Position numbers and translations under genes: made by a program
The notes under the pieces: generated by a model
The model's input: only the letters and a program-made list of their open reading frames with translations
The model's database searches: none
What the model was told of the DNA's origin: nothing
Origin: an uncultured Paracoccaceae bacterium
GTDB lineage: Bacteria > Pseudomonadota > Alphaproteobacteria > Rhodobacterales > Rhodobacteraceae
Direction: 5' to 3'
DNA length: 64,000 nt
Assembly (NCBI GenBank): GCA_913060475.1
Contig: CAJXSD010000005.1
Coordinates: 62,001 to 126,000 of the forward strand
Shown here: positions 1 through 64,000 of the stretch, piece after piece
Position numbering within the stretch: position 1 is the first letter of the stretch
How the letters are laid out: the number at the start of each line of letters is the position of its first letter

Positions 1-1
1 T

Positions 2-571
2 AAAAACCGCGATCTGTATTATAACGACCGCTATCTGCGCACAGGCGATTTGGGCCGGATCGACGGCGACAATTACCTGTGGATTACGGGGCGTGCCAAG
101 GATTTGATCATTCGTGGCGGTCACAACATCGACCCCGCCCTGATCGAAGAGGCGCTGTTGGCGCATGATGCCGTGGCCTTTGCCGGTGCGATTGGTCAGC
201 CTGATCCCCATGCGGGCGAAATGCCCTGCGCCTATGTTGAATTGGTGGCAGATGCCTCGGTGACAACCGACGAATTGATGGCGCTGTGCCAGGACCGCGT
301 CACCGAACGCGCAGCCCTGCCCAAATACATCGAGGTTTTGGACGAGCTGCCCAAAACCGCCGTAGGCAAGGTGTTCAAACCCGACCTGCGCAAAAGCGCG
401 ATCACCCGTGTGTTCAATGCGGCCCTGTCTGATGCCGGATTGGATTGCCATGTCGTGGCCGTCATTGACGACAAAAAACGCGGGCTGGTGGCGCAAATTT
501 CGACCTGCGGTGATCAGGATGCAGTGGCCCGCGCTCTGGGGGCCTTCCCAACCGGATGGGAATGGGCCTAG
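2..571 (+). CDS. Acyl-CoA synthetase (AMP-binding), 3' part only
   Basis: This is the C-terminal 189 residues of an adenylate-forming acyl-CoA synthetase/ligase; the reading frame is open to the left edge, so the 5' part lies outside the window. The visible part starts with the hinge motif YLRTGDLG, followed by WITGRAKDLIIRGG and the flexible C-terminal domain. The usual catalytic lysine of the family sits in the motif TAVGKVFK near visible residue 123. Such enzymes activate a carboxylic acid with ATP and load it on CoA. The substrate cannot be told from this part. The gene ends just before a strong hairpin terminator at 602-643. Confidence 0.9.
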   Translation, partial: KNRDLYYNDRYLRTGDLGRIDGDNYLWITGRAKDLIIRGGHNIDPALIEEALLAHDAVAFAGAIGQPDPHAGEMPCAYVELVADASVTTDELMALCQDRVTERAALPKYIEVLDELPKTAVGKVFKPDLRKSAITRVFNAALSDAGLDCHVVAVIDDKKRGLVAQISTCGDQDAVARALGAFPTGWEWA

Positions 572-601
572 TCACCCGGGATCATATATTGAAGTTTTAA
601 G

Positions 602-643
602 CCCCCGCACTAGGTTTGGATAGTAACAGTGCGGGGGTTTTTT
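602..643 (+). terminator. Rho-independent terminator abutting the next start codon
   Basis: A perfect 9-bp stem, CCCCCGCAC (602-610) with GTGCGGGGG (629-637), encloses an 18-base loop and is followed by six T (638-643). It ends the acyl-CoA synthetase transcript. The T-run touches the ATG of the next gene at 644, so the right arm occupies the place where that gene's ribosome-binding site would be. Confidence 0.8.
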
Positions 644-1381
644 ATGGCATGTGAAAGCGTTTTATTGCTGGGGTCCGGTCCAAATGCAACCGATGCCCGG
701 GCCTGGTCTGATCATCCCTTTGAACGTATTGTCGCGATCAATAACGCATGGGCTGTGCGCCCGGACTGGACCGATTTGGTGTATCCTTATGATTTCGCGC
801 ATAACAGGATGCCCAAAACCTTGGCCGCAGGTCAAAGGTTGGTGCCAGACGTTGATTTCATTCCCGTTCAAAATGACTATGGCGGTGTGGTCTATGCGGG
901 GGCAACCATGGCCTTTACCGCGGGGTATTGGGTGTTGGGGGCCTTGCGTCCGAAAATACTGGCCTATCTGGGGTGTGATATGGTCTACACCCAATCAGGG
1001 GCCAGCCATTTTTACGGGCAGGGGGCGCCCGACCCTTTGCGCGATGATCCCACGTTGATGTCGCTTGACGCTAAATCTGCACGGTTTTACGCGCATGCGC
1101 GGCGGCAAGGCTGTCAGGTGGTAAACCTGTCTACTGCGGACGACACACGGCTGTGCTGTCCCCGTGCGCGGATCGACGATTTAGGTCAACCCGACGCGTG
1201 GGATCTGGACCATGACCTGGTCGAACATGCCTTGGCCCGCGAGGCGCAGTTGGGATATTTTTTTCCCGATGGACAGTACTGGAATTCGGACAGGGCTATA
1301 GACCGCGCTGCCATTGCTGAATTGGATGATCTGTGGCTGCGCTGCGTTAAACAGCCTGCTTTTGCGGGTCATCATAGCTGA
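644..1381 (+). CDS. Conserved hypothetical protein with N-terminal glycine-rich loop
   Basis: I do not recognise this 245-residue soluble protein with certainty. It begins with a hydrophobic strand and a glycine loop (LLLGSGPNA, residues about 6-14), and carries later motifs ILAYLGCDMVY and HFYGQGAPDPLR. That pattern recalls nucleotide-binding or sugar-nucleotide-binding folds such as the DUF115/MptE-like or GT42-like groups, which is only an inference. The ATG at 644 is preferred because it directly precedes the glycine loop; a GTG at 629 lies in the terminator stem. There is no ordinary Shine-Dalgarno sequence. The last 35 bases overlap the 3' end of the convergent ArsR gene. Confidence 0.65.
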   Translation: MACESVLLLGSGPNATDARAWSDHPFERIVAINNAWAVRPDWTDLVYPYDFAHNRMPKTLAAGQRLVPDVDFIPVQNDYGGVVYAGATMAFTAGYWVLGALRPKILAYLGCDMVYTQSGASHFYGQGAPDPLRDDPTLMSLDAKSARFYAHARRQGCQVVNLSTADDTRLCCPRARIDDLGQPDAWDLDHDLVEHALAREAQLGYFFPDGQYWNSDRAIDRAAIAELDDLWLRCVKQPAFAGHHS

Positions 1382-1691
1382 CCGAACAGAACATATTATA
1401 CAACAAATTGATCAGCTGTGCGGTGTTGTCGTCGGCCAGCGAATAATAAATTGTTTTGCCCTCGCGCCGCGTGGTCACCATGCCATCATCGCGCAGGCGC
1501 GCCAACATTTGACTGACCGCAGCTTGGCGACAGTTCAGGATTTCCTCTAATTCGCCCACAGATTTTTCGCCCGACCCCAAATGGCATAGGATCATCAATC
1601 GCCCTTCGTGGGCCAGTGTTTTCAAAAAACTGGCCGCCATACCGGCGTTGTGTTCCATATCCTTGGGGGGCGGTTTCAATTTATCTGGCAT
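1347..1691 (-). CDS. ArsR-family repressor, SqrR/BigR-like
   Basis: A 114-residue winged-helix regulator of the ArsR family. Typical pieces are ALAHEGRLMILCHL-like helix (here TLAHEGRLMILCHL), the recognition helix region NCRQAAVSQMLARL and the wing TTRREGKTIYYSL. Cysteines lie at residues 36, 54 and 102. C36 and C102 are 66 residues apart and sit in the same motifs (LMILC and the C-terminal helix) as the two sensing cysteines of SqrR/BigR, which form a tetrasulfide or disulfide in response to reactive sulfur. I infer a sulfide/persulfide or redox sensor. A palindrome overlapping its own -10 box suggests autoregulation. No sulfide:quinone reductase gene is next to it. Confidence 0.85.
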   Translation of the reverse strand: MPDKLKPPPKDMEHNAGMAASFLKTLAHEGRLMILCHLGSGEKSVGELEEILNCRQAAVSQMLARLRDDGMVTTRREGKTIYYSLADDNTAQLINLLYNMFCSVSYDDPQKQAV

Positions 1692-1719
1692 CGCTGATCT
1701 ACCTAACTAAACACATTCT

Positions 1720-1748
1720 ATTATACATATGTATTTCGCAAGGCGCAA
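1720..1748 (-). promoter_or_regulatory. Promoter and candidate operator of the ArsR gene
   Basis: On the minus strand a -10 box TATAAT (1720-1725) lies 17 bases from TTGCGC (1743-1748), upstream of the ATG at 1691. A perfect 12-bp palindrome, ATACATATGTAT (1723-1734), overlaps the -10 box and is well placed for a repressor to block the start. That the ArsR protein binds it is an inference. Confidence 0.55.
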
Positions 1749-1760
1749 GTCAACTAAACC

Positions 1761-2993
1761 CTAAACCTCTTTGATTGGCGCTCCTCCGGCAAAGCTGTTG
1801 CCGTTTTGGTAATCGCATGGCGCGTCTTGCATCATTAAATGCAGGCCCGTGCCGGTAAAGGGATGCGCGCGGGCCAAGTCTTCGTCCACGTCAATGCCCA
1901 GCCCGGGGACCGTTGGGGCAGGGATATAGCCGTTATCCACCCGAATGGACCCACGGATTAATCTGTCGTGGAATTCGGTTTCGATCGTTTCTGCAATCAA
2001 TAAATTGGGGATCGAAACGGCAAAATGCACATTCGCGGCCCATTCAATCGGGCCGGCATACAAATGCGGGGCCATTTGCGCGTTGAACACTTCGGCGATT
2101 GCCGCGACCTTTTTCATTTCCCAAATCCCGCCTGCACGTCCCAAGGCAGGTTGTAAAATCGCCGCCCCGCCGGTTTGCAGCACGCTGGCAAATTCGGCCT
2201 TGGTCGTCATGCGTTCACCCGTGGCCAATGGGATGTGGACCGCTTGGGCCACTTTGGCAAATTCTAACAGGTTATCGGGTGGGATCGGCTCTTCGTACCA
2301 CAGGGGGGCATAGGGTTCGATGGCCTTGCCCAACCGGATGGCACCGGCTGTATTGAATTGCCCGTGGGTTCCAAACAACAAATCCGCCCGATCGCCAACG
2401 GCTGCGCGAATGGCACGGCAGAATTCGACGGACAGGGAAATATCGGACATCGCAGGCTGATGCCCGCCGCGCATGGTATACGGGCCAGCGGGATCGAATT
2501 TCAGGGCTGTATAGCCGCGCGATACGGCGTCCAGCGCGCTTTCTGCGGCCATGTCCGGACTGGTCCAAAACGCCGTCATGTCATGATGAGCCAAGGGATA
2601 GAGGTATGTATAGGCGCGCACGCGTTCGTTCATCTTGCCGCCTAGCAATGCCCAAACGGGTCTGTCGCGGTCTTTGCCCAGAATATCCCAGCAGGCGATT
2701 TCCAACCCTGAAAACGCGCCCATCACCGTCAAATCAGGGCGTTGCGTGAACCCCGACGAATAGGTGCGGCGAAACATGCGTTCGATGTTTTCAGGGTTTT
2801 CATTCAGGAAATAGCGGTCGAACACATCACGGATCACATGTGTCATAGCATCGGGGCCAACAGATGCAGCATAGCATTCGCCCCAACCCACAATGCCCGT
2901 ATCCGTGGTCAGTTTGACCAAAATCCAATATTGCCCGCCCCAACCCGGTGCAGGGGGGGATGTTACGATAATATCCAGATCCGTAAGTTTCAT
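1761..2993 (-). CDS. Enolase-superfamily (mandelate racemase/muconate lactonizing) protein
   Basis: A 410-residue member of the MR/MLE branch of the enolase superfamily, probably a sugar-acid dehydratase or a related enzyme. Two metal-ligand glutamates are visible (YEEP, 234-235; GE at 260) and the catalytic-type histidine is in APH (310). By eye-alignment to D-galactonate dehydratase, the first metal-ligand Asp is Gly208 (motif FGTHGQF) and the Asp of the His-Asp dyad (QPD) is Ala283 (QPALGRAGG). A GTHGQ-type subgroup exists in databases as far as I recall, but its reaction is not known to me. It is the last gene of the minus-strand operon, 9 bases after the alcohol dehydrogenase. Confidence 0.85.
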   Translation of the reverse strand: MKLTDLDIIVTSPPAPGWGGQYWILVKLTTDTGIVGWGECYAASVGPDAMTHVIRDVFDRYFLNENPENIERMFRRTYSSGFTQRPDLTVMGAFSGLEIACWDILGKDRDRPVWALLGGKMNERVRAYTYLYPLAHHDMTAFWTSPDMAAESALDAVSRGYTALKFDPAGPYTMRGGHQPAMSDISLSVEFCRAIRAAVGDRADLLFGTHGQFNTAGAIRLGKAIEPYAPLWYEEPIPPDNLLEFAKVAQAVHIPLATGERMTTKAEFASVLQTGGAAILQPALGRAGGIWEMKKVAAIAEVFNAQMAPHLYAGPIEWAANVHFAVSIPNLLIAETIETEFHDRLIRGSIRVDNGYIPAPTVPGLGIDVDEDLARAHPFTGTGLHLMMQDAPCDYQNGNSFAGGAPIKEV

Positions 2994-3002
2994 AAATGCC
3001 CC

Positions 3003-4100
3003 CTAGCTTGGGTCGATGTTGAATGTAATGACGTTTCGTTTGGCCGATCCTGATTTGGTATCGGCAATGGCATCGTTGATCTGGTCCAAATTCCACCGGC
3101 GCGATACCAATTCATCCAGTTTCAATCGCCCCTGTTGATACAGATCGACCATCCATGGAATATCGCGTTGGATCACCACATCACCCATTTTGGAACCGAT
3201 CATGCCTTGGGCCACGGCGGCCATCATCACGGGTTCGTATGTGGCCGTGTCACCGGATTTTGGCATACCAACCATGACAATTTGTCCGCCATACCCCAAA
3301 TATCGGGCCGCATCCTGATAGGCGGGGATGGCACCAACTGTGACAAATACCGCATCGGCTCCGCGCCCCATCGCGGTTTTGGCCGCGCGCCACGGGCGAT
3401 CTTGGGTCGCCAATACGGTGTCGGTCGCACCAAAATCGCGCGCGATGTCCAGTTTTTCCTCGGTCAGATCCACGGCCACGATCCGACGTGCGCCCGCGAT
3501 CCGCGCGCCTTGGATCGCGTTCAGACCCACGCCACCCGCTCCGATGACCACCACATCCTGGCCCGGACGAACATGGGCGGAATTGACCACAGCCCCCACG
3601 CCTGTAATCACCCCACAGGCCAGCAGTGCGGCCGCATCAAAGGGGATGTCGCGGGACACTTTGACCACCTGTCTGTGATGGATAACCACCCGTTCGGCAA
3701 AGGCCCCGCAGGCCATCGCCTGATTCATCGGCCCGCCGTCTGCCGCGCGCAGGGGGCCCGCCGTACCATCATAGGGGGTCAGACACAGGGTTGGTTTGCC
3801 CCCCACACAATTATCGCAATGCCCGCAGGACCGGATCAAGGTCACCACAACATGATCGCCCACGGCCAGACCGTGCACCCCGTCGCCGATGGCCGTTATG
3901 CGCCCTGCGGCTTCGTGGCCGAAAACGGCGGGCAATGCACCGCCCCATGCGCCTTGGGCGAATGAAATATCGGAATGGCACACGGCACAGGCGCCCAAGG
4001 TCACCTCGACTTCGTTTGCGATGGGCGCGCGCAGGTCAACCTGTTCTATGGTCAGATCTGCGCCAAATTCATGGCAAACGGCGGCTGTAATGCGTGGCAT
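3003..4100 (-). CDS. Zinc-dependent alcohol dehydrogenase (MDR family, class III-like)
   Basis: A 365-residue NAD(P)-dependent medium-chain dehydrogenase. Catalytic zinc ligands are C41 (CHSD), H62-E63 (GHE) and C162. The four structural-zinc cysteines are C92, C95, C98 and C106. The nucleotide-binding loop GAGGVG is at 187-192. The ATG at 4098-4100 follows a good AGGGAG site; an upstream in-frame start would add 19 unlikely residues. It should oxidise an alcohol, or reduce an aldehyde, made by the other enzymes of the operon; the substrate is unknown. Confidence 0.9.
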   Translation of the reverse strand: MPRITAAVCHEFGADLTIEQVDLRAPIANEVEVTLGACAVCHSDISFAQGAWGGALPAVFGHEAAGRITAIGDGVHGLAVGDHVVVTLIRSCGHCDNCVGGKPTLCLTPYDGTAGPLRAADGGPMNQAMACGAFAERVVIHHRQVVKVSRDIPFDAAALLACGVITGVGAVVNSAHVRPGQDVVVIGAGGVGLNAIQGARIAGARRIVAVDLTEEKLDIARDFGATDTVLATQDRPWRAAKTAMGRGADAVFVTVGAIPAYQDAARYLGYGGQIVMVGMPKSGDTATYEPVMMAAVAQGMIGSKMGDVVIQRDIPWMVDLYQQGRLKLDELVSRRWNLDQINDAIADTKSGSAKRNVITFNIDPS

Positions 4101-4179
4101 GGAAACTCCCTCTTTTTCGGGCAGTGTGCCTGTGGCATGCGCCCAAGTGCAAGCCAAAAATCGTCGCTTTTATGTCGGT

Positions 4180-5409
4180 TCAGTGCCTTGGGGCTGCGCC
4201 ATAGGCGCGCAGAAACAAACCGAGGCTGATAACAACCAAAAGGGCCGACACCAAAAATGGTGCGCCCGGGAAATAAAACATCGCCTGAGGGCCGGAAAAT
4301 GCGTAAAACAGGGCCGACATGGTCAAGGGCGTGACAATCATCGCCACCGCCATCAATGCGCTTAGCACGCCTTGCAGTTTACCCTGACTGTGGGGATCCA
4401 CCGCGCCCGACATCAACGACCGAATGGCCGCTGTGGCAATCGACCCAAAGGCCGCCACAGGCGTCAGTGCCAGAACAATCCATTGATTGGCGATACTAGC
4501 CACCAAGGCCAGTGCAATAATTTCCGTAGCTAGCCCCAATGTGACCGTATGGCGTTCGCCGATGCGGGCAATGGTGGGGCGGATCAGTACGCTTTGGACC
4601 ACGGCCGATGACAGCCCATAGACCGTCAGCGATACGCCAATCATAGCGGGGGACCAGCCAAAGCGTTCCAATGTAAAAAACGGCCAGATTGCTGCGTAAA
4701 CGGATGTGCCGATGGAAAACAGCAAAAATACGATCAACAACACGCGCAATCCGCTGAACCGTCCAATATCCACAATCGCGGCAAAGGGGTTGATGGACCG
4801 GCTTTGAAAGGGTTTGCGATCCTCTTTGGCAATGCTTTCAGTCAGATAAATCGCGCAGACCACGAAATTCAGCGCGGCCAGCAGGGCGGCTGCGTAAAAT
4901 GGTGCGCGCGCGCCCCATTCCCCCAGCAGCCCGCCCAAAACAGGCCCCAACACAAACCCCATGCCAAAGGCCGCACCGATATAGCCAAAGCGCGCAGCTT
5001 TCTGATCGGGGCGGGAAATATCGGCGACATAGGCCGAGGCGGTGGATTGGGTGGCCGCCGTAATGCCCCCCACAATGCGCCCCGCCAACAGCACCCAGAT
5101 CGATGTGGCCAGGGCCATGACCAGATAATAAAACACCATCACAAACAGCGATATCAACAAAACCGGTTTACGCCCGCGCGCATCCGATAGGCTGCCCAAG
5201 GCGGGGCTGAACAAAAACTGCATCACGGCAAAGACGGTGGATAACACGCCCCCCCATAGGGTCGCGGTTGCCAAATCGGCCCGAGGCAGGACATCTAGCA
5301 TCAATTCAGGCAGCACAGGGATCATAATCCCGACCCCCATACCGTCCAGCAATATGGTAAACAGCACCACCGCCAACGCGGGGCTGGATTTGGGGGCGTC
5401 TGCGGCCAT
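4180..5409 (-). CDS. MFS transporter, TetA-like drug/metabolite exporter
   Basis: A 409-residue integral inner-membrane protein with about 12 hydrophobic segments. The MFS motif A is seen as GSLSDARGRKP (residues 72-82) and motif C-like glycine-rich segment GAAFGMGFVLGPVLGG follows in TM5. The order of motifs resembles the DHA1/TetA proton antiporters. Its start codon lies one base after the stop of the upstream esterase, so it is translationally coupled to the operon, and it may export a pathway intermediate or a toxic substrate. True tetracycline resistance is not implied. Confidence 0.85.
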   Translation of the reverse strand: MAADAPKSSPALAVVLFTILLDGMGVGIMIPVLPELMLDVLPRADLATATLWGGVLSTVFAVMQFLFSPALGSLSDARGRKPVLLISLFVMVFYYLVMALATSIWVLLAGRIVGGITAATQSTASAYVADISRPDQKAARFGYIGAAFGMGFVLGPVLGGLLGEWGARAPFYAAALLAALNFVVCAIYLTESIAKEDRKPFQSRSINPFAAIVDIGRFSGLRVLLIVFLLFSIGTSVYAAIWPFFTLERFGWSPAMIGVSLTVYGLSSAVVQSVLIRPTIARIGERHTVTLGLATEIIALALVASIANQWIVLALTPVAAFGSIATAAIRSLMSGAVDPHSQGKLQGVLSALMAVAMIVTPLTMSALFYAFSGPQAMFYFPGAPFLVSALLVVISLGLFLRAYGAAPRH

Positions 5410-5410
5410 G

Positions 5411-6130
5411 TCAGCCGCGGTCCTGCTGAATAATCTGGTCGATCATCTGGGCCAAGTCATCAGGGGCCGCAAAGAATGGCGAATGCGATGTGTCCATGTG
5501 ATAGACATCCTGTGCGGGCCAGTGTGCGACCATGGTTGACTGATATTCTGGCGGTATGGTTTGATCATCGGCACAGCGAATATAGGATTTGGCAACGCTA
5601 TGATAGCGATCGGTTAATGTGATCGGCGTGGCCTGGGGGGCGATGGGTTGAACGCACAAGTTCGCACGCGCCAATTCAATCGCATCAGCTGGGCAGTCGT
5701 GATAAAATACGCGTTCGATATGGTCCAATTTCACACGAAATCCCAACCCTTCTGGCGTTTTTTCGATCGCCTCTAACAGGGGCTGGCGCGGGGCCGATTT
5801 GCGCATATCGACCAAAGATCGACCCGTTTGCGGCGCATAGGCGCACAGATAAATCAACCGTTTGATTTTGTCTGGCGCGGCCTCGGCTGCGGCAGAAATC
5901 GGATAGCCCGCCATCGAATGCCCCAACAGGTATACCTGATCGTCAATCGCCTCTAAAATCGCATCGCGATAGGTATCTAGTGTGATCGTTTCAATCGGGG
6001 CAGGGTTTTGCCCATGACCTGGCAGATCAATCGCATGGGCATCGTGACCCAACCGATCCAGCGCGGGGATCAGATCGCGAAAACACCACGCCCCGTGGCA
6101 GGACCCGTGGATCAATAAAATCTTAGACAT
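5411..6130 (-). CDS. Alpha/beta hydrolase, hydroxynitrile lyase/methylesterase-like
   Basis: A 239-residue alpha/beta-hydrolase. The nucleophile Ser72 is in GHSMAG, the acid is Asp188/Asp189 (CADDQ) and the base His216 (TSHSPFF). The short lid and the motif LIHGSCHGAWCF match the hydroxynitrile lyase / salicylate-methylesterase (EstC-like) group, which includes small-ester hydrolases. It overlaps the upstream PcaD-like gene by 8 bases and precedes the MFS gene by one base. Confidence 0.85.
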   Translation of the reverse strand: MSKILLIHGSCHGAWCFRDLIPALDRLGHDAHAIDLPGHGQNPAPIETITLDTYRDAILEAIDDQVYLLGHSMAGYPISAAAEAAPDKIKRLIYLCAYAPQTGRSLVDMRKSAPRQPLLEAIEKTPEGLGFRVKLDHIERVFYHDCPADAIELARANLCVQPIAPQATPITLTDRYHSVAKSYIRCADDQTIPPEYQSTMVAHWPAQDVYHMDTSHSPFFAAPDDLAQMIDQIIQQDRG

Positions 6131-6911
6131 GTCCGATTTGTTCCATAAAGCTGGTTAGAATGGCCGCATATTCAGCCGGTTTATCGACGCAAGGTAGGTG
6201 GCCGGCTTTGCGGATCAATTGAAATTGCGACCCCGGGATCAGATCAACGGTTTCGCGCACCAGATCGGGGGGTGTTGATTTATCCTCGGACCCTGCAATG
6301 CCCAATGTGGGCAGGCGCAGCCCCGATGTGGGGGTATAAAAATCGGTGCCCGAAATGGCCGCGCTGCAGCCCATGTACCCTTGGGGCGGTTGATGTTCCA
6401 ACATATGTTTTAGCAGGTGGAAATCGTCCGTTTTGTGAAATTCCGCAGGAAACCAGCGATCCAGGGTTGCCTGTGACAGCGCCTGTATGCCGCCCTGTTC
6501 CACCGCGTGGATGCGGTCGGCCCACATTGCAGGCTGGCCGATTTTTGCGCCTGTGTTCGATAAAACCATGGCGCGGACCAGATCCAATCGTTTGACGGCC
6601 AAGCCTTGGGCAATCATGCCACCGATGGACAGCCCCACAAACAGCGCATCGCGCACCTGCAAATGATCCAACAGCAGTTCGACATCCCGCACCAATGTTC
6701 CCATGCGATAGGGCGCAGGTGGACATTCCGACAACCCATGCCCGCGTTTGTCATAGCGGATGTAACAATTCTGCGGCGGCAACAGCGGTAAAACCCGATC
6801 CCATAGCCGCAAATCGGTCCCCAACGAATTGGCAAAGACCACAGGTTTTCCCCTTGGGTCCCCGTCCATGCGGTAATGCAGTTTGATTGATCCCAAATCG
6901 GCCAATTGCAT
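6123..6911 (-). CDS. Alpha/beta hydrolase, 3-oxoadipate enol-lactonase-like
   Basis: A 262-residue alpha/beta-hydrolase with the PcaD signature: N-terminal FANSLGTDLRLWD, RYDKRGHGLSE, nucleophile Ser95 in GLSIGG, Asp210 (GSEDKSTPP) and His238 (AGHLPCVDKP). PcaD opens the enol-lactone of 3-oxoadipate in the beta-ketoadipate pathway, but no other pca gene is present here, so the real substrate may be another lactone or ester. It is one of three alpha/beta hydrolases in this operon and overlaps the next gene by 8 bases. Confidence 0.85.
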   Translation of the reverse strand: MQLADLGSIKLHYRMDGDPRGKPVVFANSLGTDLRLWDRVLPLLPPQNCYIRYDKRGHGLSECPPAPYRMGTLVRDVELLLDHLQVRDALFVGLSIGGMIAQGLAVKRLDLVRAMVLSNTGAKIGQPAMWADRIHAVEQGGIQALSQATLDRWFPAEFHKTDDFHLLKHMLEHQPPQGYMGCSAAISGTDFYTPTSGLRLPTLGIAGSEDKSTPPDLVRETVDLIPGSQFQLIRKAGHLPCVDKPAEYAAILTSFMEQIGHV

Positions 6912-6927
6912 GTGGTCTGTCCCTAAT

Positions 6928-7911
6928 CTAGTCTGCGGTATTCATGGCCCGCAGGAACATATCATCATCGATATTGCCCCCCGATGCTACGGCAATCACC
7001 GTGTCATGCGTCACGTGCTGGGGGTAAAACAGGGCTGCGGCCAAGGCCACGGCCCCCCCCGGTTCCAAAACGATTTTTAACCGCTGATAGGCCAATTTGA
7101 CCGCGCGCAGGGCCTGTTCATCGGTCACGGACAATCCCGCTTGGCAATACTGTGCCATGATGGGCAGGGTCAATTTGCCCGGCGTTGGCGTCACAATGGC
7201 ATCGCAGATGGACCCGCTGGTGCGCGCATTTGTGCGATGTTCACCGGCGGCCAAGGATCGCGCCACATCATCAAACCCCGCAGGTTCGACCGTATGCACC
7301 CGCATATCGGGCGCATGATGGGCCAGCGCGGTGGCAATGCCCGATGTCAATCCGCCACCCCCGCAACACACCAGCACCTGCGCCGATGTCACGCCCATGT
7401 CGGCAGCCTGCTGCGCAATTTCCAACCCTGCGGTGCCTTGGCCTGCAATCACCTGCGGATCATCAAAGGGGCGCACCAGCGTCAATCCCCGTTTTGCCGC
7501 CAGATCATCGCCCAAGGCATCGCGATCCTCGCGGTCGCGATCATAAAGGATCACCTCGGCGCCCAAGGCGCGGGTGTTGTTTATTTTGATGGCCGGCGCG
7601 TCTTGGGGCATGATGATAACGGCGGGAACACCGTGCAGCCGTGCGGCCAGTGCCACGCCTTGGGCGTGGTTGCCCGATGAAAACGCCAAAATACCGCGCG
7701 CCCGTTCTGGACCGTCCAAGGCAGAAATCGCAGAAAACGCACCGCGAAATTTGAAACTGCCGGTGTGTTGCAAACACTCGGCTTTGACCAATATGCGCTG
7801 CCCTGCGATGTCATCCAAAAATGGTGATGACAGCAGGGGGGTGACACGTTTGTGCCCGCGCAACCGCGCATCGGCGGCATGAATTGTGTCGATCGAAATG
7901 GCCAGCGTCAT
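6928..7911 (-). CDS. PLP-dependent threonine/serine dehydratase-like enzyme
   Basis: A 327-residue fold-type II PLP enzyme. The Schiff-base lysine is K54 in SFKFRGA, the asparagine loop is SSGNHAQG (78-85) and the phosphate loop GGGGL is at 184-188. It lacks a regulatory ACT domain, so it belongs with catabolic threonine/serine dehydratases, hydroxyaspartate ammonia-lyases, serine racemases and the EutB-type enzymes. It would release ammonia from a beta-hydroxy amino acid. Its start overlaps the stop of the upstream hydrolase by 4 bases (ATGA). Confidence 0.88.
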   Translation of the reverse strand: MTLAISIDTIHAADARLRGHKRVTPLLSSPFLDDIAGQRILVKAECLQHTGSFKFRGAFSAISALDGPERARGILAFSSGNHAQGVALAARLHGVPAVIIMPQDAPAIKINNTRALGAEVILYDRDREDRDALGDDLAAKRGLTLVRPFDDPQVIAGQGTAGLEIAQQAADMGVTSAQVLVCCGGGGLTSGIATALAHHAPDMRVHTVEPAGFDDVARSLAAGEHRTNARTSGSICDAIVTPTPGKLTLPIMAQYCQAGLSVTDEQALRAVKLAYQRLKIVLEPGGAVALAAALFYPQHVTHDTVIAVASGGNIDDDMFLRAMNTAD

Positions 7912-8738
7912 TTTTGCATCAATCCTATCCAGCCGTTTAACGCGGCCACCGCCTGCGGTTCGTCCAAAAACGGGATATGACCGCGATCGGGCACATGGGT
8001 CAGCACCATATCAGGCCTGCGCCGTTTCATTTCCAACGCGGTGTCGCGTGACAACAAATCCGATGTTGCCCCATGGATCAACGCGATCGGCAATCCATTC
8101 AACGCATCAAAAAGCGGCCAAGCGCTGGGCAGATCGCCCCCGTCAAAGGCCGCCAAAAATGCATCCCGCAGTTTCGGATCGTACCGCAGATGCAGCCCAT
8201 CCGCGTCTTGGGTATAAAGCCGCTCGGCCTCTTCGATCCAGCGCGACAGGGGCACGGTGTCAAACCCCGTGGCGGTTTTGGCGCGCAATCCAGCGGCCTG
8301 TTGATGGGTTTTGGCATTGGGGCGGCGACCGATATAATCGCAGATCAAATCCAGCCCTGATTTTTCCAACTGCGGTCCCACATCGTTCAGCGCAACCCCC
8401 AACAGCCGATCATGGGCGGTGGCGGCCAGATACATGGCGTTTAGCCCGCCGCGCGATGTGCCCAGAATGGCGACGCGATCCAAACCCAAATGATCCAATA
8501 ACTCCAACACATCCGCAGATTCGCGCGGCACAGAATAATCGGCCGCATCGCGCGCCCAATCCGATCCGCCGCGACCGCGGTAATCCAACCGGATCAGCCG
8601 ATGGTCGGCCAAATGGGGGGCCACAAAATCGAAATCGCGCCCACAGCGCGTCAACCCCGCAAGGCATAGGATGGGCAGGCCTGTTCCTTGGTCGGTGTAA
8701 TGCAATGATAGACCGTCAGACGTTGTAAAATGTGGCAT
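7908..8738 (-). CDS. Alpha/beta hydrolase
   Basis: A 276-residue alpha/beta-hydrolase. The nucleophile Ser95 is in GTSRGG and the base His is in PDRGHIPFLDEP near residue 255. The ATG at 8736-8738 follows a GAGGG site; an upstream in-frame start gives five extra residues without better support. Substrate unknown; general resemblance to epoxide hydrolase/enol-lactonase-type proteins. Its start lies one base after the stop of the dehalogenase, and it overlaps the dehydratase by 4 bases. Confidence 0.85.
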   Translation of the reverse strand: MPHFTTSDGLSLHYTDQGTGLPILCLAGLTRCGRDFDFVAPHLADHRLIRLDYRGRGGSDWARDAADYSVPRESADVLELLDHLGLDRVAILGTSRGGLNAMYLAATAHDRLLGVALNDVGPQLEKSGLDLICDYIGRRPNAKTHQQAAGLRAKTATGFDTVPLSRWIEEAERLYTQDADGLHLRYDPKLRDAFLAAFDGGDLPSAWPLFDALNGLPIALIHGATSDLLSRDTALEMKRRRPDMVLTHVPDRGHIPFLDEPQAVAALNGWIGLMQK

Positions 8739-8739
8739 A

Positions 8740-9426
8740 TTAACCCTCGGCAATGGATGGAATGTGGGACAAGTTTTCTAAAATATGATGGGGTGTGTGG
8801 GGCAGTTTATCAACCGGATCGCCTGCCCGATTGACCCATGCGGTTTGAAATCCGAACGCGGCCGCGCCAGCCGCATCCCAGCCGTTGGATGTGACAAACA
8901 ACACCTGATCTTTGGGGCAGTTAAACCGATCTAACACCATTTGATAAACCCGCATGTCGGGCTTGAACACGCCAACCGTTTCCACCGATAACACGGCATC
9001 CAGATATGTCTCTAATCCCGATGACTCGACCGCACCCGATAACATATCGGGCGATCCGTTCGACAAAATGCCGGTTTTATATCCCTTGGTCTTTAGGGTG
9101 GCCAACATCATCGGCACCTCTTGGAACGGGGCCAGTTCCCAGTATAGGGCCAACAGATCTTCGCGCAGGACCAGATCATCGGCAAGCCCCAGTTTTTCCA
9201 TGGCGAAATCTAGACCGTTCTGGGTGATGGTCCAAAAATCGGTATGGTCGTCCATGATCGCGCGCAACCAGCTGTATTGCAGTTGTTTTTGGCGCCATAT
9301 TTCGGCCAATTCGGGCCAAATCTGTTGCAAATCTCCGCGGCCTGGTTGTTGGGCCATGCGGCGCGCGGCACTGGCTACATCAAACAAGGTGCCATAGGCA
9401 TCAAAAATACACGTTGTAATCGTCAC
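8740..9426 (-). CDS. Haloacid dehalogenase, type II (HAD superfamily)
   Basis: A 228-residue HAD-superfamily protein of the L-2-haloacid dehalogenase type. The nucleophile Asp9 is in CIFDAYGTLFD, motif II is LSNGSPDM and motif III FKPDMRVY. The C-terminal SNGWDAAGAAAFGF and the segment WVNR are typical of dehalogenases as opposed to plain phosphatases. The start is taken as GTG (9424-9426) behind AGGAGA; a nearer-looking ATG at 9429-9431 runs into a stop after one codon. It is the first gene of the minus-strand operon running to 1761. Confidence 0.87.
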   Translation of the reverse strand: MTITTCIFDAYGTLFDVASAARRMAQQPGRGDLQQIWPELAEIWRQKQLQYSWLRAIMDDHTDFWTITQNGLDFAMEKLGLADDLVLREDLLALYWELAPFQEVPMMLATLKTKGYKTGILSNGSPDMLSGAVESSGLETYLDAVLSVETVGVFKPDMRVYQMVLDRFNCPKDQVLFVTSNGWDAAGAAAFGFQTAWVNRAGDPVDKLPHTPHHILENLSHIPSIAEG

Positions 9427-9606
9427 GGCATGTCTCCTCTTGTTTGTGACATTTGCATGATGGGCGCGGATGGAAAAGTCCAAAAAGGAAAAATCCTGAA
9501 ATCGGGTTTACTTTTGCAAGGTGACCCGTCAGGATATGGGCATCGCCAAGTACCCGCATAATCTTTGCGGCCTTGAAATTCACTTTCCCAAAAATTGGAC
9601 AAGACT

Positions 9607-10035
9607 ATGACAGCAGCAAAAGCGGGTGACACCGTACGCATTCACTATACCGGTACATTGGACGATGGCACCGTATTCGACAGCAGCCAAGGCCGTGACC
9701 CGTTGGAATTTCAGGTGGGCAGCGGTCAGATTATTCCAGGTTTGGATACGGCCATTCCCGGCATGGTCGTGGGGGACAAAAAAACCGTGACGGTCGCCTG
9801 CGCGGACGCCTATGGCCCCATTCACCCCGAAGCCCGCCAAGCGGTGCCACGCGCCGAAATCCCGGCCGATATTCCGCTGGATTTGGGAACCCAGTTGCAG
9901 GTGCAAACGCCTGACGGTCAGGCCATGCCCGTCACCGTGGTCGAAGTGACCGAAACAGAAGTCACCCTGGACGCCAACCATCCCTTGGCTGGCAAAGACC
10001 TGACCTTTGCCATCGAAATGGTTGCGATTAACTGA
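9607..10035 (+). CDS. FKBP-type peptidyl-prolyl cis-trans isomerase (SlyD-like)
   Basis: A 142-residue protein with the FKBP core (VRIHYTGTLDDGTVFDSS, GSGQIIPGLD) and the inserted chaperone flap typical of SlyD. It helps protein folding in the cytoplasm. Unlike E. coli SlyD there is no long histidine-rich tail. The ATG at 9607 has only a weak ribosome-binding site; an in-frame TTG at 9595 is a poorer alternative. The 3' end overlaps the convergent quinone oxidoreductase by 8 bases. Confidence 0.92.
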   Translation: MTAAKAGDTVRIHYTGTLDDGTVFDSSQGRDPLEFQVGSGQIIPGLDTAIPGMVVGDKKTVTVACADAYGPIHPEARQAVPRAEIPADIPLDLGTQLQVQTPDGQAMPVTVVEVTETEVTLDANHPLAGKDLTFAIEMVAIN

Positions 10036-11017
10036 TTTTTAGCAAAATCGCTCCGGCGCGGCCCGGTGTCAGTGTGGCATCATGGGCCGCGGCACAATTT
10101 TCCAGATCCGTGATCATGCCGATATCGGGTTTGAATGCCCCATCCGCATGGGCGCGGTGCAAAATGTCAATTGCGGCCTGACGTTGACCCATGGGCAGGA
10201 TATAGATCAGGACCACATCGATTGTGATTGCCTTGAACAGATAGGGGCCAAAGGGCAGGGTCGGTGCCATGGTTTTGGCCGATCCATAGGCCGCGATCGT
10301 GCCATTTGCGCGCACAACCTGATGCAGCAGATCGATGTTTTCGCCAAACTCAACCTCGACCGCGCGATCCACGCCATTGGGGGCAATTTCCAAAATATCG
10401 GCGGCAAGGGTGTCAGACCGATAATCCAGCACATGATCGGCCCCTGCCGCGCGGATGCGGTCAAACCCGCTGGGCGATCCGGTGGCAATGACTGTGGCGC
10501 CGCCCCATTTCGCCAGTTGGATCGCATTATGACCCACCGATCCCGCGCCACCCGAAACCAACAGGGTTTGCCCCAGCGAGTTATCGCCACCGCCAAACAC
10601 CGAATGGGCCGCCGTTAATCCGGGAATGCCCAGACAGGCCCCCGTTTCCAGTGACATATCATCGGGCAGGCGCACCGCCTGTGCGCTGGGCAAGGCGATG
10701 TATTCAGCCGCTGTGCCATAGGGGCGTTGCCACTGACCATTCCATATCCAGACCCGTTCGCCGATACGGTCCACGGACACGCCATCGCCCACGGCCGTAA
10801 TTTCCCCCGATCCGTCCGAATTGGGAATAATCACGTCAAAGGCCGGTTTCGTCACGCCGGGCCGTGACCCTGCACGCGCCTTGGCATCCGATGGGTTTGC
10901 GCCGGAATAGGCCAGTTTAACCAAGACCTCGCCCGCGGCGGGTTGCGGCATAGGGGTTTGGCCATAGGTGATGACCTCGGCCGCTGGGCCGAATTTAGAA
11001 TAGGTTATTGATTTCAT
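10028..11017 (-). CDS. NADPH:quinone oxidoreductase family protein (zinc-free MDR)
   Basis: A 329-residue medium-chain dehydrogenase without zinc-ligand cysteines, as in quinone oxidoreductases (QOR). The nucleotide-binding loop is SGGAGSVGHNAIQLAK, and the N-terminal part contains YSGANPSDAKAR. It reduces quinones or enones with NADPH. The ATG at 11015-11017 begins MKSITYSKFG. It starts only 4 bases after the irr stop, so it is likely cotranscribed with irr. Confidence 0.88.
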   Translation of the reverse strand: MKSITYSKFGPAAEVITYGQTPMPQPAAGEVLVKLAYSGANPSDAKARAGSRPGVTKPAFDVIIPNSDGSGEITAVGDGVSVDRIGERVWIWNGQWQRPYGTAAEYIALPSAQAVRLPDDMSLETGACLGIPGLTAAHSVFGGGDNSLGQTLLVSGGAGSVGHNAIQLAKWGGATVIATGSPSGFDRIRAAGADHVLDYRSDTLAADILEIAPNGVDRAVEVEFGENIDLLHQVVRANGTIAAYGSAKTMAPTLPFGPYLFKAITIDVVLIYILPMGQRQAAIDILHRAHADGAFKPDIGMITDLENCAAAHDATLTPGRAGAILLKIS

Positions 11018-11021
11018 GTAT

Positions 11022-11441
11022 TTACACCTTTTTGCGCAGGCGAATGACCACGTCGACAGATGCAATTTCCGCGCCCGCGGGCGCATCAGGCAGCTGTGCG
11101 ATTTTTAATTGATCGGCGGGGGCATCGGTTAACCGGCCCTCATCCTCCCAGAAAAAATGGGGGTGATCGTGGGTGTTTGTGTCAAAGTAGCTTTTGGTGC
11201 CGTCGACCGACACCTCTTGCATCAATCCTGCATCGCAAAACGCGCGCAGGGTGTTATAGACGGTGGCCAATGACACCTTTTCTGCGGTGACCAGATCGTG
11301 TTCAAACAGGCTTTCGGCGGTGACGTGGCGATGTTTGCCATCCCCGATCAAAGCCTGTGCCAGAACCACCCGCTGCCGCGTGGGGCGCAGATTTGATTGT
11401 GCCAGCCAATCCTTGGCGCGTTGTGTCGTTGATGTGATCAT
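11022..11441 (-). CDS. irr: Iron response regulator Irr (Fur superfamily)
   Basis: A 139-residue Fur-family regulator whose sequence fits Irr: LRPTRQRVVLAQAL in the DNA-binding domain, HRHVTAESLFEHD, SLATVYNTLRAF, and the histidine-rich HDHPHFFWEDEG. Irr controls iron and haem genes when iron is low. The N-terminal haem-regulatory Cys-Pro motif of Bradyrhizobium Irr is absent. The start at 11441 removes 28 upstream in-frame residues that do not look Fur-like. It is divergent from fabA, an arrangement common in Rhodobacterales. Confidence 0.9.
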   Translation of the reverse strand: MITSTTQRAKDWLAQSNLRPTRQRVVLAQALIGDGKHRHVTAESLFEHDLVTAEKVSLATVYNTLRAFCDAGLMQEVSVDGTKSYFDTNTHDHPHFFWEDEGRLTDAPADQLKIAQLPDAPAGAEIASVDVVIRLRKKV

Positions 11442-11465
11442 ACCGGTTACCTGTATCTTTGGGGT

Positions 11466-11495
11466 ACAATATGCGTATCTGTCGGGAAATTTCAA
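11466..11495 (-). promoter_or_regulatory. Candidate promoter of irr
   Basis: On the minus strand TTGAAA (11490-11495) and TATTGT (11466-11471) are separated by 18 bases, 25 bases upstream of the irr start codon. No clear Irr box was recognised in the irr-fabA gap. Confidence 0.4.
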
Positions 11496-11600
11496 TGGTT
11501 TTTGTGACTTGTGTCTGCATTCCAACGTTCCAAGGCTTGCCTAAAGCAAGGTCGCAGTGATAGAGGAAAGAAAAGTCATTATACTAAGGAACCTAGCTCG

Positions 11601-12110
11601 ATGTCGAATTTCCCCACCAGCTTTGATCGCGATGACCTGTTGAAATGCGCGCGCGGTGAATTGTTTGGTCCCGGTAACGCACAGTTGCCCGAACCCCCCA
11701 TGCTGATGATGGATCGGATCACAGACATCAGCGCCGATGGGGGCGAACATGGCAAGGGGCATGTTATTGCCGAATTCGATATCAAGCCGGATTTGTGGTT
11801 TTTCGATTGCCATTTTCCGGGCAACCCCATCATGCCCGGATGTCTGGGGCTGGATGGATTGTGGCAGTTGACAGGGTTTAACCTGGGCTGGCGCGGCTGG
11901 CAGGGGCGTGGATATGCGCTGGGTGTGGGCGAGGTCAAATTGACCGGCATGGTGCGCCCAGATCGCCAGATGCTGACCTATCGCGTGAATTTCACCAAAG
12001 CGGTGCAGACACGGCGTTTGACCATGGGTGTGGCCGATGGCATCGTCGAGGCCGATGGTGAAGTCATCTATCAAGTAAAAGACATGAAAGTTGCGCTGTC
12101 AGAATCCTGA
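11601..12110 (+). CDS. fabA: 3-hydroxydecanoyl-ACP dehydratase/isomerase FabA
   Basis: A 169-residue bifunctional dehydratase that makes and isomerises the C10 double bond at the branch point of unsaturated fatty-acid synthesis. The catalytic His71 is in [14 protein letters not shown] and Asp85 in CLGLDGLW. The start ATG at 11601 gives [10 protein letters not shown]; an AAGGA sits 10 bases upstream. It is followed by fabB after 25 bases, and by fabI, as usual in this group. Confidence 0.96.
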
Positions 12111-12135
12111 TTGCCAAACCTATAGGAGTATATGC

Positions 12136-13365
12136 ATGCGCAGAGTTGTTGTGACAGGGTTGGGCGTTGTGTCGTCCATCGGGAATAACGCAGCCGAGGT
12201 TTTGGCCAGCTTGAAAGCAGGAAAATCCGGCATTACCGCCAATGCGGATATGGCCGAATACGGATTTCGCAGCCAGATCGCGGGGAATGTGAAACTGGAT
12301 GTGGCCGATCACGTCGATAAACGGACCCTGCGGTTTATGGGCCCCGGTGCCGCCTATGCTTATGTCGCGATGGAACAGGCGATTGCAGACGCCGGCCTAA
12401 GCGCGGATGAGGTGTCAAACATGCGCACAGGGTTGGTTGCCGGATCGGGTGGCCCGTCCACCAGCGCGATGTTGGCTGCGCACCAAGTTGTGCAAAAATC
12501 GGGATCGCCCAAACGGATTGGGCCGTTTGCGGTTCCAAAATGTATGTCATCGACGATTTCGGCAAACCTGTCGACGGCGTTCAAGATCAAGGGCATCAAT
12601 TATTCCATCACCTCAGCCTGTTCGACATCGCTGCATTGTATCGGAAATGCGGCGGAACAGATTATGATGGGCAAACAGGATATCATGTTTGCCGGTGGTG
12701 GCGAAGAGCTGGATTGGACACTGTCGTGTCTGTTTGATGCTATGGGGGCCATGTCGTCGAAATATAACGACACCCCCGAAAAGGCGTCGCGCGCATTCGA
12801 TGCAAACCGCGATGGGTTTGTGATCGGCGGCGGCGGCGGGATCGTCGTATTAGAGGATCTGGAACACGCGCTGGCGCGTGGGGCCAAGATTTATGCCGAA
12901 GTGACTGGATATGGTGCCACGTCCGACGGCCACGACATGGTGGCCCCATCGGGCGAGGGCGGCGAACGCGCGATGCGTTTAGCGCTGCAAAGCTTGGGCG
13001 AGGGGCGCAAGGTGGGATACATCAACGCACATGGCACATCGACCCCCGTGGGCGATGTCGGCGAGATCGAGGCCGTGCGCCGTGTCTTTGGCCAAGGATC
13101 AACGCCGCCGGTCAGTTCGACCAAATCGATGACCGGTCACAGCCAGGGGGCCACCGGCGCGCAAGAAGCGATTTATTGTTTGTTGATGCTGGAGCATGAT
13201 TTTATCGCGCCATCGATCAACGTGGAAACATTGGATCCCGCGTTGGAACCTGCGGAAATTGCGACCCGTTTGGTGGAAAATGCCGGTTTGGATACGGTGA
13301 TGACCAATAGTTTCGGTTTTGGCGGAACGAACGGGTCGATGTTATTGTCGCGGTATCGCGGTTAG
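12136..13365 (+). CDS. fabB: 3-oxoacyl-ACP synthase I FabB
   Basis: A 409-residue condensing enzyme that elongates cis-unsaturated acyl-ACPs. The catalytic triad is Cys162 ([10 protein letters not shown]), His298 ([11 protein letters not shown]) and His334 ([10 protein letters not shown]). The start at 12136 has AGGAG seven bases upstream. It is in an operon with fabA. Hairpins follow the stop before fabI. Confidence 0.96.
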
Positions 13366-13372
13366 GTGAGGG

Positions 13373-13405
13373 GAGGGCTTTGCCCTCTTGGCCGCGGTCG
13401 CGGCC
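13373..13405 (+). terminator. Two adjacent hairpins between fabB and fabI
   Basis: GAGGGC/GCCCTC (13373-13378 with 13382-13387) and GGCCGCG/CGCGGCC (13390-13396 with 13399-13405) are two perfect inverted repeats directly after fabB. There is no long T-run, so termination may be partial. The second hairpin belongs to the composite repeat described at 13416. Confidence 0.5.
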
Positions 13406-13415
13406 AATTCACCCA

Positions 13416-13439
13416 GAGTATTTATCGCAAAAATGAAAG
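13416..13439 (+). repeat. Intergenic 23-mer repeat, copy 1
   Basis: A copy with one extra base and small changes in the core (GAGTATTTATCGC...GAAAG) of the short repeat also found at 21977, 27975, 46028 and 55023. It lies 10 bases after a GC-rich hairpin and 25 bases before the fabI start. Confidence 0.75.
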
Positions 13440-13464
13440 CCATTTTGGAATTTAGGGGACTGTG

Positions 13465-14250
13465 ATGCAGCTGGCCGGAAAACGTGGATTGGTTATGGGG
13501 GTTGCCAATGAGCGATCCATTGCTTGGGGGATTGCCAAGGCCTGTGCAGAGGCAGGGGCGGAATTGGCCTTTACCTATCAAGGGGAGGCGTTCGGGTCGC
13601 GTTTGGCGCCCTTGGCGGCATCGGTTGGGTCGGATTTCATGGTGGATGTAGATGTATCTGATGATGCGTCGTTGGATGCGGCCTTTGATCAGTTGGCGGC
13701 GCGTTGGGATCGGTTGGATTTCGTGGTGCATGCCATTGCCTATTCCGACAAGAATGAATTGACGGGGCGGTTTATCAATACGAGCCGCGCGAATTTCAAG
13801 AATTCGTTGGATATTTCGGCCTATTCCTTTATCGAGGTGGCGCGGCGGGCGCATCCGATGATGGTTGAGAACGGGGGCACGTTGATTACCCTGACTTATC
13901 AGGGGTCAAATCGGGTTACACCGTTTTATAATGTGATGGGCGTGGCAAAGGCCGCGTTAGAGGCGACGACGCGGTATTTGGCCAATGATCTGGGTCCGGA
14001 CGGGATCCGTGTGAACGCCATTTCGCCCGGTCCGATGAAAACTCTGGCAGGGGCGGCCATTGGGGGCGCGCGCAAGACCTATAAGCATACCGACACCAAC
14101 GCGCCGTTGCGGTCGAACGCCACATTAGAGGCCGTGGGTGGCACGGCCGTCTATCTGGTGTCGGACGCAGGGGCCTGCACCACGGGCGAGATTATTCGCG
14201 TGGATGGTGGGTACCACGTGTTGGGGATGCCGCAGCCTGAAAATATCTGA
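13465..14250 (+). CDS. fabI: Enoyl-ACP reductase FabI
   Basis: A 261-residue NADH-dependent enoyl-ACP reductase. Its motifs match FabI almost position by position: GVANERSIAWGIA (12-24), active-site Tyr145 and Tyr155 with Lys162 (FYNVMGVAK), and NALSPGPMKT-like NAISPGPMKTLAG. The enzyme does the last reduction of each fatty-acid elongation cycle. ATG at 13465 follows AGGGGA. FabI-type residues around Tyr155 suggest an ordinary triclosan-binding pocket. Confidence 0.95.
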   Translation: MQLAGKRGLVMGVANERSIAWGIAKACAEAGAELAFTYQGEAFGSRLAPLAASVGSDFMVDVDVSDDASLDAAFDQLAARWDRLDFVVHAIAYSDKNELTGRFINTSRANFKNSLDISAYSFIEVARRAHPMMVENGGTLITLTYQGSNRVTPFYNVMGVAKAALEATTRYLANDLGPDGIRVNAISPGPMKTLAGAAIGGARKTYKHTDTNAPLRSNATLEAVGGTAVYLVSDAGACTTGEIIRVDGGYHVLGMPQPENI

Positions 14251-14256
14251 GGGTGT

Positions 14257-14272
14257 GGCGGATTAGTCCGCC
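14257..14272. terminator. Hairpin shared by convergent fabI and miaB
   Basis: GGCGGA (14257-14262) and TCCGCC (14267-14272) form a 6-bp stem with a 4-base loop between the two convergent genes; the loop contains the miaB stop codon. It lacks a long T-run on either side. Confidence 0.45.
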
Positions 14273-15588
14273 AGTTCCCCATTCAGTGAATTTCGGTTGC
14301 TTTGCGTGATACGCACGCGGCGGATATCGCCGACTTTGGCATCTGTGTCCGAGACATGAACCGCATGTAGGTATTCGGATTTGCCAACCATTTGGTTGTC
14401 AAAGCGCCCCGCACGTTCAAACAGGACCGATACGGTTTTGGCAACCATGCTGTCCTGAATGGATTTTTGTTGATCTGCGATCAGGGATTGCAGTTGGGCC
14501 AGACGGTCTGTTTTGACATCCTCGGCCACCTGGTCGCGTTCGGCGGCGGGAGTGCCGGGGCGAGTTGAGTATTTGAAGGAAAAGGCCTGACCATAGTTGA
14601 CCGCGCGGATCAGATCCATGGTGTCCTGGAAATCCTGGTCGGTTTCCTCGGGGAAGCCCACGATAAAATCGCCAGAGATCAAAATATCGGGCCGCGCTGC
14701 GCGGATGCGGTCGATCAGCGCCAGATAGCTGGCGGCATCGTGGCTGCGGTTCATCCGTTTTAGGATGCGGTCAGATCCGGATTGTACGGGCAGATGCAGA
14801 TAGGGCATCAGTTTGGAACAGGTTCCATGTGCTTCGATCAGATCATCGGACATGTCGTTGGGGTGGCTGGTGGTAAACCGGATGCGTTCCAACCCGTCGA
14901 CGCGGTCCAATTCCCAGATCAATTTGGCCAGCGACCAATCGCCCCCGTCGGGACCTGCGCCGTGATAGGCGTTGACGTTTTGACCCAAGAGCGTGATTTC
15001 ACGCACGCCGCGGTCGACCAATTCGCGGGCCTCGTCCAGAATGCGCGACGCAGGGCGCGATACCTCGGCACCGCGGGTATAGGGCACCACGCAAAAGGCG
15101 CAGAATTTATCGCAGCCCTCTTGGACGGTCAAAAATGCGGCCGGGGCGCGTTTGGCCTTGGGGCGGGATTTGAGGTGTTCGAATTTGTCCTCGGTCGGGA
15201 AATCGGTGTCGATCGCTTTGGCACCTTGGCCGGCTTTGGCCTCTAACTCGGGCAGGCGGTGATAGCTTTGGGGGCCGACAACAAGATCGACCAAGGGCTG
15301 GCGGCGCATGATTTCGTCACCTTCGGCCTGGGCGACACAGCCCGCAACGCCGATTTTCAGATCGGGCTTTTCGGTTTTCAGATGTTTATAGCGGCCCAAC
15401 TCGGAATAGACCTTTTCGGCCGCCTTTTCGCGGATATGACAGGTGTTCAGCAAAATCATGTCTGCATCATCGGGGGTGTCCGTTTCGACATAGCCGGCCC
15501 CGCCCATGGCCTCGGCCATGCGTTCGCTGTCATAGACATTCATCTGGCAGCCATAGGTCTTGATGTACAGTTTTTTCGGCGTTGTCAT
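14263..15588 (-). CDS. miaB: tRNA-2-methylthio-N6-dimethylallyladenosine synthase MiaB
   Basis: A 441-residue radical-SAM methylthiotransferase that adds the 2-methylthio group to i6A37 of tRNAs. The UPF0004 domain has cysteines C14, C50 and C84 for one Fe-S cluster. The radical-SAM cluster motif is C159-xxx-C163-xx-C166 (CDKFCAFC). A C-terminal TRAM domain follows. Full length for the family. Convergent with fabI. Confidence 0.97.
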
Positions 15589-15697
15589 ATCTGTCGGTCC
15601 TGTCCAATCGTGGTGCGGCCTGCTATATCAAATTATGGCTGACTTGCAATGGTTGGGAATTTAATCTTAGCTATCAGCACCAGAGGGACGGCAGGGA

Positions 15698-16579
15698 ATG
15701 TTCGATTTTAACAGCTTGGATGACTTGATCGCCAAAGGGCCGCGGTTTGCGCGGTCTGACGTGGTGGCATTGATCCTGGCCGAGGATTTTTTCCAAATTG
15801 ATCAAACGATCGCACATCACCTGCGGATGGGGTTTGATCACTGTATTGTGATATCGCGCAGCGCTATGCATCAGGGTGTGCGGGCGCAGGATGCTGTCAC
15901 CACCGTGTATCATGATGTTTTCGCCACAAACGCCATGGCTGATGTGGTCAATCGCTGTATGCCAATGTTTGATGGTGGGTGGGTCATGGTCTGTTACAAC
16001 GGGGAATTTCTGTATTTCCCGTTTTGTGAAACGCGCAGCATTTCGGATGTGACCCGGTTTGTCACCCAAGAAAAACGGCCCGTCATTCCCATCGTTGTGG
16101 TTGATGCCTATCCCGCACAGATGCCGCGCGCGCCGTATGACACGGGGTATGATCCAACGTCGGGTGATGTTTTGATCGATTCCATCGGGTATCACGCAAA
16201 GCCGCGGTGGAATATGGATCAGGGCCGCGCCCATGACCGGCAATTGGATATGTTTGGCGGTCTGAAATGGCGATTTTCAAACTATGTGCCGTTTGAACGC
16301 CGCCGGATTGATCGCGTGGCCCTGTTTCAGGCGCGGGCGGGATTGGTGATGGGGGATGATTGGACCTGTTCTGATCCGGACTATAACACCTATCAAGGGA
16401 TATATCACAACAATCTGCGGGCAGCCCTAGTATCGCACCGCACGGCCAAAGCACTGTCGCAAAACCCTGCGTCGCGATCCGAAATTGAACAGTTTGCTTG
16501 GGGCCATTCGGTGCCATGGACAGGCCAATCGCGGCAATTGTTGGATTTGGGCCTGATCGAGGCGGGCCAGTGGTTTTAG
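15698..16579 (+). CDS. Conserved hypothetical protein, possible glycosyltransferase-like fold
   Basis: A 293-residue soluble protein I cannot name. The N-terminal half (ALILAEDFFQIDQTIAHHLRMGFDH..., FATNAMADVVNRC, then a hydrophobic strand WVMVCYNGEFLYFP at residues 95-108) has the layout of GT2-type glycosyltransferases that act on distant sugars. However, where a DxD/DEF metal motif is expected the sequence reads CYNGEF, so activity is doubtful. This assignment is an inference from pattern only. A GCAGGGA sits just before the ATG. It stands alone between miaB and phoH. Confidence 0.6.
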   Translation: MFDFNSLDDLIAKGPRFARSDVVALILAEDFFQIDQTIAHHLRMGFDHCIVISRSAMHQGVRAQDAVTTVYHDVFATNAMADVVNRCMPMFDGGWVMVCYNGEFLYFPFCETRSISDVTRFVTQEKRPVIPIVVVDAYPAQMPRAPYDTGYDPTSGDVLIDSIGYHAKPRWNMDQGRAHDRQLDMFGGLKWRFSNYVPFERRRIDRVALFQARAGLVMGDDWTCSDPDYNTYQGIYHNNLRAALVSHRTAKALSQNPASRSEIEQFAWGHSVPWTGQSRQLLDLGLIEAGQWF

Positions 16580-16727
16580 GTATGGTTTTAGTGGTGGTTT
16601 AACAGGTGTGATTGATAATGCCTGTTGGCTGGGCAAAGATGTGAAATTTTCATGACAGGTGATAACAAGGTCTTGCGTTTTCTGGCAAGGCACGGCACCA
16701 TATATGCACTTGGATAAGGAGTATTGT

Positions 16728-17768
16728 GTGACACACACCACGCTAGGGGGCGACGCAGAGGTCGCAGTTGCAGGTCAGGTAACGCTGGATTTCCCGGATA
16801 ATCGTTTGTTGGTCGAACTCTGCGGTGCGTTTGATAAAAATCTGGCGAAAATTGAACAGCAACTGGACGTGCAGATGATCCGGCGTGGAAATCAGATTTC
16901 CATCTTTGGTACGGATGATGCGGTGGCCGCTGCGGGGGATGTTGTGCAATCGCTCTATGATCGGCTTGAATCGGGCAAGGCTGTTGAATTCGGCGATGTG
17001 GATCGCGAATTGCGTATGGGGCGCGGCGGCGGGGGCGATCCATCGGGGTTGGCCGATAGCCAAATGGAAATGTTCAAGGCGGGCAATGTTGAATTGAAAA
17101 CCCGTAAAAAATCCGTGGAACCCCGAACAGATGCACAAAAAGCCTATGTTTTATCGTTGATGAACAATGAACTGGCCTTTGGTATTGGGCCGGCGGGGAC
17201 GGGTAAAACATATTTGGCCGTGGCTGTTGCGGTGAATAAATTCATCAACGGCGAAGTGGACCGGATCATCCTGTCGCGCCCTGCGGTCGAGGCGGGCGAA
17301 AAATTGGGCTATCTGCCCGGCGATATGAAGGATAAGGTCGATCCTTATATGCAGCCGCTCTATGATGCGCTGAATGATTTTCTGCCCGGCAAAACGCTGG
17401 CCAAGTTGATCGAGGAAAAACGGATCGAAATTGCGCCGCTGGCCTTTATGCGGGGGCGGACCCTGGCAAATGCCTTTGTTGTGCTGGACGAGGCACAAAA
17501 TGCCACAGCGATGCAGATGAAAATGTTTCTGACCCGTTTGGGTGAAGGGTCGCGTATGGTGATCACCGGGGACCGGTCGCAAATCGATTTGCCGCGGGGG
17601 GTGTCATCGGGATTGACCGATGCGGAACGGTTGTTGAAATCTGTCCCGGGCATCAGCTTTAATTACTTTACCGCTAAGGATGTTGTGCGCCACCCGCTGG
17701 TTGCTGCCATCATCGAGGCCTATGACGAAGACAGCAAACAGGCCCTGTTGAAACGGGCCAAGCCATAG
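16728..17768 (+). CDS. phoH: PhoH-family ATPase (YbeZ)
   Basis: A 346-residue PhoH/YbeZ protein, a P-loop ATPase with an N-terminal KH-like RNA-binding part. Walker A GPAGTGKT is at 154-161 and Walker B VVLDEAQN at 251-258. It partners YbeY in RNA processing. The GTG at 16728 is chosen because AAGGAG lies six bases upstream; an in-frame ATG at 16704 lies ahead of that site. The stop is six bases before ybeY. Confidence 0.93.
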   Translation: MTHTTLGGDAEVAVAGQVTLDFPDNRLLVELCGAFDKNLAKIEQQLDVQMIRRGNQISIFGTDDAVAAAGDVVQSLYDRLESGKAVEFGDVDRELRMGRGGGGDPSGLADSQMEMFKAGNVELKTRKKSVEPRTDAQKAYVLSLMNNELAFGIGPAGTGKTYLAVAVAVNKFINGEVDRIILSRPAVEAGEKLGYLPGDMKDKVDPYMQPLYDALNDFLPGKTLAKLIEEKRIEIAPLAFMRGRTLANAFVVLDEAQNATAMQMKMFLTRLGEGSRMVITGDRSQIDLPRGVSSGLTDAERLLKSVPGISFNYFTAKDVVRHPLVAAIIEAYDEDSKQALLKRAKP

Positions 17769-17774
17769 CCGCCC

Positions 17775-18281
17775 ATGCAGATTGAGATTTTATTCGAAGA
17801 TCCGCGCTGGCAAAGCGCACATCTAGACGCCATTGCAACACGCGCCGGGCGCGCGGTGATGGACCATTTGGGCTATGATGCGGATGATATGTCCTGTGAT
17901 CTGTTGGCCTGTGATGATCGGCGTATTATGGAATTAAACGGCCAATTCCGCGCCAAACCGACCCCCACCAATGTGTTGTCCTGGCCCTCGGACGAACGTG
18001 GGGCGGCGGTGGATGGCGATGATCCCGAACCGCTGGATCTGCCGATGGATGGCGAATTGGGCGATATTGCCATTTCCTATGACACCTGCACCCGCGAAGC
18101 GCAGGCGGCCGGCATAACATTTTCCGATCATGTGACGCATTTAGTTATACATGCCATTCTGCATTTGCTGGGCTATGATCACATCCGTGACCAAGATGCC
18201 ACGTTGATGGAAGGAATTGAAACTGCCATACTTGGCAAACTGGGTATCAAAGACCCATATTACACAGACAGCCCGACCTAA
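17775..18281 (+). CDS. ybeY: Endoribonuclease YbeY
   Basis: A 168-residue metal-dependent endoribonuclease for 16S rRNA 3'-end maturation and ribosome quality control. The zinc site HAILHLLGYDH gives ligands H126, H130 and H136. Preceded by FRAKPTPTNVLSWP, a hallmark of the family. It is between phoH and corC in the conserved ybeZ-ybeY-corC-lnt operon. Confidence 0.96.
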   Translation: MQIEILFEDPRWQSAHLDAIATRAGRAVMDHLGYDADDMSCDLLACDDRRIMELNGQFRAKPTPTNVLSWPSDERGAAVDGDDPEPLDLPMDGELGDIAISYDTCTREAQAAGITFSDHVTHLVIHAILHLLGYDHIRDQDATLMEGIETAILGKLGIKDPYYTDSPT

Positions 18282-18303
18282 GGGCGCATTTTGGATAGGA
18301 TCA

Positions 18304-19194
18304 ATGGGTGATATAGAAGGATCTTCTAGCGCAGCGCAGAGCGCGCAGTCCCAAGGGACACAGACATCGCTGGTCAAACGCGTGATTGCGCGTCTTTTTG
18401 GCGGGCCGCATGATGGGGCACAGGGTGACCTGTCGGTCAATACATCCGTACTGGATAAATCCGAGATCAAGCCAGATATGTTGAACCTGCGCCATTTGCG
18501 GGTGGACGATGTGGCGATCCCCAAGGCAGAAATCGTCGCCGTCCCCGATAACATCACCCGCGATGATCTGGTCGAGGTGTTTCGCAGCACCGGTATGACC
18601 CGTATCCCCGTCTATGACGGCACCTTGGACACCCCCGTTGGTATGATCCATTTGAAAGATTTTTCGCTAAAACACGGCTTTGACGATGGCGAAAATGATT
18701 TCGACCTTGCGGCGATGTTGCGCCCGTTGTTGTTTGTGCCCCCCTCCATGTCTTTGGGGGTTTTGTTGACCAAAATGCAAACCGAACGGCGGCACATGGC
18801 CTTGGTTATTGATGAATACGGCGGCGTTGATGGTTTGGTCACGATCGAGGATTTGATCGAACAGGTGGTCGGCGAAATCGAGGATGAACACGACATCGAC
18901 GAAGCGCAGTCGTGGCATTTGGAAAAACCGGGTCAATATGTGTTACTGGCCAAGGCATCGATCGAAGAGTTTGCCCGCGAAACCGGTCTTGATCTGACCC
19001 AAGGCGAAGAGATTGATGCCGAGGAAATAGACACGTTTGGCGGGTTGATTTTTGTCCTTGCGGGCCGTGTCCCCGTCCGCGGAGAAGTGGTGCGCCACCC
19101 CTTGGGCGCGGAAATCGAAATCATGGATGCCGATCCGCGCCGCGTGAAACGTCTGCGGCTGCGGTTGCCCGAATTGGTCCAAGCGGCGGAATAA
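18304..19194 (+). CDS. corC: CBS-domain protein CorC/HlyC (YbeX)
   Basis: A 296-residue cytoplasmic protein with two CBS domains (about residues 65-190) and a C-terminal CorC_HlyC (transporter-associated) domain. It is linked to magnesium/cobalt homeostasis and ribosome maturation. The ATG at 18304 has AGGA seven bases upstream; an upstream in-frame start inside ybeY is rejected. It ends one base before the lnt start. Confidence 0.92.
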   Translation: MGDIEGSSSAAQSAQSQGTQTSLVKRVIARLFGGPHDGAQGDLSVNTSVLDKSEIKPDMLNLRHLRVDDVAIPKAEIVAVPDNITRDDLVEVFRSTGMTRIPVYDGTLDTPVGMIHLKDFSLKHGFDDGENDFDLAAMLRPLLFVPPSMSLGVLLTKMQTERRHMALVIDEYGGVDGLVTIEDLIEQVVGEIEDEHDIDEAQSWHLEKPGQYVLLAKASIEEFARETGLDLTQGEEIDAEEIDTFGGLIFVLAGRVPVRGEVVRHPLGAEIEIMDADPRRVKRLRLRLPELVQAAE

Positions 19195-19195
19195 C

Positions 19196-20710
19196 GTGCG
19201 GGGACCTTGGCGTTTACGCGGTCTGAATGCGGGCCGGAATGCAGGGCTGAATGCGGGACTGAACGTGGGGTTAGGCGCAGTGATGGCGCTTGGCCACGCG
19301 CCGCTATCGCTCTGGCCTGTGTCCATCTTGGCGCTCTGTGGGTTTGTCTTTGGGTTGCATCGTGTGCAGCCCAGTTTACGCGCCGCGATGGGAGCTGCAT
19401 TTTTTCTGGGGCTTGGGTATTTCCTGATCACCCTGAATTGGATCGTTGAACCATTTTTAATTGATCCGCTGCGCCATGGATGGATGGCCCCCTTTGCCCT
19501 GTTTGCCATGGCCGCTGGTTTGGCCGTGATCTGGCTGTTCATTGGGGTGGGCTGGCATTTTGCGCGCGCATTGGGCGTGGCGGTCGGTTTGGCCGGGGCG
19601 GAATACATCCGCGCGCATCTGTTTGGCGGGTTTCCATGGGGAATGCCGGCCTATATCCTGTTGGACAGCCCGCTGCAGGGCAGTTTGGCCCTGATCGGGC
19701 CCTATGGCGCGACGCTGGTGTTGGCATTGATCGCGGCGGCACCGGTTGTCATAGTGTCCAACCGCGCCCTTGGGGCCGCATTGATTGCAGCGCTGATGGT
19801 GGCTGGTTGGTCCTTTTTACCCGGGGCACAGAATGACACCGACAGGGATGGCGCACAAATCACCATGCGTTTGGTCCAGCCCAATGCGCCGCAACACCAA
19901 AAATGGGATCCGCGCTATGCGCCGATGTTTTTTGACCGCATGTTGGATATGTCCGCGCCCGGGCCGCGGCCTGATCTGATCATCTGGCCAGAATCAGCAG
20001 TGGCGCAGGTGCTGAACTATGCCCAACCGCAACTGGATGCCATGACGCAGGTCCGCCCAGACAGCGACATTTTGTTTGGGATTTTGCGAATAGATGACCA
20101 AGATCATATGAAAAACAGCATGGCCCTGCTGCGTCAGGGGCAACTATCGGCGATCTATGATAAAACGCTCTTGGTGCCCTTTGGCGAATATATGCCGTGG
20201 GAACCGGTGCTGCGTCCCTTGGGATTGGGGATCTTTTACGACTGGTTTGGCGCGTCTTTTGCACCCGGCACGGGACCGCAGACCATGACACTTAGTTCTG
20301 GGCGCACCATCGCGCCGCTGATCTGTTATGAGGCAATCTTTCCCGAATTCGTCCGCGCGGCGGCGATCCAAGGGGCTGATGCCATTGTACAAATCACCAA
20401 TGATGCCTGGTTTGGAACACGCAGTGGCCCCGCCCAGCATCTGGCACAGGCGCGTGCGCGGGCCATCGAAACCGGACGGCCCGTGATCCGCGTGGCCAAC
20501 ACCGGTATTTCCGCACTTATCGCCCCCGATGGCGCGGTGGTCCAATCGATTGGGCTGAACGAACTGGGCTGGGCCGACGTGCCTATGCCCGCAAAACTGG
20601 GGGATACGCCCTATCTGCGTCATGGCAATCTGGCCTTTTGGATCCTCATAGGACTTGCAACGGGTCTCGGTGTGATCGCACGCCGCAGTGATAAATTGTT
20701 GACCATTTGA
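19196..20710 (+). CDS. lnt: Apolipoprotein N-acyltransferase Lnt
   Basis: A 504-residue inner-membrane enzyme that puts the third acyl chain on lipoproteins. An N-terminal set of membrane helices is followed by a periplasmic nitrilase-like domain with the triad Glu266 (WPESA), Lys323 (YDKTLLVPFGE) and Cys377 (LICYEA). The GTG start lies one base after the corC stop. The first 25 residues hold a 4-fold NAGL-type repeat coded by a 12-bp tandem repeat. Confidence 0.95.
   Translation: MRGPWRLRGLNAGRNAGLNAGLNVGLGAVMALGHAPLSLWPVSILALCGFVFGLHRVQPSLRAAMGAAFFLGLGYFLITLNWIVEPFLIDPLRHGWMAPFALFAMAAGLAVIWLFIGVGWHFARALGVAVGLAGAEYIRAHLFGGFPWGMPAYILLDSPLQGSLALIGPYGATLVLALIAAAPVVIVSNRALGAALIAALMVAGWSFLPGAQNDTDRDGAQITMRLVQPNAPQHQKWDPRYAPMFFDRMLDMSAPGPRPDLIIWPESAVAQVLNYAQPQLDAMTQVRPDSDILFGILRIDDQDHMKNSMALLRQGQLSAIYDKTLLVPFGEYMPWEPVLRPLGLGIFYDWFGASFAPGTGPQTMTLSSGRTIAPLICYEAIFPEFVRAAAIQGADAIVQITNDAWFGTRSGPAQHLAQARARAIETGRPVIRVANTGISALIAPDGAVVQSIGLNELGWADVPMPAKLGDTPYLRHGNLAFWILIGLATGLGVIARRSDKLLTI
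19223..19270 (+). repeat. 12-bp tandem repeat in the lnt N-terminus
   Basis: Four units of 12 bases (CTGAATGCGGGC, CGGAATGCAGGG, CTGAATGCGGGA, CTGAACGTGGGG) encode LNAG-RNAG-LNAG-LNVG ahead of the first membrane helix. The similarity of the units suggests slippage expansion. Confidence 0.75.
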
Positions 20711-20727
20711 TGTAACACACCTATCTA
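20699..20727 (+). promoter_or_regulatory. metK promoter
   Basis: TTGACC (20699-20704) and TATCTA (20722-20727) are separated by exactly 17 bases. The predicted start at about 20734 lies just before the riboswitch stem. The -35 box overlaps the end of lnt. Confidence 0.6.
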
Positions 20728-20738
20728 CCACCAACATG

Positions 20739-20785
20739 GCGTCACAACGGCTTCCTGGCGTGGCGCTGAAATCATTAACGGAGCA
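20739..20785 (+). ncRNA. SAM/SAH riboswitch upstream of metK
   Basis: The leader contains GCGTCAC (20739-20745) pairing with GTGGCGC (20760-20766) around the loop AACGGCTTCCTGGC, followed by GGAGCA (20780-20785). This matches, from memory, the conserved core of the SAM/SAH riboswitch class known from Rhodobacterales metK leaders. The loop segment GGCTTCC can pair with GGAGC to form the pseudoknot, which would hide the GGAG Shine-Dalgarno ten bases before the metK ATG. Binding of SAM should therefore lower MetK translation. Confidence 0.88.
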
Positions 20786-20793
20786 CGACCCCC

Positions 20794-21975
20794 ATGACCC
20801 GATCATCCTATGTATTTACCTCTGAATCTGTCTCAGAGGGGCACCCAGACAAGGTGTGCGACCGCATCTCGGACGCTGTTTTGGACGCCTTCTTGGCCCA
20901 AGAACCCCAAGCCCGCGTTGCCTGCGAAACCTTTGCCACCACCAACCGCGTTGTTATCGGTGGAGAAGTGGGCCTGTCTGACCAATCCAAACTGACCGAA
21001 TACATGGGCCGGATCGATGAAATTGCGCGCGCCTGCATCCGCGATATTGGCTATGAACAGGATAAATTCCACCACGAAACCGTGGAAATCACCAACCTGT
21101 TGCACGAACAATCCGCCCATATCGCCCAAGGCGTCGATGCCACCGCCACCAAAGACGAAGGCGCAGGCGATCAAGGCATCATGTTCGGTTATGCCACCAA
21201 TGAAACCGACGCACTGATGCCGGCCCCCATTCAATATGCCCACGCTATCCTGCGCCGCTTGGCCGAGGTGCGCAAAAACGGCACCGAACCCACATTGGGC
21301 CCAGACGCCAAATCGCAACTCTCTGTGCGCTACGAAAATGGCAAACCAGTTGGCGTGACCTCTATCGTGCTTTCGACCCAGCACTTGGATGAAACAATGA
21401 CATCGGCCGATGTGCGCGCCGTCGTCGAACCCTATATCCGCGAAACGCTGCCCGATGGCTGGATTACGCCCGATACCATTTGGCACGTCAACCCAACGGG
21501 CAAATTCGTCATCGGTGGCCCCGATGGGGATGCAGGGCTGACAGGTCGCAAAATCATCGTTGATACCTATGGTGGCGCGGCCCCCCATGGTGGCGGTGCC
21601 TTTTCGGGCAAAGATCCGACCAAGGTTGACCGCTCAGCCGCCTATGCGGCGCGATATCTGGCGAAAAACGTGGTCGCCGCAGGCCTGGCAGACAAATGCA
21701 CCATTCAGCTCAGCTATGCGATCGGCGTCGCAAAGCCGCTATCGATTTATGCGGACACCTTTGGCACAGGAAAGGTTGGCGAAGACCAAATCGAACGCGC
21801 CATTGCCCAATGTATGGATCTGACACCGCGTGGCATCCGCACCCACCTTGACCTAAACCGCCCCATCTACGAACGCACCGCTGCTTACGGTCACTTTGGC
21901 CGCGCGCCCGATGCTGACGGCGGCTTCAGCTGGGAACGCACCGACCTGACAACGGCTCTATTAAACGCCCTCTAG
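20794..21975 (+). CDS. metK: S-adenosylmethionine synthetase MetK
   Basis: A 393-residue methionine adenosyltransferase, making SAM from methionine and ATP. Visible signatures are [13 protein letters not shown] at the N-terminus, [12 protein letters not shown], and [16 protein letters not shown]. Full length. The start ATG lies ten bases from the GGAG of the SAM/SAH riboswitch, so the gene is likely feedback-controlled at translation. A strong terminator follows at 22004. Confidence 0.98.
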
Positions 21976-21976
21976 T

Positions 21977-21999
21977 CTTTCATTTTTGCAAAAATACTC
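21977..21999 (-). repeat. Intergenic 23-mer repeat, copy 2
   Basis: Reverse-oriented exact copy of the short repeat (GAGT, palindrome ATTTTTGCAAAAAT, GAAAG in minus-strand reading). In that reading it follows the hairpin at 22004-22023 by four bases and ends beside the metK stop. Confidence 0.8.
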
Positions 22000-22003
22000 A
22001 ATC

Positions 22004-22027
22004 AGGCCTGCGACAGCAGGCCTTTTT
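22004..22027 (+). terminator. metK terminator
   Basis: AGGCCTGC (22004-22011), loop GACA, GCAGGCCT (22016-22023) and further T residues form a strong intrinsic terminator. The same hairpin forms the GC part of composite repeat copy 2. Confidence 0.85.
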
Positions 22028-22052
22028 CGTATCAACCCGCGCAAGGCTGATA

Positions 22053-22081
22053 TTGATCCTTTCCGCTAAACTCGCTAAAGC
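22053..22081 (+). promoter_or_regulatory. Candidate trmB promoter
   Basis: TTGATC (22053-22058) and TAAAGC (22076-22081) are 17 bases apart, between the metK terminator and trmB. The start of transcription would be close to the ATG at 22088, so this is a weak call. Confidence 0.3.
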
Positions 22082-22087
22082 CACGCT

Positions 22088-22819
22088 ATGACACAAGACA
22101 CCCATCCCTCTGGCGCCCCCTGGCGCAATTTCTATGGCCGGTTTCGGGGCAAAACCCTGCGTCCCAATCAGGTTGAATTCCTCGAAAATGATCTGGCCAA
22201 ACTCTCGCCCGGACCCGTCACATGGGACGAAAATCCGGATCGTGTGCCGCTTGATCTTGACAGGCTAACCCAAGGCCGCCCTTTGTGGCTGGAAATCGGC
22301 TTTGGGGGTGGGGAACATTTGGTGCATCAGGCACAATTGAACCCCGATGTGATGTTTATTGGCTGCGAACCCTTTGTGAATGGGGTCGCGATGCTTTTGG
22401 GTAAAATTCGCGATGCGGGTGTTGAAAATATCCGCGTGCATGCAGGGGATGCGCGGCATTTGTTTGATGTCTTGCCCGCCGCTTGCGTGGACCGTGCCTT
22501 TTTGCTCTATCCTGATCCATGGCCCAAAAAACGCCACCACCGTAGACGATTTGTCACCCAAGATCATTTGCGCCCCTTGGCCCATGTGATGAAACCGGAT
22601 GCGATATTTCGCGTGGCCACGGATATTCCCGACTATGTCCGCCAAACCTTGGCCGAGGTGCCGCAAGCGGGATTCGACTGGTTGGCCCAAGGGCCTGACG
22701 ATTGGCGCAGCCCATGGGGCGATTGGATTTCGACCCGCTACGAACAAAAGGCCCTGCGCGAAGGGCGCAGACCCCATTATCTGACATTCCGGCGCAATCA
22801 GAATACCCCGCTCGATTGA
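22088..22819 (+). CDS. trmB: tRNA (guanine-N7-)-methyltransferase TrmB
   Basis: A 243-residue SAM-dependent methyltransferase forming m7G46 in tRNA. The SAM loop EIGFGGGEH is at 69-77 and the family motif YPDPWPKKRHHRRR at 141-154. It directly follows metK, the source of its cofactor, as usual in Rhodobacterales. Full length. Confidence 0.96.
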   Translation: MTQDTHPSGAPWRNFYGRFRGKTLRPNQVEFLENDLAKLSPGPVTWDENPDRVPLDLDRLTQGRPLWLEIGFGGGEHLVHQAQLNPDVMFIGCEPFVNGVAMLLGKIRDAGVENIRVHAGDARHLFDVLPAACVDRAFLLYPDPWPKKRHHRRRFVTQDHLRPLAHVMKPDAIFRVATDIPDYVRQTLAEVPQAGFDWLAQGPDDWRSPWGDWISTRYEQKALREGRRPHYLTFRRNQNTPLD

Positions 22820-22927
22820 TCAGATGAATTAACCCGTCGGATTTATCCGACAGTCTGCCATAGACCTGCCGCTTTGGTTGCGCTATCACATGGGCGCAAC
22901 CACGAATTTTTGAACAAGGACCCACCC

Positions 22928-24274
22928 ATGTCTGCGCATGCTACCCCCATTCCGATGATGTCCAAAAAATGTGGCCCCCTGCGTGGGACGGCCAATGTGC
23001 CAGGGGATAAATCCATTTCCCATCGGTCGCTGATCTTGGGGGCGATGGCGGTGGGTGAAACCCATGTGACCGGTCTGCTTGAGGGTGACGACGTCTTGGA
23101 TACGGCCAAGGCGATGCGTGCCTTTGGGGCGACGGTGACGCGTCATGACGATGGCAGCTGGACGGTGCAGGGTGTGGGCGTTGGCGGATTTGCCGAACCT
23201 GATGGGGTGATTGATTGCGGCAATTCCGGCACAGGCGTGCGATTGATCATGGGATCCATGGCCACATCGCCCATTACGGCCACATTTACAGGCGACGCCA
23301 GCCTGAACAGCCGCCCCATGGCGCGGGTGACCGATCCGTTGGCCCTGTTTGGGGCGCACTCTGTGGGACGTGCGGGTGGGCGTTTGCCGATGACCATTGT
23401 GGGCGCACAAAACCCGGTCCCCGTGCGCTATGTCGTGCCTGTGCCATCGGCCCAAGTGAAATCGGCCGTGTTATTGGCGGGGCTAAATGCACCCGGCAAA
23501 ACTGTGGTCATTGAACAAGAGGCGACACGCGACCATACCGAACGTATGCTGGCGGGCTTTGGTGCGGATATCACGGTTGAGGATACAAACGAAGGCCGCG
23601 TGATTACCCTGACCGGTCAGCCCGAATTGAAACCGCAAACCATCATTGTGCCCCGCGATCCATCCAGTGCGGCCTTTCCTGTTTGTGCGGCCCTGATCAC
23701 CGAGGGGTCGGATGTCTTGGTGCCCAACATTGGGCTGAACCCAACGCGCGCGGGGCTGTTTACAACGCTGCGCGAAATGGGCGCGGATTTGACCTATGAA
23801 AACGAACGGGTCGAAGGTGGTGAACCCGTGGCCGACCTGCGCGCGCGGTTTTCGCCAAATATGGTCGGGATCGAGGTCCCGCCAGAACGCGCCGCATCCA
23901 TGATCGACGAATATCCAATTTTATCCGTGGTGGCCGCCAATGCCACAGGCCAAACCGTGATGCGTGGCGTCAAGGAACTGCGCGTGAAAGAAAGCGACCG
24001 CATTGACGCCATGGCCCGTGGCCTGCGTGCCAATGGAGTTGAGGTTGAAGAGGGCGATGATTGGTGGATCGTCCATGGGCGCGGCATGGGTGGTGTTACG
24101 GGCGGTGCGGTGTGTGAAACATTCCTGGACCACCGTATCGCAATGTCCTTTGTTATCATGGGCTTTGCCGCGCAAAACCCCGTGCAGGTAAATGATGGTG
24201 CGCCGATTACGACATCTTTCCCGATTTTCGAAGGGTTGATGCGGGATCTGGGCGCGGATATCGCGCGGATTTAG
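22928..24274 (+). CDS. aroA: 3-phosphoshikimate 1-carboxyvinyltransferase (EPSP synthase), class II-like
   Basis: A 448-residue EPSP synthase of the shikimate pathway. Motifs include [49 protein letters not shown] and LRVKESDR, and the overall match is to the class II (CP4-like) type. Where CP4 has Ala100 (GNAATG), this protein has Gly101 (GNSGTG), so the best-known residue for glyphosate tolerance is not present. ATG at 22928 follows AAGGA. cmk follows after 112 bases. Confidence 0.95.
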
Positions 24275-24283
24275 GAAAACGGT

Positions 24284-24348
24284 GCAGGCCTGTCGGCCTG
24301 CGCAGGTCTAGCCTGCCATGCTCGGCCTGGGCGGCCTGCGCGTGGCAG
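24284..24348 (+). repeat. Cluster of GC-rich inverted repeats between aroA and cmk
   Basis: Three stems can form in series: GCAGGCC/GGCCTGC (24284-24301), GCAGG/CCTGC (24302-24316), and CTGCCATGC with GCGTGGCAG (24313-24321 with 24340-24348). The second and third compete for the same bases. There is no T-run, so this is more likely a transcript-stability or attenuation structure than a terminator. Confidence 0.45.
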
Positions 24349-24386
24349 ACGATGGGCGCATTTGGCTGACGTAAGGATGTAAAGTT

Positions 24387-24989
24387 ATGGGATTTACGGT
24401 TGCGATTGATGGGCCTGCCGCAGCGGGCAAGGGGACCTTGGCCCGCGCGTTGGCCGCGCATTTCGGGTTTGGGTATTTGGACACCGGATTGCTCTATCGT
24501 GCGGTTGGGGCAAGGGTTTCAGAGGGCCAGGATCCGGTCGTGGCGGCGCATGAATTGTCGGATGCAGATTTCGCCCGCGATGATCTGCGCAGCGTGGAAA
24601 TGGGGGGCTGGGCATCCCAAGTGGCGGCCATCCCCGAGGTGCGCCAAGCGCTGATGACCTATCAGCGCGACTTTGCCGCCCGTCCAGAGGGGGCGGTTTT
24701 GGATGGCCGCGATATTGGCACTGTCATTTGTCCCGATGCTGATCTGAAGCTGTTTGTAACCGCAAGCGCCGAGGTGCGGGCAAAACGCCGCTGGGACGAA
24801 ATTGGGCAATCCATGCCTTATGACGATGTGTTGGCACAGGTCCGCGACCGCGACGCGCGTGATATGAACCGCGCCGATGCCCCATTGCGGCCCGCGTCAG
24901 ATGCGCAAATCCTAGATACATCTGAGCTGTCAATTAATGATGTTTTGACCCAAGCCATTGAGGCCATAGCGGCCCTGCGAAACGCATAA
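24387..24989 (+). CDS. cmk: Cytidylate kinase Cmk
   Basis: A 200-residue (d)CMP kinase. The P-loop GPAAAGKGT is at 9-17, followed by [12 protein letters not shown] and the [14 protein letters not shown] segment typical of the family. The aroA-cmk neighbourhood is conserved in many proteobacteria, but rpsA, the usual next gene, is not here and lies inverted at 30956-32638. Confidence 0.95.
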
Positions 24990-25001
24990 AATCATGATCC
25001 G

Positions 25002-25025
25002 AACCCAATGTAATGGGTTTTATTT
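25002..25025 (+). terminator. cmk terminator (weak stem)
   Basis: AACCCA (25002-25007), six-base loop, TGGGTT (25014-25019) and a broken T-run form a small intrinsic terminator. A further hairpin CCCTG/CAGGG at 25036-25050 lies in the valS leader. Confidence 0.5.
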
Positions 25026-25081
25026 GTGCGATTTTCCCTGTATTGCAGGGCGACAATCACATCAAAAGAAACCGGATCATC

Positions 25082-27964
25082 ATGGCACTGGATAAGAATT
25101 TCAACGCACAAGAGGCCGAAGGCCGCATCTACGACGCTTGGGAAAAATCGGGCGCATTCCGCGCGGGCGCCAATGCGTCAAAACCGGACACCTTTACCAT
25201 CATGATACCGCCCCCCAATGTGACAGGTGTGTTGCACATGGGGCATGCGTTTAACAACACCTTGCAGGATATTTTGATCCGCTGGCATCGCATGCGCGGG
25301 TTTGACACCCTGTGGCAACCGGGCACAGATCACGCAGGTATCGCCACGCAAATGGTGGTCGAACGCGAATTGGCCAAGGCCCAGCAACCCAGCCGCGCCG
25401 AAATCGGACGCCATGCGTTTTTGGCCAAGGTGTGGGATTGGAAAAAACAATCCGGTGGCACAATTATCAACCAATTGAAACGCTTGGGCGCGTCTTGTGA
25501 TTGGGATCGCACCGCATTTACCATGTCAGGCGCCCCCAATGCCCCCGCGGATGAAGACGGCAATTTCCACGATGCGGTGATCAAAGTGTTTGTGGATATG
25601 TACAACAAAGGTCTGATCTATCGCGGTAAACGGTTGGTCAACTGGGACCCGCATTTTGAAACGGCGATTTCCGATCTTGAGGTAGAAAATATCGAAGTGG
25701 CCGGCCACATGTGGCATTTCAAATACCCGCTGGCGGGCGGCGAAACCTATACCTATGTGGAAAAGGATGCGGATGGGAACGTGACCCTGACCGAGGAACG
25801 CGACTATATTTCCATTGCAACCACACGGCCCGAAACCATGTTGGGCGATGGTGCGGTCGCGGTGCATCCCGATGATGACCGCTATGCGCCCATCGTGGGC
25901 AAACTGTGCGAAATCCCCGTTGGGCCGAAAGAACACCGCCGTTTAATCCCAATCATTACCGACGAATACCCCGACATGAATTTCGGATCGGGTGCCGTGA
26001 AAATCACCGGTGCACATGATTTCAACGATTACCAAGTGGCCAAGCGCGGCAACATCCCGATGTATTCCCTGATGGACACACGCGGCGCGATGCGCTCTGA
26101 TGGTGCGCCCTATGCGGATCAGGCGGCCAAGGCCCAGAAAATCCGCGATGGCGAAATCGATTGGGACGAAAACACCATTGCCGCGATGAATATGGTGCCC
26201 GACGAATACCGTGGTCTGGATCGGTTCGCCGCGCGTGACAAAGTCATCGCCGCCATCACCGCCGAAGGTCTGGCCGTTATGACAACCAAAACTGTCACAG
26301 ACGCCGAGGGCAATGAAACCACGCGCACCATTCCCTTGGTCGAAAATAAACCCATCATGCAGCCCTTTGGCGATCGGTCCAAGGTGGTGATTGAACCCAT
26401 GTTAACCGACCAATGGTTTGTCGATACTGCGAAAATCGTCGGCCCCGCATTGGACGCGGTGCGCAATGGTGACATCAAAATTATCCCAGAATCGGGCGAA
26501 AAAACCTATTACCACTGGCTGGAAAATATCGAACCCTGGTGTATTTCGCGCCAATTGTGGTGGGGTCATCAGGTGCCGGTTTGGTTCGACGAAAATGGCC
26601 AACAATACTGCGCCGCAACCGAGGCCGAGGCTCAGGCCATGGCGCCGGGCAAGACCCTGACCCGGGATCCCGATGTTCTGGACACGTGGTTCAGCTCGGG
26701 CCTCTGGCCAATTGGCACACTGGGCTGGCCAGAAAAATCGCCTGAACTGGATCGGTATTTCCCGACATCAACCCTGATCACAGGGCAGGACATCCTGTTT
26801 TTCTGGGTGGCGCGTATGATCATGATGCAACTGGCCGTGGTCGATCAAATCCCCTTTGATACTGTGTATCTGCATGGGCTGGTCCGCGATGCCAAGGGCA
26901 AAAAAATGTCGAAATCCACGGGCAATGTGATCGACCCCTTGGATATCATCAACGAATATGGCGCGGATGCACTGCGCTTTACCAATGCGGCTATGGCGTC
27001 AATCGGCGGCGTGTTGAAACTGGACACCAGCCGGATCCAGGGGTATCGCAACTTTGGCACCAAATTGTGGAACGCCACGCGGTTTGCCGAAATGAACGAT
27101 GCGCACTTCGGGGCGGACCAACCGCAACCCAGCCAAACACTCAACCGCTGGATCATGGGCGAAACGGCCAAGGTGCTGGCCGATGTTGACACAGCACTGG
27201 CACAGTTCCGCTTTAATGATGCGGCACAATCGCTTTATGCCTTTGTCTGGGGCAAGGTATGCGACTGGTACGTTGAACTCTCCAAACCGCTGCTGGGCAG
27301 CGATGATGAGGGCGTCAAAACTGAAACACGCCAAACCATGGGCTGGGTCATCGATCAATGTCTGATCCTGCTGCACCCCATCATGCCCTTTATTACCGAG
27401 GAACTCTGGGGCACCATCGCCAAACGCGATAAAATGCTGGTCCACGCCGATTGGCCCAGCTTAGGCGCAGATTTGATTGATGCAGAGGCCGACCGCGAAA
27501 TGAACTGGGTGATCGGCCTGATCGAATCCATCCGTTCCGCACGGGCACAAATGCGCGTTCCGGCAGGGCTGCAAATCCCGCTGATTGTGACAGATATGGA
27601 TGACACAGCCCGCGCAGCCTGGGACCAAAACGAAACGATGATTATGAAACTGGCCCGCCTTGTGTCTCTTGATCACGTGGATACCTTCCCCAAGGGCACA
27701 ATCACGCTGCCCGCAGCGGGCGCGACTTTTGGCTTGCCTTTGGCCGATATCATCGATGTGGACGCCGAAAAAACACGCATCGAAAAATCGCTGCAAAAAC
27801 TCGCCAAGGAAATCGGCGGCATGCAGGGACGACTGAACACCCCGAAATTCGTGGCCTCCGCCCCGGCAGAGGTCATCGACGAAACCCGTGCAAATCTGGC
27901 GGAAAAACTCGACGAACAATCACAGTTTCAGGCAGCCCTCGACCGGTTAAACGAATTGGGCTAA
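25082..27964 (+). CDS. valS: Valyl-tRNA synthetase
   Basis: A 960-residue class I aminoacyl-tRNA synthetase. The HIGH motif is HMGH (52-55, in [17 protein letters not shown]) and the KMSKS motif is KKMSKSTGN near residue 610. The editing domain lies between them and the C-terminal coiled-coil arm (from about residue 890) is complete. The ATG at 25082 (MALDKNF) is chosen over an upstream in-frame start because of homology. Confidence 0.97.
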
Positions 27965-27974
27965 CCTAACCGGT

Positions 27975-27997
27975 CTTTCATTTTTGCACAAATACTC
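27975..27997 (-). repeat. Intergenic 23-mer repeat, copy 3
   Basis: Reverse-oriented copy with a single change in the palindrome. In minus-strand reading it follows the hairpin at 28002-28019 by four bases and ends near the valS stop. Confidence 0.78.
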
Positions 27998-28001
27998 AAA
28001 C

Positions 28002-28019
28002 GGGGGCCGATAGGCCCCC
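28002..28019 (+). terminator. GC-rich hairpin after valS
   Basis: GGGGGCC (28002-28008), loop GATA, GGCCCCC (28013-28019). It is the hairpin partner of repeat copy 3 and stands between valS and a stronger terminator. Confidence 0.55.
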
Positions 28020-28023
28020 AAAT

Positions 28024-28054
28024 AAAAACACCGCCCTCGATGGGCGGTGTTTTT
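28024..28054. terminator. Bidirectional terminator of valS and trpB
   Basis: A perfect 13-bp inverted repeat, AAAAACACCGCCC (28024-28036) with GGGCGGTGTTTTT (28042-28054) around a 5-base loop. It has T-runs in both directions and serves the convergent valS and trpB transcripts. Confidence 0.92.
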
Positions 28055-28079
28055 ATGTCTCATGATCAGAACTTAGCGC

Positions 28080-29327
28080 TTATTCGACCGACCGACCCTC
28101 AGGGCCGGACATATCAAATCCCAAATGCCGTGCCACGGTGAAAATATCCTTGTCGCCACGCCCACACATATTCATACAAATGATATGATCTTTGGGCAGT
28201 TCAGGCGCAATCTTCATCACATGGGCCAGGGCATGGCTGGGCTCTAGCGCGGGGATAATGCCTTCTGTCGAACATGACAGCTGGAACGCCTCTAACGCTT
28301 CTTTATCGGTGATCGACACATATTGCGCGCGGCCAATATCGTGCAGCCATGCGTGCTCGGGTCCAATACCGGGGTAATCCAGACCGGCCGAGATCGAAAA
28401 TCCTTCTTGGATTTGGCCATCCTCATCTTGCAACAGATAGGTGCGGTTGCCGTGCAACACGCCTGGGCGACCACCGGTCAGCGATGCACAATGCTCCATC
28501 TTTGCGTTCACACCCTTGCCACCGGCTTCGACGCCGATGATGTTGACGGATGTGTCATCAAGAAACGGGTAAAACAATCCCATCGCATTCGATCCGCCCC
28601 CAATGGCGGCGATGATGGTGTCGGGCAGGCGGCCCTCGGCGGCCATCATTTGCTCTTTGGCCTCTTTGCCGATGATGGATTGGAAATCGCGCACCATGGC
28701 GGGATAGGGGTGAGGACCGGCCACTGTGCCAATGCAATAAAACGTGTCGCGCACATTGGTCACCCAATCGCGCAGCGCGTCGTTCATGGCGTCTTTCAAT
28801 GTGCCGCGACCGGATGTGACGGGCACCACCTCGGCGCCTAGCAGACGCATGCGGAACACGTTAGGCGCCTGACGTTCCACGTCATGTGCGCCCATGTAAA
28901 CCACGCATTTCAAACCAAATTTCGCACAGACGGTTGCCGTGGCAACACCGTGCTGGCCCGCACCGGTTTCCGCGATGATCCGCGATTTACCCATGCGGCG
29001 GGCCAAAATGATTTGCCCCAGAACGTTATTGATTTTATGCGCGCCTGTGTGGTTTAGCTCATCCCGTTTTAAATAAATCTTGGCCCCACCCAAATGGTCT
29101 GTCAGGCGCTCTGCAAAATAAAGCGGGCTGGGACGGCCTACATAATGTGTCCACAGATCGTGCATTTCGTCCCAAAACGAGTGATCCGTTTTGGCGTTTT
29201 CATACTGTTCCTCAAGCTCAAGGATCAGGGGCATCAGGGTTTCCGATACAAAGCGGCCACCAAACTGGCCAAAGCGGCCCTTTTCATCAGGGCCAGTCAT
29301 AAAGCTGTTGAACAAGTCATTTGCCAT
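28080..29327 (-). CDS. trpB: Tryptophan synthase beta chain TrpB
   Basis: A 415-residue PLP enzyme condensing indole and serine. The PLP lysine is Lys98 in HTGAHKINN, and GGGSNAMG binds the phosphate. The start at 29327 gives [10 protein letters not shown]. It is the last gene of ihfB-lapA-trpF-trpB; trpA is not in the window. Confidence 0.97.
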
Positions 29328-29390
29328 AACGCATCTCCGTCGCAACGTTTCCCAATGATGTAGCCCGTCCAATCGGGGGCGTAAAGGCAT

Positions 29391-30035
29391 TTAGCGGCGG
29401 ATTGCGTACATAAATGCACGAATTTTTCCTGCGTCTTTGACACCGGGCGCCGATTCAACGCCGCTGGATAAATCCAGCTGGCGCGCACCGGTCATTTTAA
29501 CCGCCTGCGCCGCATTATCGGGGGTCAGGCCGCCCGCCAACATCCACGGCACGGGCCACCTGCGACCGGCAATCAATTGCCAGTCAAAGGACAGGCCATT
29601 GCCGCCGGGCAGGGGGCCATTTTTCGGGGGCTTGGCATCGACCAGAATTTGGTCGGCCACGCCAGCATAATCATTCAGTTTGGCTAAATCATCGACATCT
29701 GCCAGCCCCACGGCCTTCATCACGGGCAGGCCATAGCGGTTTTTGATGGTGCTGACGCGCTCGGGCGTTTCTGATCCATGCAGTTGGATCATGTCCAATG
29801 GAACAGTTTCAACAATATGATCCAGCGTCGCGTCATCGGCATTGACGGTCAGCGCCACCTTGGCCAATCCCACAGGGGCCGCCAATGCCAAATCGCGCGC
29901 CAAGGGCAGGGGCACATTGCGGGGGGATTTTTCGAAAAACACCAATCCCATGTAATGCGCCCCTGCCTTGGCCACATCCAACACAGATTGTTCGGTGGTC
30001 AGGCCACAGATTTTGACACGAATATCATGGGTCAT
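29391..30035 (-). CDS. trpF: Phosphoribosylanthranilate isomerase TrpF
   Basis: A 214-residue TIM-barrel enzyme of tryptophan synthesis. Catalytic Cys10 is in VKICGLT and the catalytic Asp in QILVDAKPP; the phosphate-binding AGGLTPDN lies toward the C-terminus. It begins 9 bases after the lapA-like gene and ends 63 bases before trpB. Confidence 0.95.
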
Positions 30036-30044
30036 TTTTATGGA

Positions 30045-30395
30045 TCAGGCCGCATCATCCAGCAAAGCCAGAACATCATCCTGGTCTTTGTATTTCTCGT
30101 CTTTCAGCTTTTTCAGCTGGCGTTCGGCGCGGCGCAATTCACGTGACGTCTGTGTAACCTGCACACGATGCTTGCGTTCGCGGATCCATTCCCAAATAAA
30201 CCCAACGATCACACCGAAAATCGTGCCCGCAAAAAACACCACGAACACAGGTGTTGCAAAACTTAGGTTAAATCCGATCAGGGATGAAATGTCAGTCGGC
30301 AATAGGGACAATTCGGTCATGGTGCGATTTGCAATTGCAACGGTGACCAAAATCAACGCCAAGCTGGCCATGAATATGTATCGGATATAACGCAT
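30045..30395 (-). CDS. LapA-domain (DUF1049) membrane protein
   Basis: A 116-residue inner-membrane protein with two hydrophobic segments (about 5-24 and 45-70) and a charged C-terminal coiled coil (RELRRAERQLKKLKDEK). It fits the lipopolysaccharide-assembly LapA/DUF1049 family. Partner LapB is not present. Cotranscribed with ihfB (6-base gap) and trpF (9-base gap), a placement seen in related genomes. Confidence 0.82.
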   Translation of the reverse strand: MRYIRYIFMASLALILVTVAIANRTMTELSLLPTDISSLIGFNLSFATPVFVVFFAGTIFGVIVGFIWEWIRERKHRVQVTQTSRELRRAERQLKKLKDEKYKDQDDVLALLDDAA

Positions 30396-30401
30396 GGGGA
30401 T

Positions 30402-30686
30402 TTATGCCTTTCCGTTCAGGCGGTCGCGCAACAATTTTCCAGTTTTGAAAAATGGCACGGCCTTGGCCTCGACCGGAACGGGTTCACCGGTGCGGGGGTT
30501 GCGGCCCATGCGCGCGTCGCGTTTTTTTACCGAAAACGCGCCAAATCCACGCAGTTCCACGCGATCACCGTTGGCCAGAGCATCGGTGATTTGATCAAAG
30601 ACAGTGGCAACAATCCGTTCGACATCACGTTGAAATAAATGTGGGTTTTCATCAGCAATTTTTTGGATCAATTCGGACCGGATCAT
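30402..30686 (-). CDS. ihfB: Integration host factor subunit beta
   Basis: A 94-residue DNA-bending protein of the HU/IHF family. The DNA-inserting arm is [12 protein letters not shown] and the N-terminus [11 protein letters not shown] is typical of IhfB. The start at 30686 follows GGGGA. It works as a heterodimer with IhfA. It has its own promoter at 30718-30746. Confidence 0.96.
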
Positions 30687-30717
30687 AAGTTTCCCCCTGT
30701 TCAGGTTGTATAAGCGA

Positions 30718-30746
30718 AGTATAGAAACATTTTCACGTTTGCAAAA
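30718..30746 (-). promoter_or_regulatory. Promoter of ihfB-lapA-trpF-trpB
   Basis: On the minus strand a -10 box TATACT (30718-30723) is 17 bases from TTTTGC (30741-30746); an overlapping TTGCAA with a 15-base spacer is also present. It lies 31 bases upstream of the ihfB ATG. Confidence 0.55.
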
Positions 30747-30802
30747 CACTTTGTTCCGAAAACGGCCGGTTTATGCCAAAACGATCCATGTAACGTGAAA
30801 AT
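30729..30802. repeat. 11-bp inverted repeat spanning the ihfB promoter region
   Basis: ATTTTCACGTT (30729-30739) and AACGTGAAAAT (30792-30802) are perfect inverted copies 52 bases apart. The inner arm lies in the spacer of the ihfB promoter. The rest of the 269-base gap (30687-30955) holds only the rpsA terminator and AT-rich sequence with no gene that I can see. Confidence 0.6.
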
Positions 30803-30905
30803 TACGACACAACCTTAGCGATTGTTTGGGTTTTGGTGTCAAAAGAATAACGCAAAACATAGACTTTCGTTGGTCCTGTTTTGAAATCAACGCAAAAACG
30901 AATCG

Positions 30906-30934
30906 AAAAACCCCCGCCATAGGGCAGGGGTTTC
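30906..30934 (-). terminator. rpsA terminator
   Basis: On the minus strand a stem of about nine pairs (ACCCCTGCC with GGCGGGGGT, one G-T pair) is followed by a T-run, 21 bases after the rpsA stop. Confidence 0.8.
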
Positions 30935-30955
30935 GATCATCGTATCTTGGATAAC

Positions 30956-32638
30956 TTATTTGTCGTCGCCTTTCAGCGCGGCGCCCAAGATGTCGCCCAA
31001 TGACGCGCCAGAGTCGGAAGAGCCATACTGTTCCACGGCTTCTTTCTCTTCTGCGATTTCGCGTGCTTTGATCGATACGCCCAGTTTGCGTGTTTTGCTG
31101 TCGATGTTTGTGACGCGAACGTCCACTTTGTCACCAACGCTGAAACGCTCGGGGCGCTGTTCTGCGCGATCGCGCGACAGGTCTGAACGACGGATGAATG
31201 ATTTCATCCCTTCGTATTCGACTTCGATGCCGCCGTCTTCGATGGCTGTCACTTCGACGGTTACAACAGAACCGCGTTTCACGCCGCCTGTTGCTTCTGC
31301 GAATTTGTCACCGCCCAGGGCTTTGATCGACAGGCTGATGCGTTCTTTTTCAACATCAACTTCGGATACAACGGCCTGAACCATGTCGCCTTTGCGATAG
31401 TTCTGGATCGCGTCTTCGCCACGTTCGTCCCATGAAATGTCGGACAGGTGAACCATGCCGTCGATTTCGCCGGCCAAGCCGATGAACAGACCGAATTCGG
31501 TGATGTTTTTGACTTCGCCTTCGACTTCTGTGCCCTCTGGGTGGGTTTCTGCAAACACTTCCCATGGGTTGCGCTGACACTGTTTCAGACCCAGTGACAC
31601 GCGGCGTTTTGCACCGTCGATTTCCAGAACCATGACGTCAACTTCTTGGCTGGTGGACACGATTTTGCCGGGGTGTACGTTTTTCTTGGTCCATGACATT
31701 TCTGACACGTGAACCAGACCTTCAACACCGGATTCCAATTCAACAAACGCACCGTAATCGGTGATGTTGGTCACGATACCTTTGTGGACTGATTCCAGCG
31801 GGTATTTCGCAGCAACGATATCCCATGGATCGTCTTGCAGCTGTTTCATGCCCAAAGAAATGCGGTGTGTTTCTTTGTTGATTTTGATAACCTGAACTTT
31901 GACGGTTTCGCCAATTGTCAGGATTTCGGATGGGTGGTTCACACGACGCCACGCCATGTCAGTGACGTGCAACAGACCGTCAACGCCGCCCAGATCAACG
32001 AATGCACCGTATTCTGTGATGTTTTTGACAACACCTTCTACGTCCATGCCTTCGGTCAGGTTGCCGATAACTTCTGCGCGCTGTTCTGCGCGTGACTCTT
32101 CCAAAATTGCACGACGTGATACAACGATGTTGCCACGACGACGGTCCATTTTCAGGATCTGGAATGGCTGTTTCATGTTCATCAACGGACCAGCGTCACG
32201 AACAGGGCGGACGTCAACCTGTGACCCTGGCAAGAACGCAACAGCGCCGCCCAGATCCACGGTGAAACCACCTTTGACGCGGCCAAAGATTGCGCCTTCG
32301 ACGCGTGCTTCGTCTGCGTATGCTTTTTCCAGACGGTCCCATGCCTCTTCGCGGCGGGCCATTTCGCGTGAAACGACTGCTTCGCCACGGGCGTTTTCTG
32401 CTGCGCGCAGGTAAACTTCGACCTCGTCGCCAACTTCAACTTGGGGCGCTTCGCCTGGGTTTGCGAATTCTTTCAGATCAACGCGGCCTTCCATTTTGTA
32501 GCCTACGTCGATAATGGCTTGGCCCGCTTCGATTGCGATAACCTTACCTTTGACAACTGAACCCTCTTGGGGTGTGTCCATTTCAAAGCTTTCATTCAGA
32601 AGCGCTTCGAATTCTTCCATAGATGTATTTGATGCCAT
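30956..32638 (-). CDS. rpsA: 30S ribosomal protein S1
   Basis: A 560-residue S1 protein with six S1/OB repeats (for example EGSVVKGKVIAIEAG, VEGVVKNITEYGAFVDLGG, HKGIVTNITDYGAFVELESG, VEGEVKNITEFGLFIGLAG). It recruits mRNAs to the 30S subunit. The start is ATG with AAGGA eleven bases upstream. Codon use is the most biased of the window, as expected for an abundant protein. Normally found just downstream of cmk, it is here on the opposite strand. Confidence 0.98.
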   Translation of the reverse strand: MASNTSMEEFEALLNESFEMDTPQEGSVVKGKVIAIEAGQAIIDVGYKMEGRVDLKEFANPGEAPQVEVGDEVEVYLRAAENARGEAVVSREMARREEAWDRLEKAYADEARVEGAIFGRVKGGFTVDLGGAVAFLPGSQVDVRPVRDAGPLMNMKQPFQILKMDRRRGNIVVSRRAILEESRAEQRAEVIGNLTEGMDVEGVVKNITEYGAFVDLGGVDGLLHVTDMAWRRVNHPSEILTIGETVKVQVIKINKETHRISLGMKQLQDDPWDIVAAKYPLESVHKGIVTNITDYGAFVELESGVEGLVHVSEMSWTKKNVHPGKIVSTSQEVDVMVLEIDGAKRRVSLGLKQCQRNPWEVFAETHPEGTEVEGEVKNITEFGLFIGLAGEIDGMVHLSDISWDERGEDAIQNYRKGDMVQAVVSEVDVEKERISLSIKALGGDKFAEATGGVKRGSVVTVEVTAIEDGGIEVEYEGMKSFIRRSDLSRDRAEQRPERFSVGDKVDVRVTNIDSKTRKLGVSIKAREIAEEKEAVEQYGSSDSGASLGDILGAALKGDDK

Positions 32639-32672
32639 GTGGCTTTCATTCCTTTACAAATATTTATACTGG

Positions 32673-32693
32673 CCGGGTGGTTGTCTCCACCGG
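32673..32693 (-). promoter_or_regulatory. Hairpin in the rpsA leader
   Basis: GGTGG (32676-32680) and CCACC (32687-32691) form a 5-bp stem with a 6-base loop, extended by two more pairs after a bulge. It lies about 35 bases upstream of the rpsA start. S1 mRNAs are known to be autoregulated through leader structure in other bacteria; that role here is an inference. Confidence 0.35.
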
Positions 32694-32831
32694 TCTTGGG
32701 GTTTGTTGGTCAGGACAGATCGCAAACGCAAAAGGGCCGGTTTTATGGTCCGACCCTGCTCGTGTCTGATGTGCTGCGGCTGTTTACCGTTCTGACGGGT
32801 GTCCTTTAGCCGCGTTTGACCCTATGTGCAA

Positions 32832-32851
32832 GGGGTTTCGCGCAAAACCCC
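32832..32851 (-). terminator. Hairpin directly after the HD-domain gene
   Basis: GGGGTTT (32832-32838) and AAACCCC (32845-32851) form a 7-bp stem starting at the stop codon of the HD-domain gene on the minus strand. A clear T-run is missing. Confidence 0.4.
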
Positions 32852-33457
32852 CTAATCACGTGGCGAGCCAACCAATGGTTCGCGATGACCCGCGCGGATC
32901 ACATCCGGATCATAGGGTGTGCGTGCGAACACCTCGCGGACCATATCGGCGAAAAATTCGATGGGCTTGGTGTCGTAATCGGGGTCAAAGCTGGATTGAT
33001 CCCAGCGTTCGCAAAATTGCGCGCAATCCTCGAAATAGGGGCTGTCTGCATGGCGGTCGCGTTTGTTTGGATCGCCGCCCACATGGGTCGCATAATACAC
33101 CATTTGAAAATCGCCATGCGCTTGGACCACCCAAGAACATTGTTCGCGCACAAAGGGGCGCAAAATTGTGGCGGCATATTCGTCATGGTTATAGGGTGCA
33201 TAGATGTCGCCAATATCATGCAGCAGGGCCGATACAATCCAATCAATATCTGCCCCATCGCGCCACGCCCGTGTGGCCGATTGCACAGAATGACCCAGGC
33301 GGGTAATTTGATAGCCTGACAGGCTTTCGTCCAGCTCGACCAATGCCTTTAATAACCGGTCCGCGGTGCCTTTGGTATATTCGATTTCATGGGCGGTCAG
33401 AAATTCGTAATCCTCTTTGTCGCCGTCCTTCATCTGGGTGAATTTAACGTGATCCAT
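32852..33457 (-). CDS. HD-domain protein, PhnZ/MIOX-like putative diiron oxygenase
   Basis: A 201-residue HD-domain protein. Six residues that would bind a diiron centre are all present: H56 (LGHS), H80-D81 (LLHD), H91 (NHDEY), H114 (QAHG) and D153 (RWDQ). The H56-H80 spacing of 24 equals that of PhnZ (H34-H58), and WDQ resembles the WDE motif there. PhnZ and TmpB cleave hydroxyphosphonates with O2, and inositol oxygenase (MIOX) shares the fold. I infer an oxygenase, not a nucleotide phosphohydrolase; the substrate is unknown. The ATG at 33457 is nine bases after AAGGG; another ATG three codons upstream touches that site. Confidence 0.75.
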   Translation of the reverse strand: MDHVKFTQMKDGDKEDYEFLTAHEIEYTKGTADRLLKALVELDESLSGYQITRLGHSVQSATRAWRDGADIDWIVSALLHDIGDIYAPYNHDEYAATILRPFVREQCSWVVQAHGDFQMVYYATHVGGDPNKRDRHADSPYFEDCAQFCERWDQSSFDPDYDTKPIEFFADMVREVFARTPYDPDVIRAGHREPLVGSPRD

Positions 33458-33617
33458 CTGGTCCATCCCTTTCGTTTGTGGTTTTGCCTGCATCGTGCGG
33501 TCCGGATTTACGGATGTAAAGCCTGATTTGACCGCCATTTGGCCAATTTCCGTCACGGCACTGGACATTCGGTTTTGCGTTTCTAAAGTAAGGGTAAACC
33601 AATGCATGAGGCCTGCG

Positions 33618-35903
33618 ATGAAACCTTTTGGAAAATCCCAACCCATCCGGCGGATCGAGGATCAGCGATTCCTAACCGGAACGGGCCGCTATGTGGATGA
33701 TATCGCCCCCGATGGGGCGGCGGTGGCCTATTTCCTGCGCGCGCCCGTGGCGCATGCTATGATCACCACGCTGGATGTCGCGGATGCGCGTGATGCCGAT
33801 GGGGTTTTGGCTGTGCTGACCTATGACGATCTAGGGGCTGCGGGCATTGCGACCGATTTGCCGGCCGTGGTGATCAAGAACCACGATGGCACAGCGGCGG
33901 CCAATCCCAAACGGCCCCTGCTGTGCGATGGCCATATCCGCCATGTCGGCGAAGCGATTGCGGTGATTATCGCAGACACGCTGGATCAGGCCAAGGATGC
34001 GGCAGAACTGATCGAATTCGATTTTGACGAATTGCCCGTGGCGCTGGACCTGACGGCAGGTGGCGCAGCCTTGCATGCCGAGGCGGGTGATAACATGGCC
34101 TTTGATTGGGCGATTGGGGATGCAGAGCAGACCGATGCCGCCTTTGACACTGCGGCGCATGTGGTGTCACTGCAGGTCGCAGATAACCGAATTATCGCCA
34201 ATGCATTGGAACCGCGGGGCTGTTTTGCCCAGTGGGATGGCCAGAAACTGGAATTCACCGTCAACGGGCAGGGGGTATGGAACCAGAAAAACCGCCTGGT
34301 TCAGACATTGGGTTTGACCCCTGAACAGGTTCGCGTGATCAATCCTGATGTGGGCGGCGGGTTCGGGATGAAGGCGATGACCTATCCCGAATATTACGTT
34401 GTCGCCCATGCGGCCATGGCCCTGGGGCGTGCGGTGCGTTGGATGGCCGATCGCACCGAATCCATGCTGACTGATAATGCGGGGCGTGATCTGGTGTCGG
34501 ATGCCGCAATCGCGCTGGACGCGGATTTGCGCATTACTGGATATCGGATGCAAACGCGGTGCAATCTGGGGGCCTATAATTCGCAGTTTGGTCAAATCAT
34601 CCAAACCGATTTGTTCGCCAAGGTTCTGACAGGCCCCTATGACATCCCGACCGCGCATCACGCGGTGCAGGGGTTTTATACCAACACAACGCCGGTTGAC
34701 GCCTATCGTGGGGCCGGCCGCCCCGAGGCGATCTATGTTCTGGAACGCCTGATGGACCGCGCGGCGCGGGATTTGGGGGTTGATCCATGGGACCTGCGGC
34801 GCAAAAATTTCATCGCATCCGACAAATTCCCCTATCAGACGGTGACGGGGGAAACCTATGATGTGGGTGATTTCACCCGCGTGTTGGACCGTGCGTATCA
34901 GGCCGCCGATGTCGCAGGCTTTGGCGCACGCCAAGCCATCAGCGCGCAGGCCGGCCGGTTGCGCGGTTTGGGCATCTGTTATTATATCGAGAGTATCCTT
35001 GGCGCCCCCAGCGAAACCACCCGCGTGGTGTTCAATGATGACGACACCGCCACAATTTTCGTGGGCACCCAATCCAACGGACAGGGCCACGAAACGGTAT
35101 TTTCGCAATTTCTGTCCGATCAAACGGGCATTCCACTGGATAAAATCCACTTTGTCCAAGGCGACAGTGACGCCATCGCCATGGGCGGCGGTACGGGGGG
35201 ATCGCGGTCGGTTACGGTGCAAAACACCGCCACACTGAAAACGGTTGATATCATGTTGACGGCCTATCGCGCATTTTTGGCGGATAAAATGGGGGTTGAT
35301 GCGGGTGACATCACCTTTGATGACGAACGGTTCCGCGCGCCCAATTCCAACCTGTCCCCCACGCTGTTAGAGGCGGCAGCCATGGCCCGCGATGCAGGGC
35401 GCGATGATTTGCTGGACCACAGCGCCACCATCACGTTGGATGCGCGATCCTTTCCCAATGGGGCCCATGTGGCCGAGGTCGAAGCTGACCCGGACACGGG
35501 CGTGACCCGCGTTGTCAAATATACCGTGGTTGATGATTTTGGCCATCTGATCAACCCCTTGCTGGTTGAGGGTCAGGTTCATGGCGGCATTGCCCAGGGG
35601 TTGGGGCAGGCATTGAACGAACATGTCGTATTCGATGACACGGGCCAGCTGTTGACCGCCACATTCATGGATTATGCGATGCCGCGCGCCACGGATATGC
35701 CTTGGGTATCGTTTCAGACAGAATGTGTCCCATCCACCGCAAACCCCATGGGCATCAAAGGCTGCGGCGAGGCAGGCACCGTGGGGTCCATGGCCGCGGT
35801 GGCCAACGCCGTTCAAGATGCCCTATGGGATCGCGGCGTACGTCAGGCCGACATGCCCTTTACCCCGCAGCGGGTTTGGACGCTGCTGTCAAAGGGGGCC
35901 TAA
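33618..35903 (+). CDS. Molybdenum hydroxylase large subunit (form II CoxL / xanthine dehydrogenase family)
   Basis: A 761-residue molybdopterin-binding subunit of the xanthine oxidase family. It has the N-terminal ald_Xan domain (RRIEDQRFLTGTGRYVDDI), the form II active-site loop AYRGAGR (362-368, not the AYRCSFR of true CO dehydrogenase) and the catalytic Glu718 in GCGEAGTVG. It should hydroxylate a heterocycle, aldehyde or similar carbon. The usual FAD and 2Fe-2S subunit genes are not adjacent, so it is an orphan or draws partners from elsewhere. GAGG precedes the ATG at 33618. The next gene starts with no gap. Confidence 0.9.
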   Translation: MKPFGKSQPIRRIEDQRFLTGTGRYVDDIAPDGAAVAYFLRAPVAHAMITTLDVADARDADGVLAVLTYDDLGAAGIATDLPAVVIKNHDGTAAANPKRPLLCDGHIRHVGEAIAVIIADTLDQAKDAAELIEFDFDELPVALDLTAGGAALHAEAGDNMAFDWAIGDAEQTDAAFDTAAHVVSLQVADNRIIANALEPRGCFAQWDGQKLEFTVNGQGVWNQKNRLVQTLGLTPEQVRVINPDVGGGFGMKAMTYPEYYVVAHAAMALGRAVRWMADRTESMLTDNAGRDLVSDAAIALDADLRITGYRMQTRCNLGAYNSQFGQIIQTDLFAKVLTGPYDIPTAHHAVQGFYTNTTPVDAYRGAGRPEAIYVLERLMDRAARDLGVDPWDLRRKNFIASDKFPYQTVTGETYDVGDFTRVLDRAYQAADVAGFGARQAISAQAGRLRGLGICYYIESILGAPSETTRVVFNDDDTATIFVGTQSNGQGHETVFSQFLSDQTGIPLDKIHFVQGDSDAIAMGGGTGGSRSVTVQNTATLKTVDIMLTAYRAFLADKMGVDAGDITFDDERFRAPNSNLSPTLLEAAAMARDAGRDDLLDHSATITLDARSFPNGAHVAEVEADPDTGVTRVVKYTVVDDFGHLINPLLVEGQVHGGIAQGLGQALNEHVVFDDTGQLLTATFMDYAMPRATDMPWVSFQTECVPSTANPMGIKGCGEAGTVGSMAAVANAVQDALWDRGVRQADMPFTPQRVWTLLSKGA

Positions 35904-36953
35904 ATGGGGGCTTGGCGCAATCCTTTGGCCCCGATATGGGCAGGGTTGGCGCGCGTTTTGGCCACGCGGGTCAGCGATTGGTCAGGCGACCGGCCAGCCC
36001 CCGAAAAACGCATCCACATCATATTGCTAGATGGCACATTGGCGTCGTTAAAACCGGGGGCGGGGACGCATATTGGAACGCTGTATCATCTGCTAAACGA
36101 TGGTCGCGCGGACCGCAGTGTGCATTACAGCGCGGGGCTGCAATGGGGTGATTGGCGGTCCAATCTGCGAGTGATCACGGGGGCAGGGCTGGGCCACCAG
36201 ATCCGGCAGGCCTATGGGGCCTTGGCCACGCGGTATCGGCCGGGGGATGATGTCTATATCTTTGGCTATTCCCGGGGGGCCTTTGCGGCGCGGTCGTTAT
36301 GTGGGATGATCGATCGCGTGGGATTGTTGCAGGCCGATTACGCCACTGCGCGCAATGTCAATTTGGCCTGGCGGCAGTATCGCAATGGGCGTGGCTATAT
36401 CCGGTTTCGCGAAAACTTTTGCCACCCCACCGCGCAGATCCGGTTTTTGGGGGTCTTTGATACGGTCAGTGCGCTGGGGCTGCGCATTCCGGTTTTGTGG
36501 AAATTTCTGCCCGACCTTTATACGTTTCACGACCATGCGGTCAGCCGCAATGTTGACGCCAATTACCATGCGCTGGCCCTGGACGAAACACGGCTGGCCT
36601 ATGCGCCGGAATGTTGGGATTTGGATGTCATTCCGCCGGACACGGTGGTGCAACAGGTCTGGTTTCGCGGGGCCCACGGCGATATTGGCGGGCATTTGGG
36701 CACATTTGAACCGGCGCGTCCCTTGGCTAATATTCCACTGGTGTGGATGTTGGAACGCGCGGCGGACCGGGGATTGGCGCTGCCACCGGATTGGCACGCG
36801 CGCTTTGCGATGGATCCCACCGCGCCCAGCGTGGGCACTTGGCGCAAATGGGGGAAATTCCTGATTTTTCGCGCCAAGCGGCGGGTGGCCAAATCTGACC
36901 ACGAATGGATCCATTCATCTGTCGATCAAGGTGCCAGGACTGACAAGGCGTGA
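35904..36953 (+). CDS. DUF2235-family alpha/beta hydrolase
   Basis: A 349-residue protein of the DUF2235 group, which includes T6SS phospholipase-type effectors and other hydrolases. The nucleophile is Ser123 in GYSRGAFAAR, the acid probably the Asp in FDTVSALG, and the base the His in RGAHGDIGG. No type VI secretion gene is nearby. The ATG immediately follows the stop of the molybdo-subunit gene, so the two are coupled. Function unknown; hydrolase activity is inferred. Confidence 0.8.
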   Translation: MGAWRNPLAPIWAGLARVLATRVSDWSGDRPAPEKRIHIILLDGTLASLKPGAGTHIGTLYHLLNDGRADRSVHYSAGLQWGDWRSNLRVITGAGLGHQIRQAYGALATRYRPGDDVYIFGYSRGAFAARSLCGMIDRVGLLQADYATARNVNLAWRQYRNGRGYIRFRENFCHPTAQIRFLGVFDTVSALGLRIPVLWKFLPDLYTFHDHAVSRNVDANYHALALDETRLAYAPECWDLDVIPPDTVVQQVWFRGAHGDIGGHLGTFEPARPLANIPLVWMLERAADRGLALPPDWHARFAMDPTAPSVGTWRKWGKFLIFRAKRRVAKSDHEWIHSSVDQGARTDKA

Positions 36954-37049
36954 TCAGCCCATTGACAGCGCGGCGCGGGTGCAACACAGTGCGCCCCAAT
37001 TGCGCCCAGAGTGCGCCATAGCCAAACATCCAACGATAGGGAACACACA

Positions 37050-37523
37050 ATGTCCGAGACATATACCGACACAGAGTTAAAGACGATCCTGCGTCAGGTG
37101 AAATCCGTGGCCGTTGTGGGGATCAGTCCAAATCCATCACGGCCCAGTTATTTCGTGGGCCGGTATTTGGGGCTAAAGGGGTTCAAAATGATCCCCGTCA
37201 ATCCGGGCCACGCGGGAAAAACCCTGTTTGGTCAAACCATTATGGGGTCCCTGTCCGAAATTGAGGCCCAGGTGGATATGGTCGATATTTTCCGCAAATC
37301 CGACGCCGTGCCGGCCATCGTTGATGAGGCATTGGAAAAGTTTCCCAACCTGAAATGCATCTGGATGCAAATCGGTGTCGAACATGCCGAGGCTGCCGCC
37401 AAAGCGCGCGCGCGCGGCATTACTGTCATTCAAAACCGCTGTCCCAAAATCGAATATCAACGCCTGTTTGGCGAATTGCGGATGGGTGGGTTTAATACCG
37501 GAATTATTTCGTCGAAACTTTAA
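37050..37523 (+). CDS. CoA-binding domain protein (YccU-like)
   Basis: A 157-residue Rossmann-type protein of the CoA_binding family. It has [20 protein letters not shown] near the N-terminus and the conserved C-terminal block [11 protein letters not shown]. It binds CoA or an acyl-CoA in relatives; its role is unknown. The ATG at 37050 has AGGGA nine bases upstream. Its stop overlaps the convergent hisE stop by 4 bases. Confidence 0.88.
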
Positions 37524-37825
37524 CGGCTGGCTTTTTCCGCAATGCCGGATTGTCCCCGTCTGCGGGCCAATTCCGCCATAACATCCGACAGGGCCACATC
37601 GCGCGATTTCAGCATGACCAACAGGTGAAACAGCACATCTGCGGCCTCGGACGTCAGTTTGGCTTTGTCGTCTTTGATGGCCTCAATGATGGCTTCAACC
37701 GCTTCTTCGCCAAATTTTTCGGCGCATTTTTCCGGGCCTTTGGCCAGCAACTTGGCGATCCAGCTGCTGTCGGGGTCGGCGCTGGCGCGGGCCTCGATTG
37801 TGGCGAATAAATCCTCTAGGGTCAT
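37520..37825 (-). CDS. hisE: Phosphoribosyl-ATP pyrophosphatase HisE
   Basis: A 101-residue enzyme for the second step of histidine synthesis (PR-ATP to PR-AMP). The MazG-like metal site is seen in [17 protein letters not shown] and [14 protein letters not shown]. It overlaps hisF by 4 bases (ATGA) and is the last gene of the his series. Confidence 0.95.
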
Positions 37826-38586
37826 GTGTCCATCCTCATGTCGATGCCTGCGGCCTGCATATGCGCCTTGGCCTGGGCGACGGTATAATCACCAAAGTGG
37901 AAAATCGAGGCGGCCAAAACGGCCGAGGCATGGCCCTCAATAACCCCATCGACCAAATGATCCAAATTCCCCACACCGCCCGAGGCAATCACAGGAATAT
38001 TGACCGCATCCGCAATGGCGCGTGTCATGGGCAGGTTAAATCCCGCCTTGGTTCCGTCGCGATCCATCGATGTCAGCAGGATTTCACCCGCGCCCTTGGC
38101 CGCGATCATTTGCGCAAATTCCACCGCATCAATGCCCGTGGGTTTGCGGCCCCCATGGGTGAACAATTCCCAACGGCCCGGTTCCACGGTTTTGGCGTCA
38201 ATCGCACAGACGATGCATTGCGACCCGAAATGATCAGCCGCGCGTGCCACCACATCAGGGTCGGCCACCGCCGCCGAATTGAACGATACCTTGTCTGCAC
38301 CCGCCAGCAACAGATTGCGCACATCCTCGACCGTGCGCACGCCGCCGCCCACGGTTAGGGGGATGAAACACTGTTCTGCGGTGCGTTGCACCATATCAAA
38401 CATGGTGCCGCGGTTTTCATGGGTGGCATGGATGTCTAGAAAACAGATTTCATCCGCGCCGGCGGCGTCATAACGTGCGGCCGCCTCGACCGGATCGCCC
38501 GCGTCGCGCAGGCCCACAAAATTGACGCCCTTGACCACACGGCCATCGGCCACATCCAAACATGGAATAATCCGTGTCTTAAGCAT
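37822..38586 (-). CDS. hisF: Imidazole glycerol phosphate synthase subunit HisF
   Basis: A 254-residue TIM barrel that closes the imidazole ring, using ammonia from HisH. The catalytic aspartates are in [15 protein letters not shown] (Asp11) and [10 protein letters not shown]; the phosphate sites are VGGGVR and ASGGVG. It overlaps hisA by 8 bases. Confidence 0.97.
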
Positions 38587-39301
38587 TTAACACCTGCAAC
38601 GCCTGTTTCAAATCAATCGCCCCATCATAGAGCGCACGTCCCGAAATCGCGCCATTCAGCTGCGCACCGCAATCGCGCAGCGCGATCAGATCGTCGATTG
38701 ACGACACCCCGCCCGAGGCAATCACAGGGATAGACACCGCGCGGGCCAAATCGGCTGTTGCCTGAATATTTGGCCCCTGCATCGCGCCATCGCGGTTGAT
38801 GTCGGTGTAAATGATGGCCGCGACACCCGCATCCTCAAAGGATTTGGCCAGATCCGTGACCAAAACATCCGTTTCCTCGGCCCAGCCCTTGGTTGCGACG
38901 CGCCCGTTGCGGGCGTCGATGCCCACGGCCACATGGCCGGGGAATTCGCGGGCCGCTTGGCGGACCAGGTCTGGGTTTTCCACCGCAATGGTGCCCAAAA
39001 TCACGCGCGCTAGCCCTTTGGTGATCCATGTTTCGATGGTTTTCATATTGCGAATGCCACCGCCCAATTGCGCGGGCACCTTGCAATCGCGCAAAATCGC
39101 CTCGACGGGGGCGGCGTTGACGGGTTCGCCTTCGAATGCGCCGTTCAGGTCGACAAGATGCAGCCATTCGCAGCCTGCATCCACGAATTCGCGGGCCTGA
39201 GCGGCGGGGTCTGTGTTGAACACTGTGGATTTTTCCATATCCCCCCGCAACAGGCGCACGGCGTTTCCGTCTTTTAGGTCAATCGCAGGGTATAGGATCA
39301 T
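38579..39301 (-). CDS. hisA: ProFAR isomerase HisA
   Basis: A 240-residue TIM barrel that isomerises ProFAR to PRFAR. The catalytic Asp8 is in YPAIDLKDG and the second Asp in [14 protein letters not shown]. The start at 39301 (MILYPAIDL) follows AAAGG; about 40 upstream in-frame residues are rejected. Confidence 0.96.
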
Positions 39302-39432
39302 GGTGGTGGCCTTTCGTTTCACTGTTGTGCGCTGTTTTGCATGACGCAAGGAAAATTGCAATCTGAACCAACAACACACTTGCCAAGAATTGGCTTTCGC
39401 GCCACTGTTAACCAAATTCATGCGGAGGTATC

Positions 39433-39840
39433 ATGACAAAAACTGATTTACGCGCAGTGGCGCTTGGGGTTGCAATGATGACTTGGGCAGGGGCGGCGGC
39501 CGCTGATCCCGTGCACGGCACATGGAAAACGGTGCCGGATGACAACGGGTCCTATGGCCATATTCAGGTCAAACCCTGTGGTGACAAAATCTGTGGCACC
39601 CTAGTCAAAGCCTTTGACAAAGATGGCAAAGCGGGCGGTCAGGAACATATTGGCAAAAACATCGTGTGGGATATGTCCGCAAATGGCGGCGGTAAATATT
39701 CTGGCGGCAAAATCTGGGCGCCAGATCGCGACAAAACCTATAAATCCAAAATGGAATTGTTGGATAACAACAACCTAAAGGTATCGGGCTGCATCGCCTT
39801 TATCTGCCGCGACGGCGGCACATGGACACGGGTGAAATAA
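39433..39840 (+). CDS. DUF2147-domain secreted protein
   Basis: A 135-residue protein with a clear signal peptide (cleavage probably after AGAAAA, residue 24). The mature part fits DUF2147: HGTWKT, YGHIQVKPCGDKICGTLV and a C-terminal SGCIAFICRDGGTWTRV. Four cysteines could form two disulfides in the periplasm. Function unknown. GGAGG precedes the ATG. It is the only plus-strand gene inside the his region. Confidence 0.88.
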   Translation: MTKTDLRAVALGVAMMTWAGAAAADPVHGTWKTVPDDNGSYGHIQVKPCGDKICGTLVKAFDKDGKAGGQEHIGKNIVWDMSANGGGKYSGGKIWAPDRDKTYKSKMELLDNNNLKVSGCIAFICRDGGTWTRVK

Positions 39841-39852
39841 GTCCGTCAGATG

Positions 39853-40533
39853 TTACGCCGTTGAAATGAAAGTTGGAATGACATCGGCGTAACAATACCC
39901 ATCACGGGTCACAACATCGCCCAGATCCACCGAAATGGGCGCAGAAAACAGCGGCATATTGACCACCGCCGTGTGGAATTCGCCGTTTTCGCCGCAGGGA
40001 TCGACCCCATCGGGCAAGGTATCAATCAGCGCCTGCGTTATTTTTTGCCCCGCCAGTTCCGCAGGCACCCGTGTTGGATCGCAGGTGACAATGCGCATAT
40101 CAAACCCACCCGACAACATATCGCGCATCAGGTCGCGCGTATCGCGGCCCCACAGGGGAAACACGGGCGTTAATCCCGTATCGCGCATCATATTTTCGCG
40201 ATAGGCGCGGATATCCTCTAGGAACAGATCGCCAAAGATGACCACATCAATGCCCCGCTGTTTCAGAATGTCTTGGCCCGCGCTCATGCGATTTTCATAG
40301 GTTGCGTTATCACAGGGCCAAGGCAGCGCCACGGTGATCAATTCCAGACCCAGCGCATCGGCCTGACGCTGTAAAAGGGCGTTGCGGGTGCCGTGCATGG
40401 CCACGCGATCATGGGCTTCATTGATCGTGGTGAACAGGGCACAGACGTCATAGTCGCCCGATTGCTGCACCTGATAGAGCGCATAGGCGCAATCTTTGCC
40501 ACTGGACCACGCGATGGCGGCCTTGGGTTTCAT
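39853..40533 (-). CDS. PP-loop ATP pyrophosphatase (diphthine-ammonia-ligase-like, DUF71)
   Basis: A 226-residue N-type ATP pyrophosphatase with PP-loop SSGKDCAY (10-17) and the family block FGDLFLEDIRAYRE. In archaea and eukaryotes the family (Dph6) amidates diphthamide, but bacteria do not have diphthamide, so the bacterial role is unknown. The ATG at 40533 follows GAGAG; GTG at 40539 is an alternative. It begins 13 bases after hisH on the same strand, so it is probably cotranscribed. Confidence 0.82.
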   Translation of the reverse strand: MKPKAAIAWSSGKDCAYALYQVQQSGDYDVCALFTTINEAHDRVAMHGTRNALLQRQADALGLELITVALPWPCDNATYENRMSAGQDILKQRGIDVVIFGDLFLEDIRAYRENMMRDTGLTPVFPLWGRDTRDLMRDMLSGGFDMRIVTCDPTRVPAELAGQKITQALIDTLPDGVDPCGENGEFHTAVVNMPLFSAPISVDLGDVVTRDGYCYADVIPTFISTA

Positions 40534-40546
40534 TGTCACTCTCTTG

Positions 40547-41182
40547 CTAGGGGGCCCATGTCAGGAAATTGCCAATCATTTGCAATCCGATCGCGGCGCT
40601 TTTTTCGGGGTGGAATTGCAGGCCGATCATGGTGTCGCGCGCGACAATTGCGGTGATGTCTGTGCCATAATCTACATGGGCCAACCGCTGGCCATGGTCG
40701 TTCATGTCCATGTGATAGGAATGGACAAAATATACATGATCCCCTGTGCCGACATTGGCCAAAACGGGGTGGGGGTGGTCAATGACCAAATCATTCCACC
40801 CCATATGCGGCACCTTAAGCGCGGGATCCGTGGGGGTGATTTTGCGCACATCCCCATTGATCCAGCCCAGGCCGGGGGTGGGTTCGTATTCAAAGCCCTG
40901 GTTTGCCATCAACTGCATTCCGACACAAATTCCCATAAATGGGCGGCCGCGGGTGGCAACCGCATCCACCAAGGCGTCGAAAACGCTGGATTTGCGCAGT
41001 GCCGCGTTACAGGCCGGAAATGCGCCATCCCCGGGCAAGACAAGGCGATCCGCACGCGCCACAACATCAGGATCGGACGTCACAGTTACCGTGCCTGCAT
41101 CCAATTCCGCCGCCATTTTTTCAAAGGCCTTGCGCGCGGAATGCAGATTGCCGCTGTCGTAATCAATGATCGCTGTCAACAT
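40547..41182 (-). CDS. hisH: Imidazole glycerol phosphate synthase subunit HisH
   Basis: A 211-residue class I glutamine amidotransferase that feeds ammonia to HisF. The nucleophile Cys86 is in GICVGMQ and the His-Glu pair in GLQFHPEKS. It follows hisB after 5 bases. Confidence 0.96.
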   Translation of the reverse strand: MLTAIIDYDSGNLHSARKAFEKMAAELDAGTVTVTSDPDVVARADRLVLPGDGAFPACNAALRKSSVFDALVDAVATRGRPFMGICVGMQLMANQGFEYEPTPGLGWINGDVRKITPTDPALKVPHMGWNDLVIDHPHPVLANVGTGDHVYFVHSYHMDMNDHGQRLAHVDYGTDITAIVARDTMIGLQFHPEKSAAIGLQMIGNFLTWAP

Positions 41183-41187
41183 GGCGA

Positions 41188-41775
41188 CTATAGCGCCCCT
41201 TTGGTCGATGGCAGCTGGTTGGACATGCGCGGATCGGCTTCGACCGCCTGACGTAATGCACGCGCAACCGATTTGAACGCTGCCTCGGCGATGTGGTGGC
41301 TGTTGAACCCATGCAGTTGGTCGATGTGCAACGTGATTCCGCCATGCGTGGACAGGGCTTGGAAAAATTCGCGCACCAATTCGGTGTCAAACGTGCCAAT
41401 TTTATCAGATTGGAAATCCAGATTGCAGATCAGATAGGGCCGTGCCGACAGATCCAGCGCACAACGCACCTGTGCATCATCCATCGCCAGATGACAGCTG
41501 CCATAGCGGGTGATGCCGCGTTTGTCGCCCAAGGCCTGAACCAAGGCCTGCCCCAGCGCGATGCCCGTATCCTCTACCGTGTGGTGGTCGTCGATATGGG
41601 TGTCGCCCGTTGCGCGAATTGTCATGTCAATCAGTGAATGGCGGGACAGTTGATCCAGCATATGGTCGAAAAACCCGACACCCGTCTGGTTATCGTATTG
41701 GCCCGTGCCGTCAAGGTTCAGGGACACCGAAATTTTGGTTTCTGCGGTATTGCGGTCAACTGTTGCGCGTCTCAT
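41188..41775 (-). CDS. hisB: Imidazoleglycerol-phosphate dehydratase HisB
   Basis: A 195-residue manganese enzyme of histidine synthesis, of the monofunctional type. The metal-binding repeats are [19 protein letters not shown] and [14 protein letters not shown]. The ATG at 41775 (MRRATVDRN) is preferred over an upstream TTG. It heads the minus-strand hisB-hisH-PP-loop series. Confidence 0.97.
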
Positions 41776-41804
41776 ACTGTTGCTTTCTTGATACAATTTT
41801 GCCC

Positions 41805-41833
41805 CTTATAACCGCCCTTGCCCCCAAGGCCAA
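41805..41833 (-). promoter_or_regulatory. hisB promoter
   Basis: On the minus strand TTGGCC (41828-41833) and TATAAG (41805-41810) are 17 bases apart, 29 bases upstream of the hisB ATG. Confidence 0.5.
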
Positions 41834-41945
41834 GATGCAAACAGGCCAGGCCGGGATGTTATCCGGGCCGGTTTTGATAAAACGCATAGCGTTTGTTGAC
41901 GTAGGGTAGTAAGGGGGATCGGCAAAATTATGCTTGCCCCTAAAA

Positions 41946-41975
41946 TTGATTGGGCAGTATCTTAGGCTTTATAGG
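41946..41975 (+). promoter_or_regulatory. Candidate promoter of the FadL-like gene
   Basis: TTGATT (41946-41951) and TATAGG (41970-41975) are 18 bases apart, 29 bases upstream of the ATG at 42005. Confidence 0.45.
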
Positions 41976-42004
41976 GCGCACGCGCCGAAAATAGGGAGAG
42001 TAAA

Positions 42005-43258
42005 ATGAAAAAACTTTTGTTGGCCAGCACCGTTTTGGTTGCCGGACCATCAACCGCATTCGCAGGTGGCATGGAAGTTGGCCGGTTTAACCCAAGCTTT
42101 ATGTTCCAAAGTGGAAATTATGCAGAACTGAGCGTTCGCAGTTCGACACCTGATGTAACAGACGATACATTTTCGCCAGATGGGTCCATGTTAGGCAAAA
42201 TGACCAATACCAGTGCATCAGTCAAAGTGGCGTTGAATGACCGTTTGTCGATTGGTGTGACACACTATGATGCAGCGCGCATCAAGCTGGATTATGCCGA
42301 CAACGGCGGTCCATTCACCCAGACACCACACCCTGTTGCAGCGGCTGGCTCTGCCGCACAAAACGATCCGGCAACGCAGGCTGCGATCGGCGCGTATATT
42401 GCCGCGAACCCGGGTGCAACTGCACAGATGGCAATGGCATTGGATGGCGCTACACAACAAGCTATCGGAGCATATACACTGGCGAATGCGGCTGCATTAC
42501 CAAAAATGCAAGCGCCTTATGTAAACCTGTCCTATAAATCTACGGCTTTGGTTGTCGGCTATGCGGTAAACGACCAGATTGATGTGTTCGGTGGGATTAA
42601 ATATTCGGCCGCGGATGCGTCAGGGGATGTGGTTGCAAATCCTGCCGGTGATATTGTTGCCAAATCTGGATCGGATACAGCTCCAATTTTGGGTGTGTCC
42701 TATAGTAAACCAGAAATCGCGCTGCGCGTGACGGCAACGTACCAAGGCAAATCAGAAACGTCGCACGAAACATCCACGACATTTCTGGGCACAACAACAC
42801 AATTACAAGACACCAAAGCAGCCCTGCCAGAATCCTTTACCTTGGATTTCCAGACAGGCATCGCGCCAAAAACCTTGTTGCTAGGTTCGATCCACCATGC
42901 CCGTTGGGATGATGCGCATATCTATTTTGACGGCTCATCCACCCCGAAAACGTCATGGCAAGATTCGACAACCTATTCTGTTGGTGTGGGTCGTGCGATT
43001 AATGAAAACTGGGCAGTATCTGCATCGATCAATTACGAAGCGGCCTCAGAATCAGCTGGCACCAGCCTGTTGTCTGTGACCGATGGGACCCGTGGTGTGA
43101 CATTGGGTGCGCGGTATACACGCAACAATATGAACGTGTCTTTGGGGGTAAACTATACGCAGTTTGGTGATAAAACTGTGACGTCCCTGAACCAAACGGG
43201 TTCATTCAAAGACAACTCCATTACCTCGGTTGGGTTGAATATCGGGTATTCCTTCTAA
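42005..43258 (+). CDS. FadL/OmpP1/TodX-family outer-membrane transporter
   Basis: A 417-residue outer-membrane beta-barrel for uptake of hydrophobic compounds such as fatty acids. A signal peptide (cleaved after TAFA, residue 20) is followed by the short GMEVGRFNPSF hatch start, many alternating strands and a C-terminal aromatic residue (GYSF) for BAM recognition. An Ala/Gln-rich insertion (about residues 105-165) is unusual. GGGAGAG precedes the ATG. It has its own promoter and terminator. Confidence 0.88.
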   Translation: MKKLLLASTVLVAGPSTAFAGGMEVGRFNPSFMFQSGNYAELSVRSSTPDVTDDTFSPDGSMLGKMTNTSASVKVALNDRLSIGVTHYDAARIKLDYADNGGPFTQTPHPVAAAGSAAQNDPATQAAIGAYIAANPGATAQMAMALDGATQQAIGAYTLANAAALPKMQAPYVNLSYKSTALVVGYAVNDQIDVFGGIKYSAADASGDVVANPAGDIVAKSGSDTAPILGVSYSKPEIALRVTATYQGKSETSHETSTTFLGTTTQLQDTKAALPESFTLDFQTGIAPKTLLLGSIHHARWDDAHIYFDGSSTPKTSWQDSTTYSVGVGRAINENWAVSASINYEAASESAGTSLLSVTDGTRGVTLGARYTRNNMNVSLGVNYTQFGDKTVTSLNQTGSFKDNSITSVGLNIGYSF

Positions 43259-43280
43259 TTCGACGTCAGAACAATACATT

Positions 43281-43303
43281 GGGGGCCACTGGCCCCCTTT
43301 TTT
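43281..43303 (+). terminator. Terminator of the FadL-like gene
   Basis: GGGGGCC (43281-43287), loop ACT, GGCCCCC (43291-43297) and six T form a strong intrinsic terminator. Confidence 0.92.
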
Positions 43304-43388
43304 ATGGCACTGCCATGTCTGGTGGGGATGGGGCAAAAAACACGCCTTGCCACTGGTATAGGGGCCGATTTGATTGTATGACGGGCCT

Positions 43389-44363
43389 ATGACACATTCC
43401 GATACGTCCCAATCACACATAGATATCGAAACCGCCCGCCGCGTTTTGCGGATCGAGGCGGCGGCCCTAGAACAGATGGCCAGCGATTTGCCTGCCGATT
43501 TTTCTGCCGTGGTGGATGCCATTTTGCAAACCACGGGCCGCGTGATCGTATCCGGTGTCGGCAAATCGGGCCATATCGGCAATAAAATTGCCGCCACCTT
43601 GGCCAGCACCGGAACCCCCGCCAGTTTCGTCCATGCGACCGAGGCCAGCCATGGCGATCTGGGCATGGTCACGGCGGCCGATTTCTGTTTGCTGATTTCA
43701 AATTCCGGCGAAACGGCGGAACTGCGCGATATTGTGGCCCACACGCGGCGGTTTTCCATTCCAATGGCGGCGATATCGTCGAAACCTGACAGCACATTGA
43801 TGCGTGCGGCTGATTACAAATTGGGCCTGCCCCCTGCGCCCGAGGCCTGTCACATCGGCATGGCGCCCACCACATCGACAACCCTGACCTTGGCGCTGGG
43901 CGATGCATTGGCTGTCGCGCTGATGGAACGGCGCAATTTCCGCCCCGATGATTTTCGCGTATTTCACCCAGGCGGCAAATTGGGCGCACAGATGGCCACC
44001 GTGGGCCAATTGATGCATCATGGCGATGCGCTGCCTGTGGTTGATGCTAATATGCCAATGCAGGACGCATTAATCACCATGACGGCCAAAGGGTTCGGCA
44101 TTGCCGCCGTGTGCCGCGATGGGCGATTGATGGGTGTCATTTCGGATGGCGATTTGCGGCGTCATATGCATCATTTGATGTATAAAACTGCGGGCGATAT
44201 TGCCAGCGAAAATCCAGTCACTGTGAATTCCGACCAATTCGCTGCCGAGGCGCTGAATGTCATGAACACACGTAAAATCAGTGTGTTGATGGTTGTTGAT
44301 CCCACAGGCGTGCCGATTGGCATTTTGCATATCCACGATTTACTGCGCGCAGGTGTCGCATGA
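43389..44363 (+). CDS. kdsD: Arabinose-5-phosphate isomerase KdsD (KpsF/GutQ)
   Basis: A 324-residue isomerase of the first KDO step (ribulose-5-P to arabinose-5-P). The SIS domain shows SGVGKSGHIGNKIA and ISNSGETAE; two CBS domains follow from about residue 200. The ATG at 43389 has a weak ribosome-binding site; an in-frame TTG at 43374 is less likely. It overlaps kdsB by 4 bases. Confidence 0.95.
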   Translation: MTHSDTSQSHIDIETARRVLRIEAAALEQMASDLPADFSAVVDAILQTTGRVIVSGVGKSGHIGNKIAATLASTGTPASFVHATEASHGDLGMVTAADFCLLISNSGETAELRDIVAHTRRFSIPMAAISSKPDSTLMRAADYKLGLPPAPEACHIGMAPTTSTTLTLALGDALAVALMERRNFRPDDFRVFHPGGKLGAQMATVGQLMHHGDALPVVDANMPMQDALITMTAKGFGIAAVCRDGRLMGVISDGDLRRHMHHLMYKTAGDIASENPVTVNSDQFAAEALNVMNTRKISVLMVVDPTGVPIGILHIHDLLRAGVA

Positions 44364-45157
44364 AAACAGTCATCATTATTCCCGCCCGATATGCCTCGAC
44401 CCGCTATCCGGGCAAGCCTTTGGTTGAATTGACGCTGCCCGATGGCAGCCGCCAATCGCTGATTGAACTCAGCTGGCGGGCGGCCTGTCGGGTTGGTGGG
44501 GTCGATGCGGTTTATGTCGCAACGGATGATACCCGTATCGCCGATGCGGCGCGTGGGTTTGGGGCCGATGTGATCATGACATCAGACACCTGCCGCAATG
44601 GCACCGAACGCTGCGCCCAGGCGGTGGCGAATGCGGGGCTGGATGCGGATCTGATTGTCAACCTACAAGGCGATGCGCCCCTGACCCCCCATTGGTTTGT
44701 CGAAGACCTGATGGCCGCCATGAAAACCGATCCTGCGGCGCAAATGGCCACACCTGTGCTGCGTCTGGATCGTCTGACCTATGGCCATTTCACGACCGAT
44801 CGCAAACAGAACCGCGTGGGCGGGACCACGGCCGTTTTTGATAAAAATCACCACGCCCTTTATTTTTCGAAAGAGGTGGTGCCATTCATGGATATCGCCA
44901 AATGGCCCGCAGATGCGCCGTTGCCCGTCTATCACCATGTGGGCGTCTATGCCTATCGCCCGCAGGCATTGCAAAATTACATGGCCTGGGACGAAAGCAC
45001 GTTAGAGCAGTTAGAGGGGCTGGAACAGCTGCGGTTTCTGGCCAATGGCGAAACCGTCAAATGCGTAGAAGTGGATGGCCGCGGCCGCGTGTTTTGGGAA
45101 TTGAACAATCCCGAAGATGTCGCCCGTATCGAATCCGTGATTGGAGAGACCCTATGA
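44360..45157 (+). CDS. kdsB: 3-deoxy-manno-octulosonate cytidylyltransferase KdsB
   Basis: A 265-residue CMP-KDO synthetase, activating KDO for lipid A attachment. It has [16 protein letters not shown] at the N-terminus, NLQGDAP for Mg-nucleotide binding and the conserved NPEDVARIE end. In the kdsD-kdsB-kdsA operon with ATGA overlaps on both sides. Confidence 0.95.
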
Positions 45158-45993
45158 GCCCTATTTTAGAGACGAAACAGCTGAAAATCGGCAATGTTGT
45201 CATCGGCGGCGCGGCCCCCATCGCGCTGATCACCGGACCCTGCCAATTGGAAACCCGCGACCATACCCTGTTTATGGCCGAGGCGATTGCCAAGGCCTGT
45301 TCGGCGACGGGGACGGGGTTTATTTTTAAGGCCAGTTACGACAAAGCGAACCGATCGTCGATTTCAACCCAGCGCGGGATTGGCATGGACGAGGGATTAA
45401 AGATCTTGGCCGAGGTGCGCGATACCTTTGGTTGTCCGGTGTTAACGGATGTGCACGATGCGGCCCAATGCGCCCCCGCGGGCGAGGTGGTCGATGTCCT
45501 CCAGATCCCTGCGTTTTTGTGTCGCCAGACTGATTTGTTATTGGCTGCCGGACGCACCGGGCGCGCGATCAACGTGAAAAAGGGTCAGTTTCTGGCCCCC
45601 TGGGATATGGGCAATGTGGCCGAAAAAATTGCCAGCACGGGGAATGAGGCGATTATGCTGTGTGATCGCGGCACGTCGTTTGGCTATAACACGTTGGTCA
45701 GTGATTTCCGTGGGTTGCCCACCATGGCGCAGACGGGATATCCGGTTGTCTTTGACGCCACGCATTCGGTGCAACAACCAGGTGGGCAGGGGACCACATC
45801 GGGCGGGCAGCGTGAATTTGCCCCCGTTCTGGCCCGCGCGGCCTGTGCGGTTGGGGTCTCGGCCCTGTTTATTGAAACGCATCAGGATCCCGACACTGCG
45901 CCGTCAGATGGGCCCAATATGATACCGGTCGATCAGATGGCGCAATTGATTGGAACATTGCGCGATTTTGATGCCTTGGCGAAGGGCATCTAA
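45154..45993 (+). CDS. kdsA: KDO-8-phosphate synthase KdsA
   Basis: A 279-residue TIM-barrel enzyme joining PEP and arabinose-5-P. Motifs are [20 protein letters not shown], and [12 protein letters not shown]. The ATG at 45154 overlaps the kdsB stop; GGAGAG lies 6 bases upstream. An unusual Cys in the ITGPC position is normal for the family (metal-dependent type). Confidence 0.96.
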
Positions 45994-46027
45994 GGCGGAG
46001 TGATTGATCTGTCGGAGCCTCCGGCGG

Positions 46028-46050
46028 GAGTATTTTGGCAAAAATGAAAG
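46028..46050 (+). repeat. Intergenic 23-mer repeat, copy 4
   Basis: A copy with one change in the palindrome core. It closely follows a small hairpin (CGGAG/CTCCG, about 46014-46024) and ends 12 bases before the TSUP gene start. Confidence 0.75.
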
Positions 46051-46062
46051 CGGGAGTGTCGC

Positions 46063-46869
46063 ATGTTTGAAATGGCGGTCGCCTTGATGGTCGTGGGCGG
46101 TCTGGCGGGCATTTTGGCAGGTCTGTTCGGTGTGGGCGGGGGCATGGTTTTGGTGCCTGCGTTTTATTATGCCTTTACGTCCCTAGGCTACCAGCATGCG
46201 CAGTTGATGCAGATTTGTTTGGCCACATCGCTGGCGACGATTGTGGTGACGTCGTTGCGGTCGCTGACGTCGCATGCCAAACGCGGTGGGGTTGATTTTG
46301 GTGTGTTGCGGGGATGGGCCCCTGGCATTGCGATTGGGGCGCTGATCAGTGTCGTGTTTGCGGCGCAGTTGAAATCGGTGACATTGCAATGGATATTTGG
46401 GTCGTTGGGCATGGTCATTGGGTTATACATGGCCTTTGGTCGGTCGGAATGGCGGTTGGCTGATGCCATGCCGCAGGGGCTGCGCCGAGCAATTTACGCG
46501 CCTTTGGTCGGTTTTTTTTCCGTTCTTATGGGGATTGGCGGCGGATCGTTGGGGGTGCCGTTGATGACATTGCATGGGATGCGCATCCATAATGCGGTTG
46601 CGACCAGTTCGGGGTTTGGAGTGTTGATTGCGGTGCCATCTGTTGTCGGATTTTTCTTTGTCCCCTTGGAGGTGCAGAATGTGCCGCCCTTGACGGTGGG
46701 GGCGGTAAATTTGGTTGCCTTTGGGATTATTATCGCGATGACGCTGGTGACGACCCCCTTGGGTGTTGCACTGGCACATCGGTTAGAGGCGCAAAAGTTG
46801 AAGCGGTATTTTGCCGTGTTTTTAGTGTTTGTTGCGTTAAACATGTTGCGCAAAGCCGCGGGGTATTAA
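46063..46869 (+). CDS. TSUP-family (TauE/SafE) membrane transporter
   Basis: A 268-residue membrane protein with about eight hydrophobic segments. The two repeated family motifs are GLFGVGGGMVLVP and MGIGGGSLGVPLM. TSUP proteins export sulfite, sulfoacetate or other sulfur-containing or organic anions. The substrate cannot be told here. It is followed after 3 bases by the possible oxygenase gene. Confidence 0.88.
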   Translation: MFEMAVALMVVGGLAGILAGLFGVGGGMVLVPAFYYAFTSLGYQHAQLMQICLATSLATIVVTSLRSLTSHAKRGGVDFGVLRGWAPGIAIGALISVVFAAQLKSVTLQWIFGSLGMVIGLYMAFGRSEWRLADAMPQGLRRAIYAPLVGFFSVLMGIGGGSLGVPLMTLHGMRIHNAVATSSGFGVLIAVPSVVGFFFVPLEVQNVPPLTVGAVNLVAFGIIIAMTLVTTPLGVALAHRLEAQKLKRYFAVFLVFVALNMLRKAAGY

Positions 46870-46872
46870 GCG

Positions 46873-47628
46873 ATGTTTGGCGATGCGGGATGGTGTATTG
46901 TGCCAAAATCGCAAGCCATTTCGCAATGGGCGGCAGCCGCGCGGCAGGCTAGTTTGACGCAGATTGCCAAGCCTGAGATCCGCGAGACATGGTTGCAATG
47001 CCAAGGGACCTGGTTTGTCGGTGTCGATGTTTTGCCCAATGATCCGAAAGGCGCGTTGGGGGATGTTCCCTTTCCTGCGGAATTGGCGGCCGCCTTTGCG
47101 GGGCCGTTTCATCGCGCCCAGGTGTCGGTCATTTATCCCGGCTATCCCAAGCCGCGTGGCGGGGAAACACAGGCGGCATTCGGATATCGGCTGCGGCGTG
47201 ACGCGGCGCATGTGGATGGCATATTAGCCGTTGGAGCTGCGCGGCGGCGGTATCTGCGTGAACCGCATGCCTATGTTTTGGGCATTCCATTGACCCAGGT
47301 ATCCGAGGGGGCCAGCCCTATGGTGGTCTGGGACGGGTCGCATCGGATCATGCGCGATGCCTTTGCCCGTGCCTATGACGGGATTGATCCGCAGGATTGG
47401 GCGCAGGTGGATGTGACCGAAATATACCAAGAGGCGCGGCGTTACGTTTTTGATCACTGTGCGCGGCGTGTGGTGCATGTGCCCTTGGGCGCGGCCTATG
47501 CCATTCATCCGCTGGCCCTGCATGGGGTGGCCCCTTGGCAAGAGGGGGCAATCGCCCCGCAAGAGGGACGGATGATTGCCTATTTCCGGCCACATCTGGC
47601 GAATGTTGCGGATTGGTTAACGATTTAG
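46873..47628 (+). CDS. Hypothetical protein with 2-oxoglutarate/Fe(II) oxygenase-like residues
   Basis: A 251-residue protein I do not recognise by name. It contains an HxD pair (H113-V-D115 in RRDAAHVDGIL), a distal His217 (PLALHGVAPW) followed 16 residues later by Arg233 (GRMIAYFRP), in the order and spacing expected of a jelly-roll Fe(II)/2-oxoglutarate oxygenase. That reading is an inference from the residues only. It is cotranscribed with the TSUP gene and overlaps the convergent DUF1289 gene by 4 bases. Confidence 0.65.
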   Translation: MFGDAGWCIVPKSQAISQWAAAARQASLTQIAKPEIRETWLQCQGTWFVGVDVLPNDPKGALGDVPFPAELAAAFAGPFHRAQVSVIYPGYPKPRGGETQAAFGYRLRRDAAHVDGILAVGAARRRYLREPHAYVLGIPLTQVSEGASPMVVWDGSHRIMRDAFARAYDGIDPQDWAQVDVTEIYQEARRYVFDHCARRVVHVPLGAAYAIHPLALHGVAPWQEGAIAPQEGRMIAYFRPHLANVADWLTI

Positions 47629-47873
47629 GAGGCCGTGCGTTTAAGCCGTGCGGCCCGTCCGCCGCGCCGTGTGGTCAGGCGTGATGCGCGATTGGGCAGG
47701 TCTTGCATGACCATTTGCCGTGCCTCAGGCGAGAGGCGGGACCAGACCGAAATTTCGTCGATACTGCGATAGCATCCGGTGCAGATGCGTTCGGTGGGGT
47801 GGACCACGCAGACCTTGATACAAGGGCTGTCAATTTCGTCACGTTTCCAGATGTGATCAGTGTTGTCAGTCAT
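47625..47873 (-). CDS. DUF1289-family small Cys-rich protein
   Basis: An 82-residue protein with the DUF1289 motif SPCIKVCVVHPTERICTGCYRS: cysteines 18, 22, 31 and 34 could bind a metal or Fe-S cluster. The C-terminus is very basic. Function unknown. It overlaps ruvX by 4 bases and is the last gene of ccmI-ruvX-DUF1289. Confidence 0.88.
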   Translation of the reverse strand: MTDNTDHIWKRDEIDSPCIKVCVVHPTERICTGCYRSIDEISVWSRLSPEARQMVMQDLPNRASRLTTRRGGRAARLKRTAS

Positions 47874-48346
47874 GTTTCTTGCCCGATATGTGCCAGCCGA
47901 TCCAGCACGCCTTGTAAAATATACGACGCTGCGACGTGATCAATTACCTCAGAGCGACGTTTTCGTGTCGTATCCGCCTCAAGCAGAGCTTTTTCAGCGG
48001 CGACGGTGGACAGGCGTTCATCCCAAAATGTGATCGGGATCGTGTGCAGCCGATCAAAGTTGCGGGCAAAGGCGCGGGTCGCTTGGGCGCGGGGGCCTTC
48101 GGTGCCGTCCATATTGCGGGGCAGGCCCAAGACCAGCCCGCCGATGTCGCGTTTGGTGATATGTGCGATGACCGCCTGTGCATCGGCAGTGAATTTGGTG
48201 CGTTTGATCGTCTCAATCGGGCTGGCCACGGATCGGAATGTGTCACTGACCGCAATGCCAATGGTTTTGGTGCCCAGATCCAGGCCAATCAGCGGGCGCA
48301 GGGCCGGCACGGCTGCGGCAAATTCGGTGATGTCGTCGGTGATCAT
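47870..48346 (-). CDS. ruvX: Putative pre-16S rRNA nuclease / Holliday-junction resolvase RuvX (YqgF)
   Basis: A 158-residue RNase H-fold protein. Motifs are IGLDLGTKTIGIAVSD (catalytic first Asp), VLGLPRNMDGTEG and WDERLSTVAAE with the C-terminal IDHVAASYILQ. In E. coli YqgF processes the 16S rRNA 5' end. It overlaps ccmI by 4 bases. Confidence 0.95.
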   Translation of the reverse strand: MITDDITEFAAAVPALRPLIGLDLGTKTIGIAVSDTFRSVASPIETIKRTKFTADAQAVIAHITKRDIGGLVLGLPRNMDGTEGPRAQATRAFARNFDRLHTIPITFWDERLSTVAAEKALLEADTTRKRRSEVIDHVAASYILQGVLDRLAHIGQET

Positions 48347-49569
48347 TCGGCAATGCCCACCTGTGCCGCCGCGGCCTGAATGGGGGCCAAGGCATCGGGC
48401 GTATCAGCAAAGACCTGTTGCGCATTGGCATAGATTGCGCGCGCTTGGTCCAGATCGCCCAACACGCCCAAGGCATTGATCAAACGCGCCCATTCCTGCG
48501 GCGTGCCCCCATCTGTCGCCAAACGATCGGACAGGCGGGCCACCATGCCGCGGATCATGGCCTGTTGATCGTCGGCCGACATATCCTGTGCGGCGGCGAT
48601 ATCATCGCGACTGGGACCGGGCAGGGCATTGGTTTCGGGCAATGGGGGCAATTCGAAATCGGTCACGCCCGCACGAAATGCAATTTCGGGGATCATCGCG
48701 CGAATGGGGGCGATCCATGGGTCATCAGCGCCGCCAACGGCCAACAGCTGACGCCACAACCGAAACGCGACATCAGGGCGATCATTTTGCGCCATCAAAA
48801 CGCCCAAGTAATAACGCGCCGGTTCGTTTTGGTCGTCGCGTGCCAGAACCGCACGCAGGGCGCGTTCCGCCTCGGGCGACACATAGCCGTTTGACGACAG
48901 GATCAACAGTTCGCTGTATTCGAAATAATCCTGCGCTGTGGCTGCGTCACCCTTGACTGACAAAACCTTGGCCTGTGCCTGTGCGGCGGCGCGGTAATTT
49001 TCCAAACCTGCCTCAATCTGGGCAAGCAAAACATAGCCTTGCAGATCATTGGGGCGTTCGGCCACCGTTGCGCGCAGTTTTTCGACCAAGGCGGCGTAAT
49101 CGCCGGTCGGGGTGTTCAGGGGCACTTGGGCCGGCATTTTTTCCCAAAATTCATCTTGGGATGGGCGCGTGTCCAGCGCGGTATTGGCGTTTTCAATGCG
49201 CAGTTTCAGGGGGATGTCACTGTATCCCACTTGGCCCAATTGCGCGTATAGGGCATATCCGCCGACCGCAATCGCCACAAACAGAATTACGCCGACGGCC
49301 CGGGCACCTGTGGGTGACAGGCTGCGTGATTTGGTGCGCCCGGCCTTGTCCAATGCCAAAATGCGGCGTGATATTTCGGTGCGCAGGCGGTCTGCCTCGT
49401 CCGATGAAATGACGCCGCGGGCCAGATCGCGGTCCACCTCGGCCAGCTGGTCCTTATAGACGGCCATATCAACGGGGTCAGTGGCATCCGGCGATGGGGT
49501 CGCCAATGCCCGATAAAATGCGACTGCCAGAACAAGCGTTACTGCTGCTGCGATGATCCAAAACGTCAT
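48343..49569 (-). CDS. ccmI: Cytochrome c biogenesis protein CcmI
   Basis: A 408-residue protein with two N-terminal membrane helices (about 2-22 and 88-108) separated by a cytoplasmic loop, and a large periplasmic part with TPR-like repeats. It brings apocytochrome c to the CcmFH haem ligase. The loop segment YKDQLAEVDRDLARGVIS is typical. Other ccm genes are not in the window. Confidence 0.92.
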   Translation of the reverse strand: MTFWIIAAAVTLVLAVAFYRALATPSPDATDPVDMAVYKDQLAEVDRDLARGVISSDEADRLRTEISRRILALDKAGRTKSRSLSPTGARAVGVILFVAIAVGGYALYAQLGQVGYSDIPLKLRIENANTALDTRPSQDEFWEKMPAQVPLNTPTGDYAALVEKLRATVAERPNDLQGYVLLAQIEAGLENYRAAAQAQAKVLSVKGDAATAQDYFEYSELLILSSNGYVSPEAERALRAVLARDDQNEPARYYLGVLMAQNDRPDVAFRLWRQLLAVGGADDPWIAPIRAMIPEIAFRAGVTDFELPPLPETNALPGPSRDDIAAAQDMSADDQQAMIRGMVARLSDRLATDGGTPQEWARLINALGVLGDLDQARAIYANAQQVFADTPDALAPIQAAAAQVGIAE

Positions 49570-49602
49570 GGGGCCTCCGGTGTGGTTGCGCTATATTTAA
49601 GG

Positions 49603-49615
49603 TTTGATAATCAAA
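49603..49615. promoter_or_regulatory. 13-bp palindrome between ccmI and soxB
   Basis: TTTGAT-A-ATCAAA is a perfect palindrome 34 bases upstream of the ccmI start and 130 bases upstream of soxB. It is not an FNR box, which needs a 4-base spacer between TTGAT and ATCAA. It may be an operator. Confidence 0.35.
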
Positions 49616-49699
49616 TAAGAAAGCCCCAATGCAGCAGATCGGCGCGAATGTCGCAACGCGGTGCCTAAGTGACGCACTGGAACGTGGGGGGGATGCGCA

Positions 49700-49729
49700 T
49701 TGGGTGCATATGTGATCCACACCTAAATT
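49700..49729 (+). promoter_or_regulatory. Candidate promoter of the sarcosine oxidase operon
   Basis: TTGGGT (49700-49705) and TAAATT (49724-49729) are 18 bases apart, 17 bases upstream of the soxB ATG. A weak match. Confidence 0.3.
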
Positions 49730-49746
49730 ATCGGATTCGAGACCAG

Positions 49747-50991
49747 ATGAAACGCTATTCTATATTTGCCGTTGCCCGCGAAGCTGCGCGCTATCACACA
49801 GGATGGGACCGTGCGTGGGCCTCTCCTGAGCCTAAGAAGAAGTACGATGCCATCATTATCGGGGCAGGGGGCCACGGTTTGGCTACGGCCTATTATCTGG
49901 GCAAAAACCACGGTATCAAAAACGTGGCTATCTTGGAAAAAGGATGGCTGGGCGGCGGCAACACGGGCCGTAACACCACCATCATCCGGTCGAATTATTT
50001 ACAAGATCCGTCAGCGGCCATTTATGAAAAATCCCGCTCGCTTTATGAAACGATGAGTCAGGATTTGAACTATAACGTGATGTTCAGCCCCCGTGGCGTC
50101 ATCATGCTGGCCCAGACCGAACACGAGGTGCGCGGATATTTGCGAACCGCGCATGCCAATGCGCAGCAGGGCGTGGCCACCGAATTCATCGGACCCGAAC
50201 AGGTGAAAAAACTGGTGCCGATCATCAATATTCATGGACCCCGCTATCCCGTATTGGGCGGTCTGTGGCAGGCGCGTGGCGGCACGGCGCGGCACGATGC
50301 AGTGGCCTGGGGCTATGCGCGGGCCTGTTCCGATATGGGTATGGATGTCATCCAGAAATGCGAAGTGACCGGCGTGCGCCGCGAAAACGGTCGCGTGGTT
50401 GGCGTTGATACGACCAAGGGTGCGATTGATTGCGACAAATTGGGTATTGTGGTTGCGGGCCACACATCTGATCTGGCGGAAATGGCTGGGTTCCGGTTGC
50501 CGATCGAATCTGTGGCGCTGCAGGCCTTGGTGTCGGAACCGATCAAACCCTGTATGGATGTGGTCGTGATGGCCAATACCGTGCACGGCTATATGTCCCA
50601 ATCCGACAAGGGCGAAATGGTCATCGGCGGCGGCACGGACGGGTTTAACAACTATACCCAGCGTGGATCGTTCCACCACATCGAAGAAACCGTGCGCGCC
50701 TTGGTCGAAACATTCCCGATGATTTCGCGCCTGAAAATGCTGCGCCAGTGGGGCGGTATCGTGGATATGACAGGCGACCGGTCGCCCATTTTGTCCAAAA
50801 CACCCGTTGATGGCGTTTTCGTCAACTGCGGCTGGGGGACAGGCGGGTTCAAGGCAATCCCAGGGTCCGGTTGGGCCATGGCCGAATTGATGGCCAAGGG
50901 TCAATCGCCGCTGACCGATGAATTCAGCATGTGGCGATTCCGCGAAGGTAAATTCATCGACGAAAGCGTCGCCGCTGGCGTTGCACACTAA
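49747..50991 (+). CDS. soxB: Sarcosine oxidase subunit beta
   Basis: A 414-residue flavoprotein subunit of heterotetrameric sarcosine oxidase, which demethylates sarcosine to glycine. It has the FAD loop IIIGAGGHGLATAYYL and the FMN-linked region GGTARHDAVAWG with a conserved His. The ATG at 49747 gives MKRYSIFAV, the usual start. First gene of soxB-D-A-G; all four subunits are present and intact. Not to be confused with the thiosulfate-oxidation sox genes. Confidence 0.96.
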   Translation: MKRYSIFAVAREAARYHTGWDRAWASPEPKKKYDAIIIGAGGHGLATAYYLGKNHGIKNVAILEKGWLGGGNTGRNTTIIRSNYLQDPSAAIYEKSRSLYETMSQDLNYNVMFSPRGVIMLAQTEHEVRGYLRTAHANAQQGVATEFIGPEQVKKLVPIINIHGPRYPVLGGLWQARGGTARHDAVAWGYARACSDMGMDVIQKCEVTGVRRENGRVVGVDTTKGAIDCDKLGIVVAGHTSDLAEMAGFRLPIESVALQALVSEPIKPCMDVVVMANTVHGYMSQSDKGEMVIGGGTDGFNNYTQRGSFHHIEETVRALVETFPMISRLKMLRQWGGIVDMTGDRSPILSKTPVDGVFVNCGWGTGGFKAIPGSGWAMAELMAKGQSPLTDEFSMWRFREGKFIDESVAAGVAH

Positions 50992-51002
50992 AGAGGTCAG
51001 AT

Positions 51003-51332
51003 ATGCTAATCCTTGAATGCCCCTATTGCGGCGTCCACGCCGAAGAAACCGAACTGCACGCAGGTGGCGAAGCGCATCTGAAACGCTTTGGCCCCGGGTC
51101 GTCGGATGATGATTTCGAAAACTATCTGTTTATGCGCGAAAACCCCAAGGGCGTGCATTTTGAACGCTGGCGCCATGTGAATGGCTGTGGCAAATGGTTT
51201 CATGCCGCACGCTGCACCATGACGCTTGAGGTGTTTGGCACCTACAGCGCACAGACCACAGAACCGCCCAAAGATATTTGCGACAAAATCTCGGCCAAGC
51301 GTCCGGGATGGAGCTGGAGGAATTTTTCATAA
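51003..51332 (+). CDS. soxD: Sarcosine oxidase subunit delta
   Basis: A 109-residue zinc-binding subunit. The ligands are in CPYCGVHAEETE (two Cys), His in the middle, and GCGKWFHAARC. It starts 11 bases after soxB. Confidence 0.95.
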   Translation: MLILECPYCGVHAEETELHAGGEAHLKRFGPGSSDDDFENYLFMRENPKGVHFERWRHVNGCGKWFHAARCTMTLEVFGTYSAQTTEPPKDICDKISAKRPGWSWRNFS

Positions 51333-51387
51333 TGATCCGCTTGCCTAGTATTTTGCGCCACTTACGCCCAACACAGGGGTTGATGTC

Positions 51388-54300
51388 ATGAGCACACGTA
51401 TTCAAACTGGCGGTCGTTTGATTGATCGCACCAAATCTGTCACATTCAAATTCAATGGCCGCAAATTGCAGGGCTATGCGGGCGATACGCTGGCATCCGC
51501 ATTGTTGGCCAATGATCAAATGTTGGTAGGCCGGTCGTTCAAATACCACCGTCCCCGCGGTGTTGTCGCATCAGGGGCAGAGGAACCCAACGCTTTGGTC
51601 AATATGGGCGAGGGCGCGTTTTTTGAACCCAACCAACGCGCCACCACGACCGAAGTGTTCGATGGCCTGACCGCGACCAGCCAAAACCATTGGCCCACAT
51701 TGGAATTCGACGTAGGCGCGATCAACACCTATCTGTCGCGGTTCCTGCCGGCTGGGTTTTATTACAAAATGTTCATGTATCCACGCGCGTTTTGGAAACA
51801 TGTCTATGAACCCTTTATCCGTCAATCCGCCGGTCTGGGCAAAGCGCCCAAGCAAAAGGACGGATCAGATTACGAACATTTCTATGCCTTTTATGATGTG
51901 GTCGTCATTGGCGGCGGTATCGCGGGTTTGCAGGCGGCCAAAACCGCCGCAGCCGCCGGGGCCAAAGTGTTGGTTATGGAACAAACCGCTGATTGGGGCG
52001 GGCGTGCCGTTGTCGATGGGGCCGAAATCGATGGCGCATCGGCAGATGCATTCGTCGCGGCGACCGTTGCCGAGTTACAGGCCATGGATAATGTGACCCT
52101 GAAAACCCGCATGATGGGCGCAGGGGTCTATGACCACGGTTATCTGTTGGGCTATGAACGCGTCAGCGATCATGATCCATCCTTGGCGGGGCCGCGTCAT
52201 CGGTTGTGGCGCATCCGCACCGCGCAGATCATTTCCGCGACCGGCGCGATTGAACGGCCGCTGTCCTTTGCTGGCAATGATATTCCGGGTGTGTTGCTGG
52301 CCTCAGCGGTGCGCGATTATCTGGTCAATTGGGGGGTATCCATTGGGGAGCGTACGATCGTTGTCACCAATAACGATGATGCCTATCGCACGGCAATCGC
52401 CCTGAAACAGGCGGGATTGTCGGTGCCGATGATTTTGGATGCACGCAAATCAGGCGGTGGCGCCTTGGCGCAGCAGGCCCGCGACATGGGTATCCGTGTT
52501 GAAAACGGCAAAGCGATTGCCAAGGTTCACGGCGGCAAACGCGTCACGGCCGTATCGATCTGTGACCAAGCTGGCGAAGGCGTTGTGCTAGACACCATCG
52601 GCTGTGATGCGGTGGCGATGTCAGGCGGTTGGTCGCCTGTGGTGCATTTGTATTCGCATTGCGGTGGCAAATTGAATTGGGATGCCGAACAGGTCATGTT
52701 CCGCCCCGATTTGACCCGCATGCCAACCAATCAAAACGGTCAGGGCTTTGTCATGCCCGCGGGCACGGCGAATGGGGAAATGTCCACGGCGGCCACATTG
52801 GCCGATGCAACAGCGCGGGCGCTGGATGTGGTTGCGGCCTTGGGCAAATCGGCACCAACGCTGACCGCCCCCACCGCCGCGTCCGAGGACGCAGCCGCCA
52901 TCGAACCCGTTTGGATGATGCCGCAAGGCGCCAATATCAAACTGCGCATGAAATCGTGGCTGGATTACCAAAACGATGTTAAGGTGTCTGACGTTCAACT
53001 GGCCGCGCGCGAAGGCTATGAAAGTGTCGAGCACACCAAACGCTATACTACATTGGGAATGGCGACAGATCAGGGTAAATTGTCCAATATCAATGGCTTG
53101 GCCACGCTGTCTGGCGCGTTGAATGCGGATATCCCACAGGTGGGCACAACCACATTCCGCCCCCCCTATACGCCGATTTCATTGGCGTCCATTGCGGGGT
53201 CCGCGCGGGACGAAGTGTTCCAACCCATCCGCAAAACACCCATGCAGGACTGGCACATGGCAAATGGGGCCGATTTTGAACCCGTGGGCCATTGGCGGCG
53301 CCCCTATTGTTTCCCCCGCGCAGGCGAAACCAAGGCGCAGGCCGTGGAACGTGAAATTCTGCAAACCCGCAAATCGCTGGGTCTGTTGGATGCGTCCACC
53401 TTGGGCAAAATCATCGTCAAGGGTCCGGATGCCGGCAAATTTATGGACATGCTCTACACCAACATGATGTCCACGCTAAAGGTTGGCAAATGCCGTTATG
53501 GCCTGATGTGTTCTGAAAACGGGTTTTTGTCGGACGATGGCGTTGTGGCGCGGATCGACGAAAACACATTCTTGTGCCACACCACCACAGGCGGCGCAGA
53601 TCGTATCCACGCCCATATGGAAGAGTGGCTGCAAACCGAATGGTGGGATTGGAAAGTCTATACCGCCAATGTGACCGAACAATTTGCCCAAGTGGCCGTC
53701 GTTGGCCCCAATGCCCGCAAAGTGTTGGAAAAACTGGGTGGCATGGATGTGTCCAAAGAGGCGCTGGGGTTCATGGAATGGGCCGATGGCACCCTGGGCG
53801 GGTTTGACGCACGCGTCTATCGCATTTCGTTCTCTGGCGAATTGTCCTATGAAATCGCCGTGCCTGCCAGCCAGGGCCGCGTATTCTGGGATGCGCTGTT
53901 GGCAGCGGGTGCAGAATTTAACGTCATGCCATATGGCACCGAGGCCCTGCACGTGATGCGCGCAGAAAAAGGGTTCATCATGATTGGAGATGAAACCGAT
54001 GGCACGATCATTCCGCAGGATTTGGGCCTGAACTGGGCCATTTCCAAAAAGAAAGAAGACTATATCGGCAAACGCGCGCAAGAGCGGACGTTTATGGTGG
54101 ATTCCAAGCGTTGGAAATTGGTGGGTCTGGAAACAACCGACGGTTCCGTCATTCCAGATGGGGCCTATGCCGTGGGCGAAGGCGTCAATGCCAATGGCCA
54201 ACGCAATATGATCGGGCGCGTGACATCGACCTATTATTCTCCTACCTTGGGCCGTGGGATTGCGATGGGATTGGTGTTGGATGGGCCAGACCGCATGGGC

Positions 54301-54399
54301 GAGACCATCGAATTCCCCAAAGTGGACGGCGGTAGCATAACGGCCAAAATCGTCGATCAAGTGTTTTATGATAAAGAAGGGACCAAGCAAGATGTCTAA
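51388..54399 (+). CDS. soxA: Sarcosine oxidase subunit alpha
   Basis: A 1003-residue subunit with an N-terminal 2Fe-2S-like fold domain (FKFNGRKLQGYAGDTLASALL), a Rossmann domain for NAD (VVVIGGGIAGLQAAK, about 171-185), and a C-terminal folate-binding GcvT-like domain (from about residue 620) that receives the C1 unit from sarcosine. Full length. Its 3' end overlaps soxG by 8 bases. Confidence 0.96.
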   Translation: MSTRIQTGGRLIDRTKSVTFKFNGRKLQGYAGDTLASALLANDQMLVGRSFKYHRPRGVVASGAEEPNALVNMGEGAFFEPNQRATTTEVFDGLTATSQNHWPTLEFDVGAINTYLSRFLPAGFYYKMFMYPRAFWKHVYEPFIRQSAGLGKAPKQKDGSDYEHFYAFYDVVVIGGGIAGLQAAKTAAAAGAKVLVMEQTADWGGRAVVDGAEIDGASADAFVAATVAELQAMDNVTLKTRMMGAGVYDHGYLLGYERVSDHDPSLAGPRHRLWRIRTAQIISATGAIERPLSFAGNDIPGVLLASAVRDYLVNWGVSIGERTIVVTNNDDAYRTAIALKQAGLSVPMILDARKSGGGALAQQARDMGIRVENGKAIAKVHGGKRVTAVSICDQAGEGVVLDTIGCDAVAMSGGWSPVVHLYSHCGGKLNWDAEQVMFRPDLTRMPTNQNGQGFVMPAGTANGEMSTAATLADATARALDVVAALGKSAPTLTAPTAASEDAAAIEPVWMMPQGANIKLRMKSWLDYQNDVKVSDVQLAAREGYESVEHTKRYTTLGMATDQGKLSNINGLATLSGALNADIPQVGTTTFRPPYTPISLASIAGSARDEVFQPIRKTPMQDWHMANGADFEPVGHWRRPYCFPRAGETKAQAVEREILQTRKSLGLLDASTLGKIIVKGPDAGKFMDMLYTNMMSTLKVGKCRYGLMCSENGFLSDDGVVARIDENTFLCHTTTGGADRIHAHMEEWLQTEWWDWKVYTANVTEQFAQVAVVGPNARKVLEKLGGMDVSKEALGFMEWADGTLGGFDARVYRISFSGELSYEIAVPASQGRVFWDALLAAGAEFNVMPYGTEALHVMRAEKGFIMIGDETDGTIIPQDLGLNWAISKKKEDYIGKRAQERTFMVDSKRWKLVGLETTDGSVIPDGAYAVGEGVNANGQRNMIGRVTSTYYSPTLGRGIAMGLVLDGPDRMGETIEFPKVDGGSITAKIVDQVFYDKEGTKQDV

Positions 54400-54952
54400 T
54401 GCTGTGACTGCCCTAAACGGCGCGAAATCAACCGGTTATGTCACCGTAAAAGAGGCGCCGCTGACTGGAATGATCACCCTGCGTGGTACGTTTGCCTCAA
54501 AGGGATTTGCCAAAATGGTCAAGTCCGTTTTTGGCACGGATATTCCCGAACAGCGCAAGGTATCCAAAGGACCAGAGGCCACCGTTTTGTGGATGTCACC
54601 CGATGAATTGATGGTGGTTTGTGACTATGCCGCGGCCCAAGATTTGGTGGCCAAAGCCACGGCGCAATTGGGTGATGAACATGCCTTGGTGGTCAATGTG
54701 TCTGATGCGCGTGCCGTCTTTACCCTGTCGGGGGCGCAGCTGCGCGAGGTGATTGCCAAAGAGGCCCCTGTTGACATGAGCCAATTTGAAATGGGCGAGG
54801 TCCGTCGGACACGATTTGCCCAGATCGCAGCGGCATTCTGGCTAGAGGCCGAGGATCACGCGCGGATCATCTGTTTCCGGTCTTTCGCAGAATATATGTT
54901 CAACCTGCTGAAAAACGCCAGCCAACCCGGATATGAGGTCGGTGGCTGGTAG
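54392..54952 (+). CDS. soxG: Sarcosine oxidase subunit gamma
   Basis: A 186-residue GcvT-fold subunit, last of the operon. The ATG at 54392 lies inside the soxA end, after AAGAAGGGA-like sequence. The C-terminal ICFRSFAEYMFNLL is typical. The operon ends at the hairpin 54975-55006. Confidence 0.93.
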   Translation: MSNAVTALNGAKSTGYVTVKEAPLTGMITLRGTFASKGFAKMVKSVFGTDIPEQRKVSKGPEATVLWMSPDELMVVCDYAAAQDLVAKATAQLGDEHALVVNVSDARAVFTLSGAQLREVIAKEAPVDMSQFEMGEVRRTRFAQIAAAFWLEAEDHARIICFRSFAEYMFNLLKNASQPGYEVGGW

Positions 54953-54974
54953 GCCAGCGCTGCGTTCGCAACAT

Positions 54975-55006
54975 TGTGCCGCCCCCTGGGGCGGCGCATT
55001 TATTTT
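54975..55006 (+). terminator. Terminator of the sarcosine oxidase operon
   Basis: GCCGCCCC (54978-54985) with GGGGCGGC (54988-54995), extended by three outer pairs (one G-T), then TTTATTTTT. The tight 2-base loop will open in practice. Confidence 0.75.
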
Positions 55007-55022
55007 TGCCCTGCGGGCGTTT

Positions 55023-55045
55023 GAGTATTTTTGCAAAAATGAAAG
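55023..55045 (+). repeat. Intergenic 23-mer repeat, copy 5
   Basis: Exact copy of the consensus (same as copy 2). It follows a small GCCC/GGGC hairpin (55008-55018) by four bases and lies 86 bases before sodB. Confidence 0.8.
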
Positions 55046-55131
55046 ATGTTTTTTTGCTTTGGCCCTTGACCTTGGGGGGGATAAAGCAACATTTAGAGGG
55101 TAATGTAATTTAATCGAAAAAGGGGGCCCTT

Positions 55132-55731
55132 ATGGCTTTTGAACTGCCTGATTTACCGTATGCACATGACGCCTTGGCGGATTTGGGGATGTCCAAAGAG
55201 ACATTGGAATATCACCATGATTTGCACCACAAAGCCTATGTTGATAATGGCAACAAGCTGATCGCGGGCACCGAGTGGGAAAATAAATCTCTGGAAGAGA
55301 TTGTGAAGGGGACATATGCCGCGGGTGCGGTTGCGCAAAACGGCATTTTTAACAATGCCTCGCAGCATTGGAACCACATGCAGTTTTGGGAAATGATGGG
55401 CCCAACAGGGCGCGCGATGCCATCTGAGCTGGAAAAAGCGATTGTTGACAGCTTTGGTTCAGTTGATGCGTTCCGTGATGAATTCTGTGCCGCGGGTGCA
55501 GGCCAGTTCGGGTCGGGTTGGTGCTGGTTGGTCAAAGAGGCCGACGGCGGTTTGAAGGTGACCAATACTGAAAACGGCGTGAACCCATTGTGTTTTGGCC
55601 AGACTGCATTGTTGGGCTGTGACGTTTGGGAACATTCCTATTACATCGATTTCCGCAATAAGCGCCCTGCCTATTTGACCAATTTCCTGGACAATCTGGT
55701 AAATTGGGAAAATGTTGCGTCGCGTCTGTAA
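55132..55731 (+). CDS. sodB: Superoxide dismutase, Fe type
   Basis: A 199-residue Fe/Mn-family superoxide dismutase. Metal ligands by alignment are His28 (EYHHDLHH), His82 (HWNHMQFW), Asp164 and His168 (DVWEHSYY). Gln78 in NASQHWNH is the position that favours the Fe type. No signal peptide, so it is cytoplasmic. A strong AGGGGG ribosome-binding site precedes the ATG. Confidence 0.95.
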   Translation: MAFELPDLPYAHDALADLGMSKETLEYHHDLHHKAYVDNGNKLIAGTEWENKSLEEIVKGTYAAGAVAQNGIFNNASQHWNHMQFWEMMGPTGRAMPSELEKAIVDSFGSVDAFRDEFCAAGAGQFGSGWCWLVKEADGGLKVTNTENGVNPLCFGQTALLGCDVWEHSYYIDFRNKRPAYLTNFLDNLVNWENVASRL

Positions 55732-55757
55732 GTCGCGCAGGTCATGAGACAGAGAAG

Positions 55758-55784
55758 CCGGTCCCGATTGGGGCCGGTTTTTTT
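55758..55784 (+). terminator. sodB terminator
   Basis: CCGGTCCC (55758-55765), loop GATT, GGGGCCGG (55770-55777; one G-T pair) and seven T. Confidence 0.92.
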
Positions 55785-55842
55785 ATTGACCTGCGCTGTG
55801 TTTCGTCGTTTGTGGTGTGTAAAAAATGAATGAGGGCAGAGA

Positions 55843-56721
55843 ATGAGCGATGCAGCCAGGGGAATTGTGGCCATGGTGGTGGCCTGTGTCGTTTGGGGCG
55901 TGTCTGCCCTGTATTACAGGTTGTTGGATCAGGTGCCCCCGTTAGAGTTGCTGTCGCATCGCACCCTGTGGTCATTGGTGTTTTTCCTATGTCTTTTGGC
56001 ACTGCAGGGGCGCGTTGGGGTCTGGATGACCGCCATGTCCGACCGTGGCAATTTGAATCGCATGATTGCGGCATCGGTTTTCATTGCTGCGAATTGGTTT
56101 TTCTTTATTTTTTCGATCCAGATTGATCAGGCGATGCAGGCCAGTTTGGGGTATTATATTTTTCCGCTGGTCTCGGTGGTGTTTGGTTTGTTGATATTTC
56201 ACGAAACGTTAAAGCCGCTGCAATGGGTGGCGATTGCCTGCGCGGTGACAGGGGTTGCGATTTTGGTCGTGGCACAGGGGCAGGTGCCCTGGTTGGCCTT
56301 GGCCATATCGGCAAGTTTTGGATTGTATGGCGTTGTGAAAAAGGGGCTGAGTGTTGGCCCAGTATTATCCGTCACGACCGAGGTATTGGTTCTGGCACCC
56401 TTTGCAGCCCTGTTTATTGGGTGGGGCATTGTGACAGGGCAGGCGCATTTTGCCGACACAGTGTGCACCAGTGTGTTGTTGATGCTGTCGGGGCCGTTGA
56501 CGGCCGTGCCCTTGATCCTGTTTTCCTATGCGACCAAGCGGGTGCATTTATCCACCATCGGTGTGTTGCAATATCTGAACCCGACGCTGCAATTTTTCTG
56601 TGCTGTTTTTATTTTGGCCGAACCCTTTGGGCGGGGTCAGCTATATGTGTTTTCGATGATTTGGGTGGCGGTATTTTTATACAGCTGGGCCGCCTTGCAC
56701 GGATCACGCGGTCGCGTTTGA
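55843..56721 (+). CDS. rarD: RarD-type EamA/DMT transporter
   Basis: A 292-residue inner-membrane protein with ten hydrophobic segments in two EamA repeats. The N-terminus GIVAMVVACVVWGVSALYYRLL and the segment HRTLWSLVF match RarD. Substrate unknown (chloramphenicol-sensitivity protein in name only). Its last 18 bases overlap the convergent LOG gene. Confidence 0.88.
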   Translation: MSDAARGIVAMVVACVVWGVSALYYRLLDQVPPLELLSHRTLWSLVFFLCLLALQGRVGVWMTAMSDRGNLNRMIAASVFIAANWFFFIFSIQIDQAMQASLGYYIFPLVSVVFGLLIFHETLKPLQWVAIACAVTGVAILVVAQGQVPWLALAISASFGLYGVVKKGLSVGPVLSVTTEVLVLAPFAALFIGWGIVTGQAHFADTVCTSVLLMLSGPLTAVPLILFSYATKRVHLSTIGVLQYLNPTLQFFCAVFILAEPFGRGQLYVFSMIWVAVFLYSWAALHGSRGRV

Positions 56722-57255
56722 CAGGGTCTCTAGGGTCATCTGGGCCGAGGTGGTGACATGAAACAGGCCCGTCAGGGACGCATCGGCAAATCCCATTTCG
56801 ATCATGTGATCAATCAGCGCGATCAGCGGGTCCCAATAGCCTGACACATTCATCAAGACGATGGGTTTTGCATGCAGATCCAATTGCGCCCATGTGAGGA
56901 CTTCGAAAAATTCGTCCATGGATCCGGCCCCGCCGGGCATAACGACGATGGCGTCTGCGTTCATGAACATCACCTTTTTGCGTTCATGCATGTTTTCGGT
57001 GACGACATAGCGGGTCAAATCGGTTTTGCCGGCTTCGGCGCGGACCAAATGGGTGGGGATGACGCCAAAGGTATCACCACCTGCAGATTGCGTGGCGCGC
57101 GCGACCGTTCCCATTAACCCCACGTCGCCCGCACCATAGACCAAACGCCAGCCACGATCGGCAATGTCACGGCCCAAAGCCTGCGCCTGATCCGTATATT
57201 CAGGTTTGGTTCCGGCGCGTGATCCGCAATAGACACAGACAGATATGTTTTGCAT
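56704..57255 (-). CDS. LOG-family protein (cytokinin riboside monophosphate phosphoribohydrolase-like)
   Basis: A 183-residue Rossmann protein of the TIGR00730/LOG group, which releases a base from nucleoside 5'-monophosphates. It has VYCGSRAG, VYGAGDVGLMG and PGGAGSMDE (107-115); the usual motif is PGGxGTxxE, so Ser replaces Thr and Asp stands at one position. The catalytic Arg and Glu region (MHERK, DEF) is present. Confidence 0.88.
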   Translation of the reverse strand: MQNISVCVYCGSRAGTKPEYTDQAQALGRDIADRGWRLVYGAGDVGLMGTVARATQSAGGDTFGVIPTHLVRAEAGKTDLTRYVVTENMHERKKVMFMNADAIVVMPGGAGSMDEFFEVLTWAQLDLHAKPIVLMNVSGYWDPLIALIDHMIEMGFADASLTGLFHVTTSAQMTLETLSNATA

Positions 57256-57352
57256 TTTTGTTACTTTTCTTTAAAGGGTTATGGCAGGCATGCTACCCTT
57301 GGGGAACACTGGCTGCAATGGGAAAACGGGAATGGCCGCTTGGGGGGCTGGA

Positions 57353-59212
57353 ATGAATAAAAATATCGCTTGGATTTTGGCCATTTTGTTTGGTGGCGCG
57401 GCATTGGGGACATGGTATTTGGGGCGCGATGCAGCGCCAGCCGATCCGGTCGCAATCGCAGCGGATGATGTGCCAGAAACCCAGTCAACGCCTGTTCAGA
57501 CCGCGCCAGAGCAACCCGCGCCAAAGGCGTCACCGACACCCAATGCGGCGGACCAGACAGTCTCCGCAGCCAAGGCGGATCTGCCAGAAAGTGGTGCAGA
57601 AAGTGGCCCTGAAACCGGTTTAGAAACCGCTGCAGATGCTGACTCCGAACAGGCCGCTGTGGTGCCTGTGCTGGAAACCGCGCGTATTGATGCGGATGGC
57701 GCGGTGATCATTGCGGGGCGTGCAGGCGCAGGGGCGCAGGTTGAAATCTTGGTCGATGATGCGGTTGTGGAAACGGTCAATGCCGACGCCATGGGGAATT
57801 TTGTGGCGTTGTTTGATTTGCCTGATGCCACTGTTGCGCGATCAATGACATTGCGTGTCGGGGCGGGCGACAGTGTGGTTTATGCCGCGCAGGATATCAT
57901 CATTGCACCATCCCAGATCAAGGCGGCCAAGGCGATCCCGGAAGCTGCGGCGACACCGCAGATCGCAACGGCCGACGCGGATGATGCATCGACTGCGACA
58001 CAAAGCGAACGGCAAACCGCCGTTGCCAGTTTCGCCGAAGTCAGCGAACAGGGCACGGAACAGAAAACCGAACAGAGCACAGCTCAATCGGTACCCGAAC
58101 AAACTGTGACCAAACAAACTGCGCCAGAACAAACAGCTACTGAACAAACAACGACTGAACAGTCTGTGTCAGAGGATCAGACCACTGATCAAACCGTGAC
58201 AGCCGCGCTGGACGCAGGTCAGGCTGAGGCGGCATCCGCAGTGCAATCCGCCATGCAACCCGCCGCGCAGTCCAATGAACAATCCAATGCGCTGGGTCAG
58301 GACCTGGGTCAGGGGACAGGTCAGGATATCGCACAAGCGACCGGACAAGAGGCCGGCACGGATGTGACATCACCGGTTCAGATCGCGGAAAATGGGGGGG
58401 GAAATCTGCAATCTGACCCGGATGCCGTTTCGGACCAATCGCAAACACGCCTGTCCACTTTGGATGACGCGGGGGCCAATGTGGCACAAGATGACACACA
58501 ACTGGCCCAGTTGGATCCGGCGGCGGAAAATACCACGGCGACCCCCGAACCGTCCCAACCTCAGGCGCAGCCCACCGAACCCACCGTCTTTGCCACAGAT
58601 GACAGCGGGGTTAAGGTATTGCAGGGCGGTGACGTCTTGCCTGCGGGTCAAATTGTCATGGATGCCATCAGCTATGATGCCGCGGGCGGTGTGGTTATGT
58701 CTGGCCGTGGTCAGCCCGGGGCCATATTGCAATTTTATCTAAACAATGCCTTGACCCAGACCGCGCAGATCGATGCTCAGGGGTATTGGGCCCAGGATAT
58801 GTCCGATGTGGCACCCGGTGTTTATACCCTGCGGTTGGATCAATTGGATGATGCCGGTCAGGTCACGGCCCGTTTTGAAACCCCGTTCAAGCGCGAAAAT
58901 CGCGCAGCCCTTGCCGCCGCAGCTGCGCAGGTCGCACAGCAGGCGGCCGATGCCACGGCCGCGGCGCAGGAACAACCAACAGATACCGGCACCATGGCGA
59001 CACCAGACCCCATCGCCACACAACCAACGGCAATTGCACCGGTTCAGGCCATCACCGTGCAGCCGGGCAATACGTTGTGGGGCATTTCGCGGGCACGCTA
59101 TGGGCAGGGCATTTTGTATGTGCGTGTCTTTGATGCGAACCGCGACAAAATTCGCGATCCCGATTTGATTTATCCGGGTCAGGTCTTTGTCCTGCCGGCA
59201 ACGGCGGAATAA
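57353..59212 (+). CDS. LysM-domain envelope protein with Gln/Thr-rich low-complexity region
   Basis: A 619-residue protein with an N-terminal membrane anchor (about residues 4-22), two Ig-like segments (about 105-180 and 420-510, with AVIIAGRAGAGAQVEI and GVVMSGRGQPGAILQF as matching strands), a long Gln/Thr/Ser/Glu-rich spacer between them with many EQT-type repeats, and a C-terminal LysM peptidoglycan-binding domain (QPGNTLWGISRARYG). It probably spans the periplasm and binds the cell wall. GGGGGG precedes the ATG at 57353. Confidence 0.85.
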   Translation: MNKNIAWILAILFGGAALGTWYLGRDAAPADPVAIAADDVPETQSTPVQTAPEQPAPKASPTPNAADQTVSAAKADLPESGAESGPETGLETAADADSEQAAVVPVLETARIDADGAVIIAGRAGAGAQVEILVDDAVVETVNADAMGNFVALFDLPDATVARSMTLRVGAGDSVVYAAQDIIIAPSQIKAAKAIPEAAATPQIATADADDASTATQSERQTAVASFAEVSEQGTEQKTEQSTAQSVPEQTVTKQTAPEQTATEQTTTEQSVSEDQTTDQTVTAALDAGQAEAASAVQSAMQPAAQSNEQSNALGQDLGQGTGQDIAQATGQEAGTDVTSPVQIAENGGGNLQSDPDAVSDQSQTRLSTLDDAGANVAQDDTQLAQLDPAAENTTATPEPSQPQAQPTEPTVFATDDSGVKVLQGGDVLPAGQIVMDAISYDAAGGVVMSGRGQPGAILQFYLNNALTQTAQIDAQGYWAQDMSDVAPGVYTLRLDQLDDAGQVTARFETPFKRENRAALAAAAAQVAQQAADATAAAQEQPTDTGTMATPDPIATQPTAIAPVQAITVQPGNTLWGISRARYGQGILYVRVFDANRDKIRDPDLIYPGQVFVLPATAE

Positions 59213-59301
59213 GGGATTTGGAATAAAAACATCTGTCAGGCCTAGCATCTTGGGCCTGACAGGAATATGTCAGACGCATGTGATAACAAAGGCGTCCCGT
59301 A

Positions 59302-61116
59302 ATGACAGCACCCCAAACCCCCGATGTAACTGCCGCCGCTGAACGCAAATCGGCATGGCGCACCATTGCCCGTGTGGGCCCGTATTTATGGCCAGATGAC
59401 AAACCTTGGGTGAAATTCCGCGTTGTGGCGGCATTGTTGTCGCTGGTTCTGGCCAAAATCATATCGGCCTATACCCCGTTTTTATACAAAGGCGCGGTGG
59501 ATCAGCTGACCGGTGACAATACCGATCCGCTGTTGATGGGGGCGATTGGATTGACGGTGGCCTATGGGATTGCGCGCATGGCAAACGTCGGGTTTCAACA
59601 ATTGCGCGACGCGGTTTTTGCCAAGGTGGGACAGCGTGCGTTGCGCACGCTGGCGCTGGAAACCTTTGAACATATTCACCGCCTGTCCATGCGCTATCAC
59701 ATCACGCGCAAAACCGGCGGGCTAAGCCGCATCATCGAACGCGGCGTCAAGGGCGTCGATTTTTTGTTGCGCTTTATGTTGTTTTCGGTCGGACCGCTGA
59801 TTTTGGAATTGCTGATGGTGGCGGTCATTCTGTTTTACTGGTTTGGCTGGGAATATACCATTGTGATCTTGGTCACCATTGGGTTTTACGTCTGGTTTAC
59901 CTTTGCCGTCACAGAATGGCGCGTGAAACTGCGCCGTCAAATGAACGATCAGGATACGGACGCCAACCAAAAGGCGATCGACAGTCTGTTAAATTTCGAA
60001 ACCGTCAAATATTTTGGCGCCGAAGCGCGCGAAGCCGCCCGCTATGACAGCGCGATGCGCGGCTACGAAGTGGCAGCATTGAAAACCAATTATTCACTGG
60101 CGTTTTTGAATTTTGGCCAATCGGTGATTATTTCATTGGGCATCATTGGCGTGATGGTCATGGCCGCCCAAGGGGTGCAGGCGGGCACATTGACGGTGGG
60201 CGATTTTGTCATGGTCAATGCGTTTATGATCCAAATCACACTGCCGTTGAATTTTTTGGGAACGGTATACCGCGAAATTCGCCAAGCCTTGGTGGATATG
60301 GGCGAAATGTTTGATCTGCTGGAACAGCCCTCGGAAATTACCGACAAACCCAATGCGCGTGATTTGCAGGTCACAGGGGGGCATGTGACATTGGATGGGG
60401 TCGATTTCGGATATGATCCCGCGCGGCCTATTTTAAAAAACGTGTCGGTTGATGTGCCTGCGGGAAAAACCGTGGCGATTGTTGGATCCTCGGGGTCGGG
60501 GAAATCCACGATCGGGCGGCTGTTGTTCCGGTTCTATGATGTGATCGGTGGATCGCTGAAAATCGACGGACAGGATGTGCGCGATGTGACCCAAATCAGT
60601 CTGCATGCCGCGATTGGTGTGGTACCCCAAGATACGGTGTTGTTTAACGATACGATTTATTACAACATCGCCTACGGCCGTGACAACGCGACACGCGAAC
60701 AGGTCGAACAGGCCGCCCGAGATGCCCGTATCCACGATTTTATCCTGTCACTGCCGCAGGGCTATGACACCACGGTGGGCGAACGCGGGTTGAAATTGTC
60801 GGGCGGTGAAAAACAACGTGTTGGCATTGCCCGCACCCTGTTGAAAAACCCGCCTATTTTGTTGCTGGACGAGGCAACATCCGCCTTGGACACAGAAACA
60901 GAACAGGGCATTCAGGATGCGTTGGAACGCGCAGCCGAGGGGCGCACCGTAATTACCATTGCGCACCGTCTGTCCACGGTTGCAGATGCCGATCATATCG
61001 TTGTGCTGGAAAAGGGTCACGTCGTCGAACAGGGCACGCATGATGACCTATGGGCCAAACGGGGTCGATATTATGATCTGTGGATGATGCAGCAAAACAG
61101 CGACGCCGCGGCCTAA
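59302..61116 (+). CDS. ABC transporter ATP-binding/permease, Atm1/HMT1 type
   Basis: A 604-residue half-transporter: six membrane helices followed by an ATPase domain. Walker A GSSGSGKST is at about 395-403, the signature LSGGEKQR at about 499-506 and Walker B ILLLDEATSALD soon after. The N-terminal part matches the Atm1/ABCB7 group, which exports glutathione-bound sulfur or heavy-metal conjugates. It forms a homodimer. A strong terminator follows. Confidence 0.92.
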   Translation: MTAPQTPDVTAAAERKSAWRTIARVGPYLWPDDKPWVKFRVVAALLSLVLAKIISAYTPFLYKGAVDQLTGDNTDPLLMGAIGLTVAYGIARMANVGFQQLRDAVFAKVGQRALRTLALETFEHIHRLSMRYHITRKTGGLSRIIERGVKGVDFLLRFMLFSVGPLILELLMVAVILFYWFGWEYTIVILVTIGFYVWFTFAVTEWRVKLRRQMNDQDTDANQKAIDSLLNFETVKYFGAEAREAARYDSAMRGYEVAALKTNYSLAFLNFGQSVIISLGIIGVMVMAAQGVQAGTLTVGDFVMVNAFMIQITLPLNFLGTVYREIRQALVDMGEMFDLLEQPSEITDKPNARDLQVTGGHVTLDGVDFGYDPARPILKNVSVDVPAGKTVAIVGSSGSGKSTIGRLLFRFYDVIGGSLKIDGQDVRDVTQISLHAAIGVVPQDTVLFNDTIYYNIAYGRDNATREQVEQAARDARIHDFILSLPQGYDTTVGERGLKLSGGEKQRVGIARTLLKNPPILLLDEATSALDTETEQGIQDALERAAEGRTVITIAHRLSTVADADHIVVLEKGHVVEQGTHDDLWAKRGRYYDLWMMQQNSDAAA

Positions 61117-61129
61117 GCGGCCCCAAATG

Positions 61130-61159
61130 AAAAGCCCTGCAAAATCTGCAGGGCTTTTT
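61130..61159. terminator. Bidirectional terminator of the ABC and RND genes
   Basis: A perfect 12-bp inverted repeat, AAAAGCCCTGCA (61130-61141) with TGCAGGGCTTTT (61147-61158), loop of five bases, T-runs on both strands; the two flanking genes are convergent. Confidence 0.93.
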
Positions 61160-61187
61160 GTGTTTTACCTTTGGATAATTTTTGGAC

Positions 61188-64000
61188 CTATTCCGCGGCC
61201 TTTATCAAATTCGGTTCGTTCAGATCAGGATCAGTTGGATCAATGTCTGTTTCGACTGGATCCGGCTGATCAGGTGTGTCGCGTGACTGTCCTGCATCAT
61301 CCCAGATCAGATCGCCCACCTTGGTGCGGCGTGCGGCACGGCGCAGCGCCCAGTCTTGGGCAATGCGGCCCCTGCGCGATGCGCCCAACCGCACCAACCC
61401 ACGTCCGATGGCCGCGATATAGACCCAAAACCAGACCCGTAGGGCCAACAGGGCCGGGGTGAAAATCAGGGTCAGAACCGTTGCAACGCCCAAACCGAAC
61501 ACCACCGCAGTCGCCAGCTGTTTCCACCACAGCGCCGTGGGGCTGTCGACAGAATACCCGCCGCCAATGAAATCAAGGCTAAGCCCGTACATCATCGGGG
61601 CCAGACCCGCCATTGTCGTGATGGTTGTCAGCAACACGGGCCGGATCCGTTGTTCAGCGGTGCGAATGATCGCCTCAATCCGGGGCATGGTGCGCGAAAA
61701 TTCCTGATAGGTATCGATCAGAACAATGTTGTTGTTCACCACAATCCCCGCTAGTGCGACGATGCCCGTGCCGGTCATGATGACCGAAAACGATTGTTCC
61801 ATCACCAGCATCCCGATCAAAACGCCCACAGTGGACAGCACAACCGCCAACAAAACCACGACCGAGTTATAAAAGCTGTTGAACTGCGCCAACAGGATGA
61901 TGAACATCAACCCCAAAGCGGCCGAGAAAGCAGAGGACAGGAATTCCTGGCTTTCTTTCTGGTCCTCTTGGTCGCCCGTCCATTCCCAGTTGATCCCGGC
62001 GGGCAGGGGGTTGTCCTGCAAATATTGAGTCAAATATTCGATGCGTTCGTTTGCATTGGCTTTGACCTCGCTGACGGTTCCATCCGGTGCAGTGGTTGTG
62101 ACCATGACATCCGCGTCCACGCCTGCCTTGACGTCGAAATACCGTTTCTGATCGATGCGGTTGATTTCGGCCAATTTGGCAACCGGTTCACGGGTGATGA
62201 AATTCGACAGTGGCACCAACCCGTCGCGCGTGCGCACCTTGAGCGTGTCGAGCGTCGACAGCAACCGATATTCAGCGGGCAGGCGCACGCGAATTTCGAT
62301 TTCTTCGTCGCTGGTGTCAACGCGCATGGTGTCCAACAATATGCCGCGTGTCACCAATTGGATCATGGCCCCCACTGTGGCCACATCCGCGCCATAGCGT
62401 CCGGCCTTTTCGACATCGACGTTGATTTGCCAATCAATGCCGGGCAGGGGGCGGGTGTCTTCGATTTGGGTCAGGCCCGGGGTTTGATCGAATATGGCGC
62501 GCACGGCGGCCGTGGTTTCGATCAGCTGATCCAGATTATCGCCCGCCAATCGCAGATGCACAGGCTTCGCCGATGCAGGGCCGCGTGATAATTCCAACAC
62601 CTCGGTCTGGATACCGGGGATTTCGTTTAACGCGGCCGACAATTCCGCCATGACCAGATTACCGTCCAGATCGGGGCGATCGGAGCGGTTTTCCCAAGGG
62701 ATTGTTTCCAACTGAATTTGGCCGATCGTATCCTTGGGCGAACTGGCGCCGGCGGTGTTCTGGTTTAACCCGCCAGCCCCCGCAAAGGCAAAGGCCGATT
62801 GCACACCGGGATGGGCCAGAACGATGTCTTCGGCTTGGGCGACCAACATATCCTTTTCGTGCAGAGATAGGTTGCCGCGCGCCTTGACGTAAACGATGGC
62901 TTGTTCCGGTTCGGATTCAACGAAAAAATCAACCCCGCGGTTGTTTTCGCCGTAATAGCCAAAGACCATGACCGCAAAACCAATCACGCCCGCAATCGCC
63001 ACCAAGGGCATTACCGGATTGCCCGCAATCAGTTTGATGAAATGCCCAAAGACTGTGCGTTTATAACCATAATCCACCCGCATTTTGCGCCGTTCGATTT
63101 TGGCCGCGGTCATGGTGATTGATGCCATGAATGCCGCCGTCAGGAACATAATCATGCCCGGGACATGCGCCATCCGGCCCATTTCGGCGCGGTCCAGCCC
63201 CAACAGATAGGCAGGGTTTAGGAATTGCATGGCCGAGGCAAACATAAATGCCAAGGCCGCAACAACCAAAACCGCGCGCACCACCCAAGGCAGGCGATGT
63301 TTCAACACGGCCGCCGCCGTTTCAAACACACGGCTCAGGCGTCCTGAAATACCGCCCAAAATAGGCAGATACACCAGCGCCACGATCAGCGATGCGGACA
63401 GAACGAAAATCAAGGTGACCGGCAACATACCCATGAACTGTCCTGCAACACCGGGCCAGAACAGCATCGGCAAAAACGCACAAAGCGTGGTTGCGGTGGA
63501 ACTGATCACAGGCCAGAACATCCGCTTGGCCGCCTCGACATAGGCGGTCATGGGACCGGTGCCCTGTTTGATACGGGTGTCGGCATATTCCACAACAACG
63601 ATGGCACCATCCACCAACATCCCCACGGCCAGAATCAATCCGAACATCACGATGTTGGAAATGGTAATATCCATCAATCCCAGCAGAACGAAACACAACA
63701 AAAACGATGTCGGAATGGCAAAGCCCACCAACAATGCAGCCCGTGTGCCAAGGGACGCCAGAACAACGATCATCACCAATGCGATGGCGGTCAAAACCGA
63801 TCCTTCTAGCTGGCTGACCATGGATTCGACGGTACGCGATTGGTCATTGGATGGGGTGGCATGAACGGCCGCGCGCAGATCCTCGGGCCAGTTTTGTGTT
63901 TCGGCCTCGACCAGTTTGCGCACTTCGGCGGCGGTGTCGATCAGGTTGAACCCTTTGCGTTTGACCACCTGCAGGGCCACGGTGGGTTCGCCGTTGAAAC
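61188..64000 (-). CDS. RND-family efflux permease, 5' end outside window
   Basis: At least 937 residues of an AcrB-like inner-membrane proton antiporter. The frame stays open to the right edge (FNGEPTVALQVVKRKG upstream of a GTG), so the start is missing. Membrane segments group into two sets around a periplasmic domain. In TM4 the usual double Asp (VDDAIVVVE) is VDGAIVVVE, with a single Asp as in heavy-metal pumps, though the rest is not clearly CusA-like. The adaptor gene would be expected beyond the right edge. Confidence 0.92.
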   Translation of the reverse strand, partial: FNGEPTVALQVVKRKGFNLIDTAAEVRKLVEAETQNWPEDLRAAVHATPSNDQSRTVESMVSQLEGSVLTAIALVMIVVLASLGTRAALLVGFAIPTSFLLCFVLLGLMDITISNIVMFGLILAVGMLVDGAIVVVEYADTRIKQGTGPMTAYVEAAKRMFWPVISSTATTLCAFLPMLFWPGVAGQFMGMLPVTLIFVLSASLIVALVYLPILGGISGRLSRVFETAAAVLKHRLPWVVRAVLVVAALAFMFASAMQFLNPAYLLGLDRAEMGRMAHVPGMIMFLTAAFMASITMTAAKIERRKMRVDYGYKRTVFGHFIKLIAGNPVMPLVAIAGVIGFAVMVFGYYGENNRGVDFFVESEPEQAIVYVKARGNLSLHEKDMLVAQAEDIVLAHPGVQSAFAFAGAGGLNQNTAGASSPKDTIGQIQLETIPWENRSDRPDLDGNLVMAELSAALNEIPGIQTEVLELSRGPASAKPVHLRLAGDNLDQLIETTAAVRAIFDQTPGLTQIEDTRPLPGIDWQINVDVEKAGRYGADVATVGAMIQLVTRGILLDTMRVDTSDEEIEIRVRLPAEYRLLSTLDTLKVRTRDGLVPLSNFITREPVAKLAEINRIDQKRYFDVKAGVDADVMVTTTAPDGTVSEVKANANERIEYLTQYLQDNPLPAGINWEWTGDQEDQKESQEFLSSAFSAALGLMFIILLAQFNSFYNSVVVLLAVVLSTVGVLIGMLVMEQSFSVIMTGTGIVALAGIVVNNNIVLIDTYQEFSRTMPRIEAIIRTAEQRIRPVLLTTITTMAGLAPMMYGLSLDFIGGGYSVDSPTALWWKQLATAVVFGLGVATVLTLIFTPALLALRVWFWVYIAAIGRGLVRLGASRRGRIAQDWALRRAARRTKVGDLIWDDAGQSRDTPDQPDPVETDIDPTDPDLNEPNLIKAAE

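Follow-up and report, generated by a model that had tools for sequence, protein, structure and literature searches.

We found that the gene at positions 32852–33457 of the window (the whole stretch of 64,000 nucleotides analysed here) is best explained as encoding a PhnZ/TmpB/MIOX-type HD-domain oxygenase that belongs to a separate clade and probably acts on a hydroxylated quaternary-ammonium compound. We give this reading a probability of about 0.5. It draws on the fold class of the protein, its metal ligands, a pocket specific to the clade, the operon partners of its relatives and patterns of gene co-occurrence. The parts of the reading differ in strength: oxygenase-type chemistry is predicted with good confidence, the gene context makes an onium substrate an even bet, and a route that specifically forms glycine betaine is a tentative proposal.

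A protein with the metal ligands of PhnZ

The gene and the codons discussed below are the following.

32852..33457, minus strand: HD-domain oxygenase-like protein, 201 aa by translation (Pfam HD 23.3 bits, cutoff 22; fold match PhnZ Z 17.9, TmpB 16.7, MIOX 11.2)
33290..33292, minus strand: codon of ligand H56 (PhnZ H34), 99/99 homologues, aligned with PhnZ/TmpB proteins
33215..33220, minus strand: codons of the HD dyad H80-D81 (PhnZ H58-D59), invariant in the homologue alignment and the PhnZ/TmpB comparison
33206..33208, minus strand: codon of D84, at the position of PhnZ H62, clade-diagnostic (D in 99/99 homologues, H in 5/5 PhnZ/TmpB-type comparators)
33185..33187, minus strand: codon of ligand H91 (PhnZ H80), invariant in homologues and the PhnZ/TmpB comparison
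33116..33118, minus strand: codon of ligand H114 (PhnZ H104), invariant in homologues and the PhnZ/TmpB comparison
33104..33106, minus strand: codon of Q118, where PhnZ/TmpB have a conserved Lys, clade-diagnostic (Q in 99/99 homologues, K in 5/5 comparators)
32999..33001, minus strand: codon of ligand D153 (PhnZ D161), D in every sequence with letters there

The first-pass annotation had placed the reading frame at these coordinates and on this strand, which translation confirms, and had matched H56, H80, D81, H91, H114 and D153 to the ligands of PhnZ. The six residues lie exactly where it put them, and they are conserved. The first five are identical in all 99 aligned homologues, down to ~40% identity, and D153 is identical in the 97 that have letters at that position. 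R53, Q59, D84 and Q118 are likewise invariant in this alignment. The six ligands are also common to four annotated PhnZ/TmpB-type proteins and to a Dietzia PhyH-linked HD protein, and the window protein has the MIOX/PhnZ/TmpB ligand motif as given in PMC8177086. Taking PhnZ residue numbers from a phmmer alignment, the first spacing is 24 in both proteins (H56–H80 and H34–H58), as had been claimed. The later ones are shorter than in PhnZ (10, 23 and 39 versus 21, 24 and 57) because two loops are absent. The resemblance drawn between the terminal ERWDQ and the WDE of PhnZ stands as an alignment, since the segment falls on R-x-W-D-E, but Arg158 is replaced by E150 and Glu162 by Q154, and it is not supported as a special signature.

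Family models and fold

Pfam HD (PF01966) scores just above its gathering cutoff (23.3 bits versus 22), placing the protein in the HD superfamily, and the three NCBIfam models of phosphonate oxygenases (TIGR03276, NF049941 and NF052439) stay far under their curated cutoffs (31.3/214.6, 26.1/300 and 23.6/300 bits). We built an AlphaFold2 model from 43 orthologues (pLDDT 87.1, pTM 0.83). Foldseek returned ten matches at E <0.001, every one of them PhnZ or TmpB. VIA-align superposed the model on PhnZ (4MLN/4N71) with Z 17.9 (rmsd 2.7, 153 residues), on TmpB (6NPA) with Z 16.7 and on MIOX with Z 11.2 (2HUO) and 10.2, whereas all hydrolases gave Z ≤8.1. Therefore, the known oxygenases are clearly set off from phosphohydrolases, and the structure prediction against PhnZ, TmpB and MIOX that had been proposed beforehand as a check comes out in favour of an oxygenase. 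The superposition and the sequence equivalences suggest that the six ligand residues cluster in the modelled protein. By analogy with known members, they would form a two-iron, probably mixed-valent site.

Most HD proteins are metal-dependent phosphohydrolases, and the window protein could be a nucleotidase, a diadenosine polyphosphatase or similar. It belongs to the same superfamily, with a Pfam HD score barely over the cutoff, and dinuclear sites are also possible in YqeK-type hydrolases (PMC8177086). We regard this as improbable given the gap between the hydrolase folds and PhnZ, the operonic coupling of relatives to oxygenases, and the fact that no phosphohydrolase model in NCBIfam reached its own cutoff with this protein. 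The earlier choice of an HD-family oxygenase over a hydrolase is thus upheld by invariant ligands, by a fold nearest to PhnZ, TmpB and MIOX, and by the translational coupling of relatives to 2-oxoglutarate hydroxylases.

A pocket that differs from those of the phosphonate enzymes

PhnZ, an (R)-2-amino-1-hydroxyethylphosphonate oxygenase, contacts the amino group of its substrate through Glu27 and the hydroxyl through His62 (PMC7916636), and shares a YxxE loop with TmpB (PMC8177086). We aligned the window clade with the four annotated PhnZ/TmpB-type proteins and the Dietzia protein. All substrate-side positions compared differ between the two sets, and the split is clean. From PhnZ/TmpB to the window protein, E27 becomes Y49, H62 becomes D84, K108 becomes Q118 and R158 becomes E150, where we take K108 and R158 of PhnZ to be substrate or anion contacts. 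Further, E or D162 is replaced by Q154, and Q31 (M in TmpB) by R53. A few distant members of the clade have F at 49, and Q or H at 150. The YxxE loop is absent throughout the clade (the window protein has L46 and Y49 there), and two loops of the phosphonate enzymes, of 13 and 17 residues, are missing. The clade itself is split from PhnZ/TmpB-type proteins with support 100/99.

The different pocket, the missing loops and the separate clade argue against a phosphonate substrate. A diverged but otherwise ordinary PhnZ/TmpB phosphonate oxygenase would explain why these are the nearest solved structures and why Phn-HD, at 31 bits, scores highest among the named NCBIfam models. It would not explain the loss of the YxxE loop, H62, K108, R158 and both insertions, nor scores so far under the curated cutoffs (31 versus 214.6; 26 versus 300). 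Identity to PhnZ is only ~23%. The genes speak in the same direction: neither the window locus nor the relatives inspected have phosphonate genes, save for one PstS-like phosphate-binding protein gene that follows the HD gene in one locus (L163). Hence we find this alternative highly improbable, and the protein very probably acts on a non-phosphonate substrate. The suggestion of the first-pass annotation that the substrate may be new is in this sense backed by the loss of every phosphonate-side residue compared and of the two loops.

MIOX shares the ligand motif and the fold class, and its cleavage of a C–C bond in a diol offers a plausible template for what the window enzyme would do. The protein might be an inositol or other polyol oxygenase, as PGAP implies in naming a Phaeobacter orthologue 'inositol oxygenase family protein'. 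The Pfam MIOX model (PF05153) scores 21.9 bits, under its gathering cutoff of 25, identity is ~16%, and the structural match is weaker than to PhnZ and TmpB. The family also lacks an association with inositol catabolism genes. Across the class, iolB occurs with the HD gene about as often as expected (9 versus 8.3, all HD genomes), and we rejected the inositol link. We consider a MIOX-like enzyme very improbable.

Many relatives are coupled to 2-oxoglutarate hydroxylases

PhnZ works with the hydroxylase PhnY and TmpB with TmpA, a pairing that MIOX does not share. The relatives of the window protein have comparable partners. In 42 of 98 loci, the gene immediately upstream has the same orientation and encodes a PhyH-family Fe/2OG dioxygenase; it overlaps the HD gene by 4 bp (ATGA-type) or 1 bp in most of the 31 pairs measured. 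These 42 pairs are not independent, because the Rhodobacteraceae loci are largely syntenic. The partner matches Pfam PhyH; against NCBIfam and the PDB it gives weak matches of various kinds.

Elsewhere the upstream neighbour, abutting or adjacent, is a TauD-family protein resembling TmpA and gamma-butyrobetaine hydroxylase. Four loci from separate families of the class (L151, L155, L158 and L163) have this arrangement, and so does a Pseudomonas plasmid (L194). Two of these partners scored by HMM are intermediate between the two families, with 335 bits for TmpA (cutoff 400) and 259 for gamma-butyrobetaine dioxygenase (cutoff 415). In the four checked, the positions of what we take to be the trimethylammonium cage of human gamma-butyrobetaine dioxygenase stay aromatic (Y177 is F/W, W181 is F, Y194 and Y366 are Y). 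N191 and N292 of the human enzyme, presumably the carboxylate-binding Asn, are replaced by D and S in 4/4. Together with the changes in the HD pocket, this means that both enzymes of the pair have lost the residues that would be expected to bind an anion. This sets the pair apart from TmpA and TmpB, an (R)-1-hydroxy-2-trimethylaminoethylphosphonate oxygenase with the same ligands: the HD clade lacks the phosphonate-side residues and loops of TmpB, and the TmpA-like partner lacks the two Asn with which the gamma-butyrobetaine dioxygenase family binds the anion. Two sister HD proteins have different partners, PhyH in L150 and a TmpA-like protein in L155, which suggests that the two kinds of hydroxylase are exchangeable.

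Association with carnitine, betaine and choline genes

In several relatives the gene neighbourhood points to onium compounds. The HD gene lies within carnitine operons in four loci (L134, L135, L162 and L164). In L134, for example, the gene order is BKACE, HD, carnitine dehydrogenase/thioesterase. Such operons already have a complete dehydrogenase route, so that the HD step would be either redundant or directed at another compound. On the Pseudomonas plasmid (L194), the HD gene is beside genes of choline uptake and oxidation, for a choline-binding protein, choline dehydrogenase and an aldehyde dehydrogenase. L158 has a gene for a GbcA-like glycine betaine monooxygenase near its HD gene, and L151 one for a DMSP demethylase. 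The neighbours of further relatives are a fatty-acid hydroxylase with a PanB-like protein, purF/gshA, or nothing obvious. The first of these arrangements is a unit on a plasmid (L193:8001-10483), in the order HD, fatty-acid-hydroxylase-family and PanB-like gene with a divergent LysR gene; Phaeobacter, Octadecabacter (L036) and a Paracoccaceae MAG (L042) have all or some of this unit as well.

We analysed co-occurrence in 386 genomes, 49 of which have a close HD homologue, with counts that ignore shared ancestry and genome size. On these terms, carnitine dehydrogenase is present in 36 of the 49 (8.8 expected) and a TmpA-family protein in 41 (9.1 expected). The control, iolB, is present in 8 (3.6 expected).

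The same HD-oxygenase chemistry could act on a non-onium substrate, such as another diol, or a 2-hydroxy acid or lipid that PhyH produces, in which case alpha-oxidation would give a one-carbon-shorter acid and carbonate. PhyH is indeed the commonest partner in the orthologue group of the window gene, its family includes alpha-hydroxylases, and a fatty-acid hydroxylase-family gene lies beside some orthologues. Still, orthologues of the same clade (L134 and L135) are in carnitine operons, carnitine dehydrogenase and the TmpA family co-occur strongly with the HD gene, and the sisters L150 and L155 suggest that PhyH and TmpA-like partners can replace one another. We find a non-onium substrate somewhat unlikely.

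Proposed reaction

For the onium-directed oxygenase that we favour, the following course would apply by analogy with PhnZ, TmpB and MIOX. H56, H80, D81, H91, H114 and D153 would hold two irons, bridged by D81. The hydroxylated substrate would chelate one iron through its hydroxyl, while O2 on the other would take a hydrogen from the hydroxyl-bearing carbon. The adjacent C–C (or C–X) bond would then be cleaved to give a carboxylate, with no need for an external reductant. The substrate is probably a quaternary-ammonium alcohol or diol, hydroxylated and similar to carnitine or betaine, that has neither a phosphonate nor a carboxylate where it faces the iron. Its cleavage would yield glycine betaine or a similar acid and thereby supply the glycine-betaine pool. 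For many relatives, the Fe/2OG hydroxylase, either PhyH or TmpA/gamma-butyrobetaine-hydroxylase-like, would make the substrate of the HD enzyme. The HD protein and such a partner may possibly form an undescribed two-step oxidative pathway in which C–C cleavage turns a quaternary-ammonium alcohol into glycine betaine, although we hold this only tentatively. If true, the pathway would be the carbon-cleaving counterpart of TmpA/TmpB, in about one-third of the sampled alphaproteobacterial genomes.

The window locus and its genome

The window gene belongs to a Rhodobacteraceae orthologue group that holds both PhyH-linked and carnitine-operon members. Its own locus has only a divergent Mo-hydroxylase gene and no hydroxylase partner. 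Hence a ready-hydroxylated substrate would be expected there. In the genome of the window (81% complete), we found no close PhyH partner (best match 29% identity) and no match to a TmpA-like protein. The carnitine operon of this genome is elsewhere (L133, G000:C6:60000-76000), and a short-chain dehydrogenase gene and a small lipoprotein-like gene take the position, between BKACE and carnitine dehydrogenase, that HD has in L134. A gene for a sarcosine oxidase beta subunit (49669-50991, plus strand; TIGR01373, 631 bits) is ~16 kb from the HD gene. Sarcosine oxidase is the usual end of betaine catabolism, and its proximity lends at most weak support to a betaine context. The neighbourhood was also described as free of phosphonate-uptake and inositol genes, which is true; iolB is on the same contig, ~60 kb off (C5:34840).

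The divergent side of the locus has two features.

33458..33617, no strand: intergenic region between the divergent genes, 160 bp, in which TTTAC-GGAT-GTAAA is at chance level by shuffles and by comparison with relatives
33618..35903, plus strand: orphan Mo-hydroxylase large subunit, best NCBIfam match glyceraldehyde dehydrogenase alpha (570 bits, cutoff 790)

The divergent orphan gene and the 160-base gap are as first claimed. The inverted repeat TTTAC-GGAT-GTAAA is present at 33507-33520, but it does not hold up as a meaningful element: a 5-bp inverted repeat arises in 46% of shuffles of the gap and this one is missing in the nine relatives examined, so we do not regard it as significant and rejected it as an operator. 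The Mo-hydroxylase is form II CoxL or glyceraldehyde dehydrogenase-like, without adjoining genes for FAD or Fe-S subunits. Its divergent arrangement with the HD gene is kept in 33 of 98 loci. Despite this, we rejected the pairing as evidence of a functional link, because valS and a DUF2235/Tle1-like gene share the synteny of this region. The latter (35904-36953, plus strand; PF09994/DUF2235) encodes a Tle1-like alpha/beta-hydrolase kept beside the Mo-hydroxylase in Rhodobacteraceae, and no other secretion genes were noticed.

Distribution of the clade

Only three HD-domain oxygenases, MIOX, PhnZ and TmpB, are named in a review (PMC8177086), and a curated model exists for a fourth, hydroxymethylphosphonate dioxygenase. 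In the literature searched, which covered few subscription papers, we found no description of the present clade, and its members bear no annotation beyond 'HD domain-containing' or 'inositol oxygenase family' protein. The same metal site with a different pocket, in about one-third of the sampled alphaproteobacterial genomes, would mean that such chemistry is not confined to phosphonates and inositol. An onium substrate would add a step to betaine and carnitine turnover, and the partner genes offer a way of testing for the substrate.

Relatives at E <0.001 are present in 129 of 387 alphaproteobacterial genomes, including several streamlined ones of 1.2–1.6 Mb, and in 348 stretches of GTDB contigs. 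Plasmids of Pseudomonas, Burkholderiales and Acinetobacter also carry them. A viral or phage origin was considered and rejected, since IMG/VR and phage records hold no relative. On the Pseudomonas syringae plasmid pB76-81 (L199:8001-8428), the HD homologue is split into two matching pieces with no annotated gene, and thus looks like a decayed copy.
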